The position numbers were made by a program, and so were the translations under genes. 11,719 nucleotides of DNA from an uncultured bacterium. Its GTDB lineage: Bacteria > Patescibacteria > JAEDAM01 > Absconditabacterales > Absconditicoccaceae. This document shows positions 1 through 11,719 of the stretch, one piece after another. The stretch is taken from the NCBI GenBank assembly GCA_903904545.1, contig CAIVDB010000039.1, positions 1 to 11,719 on the forward strand, in the 5' to 3' direction. Numbering within the stretch: position 1 is the stretch's first letter; each line of letters opens with the position of its first letter. The notes below the pieces were generated by a model. That model was not told the DNA's origin, searched no databases, and was given only the letters and a program-made list of their open reading frames with translations.

Positions 1-9
1 CAAAAAGAT

Positions 10-37
10 TTGCTTTTCTAAGAAAAAAGAGTAAAAT
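10..37 (+). promoter_or_regulatory. candidate sigma70-type promoter
   Basis: TTGCTT at 10-15 and TAAAAT at 32-37 are separated by 16 nt, close to TTGACA and TATAAT. Transcription would begin near 44, only a few bases before the ATG at 47, which favours the ATG at 101 for the downstream secreted protein. Motif inspection only. Confidence 0.33.
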
Positions 38-100
38 TATCAGAAGATGGATAAAGTTTATGCCATTTTTACCAAAGATTTTATCTCTTTGTATCCAAAA

Positions 101-682
101 ATGAAGAAATTTCTAAGAATTACCCTCCTTGTACTCTGTATACTTACAGCAATCATGATCCCGAAAGACAAAAGTAATGGAGCAACCGACAGTACTAATG
201 TTTCATTGGCTATCGTTCCCGGGGAAGTAGATTATAACGTTTCTGGTAGTATCAATCTAGGAACCTTCTCTGGTGATATAGTTGCTGTTACCCTTACAGG
301 AAATTTTAATACAGGCTCTTTCTGGGCAAAAGATCTTTCAGGAACTTATTATGCAGGGACGAGATATTGGAAAATTAGTTCTTCTCAAATGACAGGAACC
401 AAAGGAAGTAATATACCAGTAAATACCTATTATGTCATCAGACCAAATACAGCATCAACACCCATATTTAGTGGAGAAACAACAAGCTGAGCAATTATTA
501 CAACATCAAGTGGTCGATTGGATATCAGCAGCTTCCAACAACAACCACTTGTCACATTGAGCAACAATAGTGGATACCTGTATTGGATATCCATTACGCC
601 TTCCATAGCCATTACCGTCCCTGCAGGACAACAGATAGATACGTATAGAGCAGTACTTACCGTTACCGTACCTTGGAGTTAG
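101..682 (+). CDS. small secreted beta-rich protein, unrecognised family (UGA read as Gly)
   Basis: I do not recognise this family. From the ATG at 101 the protein has 193 residues. It opens with MKKFLR, then a hydrophobic stretch (LLVLCILTAIMI), a typical signal peptide or membrane anchor; an in-frame ATG at 47 would add 18 residues ahead of it. The remainder is rich in Ser, Thr, Gly, Val and Ile in alternating patterns (INLGTFSG, VAVTLTGNFN, ITVPAGQQ, AVLTVTVPWS), as in secreted beta-sandwich domains; cysteine is absent after the signal. The TGA at 488 is read as Gly, and the frame continues 63 residues to a TAG at 680. It may be a surface or pilus-like protein, somewhat reminiscent of WxL-type wall proteins, but that is a guess. 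It converges on the flippase gene. Confidence 0.72.
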
Positions 683-737
683 TGATCTAAAAAATCAGTA
701 ATCTAACGAAATGTAAGAATTTTCTTAATCAGCACGT

Positions 738-765
738 ATTCATTATTCATTATTCATTATTCATT
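738..765. repeat. four 7-bp repeats (ATTCATT) over the flippase 3' end
   Basis: Four exact, phased copies of ATTCATT run from 738 to 765. Read on the minus strand (AATGAAT) they supply the last codons and the TAA stop (743-745) of the flippase gene. The other four minus-strand genes here also end at a heptad array. Confidence 0.85.
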
Positions 766-2299
766 CTACACTTTCTACAGTAAGTCATTTAGCTATTTTT
801 TTGATTACAGAAAATGAAGAGAGCACAAACAATCCATTAAAAATAATTACAACAACAAAGAAAGTAAAAGCGCTGAGAGAAACAAAGTAATCAATATAAG
901 CACCTATACCTCCAAAGACAAGCAACAATAAAGATAATTTCACAAAAGAATGCGAAGAAAACAAAGGGAAAATAGATTTCTTTCTTGCCACGAACAAAGC
1001 TCATAACATAAAAATAAATTCTATACTCAATTGAGTAACAACACCGCCCAAAAGTCCATAGTGAGGAATTGCCCATATTCCTAGTGGGATTCAAATAAGA
1101 ACACCGATAAGATTGATAGGCAAAAGGACATTCTGCCTTTCTACAGCGACAAAGAGATAATTATATACTTGTTTAATAAAACTCCACCATAAGACGATTC
1201 AAAGAAAGGGTAAAACCTGATCTGATCACCAAGAAGAGATACTCGCAAAACTTCCCAAAAATGCTTTTCCAGAGATGATACGGATAATCCATTCAGCAAA
1301 AACCCAGAAATTAATAGCGATAATTCCCACTATCCAATACATCATCAGAAGAAGATTTCCCATACTTTGGCGCCTATGGAATAAGGAATAGGAAGATATT
1401 TTATGTAAGAGACTATTTCCCAAAGCCGAGGGGATAATGAGAAGAATTTCTATCAAAGACAAAGAAAGTGCCCAGATACCTACAGCATCACTTCCCCCAG
1501 ATGTAGGAAGAAACCAACCAAGAAAAAGTAAGACAATCAGAGTATGAAAACTACTCAGATAATAGGAAACTCAATATTGCCAATTCCTTAAAATAATATT
1601 TTTAGTAAAATTTCGATCAAAAATCACATGCAAAGGCAAAATTCTATTTGCCCTCCAATGAATTTCGATATTTTGTCCTATCCCACTGGCTACGACAGAG
1701 AACAAAATAAGGCAGAAGACTAAGATGGAAAGACTACTCCCATCGAAAGAGACATGTTTAAAGAAAATATAGACTACAGGGACCAGAATCAATATCTGAG
1801 AAAGTCTAGCAGTGATGAGACTAATACTAAGTTGTTCCATCTTCCGAAATAACTGAAGAGGAAGTTGTTGAATTCCTGCGAACATAAAACTCGCAGAAAA
1901 AACCATACCCAAAGGGAGTCACCGAACTAAATAAGGATTTCCTGTATAAGCAGGAAGTAAATAAGCAACAACAATAGCAAGCACATAAATCACCGACATA
2001 ATAATAAGTCTTGTCCCAACAAATTTACCATATTCTTGTCTAAGTAAAGGATGTTGAGGATCTTTTTCTTCTTCTTTGATTTTTCCAAGACTTTGGACAG
2101 CAAGAACATAAAGGCCCAAGTCAGCTAAAGCAGTCCAAATAGCAAAATATTTTAAAATCGTAGAATAATCACCATATCTCAAAGGACCAAGATAGGGAGT
2201 CATAATTTTGATAATAAGAAAACCAAAAAGAGCACTAATAATCCTACCTAGTAGCTGCCAGAAAGCGTCTTTGATCACCAATCTATGTGAAGAAGCCAT
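743..2299 (-). CDS. polysaccharide flippase, MOP superfamily (Wzx-like)
   Basis: This is an integral membrane protein of 518 residues with about 12-14 hydrophobic segments, the size and layout of lipid-linked oligosaccharide flippases and MATE-like exporters. The N-terminus (AFWQLLGRIISALFGFLIIK, then PYLGPLRYGDYS) matches the usual Wzx opening, where a first helix leads into a short G-x-x-x-Y-G loop. Such proteins move lipid-linked glycans across the cytoplasmic membrane for capsule, glycoprotein or wall polymers. Eight TGA codons are read as Gly (1919, 1571, 1226, 1199, 1091, 1001, 785, 761), many inside helices or turns such as VRGLPLG and FMLGALF; the standard code would give four or five fragments. 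The C-terminal tail (GIMNNE) is encoded by a heptad array. No glycosyltransferase neighbours, so the substrate cannot be inferred. Confidence 0.87.
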
Positions 2300-2374
2300 A
2301 TCATCATATAAAATTTAAAATTTTAATTCGACCGCCAAAAGAACAAGTGAAACGAAGTTATTTTGGATGCGAGA

Positions 2375-2380
2375 ATTATA
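2375..2380 (-). promoter_or_regulatory. candidate -10 element for the flippase gene
   Basis: A perfect TATAAT lies on the minus strand about 75 nt upstream of the flippase ATG. The hexamer 17 nt further upstream (TTTATG) is a poor -35. The rest of 2300-2451 holds no ORF or structure I can support. Confidence 0.3.
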
Positions 2381-2451
2381 CTTACCGTCTGCGGATACAT
2401 AAAGTATGAACAAAGTGAAATAATTTATGATTTCCAAAGCGGTACAGTATA

Positions 2452-2507
2452 ATTTCTAATTTTCAATCCTTAATAAACCGATTCCAAATTCCCGATTCCT
2501 GATTCCA
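2452..2507. repeat. eight degenerate 7-bp repeats (ATTCC type) at the 3' end of the DUF5673-like gene
   Basis: Eight consecutive heptads can be phased: ATTTCTA, ATTTTCA, ATCCTTA, ATAAACC, GATTCCA, AATTCCC, GATTCCT, GATTCCA. The last four are close to the ATTCCTR unit of the large array at 3082. The array ends 4 bp from the TAA of the neighbouring minus-strand gene. Confidence 0.72.
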
Positions 2508-2511
2508 TTTT

Positions 2512-2967
2512 TTACAACTGAAACTTTCTAATCATCTTTTCAAATCCTGTCTGATTATAATCATCCAATAAAAGAAGATATTTATTGAGTTCCAAAAGGA
2601 ATTGTTTTATGTGCTCAGGGGTATCAGCAAAAGTATAAATAGTATGCCCAGACACGGAGACAAAAACAATATTTTTAAGTTTCTTGTCCTTTATATAGAG
2701 TTCCAAGACATATCATGAAAAAGACGACCAAGAACGTTGCTGGGTCCCAATAGCTAATCACTGATTATCGATACGAAGGGTTTGTACCTGATTATGAATA
2801 ACTGAGTAATAAAGATATCATCACAAAAGAAAAAACAACAACACAGCACCAACATAATTGGAACTAAAGACAGTTAACAAAAAAACTGCAATAAAAATAG
2901 TGGAAAAGGCAACATATCGCCATTTTCCTCTTTGAAATTTTTCAGAACCATATACCAAGACTTCCAT
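2512..2967 (-). CDS. two-helix membrane protein resembling DUF5673
   Basis: The protein has 151 residues and is only continuous if the TGA codons at 2821, 2818, 2758 and 2713 are read as Gly. After a short basic N-terminus (MEVLVYGSEKFQRGKWRY) come two hydrophobic segments (VAFSTIFIAVFLLTVF and VGAVLLFFLLGGYLYYSVI). A soluble C-terminal domain follows with alternating beta-like strands (VQTLRIDNQGLAIG, then a Trp/Ser stretch, ELYIKDKKLKNIVFVSV) and a final helix (PEHIKQFLLELNKYLLLLD). This order, two helices followed by a small PH-like domain ending in a helix, is what I recall for the DUF5673 family common in CPR genomes; its role is unknown. The ATG at 2967 is chosen because it precedes the basic segment; the frame is open to 3042. 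The stop is TAA at 2512. Confidence 0.7.
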
Positions 2968-3081
2968 AGCGAACTTAGTAGGAAATAAAACAAAAATAGT
3001 GTAAGGGCTTAGGGGGAATAATCAAGAGAAATTAATGTTAGTTTATCGGTGTATTGGGAATTGGCGTATTGGGGGGGGGGA
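2968..3081. other. non-coding spacer ending in a run of ten G
   Basis: I see no gene or RNA here. It contains G-rich short repeats (GTATTGGGAATTGG, then GCGTATTGG) followed by ten consecutive G residues at 3071-3080, unusual in such AT-rich DNA. The run abuts the 32-unit heptad array. Confidence 0.7.
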
Positions 3082-3305
3082 ATTCCTAATTTCTAATTTC
3101 TAATTACTAATTCCTGATTCCTAATTACTAATTCCTGATTCCTAATTCCTAATTACTAATTACTAATTCCTGATTCCTAATTCCTGATTCCTAATTTCTG
3201 ATTCCTGATTCCTAATTCCTAATTCCTGATTCCTGATTCCTAATTCCTGATTCCTGATTCCTAATTCCTGATTCCTAATTCCTGATTCCTGATTCCTGAT
3301 TCCTG
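3082..3305. repeat. 32-unit tandem array of 7-bp repeats (consensus ATTCCTR)
   Basis: The 224 bp divide exactly into 32 heptads without a single indel. Most units are ATTCCTG or ATTCCTA; variants are ATTACTA, ATTTCTA and ATTTCTG. Variants cluster at the left end while the right end is nearly pure ATTCCTG, consistent with recent expansion from the ksgA side. The array ends 1 bp before the TAA of ksgA, so the ksgA transcript would carry a purine-rich CAGGAAT/TAGGAAT tail. The period of 7 and lack of spacers exclude CRISPR. Heptameric STRR repeats of heterocystous cyanobacteria are a loose analogy. Confidence 0.97.
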
Positions 3306-3306
3306 A

Positions 3307-4314
3307 TTATTTTATAATAAGAGCGATGTCCTCGAAATTAAGCTCTTCCAATCTCCTCTTCTTCAATGTTTCTGGGATAGAAAATAAGCAGAATTCTTTT
3401 CACGACTTTCCTCCATCTTCCCTGCCTACCGGACAGGCAGGTTCGAAAACCCTGGACCTTCTTCAATTTTCCTCTATCTTCCTCAACGTTCCTCAATTTT
3501 GGTCAATTTTGTTCGATTTTGAACTATTTTTTTCAAGAGAACGCTTCGTTACAATTTTTTCAATTGAACCAAGTGTCTTCCTACTAAACGGCGCATACAA
3601 TTCTAAAAAACACAAAAAAGAACTCCATGAAACTTTTAGTTTTTCACTTTTAGTTGTTAGTTGAACCAAGCAACTCTTCACCTTCGGAGCAGGCTTAAAA
3701 CACTTTGCAGGGACTCATTTGAGATAGACAACATCATATGCATAATTGATCATCCATCGAAGATAAGATTTCTTTTTAGCATCGCTACGAAGTTTTTGTC
3801 CTACCTCATCTTGCAGCATAAAAATTCATCATGCATAATACTGTCTCCCCTCTCCAAAAAACTTTCTCAATATCGGCGAAGTAATATAATAGGGAAGATT
3901 ACCAACCACAAGGGTCTTCTTTGTGTCTAAATTTTTATTTTGCAATAGTGTATCTACGTCTATTTCCAGAACGTCGCCTTGAATAATATTGAAGTGCGTT
4001 CAGTATTCAGAGTGAAGAGATAAGAGGTTAGTTCAGGGTTTAGAATTCTGAAATCAACTCTGAATGCTATGTTCTGTACTTTGCACTCAATTTTGCACGC
4101 TGACTTCTAAACTCTGCGCTAACGAAACATCTTTTTCAATCACAAAAAAATTATCAGAAATATCCAGAATAAGTTTCGTTATAGCGCCCTTCCCCGGTCC
4201 AATCTCTATCAAGGCCTCACACCCCAAAGAGGAATACAGACTTTGAATATGTTCAGCAATATATGTTCTTACCTTACTATCTATAAGGAAGTTCTGTCCA
4301 AGATACGATCACAT
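3307..4314 (-). CDS. ksgA: 16S rRNA adenine-N6,N6-dimethyltransferase KsgA/RsmA with repeat insertions
   Basis: KsgA dimethylates two adjacent adenines in the 3' hairpin of 16S rRNA using S-adenosylmethionine, late in 30S assembly. The 335-residue product starts ATG-TGA (M-G) and shows family motifs in order: LGQNFLID (5-12), SAM-binding motif EIGPGKG (37-43), acidic E60 (FVIEKD), GD at 113-114, catalytic NLPYYITSP (139-147), FMLQDEV (165-171), and VPAKCFKPAPKVKSCLV (201-217). The end (RRLEELNFEDIALII) matches the usual RAEELSVEDF ending. Eleven TGA codons are read as Gly. Relative to E. coli KsgA (273 aa) two extra segments stand out, roughly residues 66-107 and 261-313; both coincide with repeats in the DNA. 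Because all motifs and the C-terminus remain in frame, the gene is probably functional. It diverges from folC. Confidence 0.9.
3410..3530. repeat. 10-bp tandem repeat array with a nested palindrome, inside ksgA coding sequence
   Basis: From 3451 to 3530 eight consecutive 10-bp units occur on the plus strand: CCTGGACCTT, CTTCAATTTT, CCTCTATCTT, CCTCAACGTT, CCTCAATTTT, GGTCAATTTT, GTTCGATTTT, GAACTATTTT. In the ksgA sense the consensus is AAAATTGAGG. Another unit (CCTCCATCTT) lies at 3410-3419 beyond the palindrome at 3421-3441, so the palindrome appears inserted into the array. Translation is uninterrupted because TGA is sense. Confidence 0.88.
3421..3441. repeat. CCTGCC...GGCAGG palindrome, copy 1 (inside ksgA)
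   Basis: A 21-bp imperfect palindrome, CCTGCCT-ACCGGAC-AGGCAGG. It encodes PACPVGR in KsgA. A near-identical 20-bp copy lies at 7485-7504. Short GC-rich palindromes like this resemble REP/BIME-type elements. Confidence 0.85.
3996..4121. repeat. degenerate 7-bp repeat tract inside ksgA coding sequence
   Basis: About 126 bp can be phased into heptads, clearest at 3996-4044: GCGTTCA, GTATTCA, GAGTGAA, GAGATAA, GAGGTTA, GTTCAGG, GTTTAGA. Further on ACTCTGA-, ACTTTGC- and ACTCAAT-like words recur every 7 bp. The tract encodes about residues 66-107 of KsgA, a segment of low sequence complexity rich in Q, S, N and G. The family normally needs only about a dozen residues here between the acidic SAM-binding strand and the GD motif. 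Confidence 0.6.
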
Positions 4315-4327
4315 GCTATTACATAGA

Positions 4328-4333
4328 ATTATA
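4328..4333 (-). promoter_or_regulatory. candidate -10 element for ksgA
   Basis: A perfect TATAAT lies on the minus strand 14 nt upstream of the ksgA ATG. If used, the transcript would begin about 7 nt before the start codon, a nearly leaderless message. No -35 hexamer is convincing, and the site lies beside an imperfect repeat. Confidence 0.28.
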
Positions 4334-4339
4334 AAAATA

Positions 4340-4385
4340 CATTACTACTGCATTACATTTCCATTACCATCCATTACACTTCATT
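4340..4385. repeat. imperfect CATTAC repeats between ksgA and folC
   Basis: CATTAC recurs at 4340, 4351, 4362 and 4372, spaced 11, 11 and 10 bp. The tract lies in the divergent spacer between ksgA and folC; the rest of that spacer (to 4477) shows only a weak hairpin (TTCTTTTTTTGAAGAA). Confidence 0.6.
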
Positions 4386-4477
4386 TCTACAGATTAGCTC
4401 CCTACAATCAAAACAAAAAATACCTTCTTTTTTTGAAGAAAATCGCTATACAGGGAGACACTTTTATTCTTGTCTAC

Positions 4478-5620
4478 ATGATGAAATTGATGCATACCTA
4501 TGATGAGGCGCTTAAATATATTTTCAAAAAAGAAGTCATCAAAAAGCCAAGCCTTGAAAAGATAAAGATGGCTGATGAGAAATTAGATCATCCCCATACT
4601 GCTTACAAAAACATCCATATTGCAGGGACTAACGGGAAAGGCTCTGTCACTAAGATGACGTTTTCCTGTCTCCAGAAAGCGGGGAAAAAGGTAGGTTGTC
4701 TCACTTCTCCCCACCTCAATAATATCAGAGAAAGAATAGAGACACAGGACGGACTCATCACAAAAAAAGAACTGGTAAAATATACAAATCAGATTATCAA
4801 AACGGGGGTTGTCCTTTCTTACTTCGAAATGTGCTGTATGATAGCGTTTCTTCACTTCAAGGCGAAGGGCTGTGAATACGCAGTGATAGAAGTTTGACTT
4901 GGAGGACTCTCCGATGCCACAAACATTATCAAGCCAGTCATCACCTGTATTACGAACATTGGACGAGACCATCAAGAGATACTAGGAGATACCTTACAAA
5001 AAATAGCAAAAGAAAAGGCTGGAATAATAAAAGAGAAGATCCCTTTAGTAGTAAGTAAAAGGAATCCCACAATAGAAAAAATAGCTCACAAACACCAAGC
5101 CCCCATATATTATGCAACGAAGAAAGTAAAAACAAATCTCCTTGGTAAACATCAAGAAACGAATGCAAGCATGGCCTATACTATTTGCAAACAGTTGGGA
5201 CTCAAAGAGGCGGTCATACAAGAAGGACTCTCAGATACTCAACATACAGGAAGATTACAATACATCACACCCAATCTCTGTATAGATGGAGCGCATAATA
5301 AAGATGGCATCGAGACATTGAAGGAATATATCAAGACAATTAAAGATAAATATACAACTATCGTCTATTGCTTTACACTCAGCAAGGGAAAAAATCTACA
5401 AGATTTTCTCGTGCCAATATTAGGAAAAAACAATATCTACAAAATTGTAGATACTCATCATTATAGACTTCCTTCTGCACAAACACTCAAAAAACAAATG
5501 GGAAAAATCCCTTGCGAAATACTCTCTCCAGAGCAAATAAAGCACTTAGCCAAAAAAAATCCTACTACATTATATATGGTATTTGGATCACTCTATATGA
5601 TAGGCAATTTTATCACATAA
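4478..5620 (+). CDS. folC: bifunctional dihydrofolate/folylpolyglutamate synthase FolC
   Basis: FolC, a cytoplasmic ATP-dependent Mur-ligase relative, adds glutamate to dihydropteroate and/or folates, which activates folates and retains them in the cell. The 380-residue protein shows the P-loop GTNGKGSV (50-57), TSPHLNNIRERI (76-87), EVGLGGLSDATN (138-149), NIGRDHQEILGDT (160-172), EKAGIIK (179-185, with the lysine usually carbamylated in the family) and DGAHN (270-274). The first Gly of the EVGLGG motif is a TGA (4895), one of the clearest proofs of the code. Usual FolC reads GLGGRLDATN; here R-L is replaced by L-S, so substrate preference could differ. It is somewhat shorter than typical FolC (about 420). 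ATGs at 4478, 4481 and 4493 are possible starts; there is no clear Shine-Dalgarno site. The transporter gene follows after 9 nt. Confidence 0.92.
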
Positions 5621-5629
5621 AAAGCACCA

Positions 5630-6295
5630 ATGGGGAAAAGATGATTAAGTAAAATCAACGTTATAGTAGCACTCTATATCTTCTGTATCTGCGGAGCAGA
5701 GCTTATGGGAGCCAAAATATTCCCCTTGATCAATATCTTCGGATATCAACTCAATGCCAGTGTGGGAATATTTTTTATTCCCATCATCTATTCACTCAAT
5801 GACATACTCAACGAAGTCTATGGACCAAAGGCGGCAAGATCTATGGTAAAGATAGGGATAGGAATAGTTATATTGATACTCCTCTCTTCTTTACTCTTCA
5901 CTTCTCTACCTCCTGCAACTCGTTTCATAGCACAAAATAGTGCATATCAATGAATCTTTGGAGTATCCATGAGGATGGCATTAGCAAGTCTGATTGCTTT
6001 TGGTGCAAGTGATTTTTTGGATATCTATATCTTCAGCAAAATACGTAAAGCATTCGGTCAAAAACGTTTGTGGCTCAGAAACAATGTTTCTAATATTATC
6101 TCACAAGCTATCGATACAATACTCTTTATGACGATAGCTTTCTACGCAATAGACAAGGGAGTGGGAGAGAATGTAGCATTTTTACTCAGCATAAGTCTCC
6201 CTTATTGGATCCTCAAATGTTGTGCATCTATCATAGAGACTCCTTTTGTATACCTAGGAATCCGCCGATTGAAGAAAGAGAATCCAGCAGAATAA
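5630..6295 (+). CDS. yhhQ: YhhQ/VUT-family queuosine precursor transporter
   Basis: A 221-residue inner-membrane protein with about six hydrophobic segments, the same length as E. coli YhhQ, which takes up the deazapurine precursors preQ0/preQ1 for queuosine in tRNA. The signature lies at about residues 44-68: GIFFIPIIYSLNDILNEVYG followed by PKAAR, matching the family pattern FPLTFLINDxxxEVYGxxRAR. Other family-like segments are GASDFLDIYIFSKIRK and the Arg/Asn-rich RLWLRNNVSNIISQ before a helix with conserved Asp (AIDTILF). TGA at 5642 and 5951 are read as Gly. The ATG at 5630 (MGKRGLSKIN) supplies the first transmembrane helix that the ATG at 5705 would cut. It lies 9 nt after folC and is probably co-transcribed. 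Substrate is inferred from the family. Confidence 0.87.
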
Positions 6296-6352
6296 TAGAG
6301 ATTGACTTTATATGAAAAATTGATATATTGAGGATCAAAAACAAAATCACAT

Positions 6353-6703
6353 ATGGAAACAATTACACTAAGTCCTGAACAGGCAAAAACTCAGGCAGAA
6401 AAGATCTGTGACGATGTAAAGACACTCACAGAAGGACTAAATAATGGGCTTATTTTAGCCTACAAAAAGGAAGTAAAACAATTAACACTCTTTTGTTTCA
6501 AAGACCCACACGACAACAACGGAAATTGGTATTCTATACAAATAAAAGGGAAATATTTGGAAAAACCAGTTGGATTACATGGTTTCTCAAAAGAAATTAT
6601 AAAAGAAACTATAAGCAATTTTAGAAAAGCGGGTTGGGTAATAAAACAAGAAGGGAAATTCTCTACGTTTGGCGGAGGATCGTTTAAAATAGATCTTCCA
6701 TAA
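6353..6703 (+). CDS. 116-aa hypothetical soluble protein
   Basis: I do not recognise this protein. It is a hydrophilic 116-residue product without signal peptide, membrane segment or TGA codon. The N-terminal third is helical and charged (LSPEQAKTQAEKICDDVKTLTEG); the middle looks like beta strands (VKQLTLFCFKDP, NWYSIQIKG); a helix follows (SKEIIKETISNFRKAGW) and a Gly-rich end (FSTFGGGSFKIDLP). The helix plus beta-hairpin ending resembles small winged-helix or DUF-type folds, but no motif supports a function. It lies 57 nt after the transporter gene in the same direction, with a terminator-like hairpin after its TAA, so it could be the last gene of the folC operon. Confidence 0.7.
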   Translation: METITLSPEQAKTQAEKICDDVKTLTEGLNNGLILAYKKEVKQLTLFCFKDPHDNNGNWYSIQIKGKYLEKPVGLHGFSKEIIKETISNFRKAGWVIKQEGKFSTFGGGSFKIDLP

Positions 6704-6713
6704 AAAAATACTC

Positions 6714-6745
6714 AAATAAGTCATATTGGCTTACTTTTGTTTTAT
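6714..6745 (+). terminator. intrinsic-terminator-like hairpin between convergent genes
   Basis: AAGTC-ATATT-GGCTT (extendable to TAAGTC/GGCTTA with one G-U pair) is followed by the T-rich CTTTTGTTTTATCTTTT. On the minus strand the same hairpin is followed by GAGTATTTTTTT, so it could end both converging transcripts. Confidence 0.55.
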
Positions 6746-6761
6746 CTTTTATCTTTTACTA
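6741..6761. repeat. three 7-bp repeats (TTTATCT) at the 3' end of the DUF3592-like gene
   Basis: TTTATCT, TTTATCT, TTTACTA lie at 6741-6761, exactly phased. In the sense of the minus-strand gene they read TAGTAAA-AGATAAA-AGATAAA and encode its last residues (VKDKR) and TAA stop. Short, so chance is possible, but the position matches the other arrays. Confidence 0.5.
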
Positions 6762-7329
6762 TATCTTGAAGATAATAATCATCAGCATTTTCTCGACTAA
6801 CAAATACCTTCACAGAGTCTCCTATTTTGACATATTGGGAAGTATACTCATCAAATTCTTTTTTATCCACTTTTGAGATTCAAAACAAAGTAGATCTTAT
6901 TCTTCGAGGATGTTTCTCTATATAAGGATATTGATCACTAGAAAAGATATAAAGCTTATCTGTAAAAGGATTAATTCACTCCACGGTATAATACCGATTA
7001 ACTATTTGTCCAGATTCCTCGCTTCTGACATATTCGATTGATTTCACCTTTCAGATAATTTCCTTAGTATTAACCTCTCATGTCTTTAATTTATTTATTC
7101 TCTTGGATTCTATGATACCCAGAATCAACAAAACGATTAATATTGGAATAAAGAGAAATAGGATACGGTCTATATCAACGGCAAAAAAATCTTTAATAAC
7201 ACGAATAGCTGGGATAGCTCCGATAGTCTGATCATTGAACACAAAGATAATTAAAGTCAAAAAGACAGCTATTGAGATAACAACTAATCTGTAAGACTTA
7301 GAGTGACGCATACCACGAAAAAAATCCAT
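6742..7329 (-). CDS. two-helix membrane protein with DUF3592-like domain
   Basis: The 195-residue product is continuous only if TGA at 7078, 7051, 6976 and 6880 are read as Gly. A short basic start (MDFFRGMRHSKSYR) leads into helix 1 (LVVISIAVFLTLIIFVF); helix 2 is ILFLFIPILIVLLILGII. After a basic turn (ESKRINKLKTG) a soluble domain follows: IIGKVKSIEYV, IVNRYYTVEGI, DKLYIFSSDQYPYI, YVKIGDSVKVFVSRENADDYYLQDI. The order G-x-V, Y-x-V-x-G, FSS, then GDxVxVxxxxxNxxDYxL is like the DUF3592 domain, a beta-barrel of unknown role usually tethered to membrane helices. No enzymatic residues are evident. The ATG at 7329 is the only good start. It converges with the 116-aa gene. Confidence 0.7.
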
Positions 7330-7398
7330 CGAAAAAGAACATAAGTAAATAATATGTAAGAGATAATAAATAATATTTTTTCATTTAGACAATTCAAC

Positions 7399-7417
7399 AT
7401 CAAAAAAAGACGCCAAT
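7399..7417. repeat. 19-bp direct repeat, left copy
   Basis: ATCAAAAAAAGACGCCAAT is repeated exactly at 7625-7643. The two copies bracket the structured element. The right copy is part of a terminator hairpin; the left copy lacks the other half-stem. Confidence 0.93.
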
Positions 7418-7426
7418 AAGAAAGAC

Positions 7427-7625
7427 TTTTCTCCCCACACAGTGCAGTCATCCCGGTGTTATTGGTGAGGAACGAACCTACAACCCTGCCTACCGGCAGG
7501 CAGGCGGGATCTCAATAACTATCTTAAGATGGAGTTTACCCCGCAGTATTGCAGGGGCCGCAAATCCTTAACCCTTCGACTTCGCGAAGGACAAGCGCCG
7601 GAATGACAAGAGCGTGGGGAGAAAA
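7427..7625. mobile_element. 199-bp MITE-like element with 12-bp terminal inverted repeats
   Basis: TTTTCTCCCCAC at 7427-7438 is the exact reverse complement of 7614-7625. A second inverted pair lies inside: GTCATCCCGG (7447-7456) and CCGGAATGAC (7598-7607), 9 of 10 matching. Between them are three local hairpins: the CCTGCC/GGCAGG palindrome (7485-7504), CCCCGCA-GTA-TTGCAGGGG and CTTCGCGAAG. It is more GC-rich than its surroundings and has no convincing ORF. This could be a non-autonomous mobile element or a structured RNA; I favour the former because of the flanking 19-bp direct repeats. No tRNA or known riboswitch pattern fits. Confidence 0.6.
7485..7504. repeat. CCTGCC...GGCAGG palindrome, copy 2 (intergenic)
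   Basis: The 20-bp sequence CCTGCCTACCGGCAGGCAGG differs from the ksgA copy only in the centre (ACCGGC versus ACCGGAC). It lies within the 199-bp element. Confidence 0.85.
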
Positions 7626-7643
7626 TCAAAAAAAGACGCCAAT
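7625..7643. repeat. 19-bp direct repeat, right copy
   Basis: Exact copy of the sequence at 7399-7417; its first base overlaps the right terminal inverted repeat. It supplies the T-run and one half-stem of the ppdK terminator. Confidence 0.93.
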
Positions 7644-7657
7644 CGACGTCTCTTTTG
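7628..7657 (-). terminator. rho-independent terminator downstream of ppdK
   Basis: Read on the minus strand: AAAGAGACG - TCGATTGG - CGTCTTTTTTT, a stem of up to nine pairs with one G-U, ending in a run of seven T. It lies about 90 nt beyond the ppdK stop in the right orientation. Confidence 0.72.
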
Positions 7658-7709
7658 TAGTGTAGTGAATAATTTATAGTGTAGGATTTTTATATACAAA
7701 AACTCCTTC

Positions 7710-7744
7710 ATTCAAAATTCAAAATTTAGCATTCAACATTCTCA
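7710..7744. repeat. five 7-bp repeats (ATTCAAA type) at the 3' end of ppdK
   Basis: ATTCAAA, ATTCAAA, ATTTAGC, ATTCAAC, ATTCTCA follow in strict 7-bp phase and end 3 bp from the ppdK stop. They share the ATTC core of the other arrays in the same orientation. Between here and the terminator there are only two TAGTGTAG copies. Confidence 0.75.
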
Positions 7745-7759
7745 AAGCTACGCTTTGAG
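7741..7759 (-). other. perfect stem-loop over the ppdK stop codon
   Basis: CTCAAAGC-TAC-GCTTTGAG forms an 8-bp perfect stem with a 3-nt loop, containing the ppdK TAG stop. No T-run follows directly, so it is not itself an intrinsic terminator; it could slow termination or protect the 3' end. Confidence 0.65.
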
Positions 7760-10384
7760 TGCTGCATGTGCTGCTGCGAGCCTAGCGATAGGCACTCTAA
7801 ATGGAGAACAACTTACGTAGTTCAATCCAATCTTATGACAGAATACGATAGATGCAGGATCTCCACCATGTTCACCACAGATACCAAGTTTGATATCAGG
7901 TCTGGTAGCTCTACCCTTTTCTACAGCCATCTTTACGAGTTGTCCAACTCCTTCTTGATCTAATGTTTGGAAAGGATCTTTTTCGAAGATATTTTGATTT
8001 ACATATTCCTTGATAAATTTACCTGCGTCATCTCTAGAGAATCCAAGGGTCATTTGTGTCAAATCGTTTGTTCCAAATGAGAAAAATTCAGCAGTTTCAG
8101 CAATTTTATCTGCAGTCAAGGCACCTCTTGGCACCTCGATCATAGTTCCTAATTTGTAATCAATGTGTACTCCATATTTGTCCATAGTCTCTTGAGCAAC
8201 CTTTCTTACGATCTCTGTATTGAAGTCCAATTCAGCTTTGAATCCTACTAATGGAATCATAATTTCTGGTTTAGATTCAACACCTTGCTTCTTGAGTTCA
8301 CATGCAGCAGCAATAATTGCTTCTGTTTGCATTTCTGCTATCTCTGGATACGTAATCACTAATCTACATCCTCTATGTCCAAGCATAGGATTAAACTCAT
8401 GAAGAGAAGTAATTCTTTCCTTCAATACTTCTACAGAGACATTCATTTCTGTAGACAATACCTGAATATCTTTATCTTCTGTAGGCAAGAATTCATGCAA
8501 AGGAGGATCTAAGAATCTGATAGTTACTGGCAAACCTTCCATTGCCTTGAAGATTCCGATGAAATCTTCTTTTTGATACGGAAGAATTTTAGCTAATGCT
8601 TTCTTTCTACCATCCACATCATCAGACAAAATCATTTCTCTTACTGCCTTGATTCTTTCTTCAGCGAAGAACATATGTTCAGTTCTACACAGCCCTATTC
8701 CTTGTGCACCAAATTTTCTTGCTACTTCAGCATCATGGGGAGTATCTGCATTGGTTCTGATACCAAGTGTTCTATATTTATCAGCAAGTGTCATAAGAGT
8801 CTCAAAATCTCCACTCAATTCTGGATCCATCACTTCAAGAGATCTTGCAAATACTTCACCAGTAGAACCATCCAAAGTAATCATATCTCCTTCATTAAAT
8901 GTTTTCCCTTTGACAACCAACGTCTTCGACTTTTCATCGACAACAATTTCTCATGCACCAGCAACACAACAGGTACCCATACCCCTTGCTACTACAGCAG
9001 CATGAGACGTCATACCACCTCTAGCAGTCAAGATACCTTGAGATGCATGCATTCCTTCGATATCTTCTGGTGATGTTTCTGTTCTTACAAGAATCACTTT
9101 TTTGCCTTCTTCAGCCCAATCATGTGCTACTTGCGCAGTAAAGACAATTTGTCCAACGGCAGCACCTGGAGAAGCAGGCAACCCCTTAGTCAAAAGTTCA
9201 GCGGTAGTTTTTGCAGCAGGAACAATTTGTTTATGTAACAATGCATCAAGTTGTTCTGGTTTTACTCTAAGCAAAGCCGTTTTTTCATCTATCAGACCTT
9301 CATGAAGCATATCTACTGCCATTTTGACTGCTGCAGCAGCGGTTCTTTTCCCATTTCTTGTCTGAAGAATATATAATTTCCCTTCTTGGATAGTAAATTC
9401 CATATCTTGCATGTCTTTGTAATGTTTTTCTAGATTTTGATAGATTTCAACCAATTCTTTATAACAATCAGGCATGATTTGAGAGAGTTCACTGATTTCC
9501 AAGGGAGTTCTAATACCAGCAACAACATCTTCTCCTTGAGCGTTCATCAAGAATTCTCCATAAAATTTATTTTCTCCTGTTGATGGATTTCTTGTAAAAC
9601 ATACTCCTGTCCCAGAAGTATCTCCCATATTTCCAAACACCATAGACTGTACATTTACTGCAGTTCCAAGAAGACCTTTGATATCATTCAATCTTCTATA
9701 GATGATGGCTCTATCATTATTCCAAGAATTGAATACTGCATCGATAGCCATTTTCAATTGTTCTCTTGGATTGTTTGGGAACATTTTTCCCGTTGCCGTT
9801 TTGATAACTTCCTTGTAGCCCATTACAACCTTTTTGAGATCATCAGCATCAAGATCTGTATCCAATTTCACTCCCTTTTCTTGCTTCACAGATTCCAAAG
9901 CATGCTCGAAATCATGATGAGCAACTTCCATAACCACGTCACCAAACATTTGGATAAATCTTCTATAGCTATCTCGAGCAAATCTTACGTTTCCTGTTTT
10001 ATTTGCCAATCCAATCACAGATTCATCATTAAGTCCCAGATTCAAAATAGTATCCATCATTCCGGGCATACTATCAGCAGCTCCAGATCTTACAGATACC
10101 AACAATGGATCTACAGGATCTCATAATTTTTTCCCCATCAATTCTTCCAATTTTACGAGTTCTTCTTCTACTTGATCCAAAACTTCTTGAGGATAGACTT
10201 TATTATTCTTGTAATAAACATCACAAGTTTCAGTAGTAATAGTAAATCACATAGGAATTGGCAAACCCATTCCTACCATTTCAGCAAGGTTTTTCCCCTT
10301 ACCTCCAAGGATCTCTTTTCCAAGATCTTTAGCTTCGCCAAAAGTATATACATACCTTGACTTGCTTTGTCCAAATCGACTCAT
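7748..10384 (-). CDS. ppdK: pyruvate, phosphate dikinase
   Basis: PpdK reversibly converts pyruvate, ATP and phosphate to PEP, AMP and diphosphate. The 878 residues match the usual 870-880. Visible in order: the ATP-binding domain with [11 protein letters not shown] (about 28-38) and [16 protein letters not shown]; the phosphohistidine domain with [18 protein letters not shown], catalytic His461; and the PEP/pyruvate barrel with [39 protein letters not shown] and [10 protein letters not shown] (Cys836). His461 and Cys836 correspond to His455 and Cys831 of the Clostridium symbiosum enzyme. TGA at 10247, 10121 and 8951 are Gly, giving PMGFTITTE, KKLGDP and CCVAGAGEI. The ATG at 10384 ([20 protein letters not shown]) gives the usual N-terminus; the stop is TAG. 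In a small fermentative cell it may replace pyruvate kinase, saving ATP through diphosphate. It stands alone, with its own terminator. Confidence 0.97.
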
Positions 10385-10612
10385 ACGCTCATATATAAAA
10401 AGATAAAAAACTTGTGAACAAAAATCTCTGCCCAAAGACAGGAATCACGACACAATTAGACAAATTTTTCCAATGTCCTCAATGTCATAATATTGGATTG
10501 CCCTAGATTTTCAAGATAAAATTTGAACATACACACAAAAGAGACATAGACAATAAACTCTCCAAAAAATAATTATAGCAATACGACCAAAAATCCGTAT
10601 AGTCAGACCCAC
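10385..10612. other. divergent spacer between ppdK and mltG
   Basis: No gene or RNA is evident. The ppdK side carries an extended -10 site and a short weak hairpin (CCAAT...ATTGG near 10470-10498). Near 10601-10637 TCAGACC-like words recur (GTCAGACC, GACTGACC, GTCAGACC), which could bind a regulator but may be chance. Confidence 0.5.
10572..10580 (-). promoter_or_regulatory. candidate extended -10 promoter for ppdK
   Basis: On the minus strand TGC-TATAAT fits the extended -10 consensus TGNTATAAT, which can work without a good -35. It would give a leader of about 180 nt before the ppdK ATG. Confidence 0.38.
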
Positions 10613-10663
10613 ATGACTGACCAAACTGTCAGACCAAACAGATTTTATCTTTTTTTTATAATA

Positions 10664-11683
10664 ATGAGACAGACTAAACACCCCAAGAAAAGGAAATATA
10701 CAGGATGGATACTCCTGGTCTTCCTCGTCATCTTAGGATGGTATCAACGAAACAAAAAAGTTGCCTTCACGGCAGAGATAAAGATTTCTCAAGGAGACAC
10801 CATACAAAAAATTCTTCAACCCCTTTCTTCTCGAAACAAAACAAGAGTAAAAGTATACATCAAATCACACAATATTGATTTTTCTAAGTTAGAACCAGGA
10901 ACCTATACATTTTCCTGATCATATACAAAAAATAAGCTAATCGAGACCATCCTTGCGGGACCAACAAATAAATATCAACGCATCACAGTTCTTGAAGGGC
11001 GATCTATATACGATATAGACAATGCCTTAAGCAAGAAATGAATCATCACTCCAGGCGATTATCTCAAATTTGTCAGTGACCCTACAATCATCAGTAAATA
11101 TCAAGCAAAATATCCTTTCCTCCAAAATAGTGCACTCAAAAATTTGGAAGGTTTCCTCTATCCCGACACGTATAATGTCGATGGAGATAACACTATTGAT
11201 CAGCTAGTTTATTTGCAATTGGAGGCATTCAAAAACAAGGTATATCTTCCTCATCAAGCAGAAATTGCTGGACAAGGAAACAATCGATACAGCACTTTAA
11301 TACTGGCAAGTGTCGTAGAAAAAGAAGAAAGGAATATTGCGAATAAAGGAATCGTAGCTGGAATATTTATCAAAAGATTACAAAATAATATGAGACTAGA
11401 TGCAGACATCACCCTCTGTTATGGACTCCATCAAGCATATGAAATTTGTACCCCAAGCGTGATTGCTCAACACATTAGCGATACCACTAATCCCTACAAT
11501 ACGAGACAACAAAAGGGACTTCCTCCTCAACCCATTGCAAATCCTTCTGTCCAAAGCATCGTTGCTGCGCTTAATCCCCAAGCTTCAAATTATCTTTTCT
11601 ATCTCCATGGCAAAGACGGAGTCATCCATTATGGAAGAACTGTAGATGAGCATAATGCAAATAAAGTAAATTATTTACAATAA
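10664..11683 (+). CDS. mltG: endolytic peptidoglycan transglycosylase MltG (YceG-like)
   Basis: MltG is a membrane-anchored lytic transglycosylase that cleaves nascent glycan strands and limits their length. From the ATG at 10664 the protein has 339 residues, the usual size. A basic N-terminus (MRQTKHPKKRKY) precedes one transmembrane helix (TGWILLVFLVILGWY). Next comes a LysM-like region (ISQGDTIQKIL, EPGTYTFSG), then LEGFLYPDTY (161-170), ILASVVEKEE with catalytic Glu219 (E218 in E. coli), the DxT..Y region (DADITLCYG; usually DPTVxYG) and YNTRQQKGLPPQPIANP with IVAALNP near the end. TGA at 10916 and 11039 are Gly. The in-frame ATG at 10613 would add 17 residues before the basic start and is less likely. 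It implies a real peptidoglycan wall. The stop is TAA. Confidence 0.92.
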
Positions 11684-11713
11684 GATTATTTATTTATAAA
11701 ATAAGATAAACTC

Positions 11714-11719
11714 ATGGAA
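11714..11719 (+). CDS. possible start of the next gene (ATG GAA), cut by the window edge
   Basis: An ATG lies 30 nt after the mltG stop in the same direction, a plausible spacing for an operon partner. Only two codons are visible, so nothing can be said about the product. Confidence 0.25.

Follow-up and report, generated by a model that had tools for sequence, protein, structure and literature searches.

In-frame inserts of short-repeat DNA in the ksgA gene of a code-25 Absconditicoccaceae bacterium

Repeat DNA within genes and the present locus

The STRR sequences of filamentous cyanobacteria are heptad arrays dispersed between genes, a layout shared by heptad arrays in the window analyzed here (the whole stretch of DNA under study, 11,719 nucleotides), which consist of other units and belong to another phylum. 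Inside genes, Rickettsia palindromic elements (RPEs) are described as dispersed repeat DNA that has entered conserved proteins in frame, in parts exposed to solvent (PMC2229807, PMC3767692). Intragenic REPs of the GTAG and CGTC families are reported as palindromes of 20–40 bp that are mostly intergenic and sometimes intragenic, where grouped ones encode 20–30 amino acids and clusters 43–82 (PMC3733652). A code-25 candidate-phylum genome, that of the BD1-5 Gracilibacterium, is reported to carry a hypervariable PTD-repeat gene with coding tandem repeats (PMC6851277). Among the matches listed in our literature survey, which left subscription papers mostly outside, no title or abstract opening dealt with in-frame inserts of repeat origin, whether in KsgA or in Absconditabacteria.

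The locus described here, a ksgA gene with two inserts (Table 1), resembles the RPE case in that repeat DNA lies in frame inside a conserved gene. It differs in that RPEs are palindromes of 100–150 bp with terminal inverted repeats, whereas the ksgA inserts are mostly degenerate 7-mer and 10-mer runs plus a single 21-bp palindrome in insert 2, and their RNA folding was no better than that of shuffled sequences (z −1.44 for insert 1 and −0.49 for insert 2). The palindrome occurs twice in the window, as a variant in ksgA and as an exact copy elsewhere, and in 29 exact copies in G161, the closest relative genome found; G161 contains no match to the strict decamer pattern. The likeness to Rickettsia elements put forward in the original prediction holds as an analogy, that of in-frame repeat DNA in an intact gene, and fails as membership, there being no palindrome of 100–150 bp; by this comparison, the ksgA inserts appear to act like an RPE inside a gene while falling outside the definition of the RPE family.

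With intragenic REPs, the locus shares short palindromes that stand mostly between genes and sometimes within them. A length of 20–40 bp at high copy number applies to the palindrome only (G161 has 29 exact copies and G195 has 19, with none for a reversed-pattern control), and the REP/RAYT arrangement of a tyrosine transposase flanked by the element was not seen in G161 at any of its three Y1_Tnp genes. The PTD-repeat gene is alike in that its tandem repeats are coding and its genome belongs to a candidate phylum using code 25. Its unit, a 9-mer, leaves the reading frame unchanged and encodes a conserved peptide in a single putative surface protein, whereas the ksgA units have 7 and 10 bases, encode no conserved peptide and lie in a housekeeping enzyme.

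Table 1. Positions of ksgA, its inserts and nearby repeats in the window
Feature	Position	Strand	Remarks
ksgA (rsmA) CDS	3307..4314	−	335 aa, genetic code 25
Insert 1, residues 77–107	3994..4086	−	Degenerate heptads in both orientations; 3 in-frame TGA
Insert 2, residues 261–308	3391..3534	−	Decamer run plus palindrome; 3 in-frame TGA
Five consecutive decamers NNAANNTWGA, single phase	3463..3512	−	
Palindrome CCTGCCTGTCCGGTAGGCAGG in ksgA, 7-base arms	3421..3441	−	Variant of dispersed family
Heptad array AATTCCT/GATTCCT, 32.6 copies	3081..3308	+	3' spacer, up to and into the ksgA stop codon
Second palindrome copy, exact consensus	7485..7504	+	Intergenic

The ksgA gene and its two inserts

Judged from its sequence, the open reading frame is a KsgA-type rRNA dimethylase of predicted activity, the name resting on the best-scoring family, the fold and the homologues: it scored 125.1 bits against the Pfam RrnaAD domain (cut-off 24), and its predicted structure has the KsgA fold. 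Its score of 146.1 bits falls below the 171 required by the NCBIfam equivalog TIGR00755; five relatives also fall short, at 135–156 bits, of which only P0016 has a site-2 insert, so we regard the shortfall as a lineage trait and not as an effect of the insert. Under code 25, the frame runs unbroken from ATG to TAA and includes the NLPYYI motif, in line with the original prediction that the motifs are kept in frame.

That prediction also placed two in-frame repeat inserts in the protein, and both were confirmed, the first with a period of 7 and the second with a period of 10 and a GC-rich palindrome. They were delimited in an alignment of the best 120 of several thousand matches, with the window counted among the aligned rows and P0002 left out because it comes from the window's own contig. 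Across residues 77–107 and 261–308, nearly all positions checked are filled in fewer than 20% of 119 homologues (20–23 of 119 at the edges), and the flanking residues 74–76, 109, 259–260 and 309 are filled in 117–119 of the 119. Both inserts are known from one contig only.

Identity at lag 7 is 52% in residues 76–107 (z 5.4) and identity at lag 10 is 59% in residues 258–292 (z 6.4), values that none of 2000 dinucleotide shuffles reached in either case. No signal at period 7 or 10 survived correction in the four core segments tested: the lag test gave family-wise p values of 0.62 for residues 1–67 and 0.39 for residues 180–230 (best lag 7, z 2.0), and residues 109–258 (p 0.012) and 130–180 (p 0.0065) were significant but at lag 3, which is the codon period. 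The period-7 signal upholds the description of the first excess as heptads, although insert 1 proved to be a mix of degenerate heptads running both ways, with an exact inverted pair (ATTCAGAGT/ACTCTGAAT) and no clean array. In insert 2, the palindrome stands behind the five decamers, and one more decamer-like unit lies past it, one base out of phase. A structured RNA in the inserts was rejected on the folding values given above and on the lack of any Rfam match in the window.

Other repeats were observed around and within the gene. A run of ten G at 3071–3080 adjoins the large heptad array, and by eye the first 400 bases downstream of the G161 ksgA contain no comparable array; additional short heptad runs of other units are intergenic, at window positions 737–765, 2478–2506 and 7710–7741. 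The linker at about residues 217–226 (LTTKSEKLKV; window 3600–3722) has DNA that is loosely of period 7, a reading that is non-significant once corrected (the lag-7 value for residues 180–230 above); its length is not increased, and it is longer in 5 of the 120 rows.

Insertions in relatives, in two genomes and under code 25

Net internal insertions of at least 10 amino acids occur in 36 of the 120 aligned rows (window included), where the database homologues are known as peptides only and repeat types were judged from translation. Of 119 rows, the window among them, 81 have a short site 2 of 20 residues; the remaining 38 have a longer one, with peptides that by eye sort into decamer-like, DKAPSGRDK, FHDVE and other types. 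The decamer-like type was recognized by eye in P0001, P0004, P0007, P0016 and P0026, and a long site-1 insert of a kind similar to that of the window, again judged from peptides, in P0003, P0005 and P0006; by these last three and by the last four of the decamer-like rows, the inserts are not strictly strain-specific, the point on which the original prediction had asked for relatives to be compared. Palindrome-like peptides stand in other loops of single homologues (NLPAGRQG in P0056, AGRQ in P0053).

On a tree of the 120 rows, built after the insert columns had been removed and with support under 80 on 50 of its 116 inner branches, a site-2 insert (threshold >22 residues) is gained or lost at least 22 times and a site-1 insert (threshold >23 residues) at least 15 times, counts that with these thresholds take in small length changes as presence or absence; P0120, which is truncated at its C-terminus, was scored as without a site-2 insert. 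The decamer type at site 2, with its rows picked by hand, changes a minimum of four times. Two close pairs bear on how such differences arise. P0016 and P0023 are almost the same protein, with differences limited to the insert and the residues next to it, one more short stretch and individual residues. In P0060 and P0102, two insert sites differ along with the sequence around them. Insert and near flanks differ jointly in both pairs, as if exchanged between lineages, which suggests exchange of segments as well as insertion.

Among 37 relatives for which DNA was at hand (39 loci minus two without a recognized KsgA frame), 14 are longer than a set threshold somewhere among four sites. Of these, L084 is over it at every site, L088 and L093 are over it at two, and the others each at a single site. 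The inserts of L084, L088 and L107 are by eye palindromic or repeat-like; the long site-1 segment of L111, the site-4 segment of L101 and several 28-residue site-1 segments were counted by length and not as repeat DNA. The L107 protein has two PSPLP/PGPLP..GEGE peptides, at two loops, which are presumably encoded by a known kind of palindromic repeat.

Beyond ksgA, G161 was compared with 1.008 Mb of G005, a distant relative, over 746 orthologue pairs, which yielded 118 insertions of at least 10 amino acids in G161 and 71 in G005. Two of the G161 insertions contain N and were dropped, leaving 116, of which 94, 76, 45 and 36 matched elsewhere in G161 at 27, 30, 33 and 36 bits (the last being the strictest of the four cut-offs), as compared to 829, 385, 106 and 45 of 1160 controls. 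The corresponding G005 counts were 56, 34, 12 and 4 of 71, as compared to 588, 375, 122 and 51 of 710 controls, with no excess of repeat-like insertions at any of the four cut-offs. An exact 13-mer test agreed with the bit-score test in G161 (24/116 vs 39/2320 controls) and gave 6/71 vs 113/1420 controls in G005. Carried over to relatives, the search for repeat-encoded segments across the genome that the original prediction had proposed was positive in G161, at 36 bits, and negative in G005 and for the strict decamer. Some of the 36 repeat-like G161 insertions probably reflect domain repeats in surface-type proteins (OA_962, OA_273); in G161, repeat-like in-frame insertion is not confined to ksgA. 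Among tandem arrays, periods 7 and 8 are the commonest in G161 and fall outside the twelve commonest in G005.

With respect to the genetic code, six of the eleven TGA codons of ksgA lie within the inserts (Fisher p 0.024 per residue, p 0.23 among glycines), which bears out the predicted half; looser bounds that add residue 76, itself filled in 118 of 119 homologues, give seven of eleven (p 0.005 and 0.11). Units of 7, 8 or 10 bases show every triplet in every frame, so a TGA in the unit shuts all frames under the standard code. Reading TGA as sense in the period-7, -8, -10 and -11 arrays of G161 increases the number of open frames only from 547 to 657 of 1104. In-frame TGA is present in 21 of the 36 repeat-like G161 insertions, and TGA accounts for 45 of 971 codons in those insertions, 24 of 1274 in other insertions and 2793 of 186,890 in aligned blocks. 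Octad arrays in shared coding genes number only four (three with TGA in the sense orientation, one antisense), too few for a statement on orientation.

The comparison set consisted of the best 120 of several thousand matches to a Harrisonbacteria query (L049), and was treated as standard-code on the ground that the query gene has an unbroken frame under table 11; the names of its rows are mixed, and some of its insertions are not recognizable repeats (P0213 and P0217 are odd). Net insertions of at least 10 amino acids occur in 25 of its 120 rows vs 36 of 120 in the window set, a comparable rate; when the two sets were aligned jointly, the counts became 43 and 47 of 120, a discrepancy that we attribute to differing C-terminal regions in the two groups. 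CLPAGR-type peptides are found in some of the table-11-query homologues, with 4 of 120 rows in each set. By either alignment, the standard-code set does not appear poorer in inserts. Code 25 as a requirement was therefore rejected, on the size of the gain in open frames and on the inserts in table-11-query KsgAs: it lets TGA-bearing inserts stay open, yet it is not needed. The original claim that code 25 favors such exaptation is weakly borne out, in that TGA-bearing inserts do stay open, against a rise of only 110 frames in 1104 and the inserts of the comparison set.

Origin and meaning of the inserts

We consider it probable that the inserts result from recurrent and tolerated insertion of repeat DNA into permissive loops of KsgA, with multiple-of-three lengths kept, the core selected and the loops largely disordered, and such recurrent insertion and turnover explains the finding better than a single curiosity does. 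Short repeat DNA, among it tandem runs of 7-mers and 10-mers and GC-rich palindromes, would repeatedly land or grow in a few loops, an insert would persist if it is divisible by three in length and leaves the frame open, and the translated repeats would be tolerated as largely disordered surface loops around a core under purifying selection. We infer that the loops are translated within a working enzyme; insert 1 may be an older, degenerate heptad run common to the nearest relatives, the palindrome of insert 2 may have entered the decamer run, and slippage or exchange between relatives may alter the lengths.

An AlphaFold2 model from 80 sequences (mean pLDDT 82.7) gave means of 51–67 for the ten-residue blocks of residues 71–110 and of 49–63 for those of residues 271–310, with the remaining blocks at 80–98 except the first (56). 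The inserts are thus predicted to be mostly low-confidence, loop-like and probably floppy segments on a confident KsgA fold, as the original prediction had asked of a structure, with the exception of block 261–270 at the start of insert 2 (mean pLDDT 80), which prolongs a predicted helix. This partly helical start, the position of site 2 in what we take from knowledge of the family to be the C-terminal domain, and the occurrence of decamer-like site-2 inserts on separate branches would suit functional, selected lineage-specific extensions, for example loops contacting rRNA or a partner, with the repetitive DNA incidental. We regard that as unlikely, given the low pLDDT of most of the inserts, the unrelated peptides or short form at the same site in relatives, and the homologue alignment, in which neither insert contains an invariant or nearly invariant column. 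On the same grounds, a conserved lineage-specific domain was rejected, and the conserved amino acid sequence that would have spoken against repeat inserts is not found in relatives.

The palindrome of insert 2 belongs to a dispersed family that is amplified in two of 49 family genomes, G161 and G195; the exact consensus has three copies in G208, one each in G004 and G183, and none in the other 44. A looser pattern has 59 copies in G161, four of them within shared coding genes, and none in the analyzed part of G005 (1.008 Mb). Genes of the Y1_Tnp transposase family occur in 15 of the 49 genomes, G161 and G195 among them. True mobile palindromic elements of RPE or REP type, moved by a transposase, nevertheless seem a quite improbable source: both inserts are mostly degenerate tandem repeat that folds no better than shuffles, 12 of the other 13 Y1_Tnp genomes have no copy of the palindrome and one has three, and within 700 bases around the three G161 Y1_Tnp genes there is neither a palindrome copy nor a perfect hairpin with 10-base arms. 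Single arm-like words lie near two of these three genes; transposition by them was rejected on the lack of a palindrome copy. A further element, CCCACGGGATAGC (peptide LSHGIAK), was observed on the G161 contigs C10, C24, C30 and C33, with short repeats flanking some copies, and its peptide also occurs in another loop of the P0026 KsgA. CCCACGGGAT has five matches in the analyzed G161 sequence, four of them with the longer element, and each lies within a conserved coding gene, in contrast to the CCTGCC palindrome with its four of 59.

RsmA is reported to be less conserved in CPR bacteria (PMC12641178), and frequent absence of KsgA in such bacteria could ease a decay of which the inserts were the first steps. 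Such decay is very improbable here: no frameshift or stop was found in ksgA, NLPYYI is kept, homologues with inserts retain the same conserved columns, and the core, compared with the G161 gene outside the inserts (231 codons), has a pN of 0.152 and a pS of 0.718. The core is under purifying selection, which indicates that the enzyme is kept by selection; the pseudogene reading was rejected. An assembly or binning artefact, suggested by the single contig and the nearby repeats, is extremely unlikely, since the frame is preserved through both inserts and independent homologues have similar peptides at the same sites.

Recurrent, tolerated insertion extends what is described for RPEs and intragenic REPs to tandem 7-mer and 10-mer runs in a lineage of candidate-phylum bacteria that use code 25. 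The remodelling of loops in a housekeeping enzyme can be counted here, with many states of one site across 120 rows and close pairs that differ. The case also serves as a warning that gene models in such genomes will meet repeat-encoded segments, and it amounts to a natural experiment that shows where KsgA can accept extra loop sequence. A wider idea, which we put forward tentatively, is that tandem runs whose unit is not a multiple of three, together with palindromes, may give candidate-phyla bacteria a continuous, lineage-specific source of new loops across the proteome, gained, exchanged and lost at a few permissive sites, with code 25 merely widening the choice of usable strand and unit. 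If so, the length and sequence of loops would differ between otherwise nearly identical proteins, even in ribosome-assembly enzymes.
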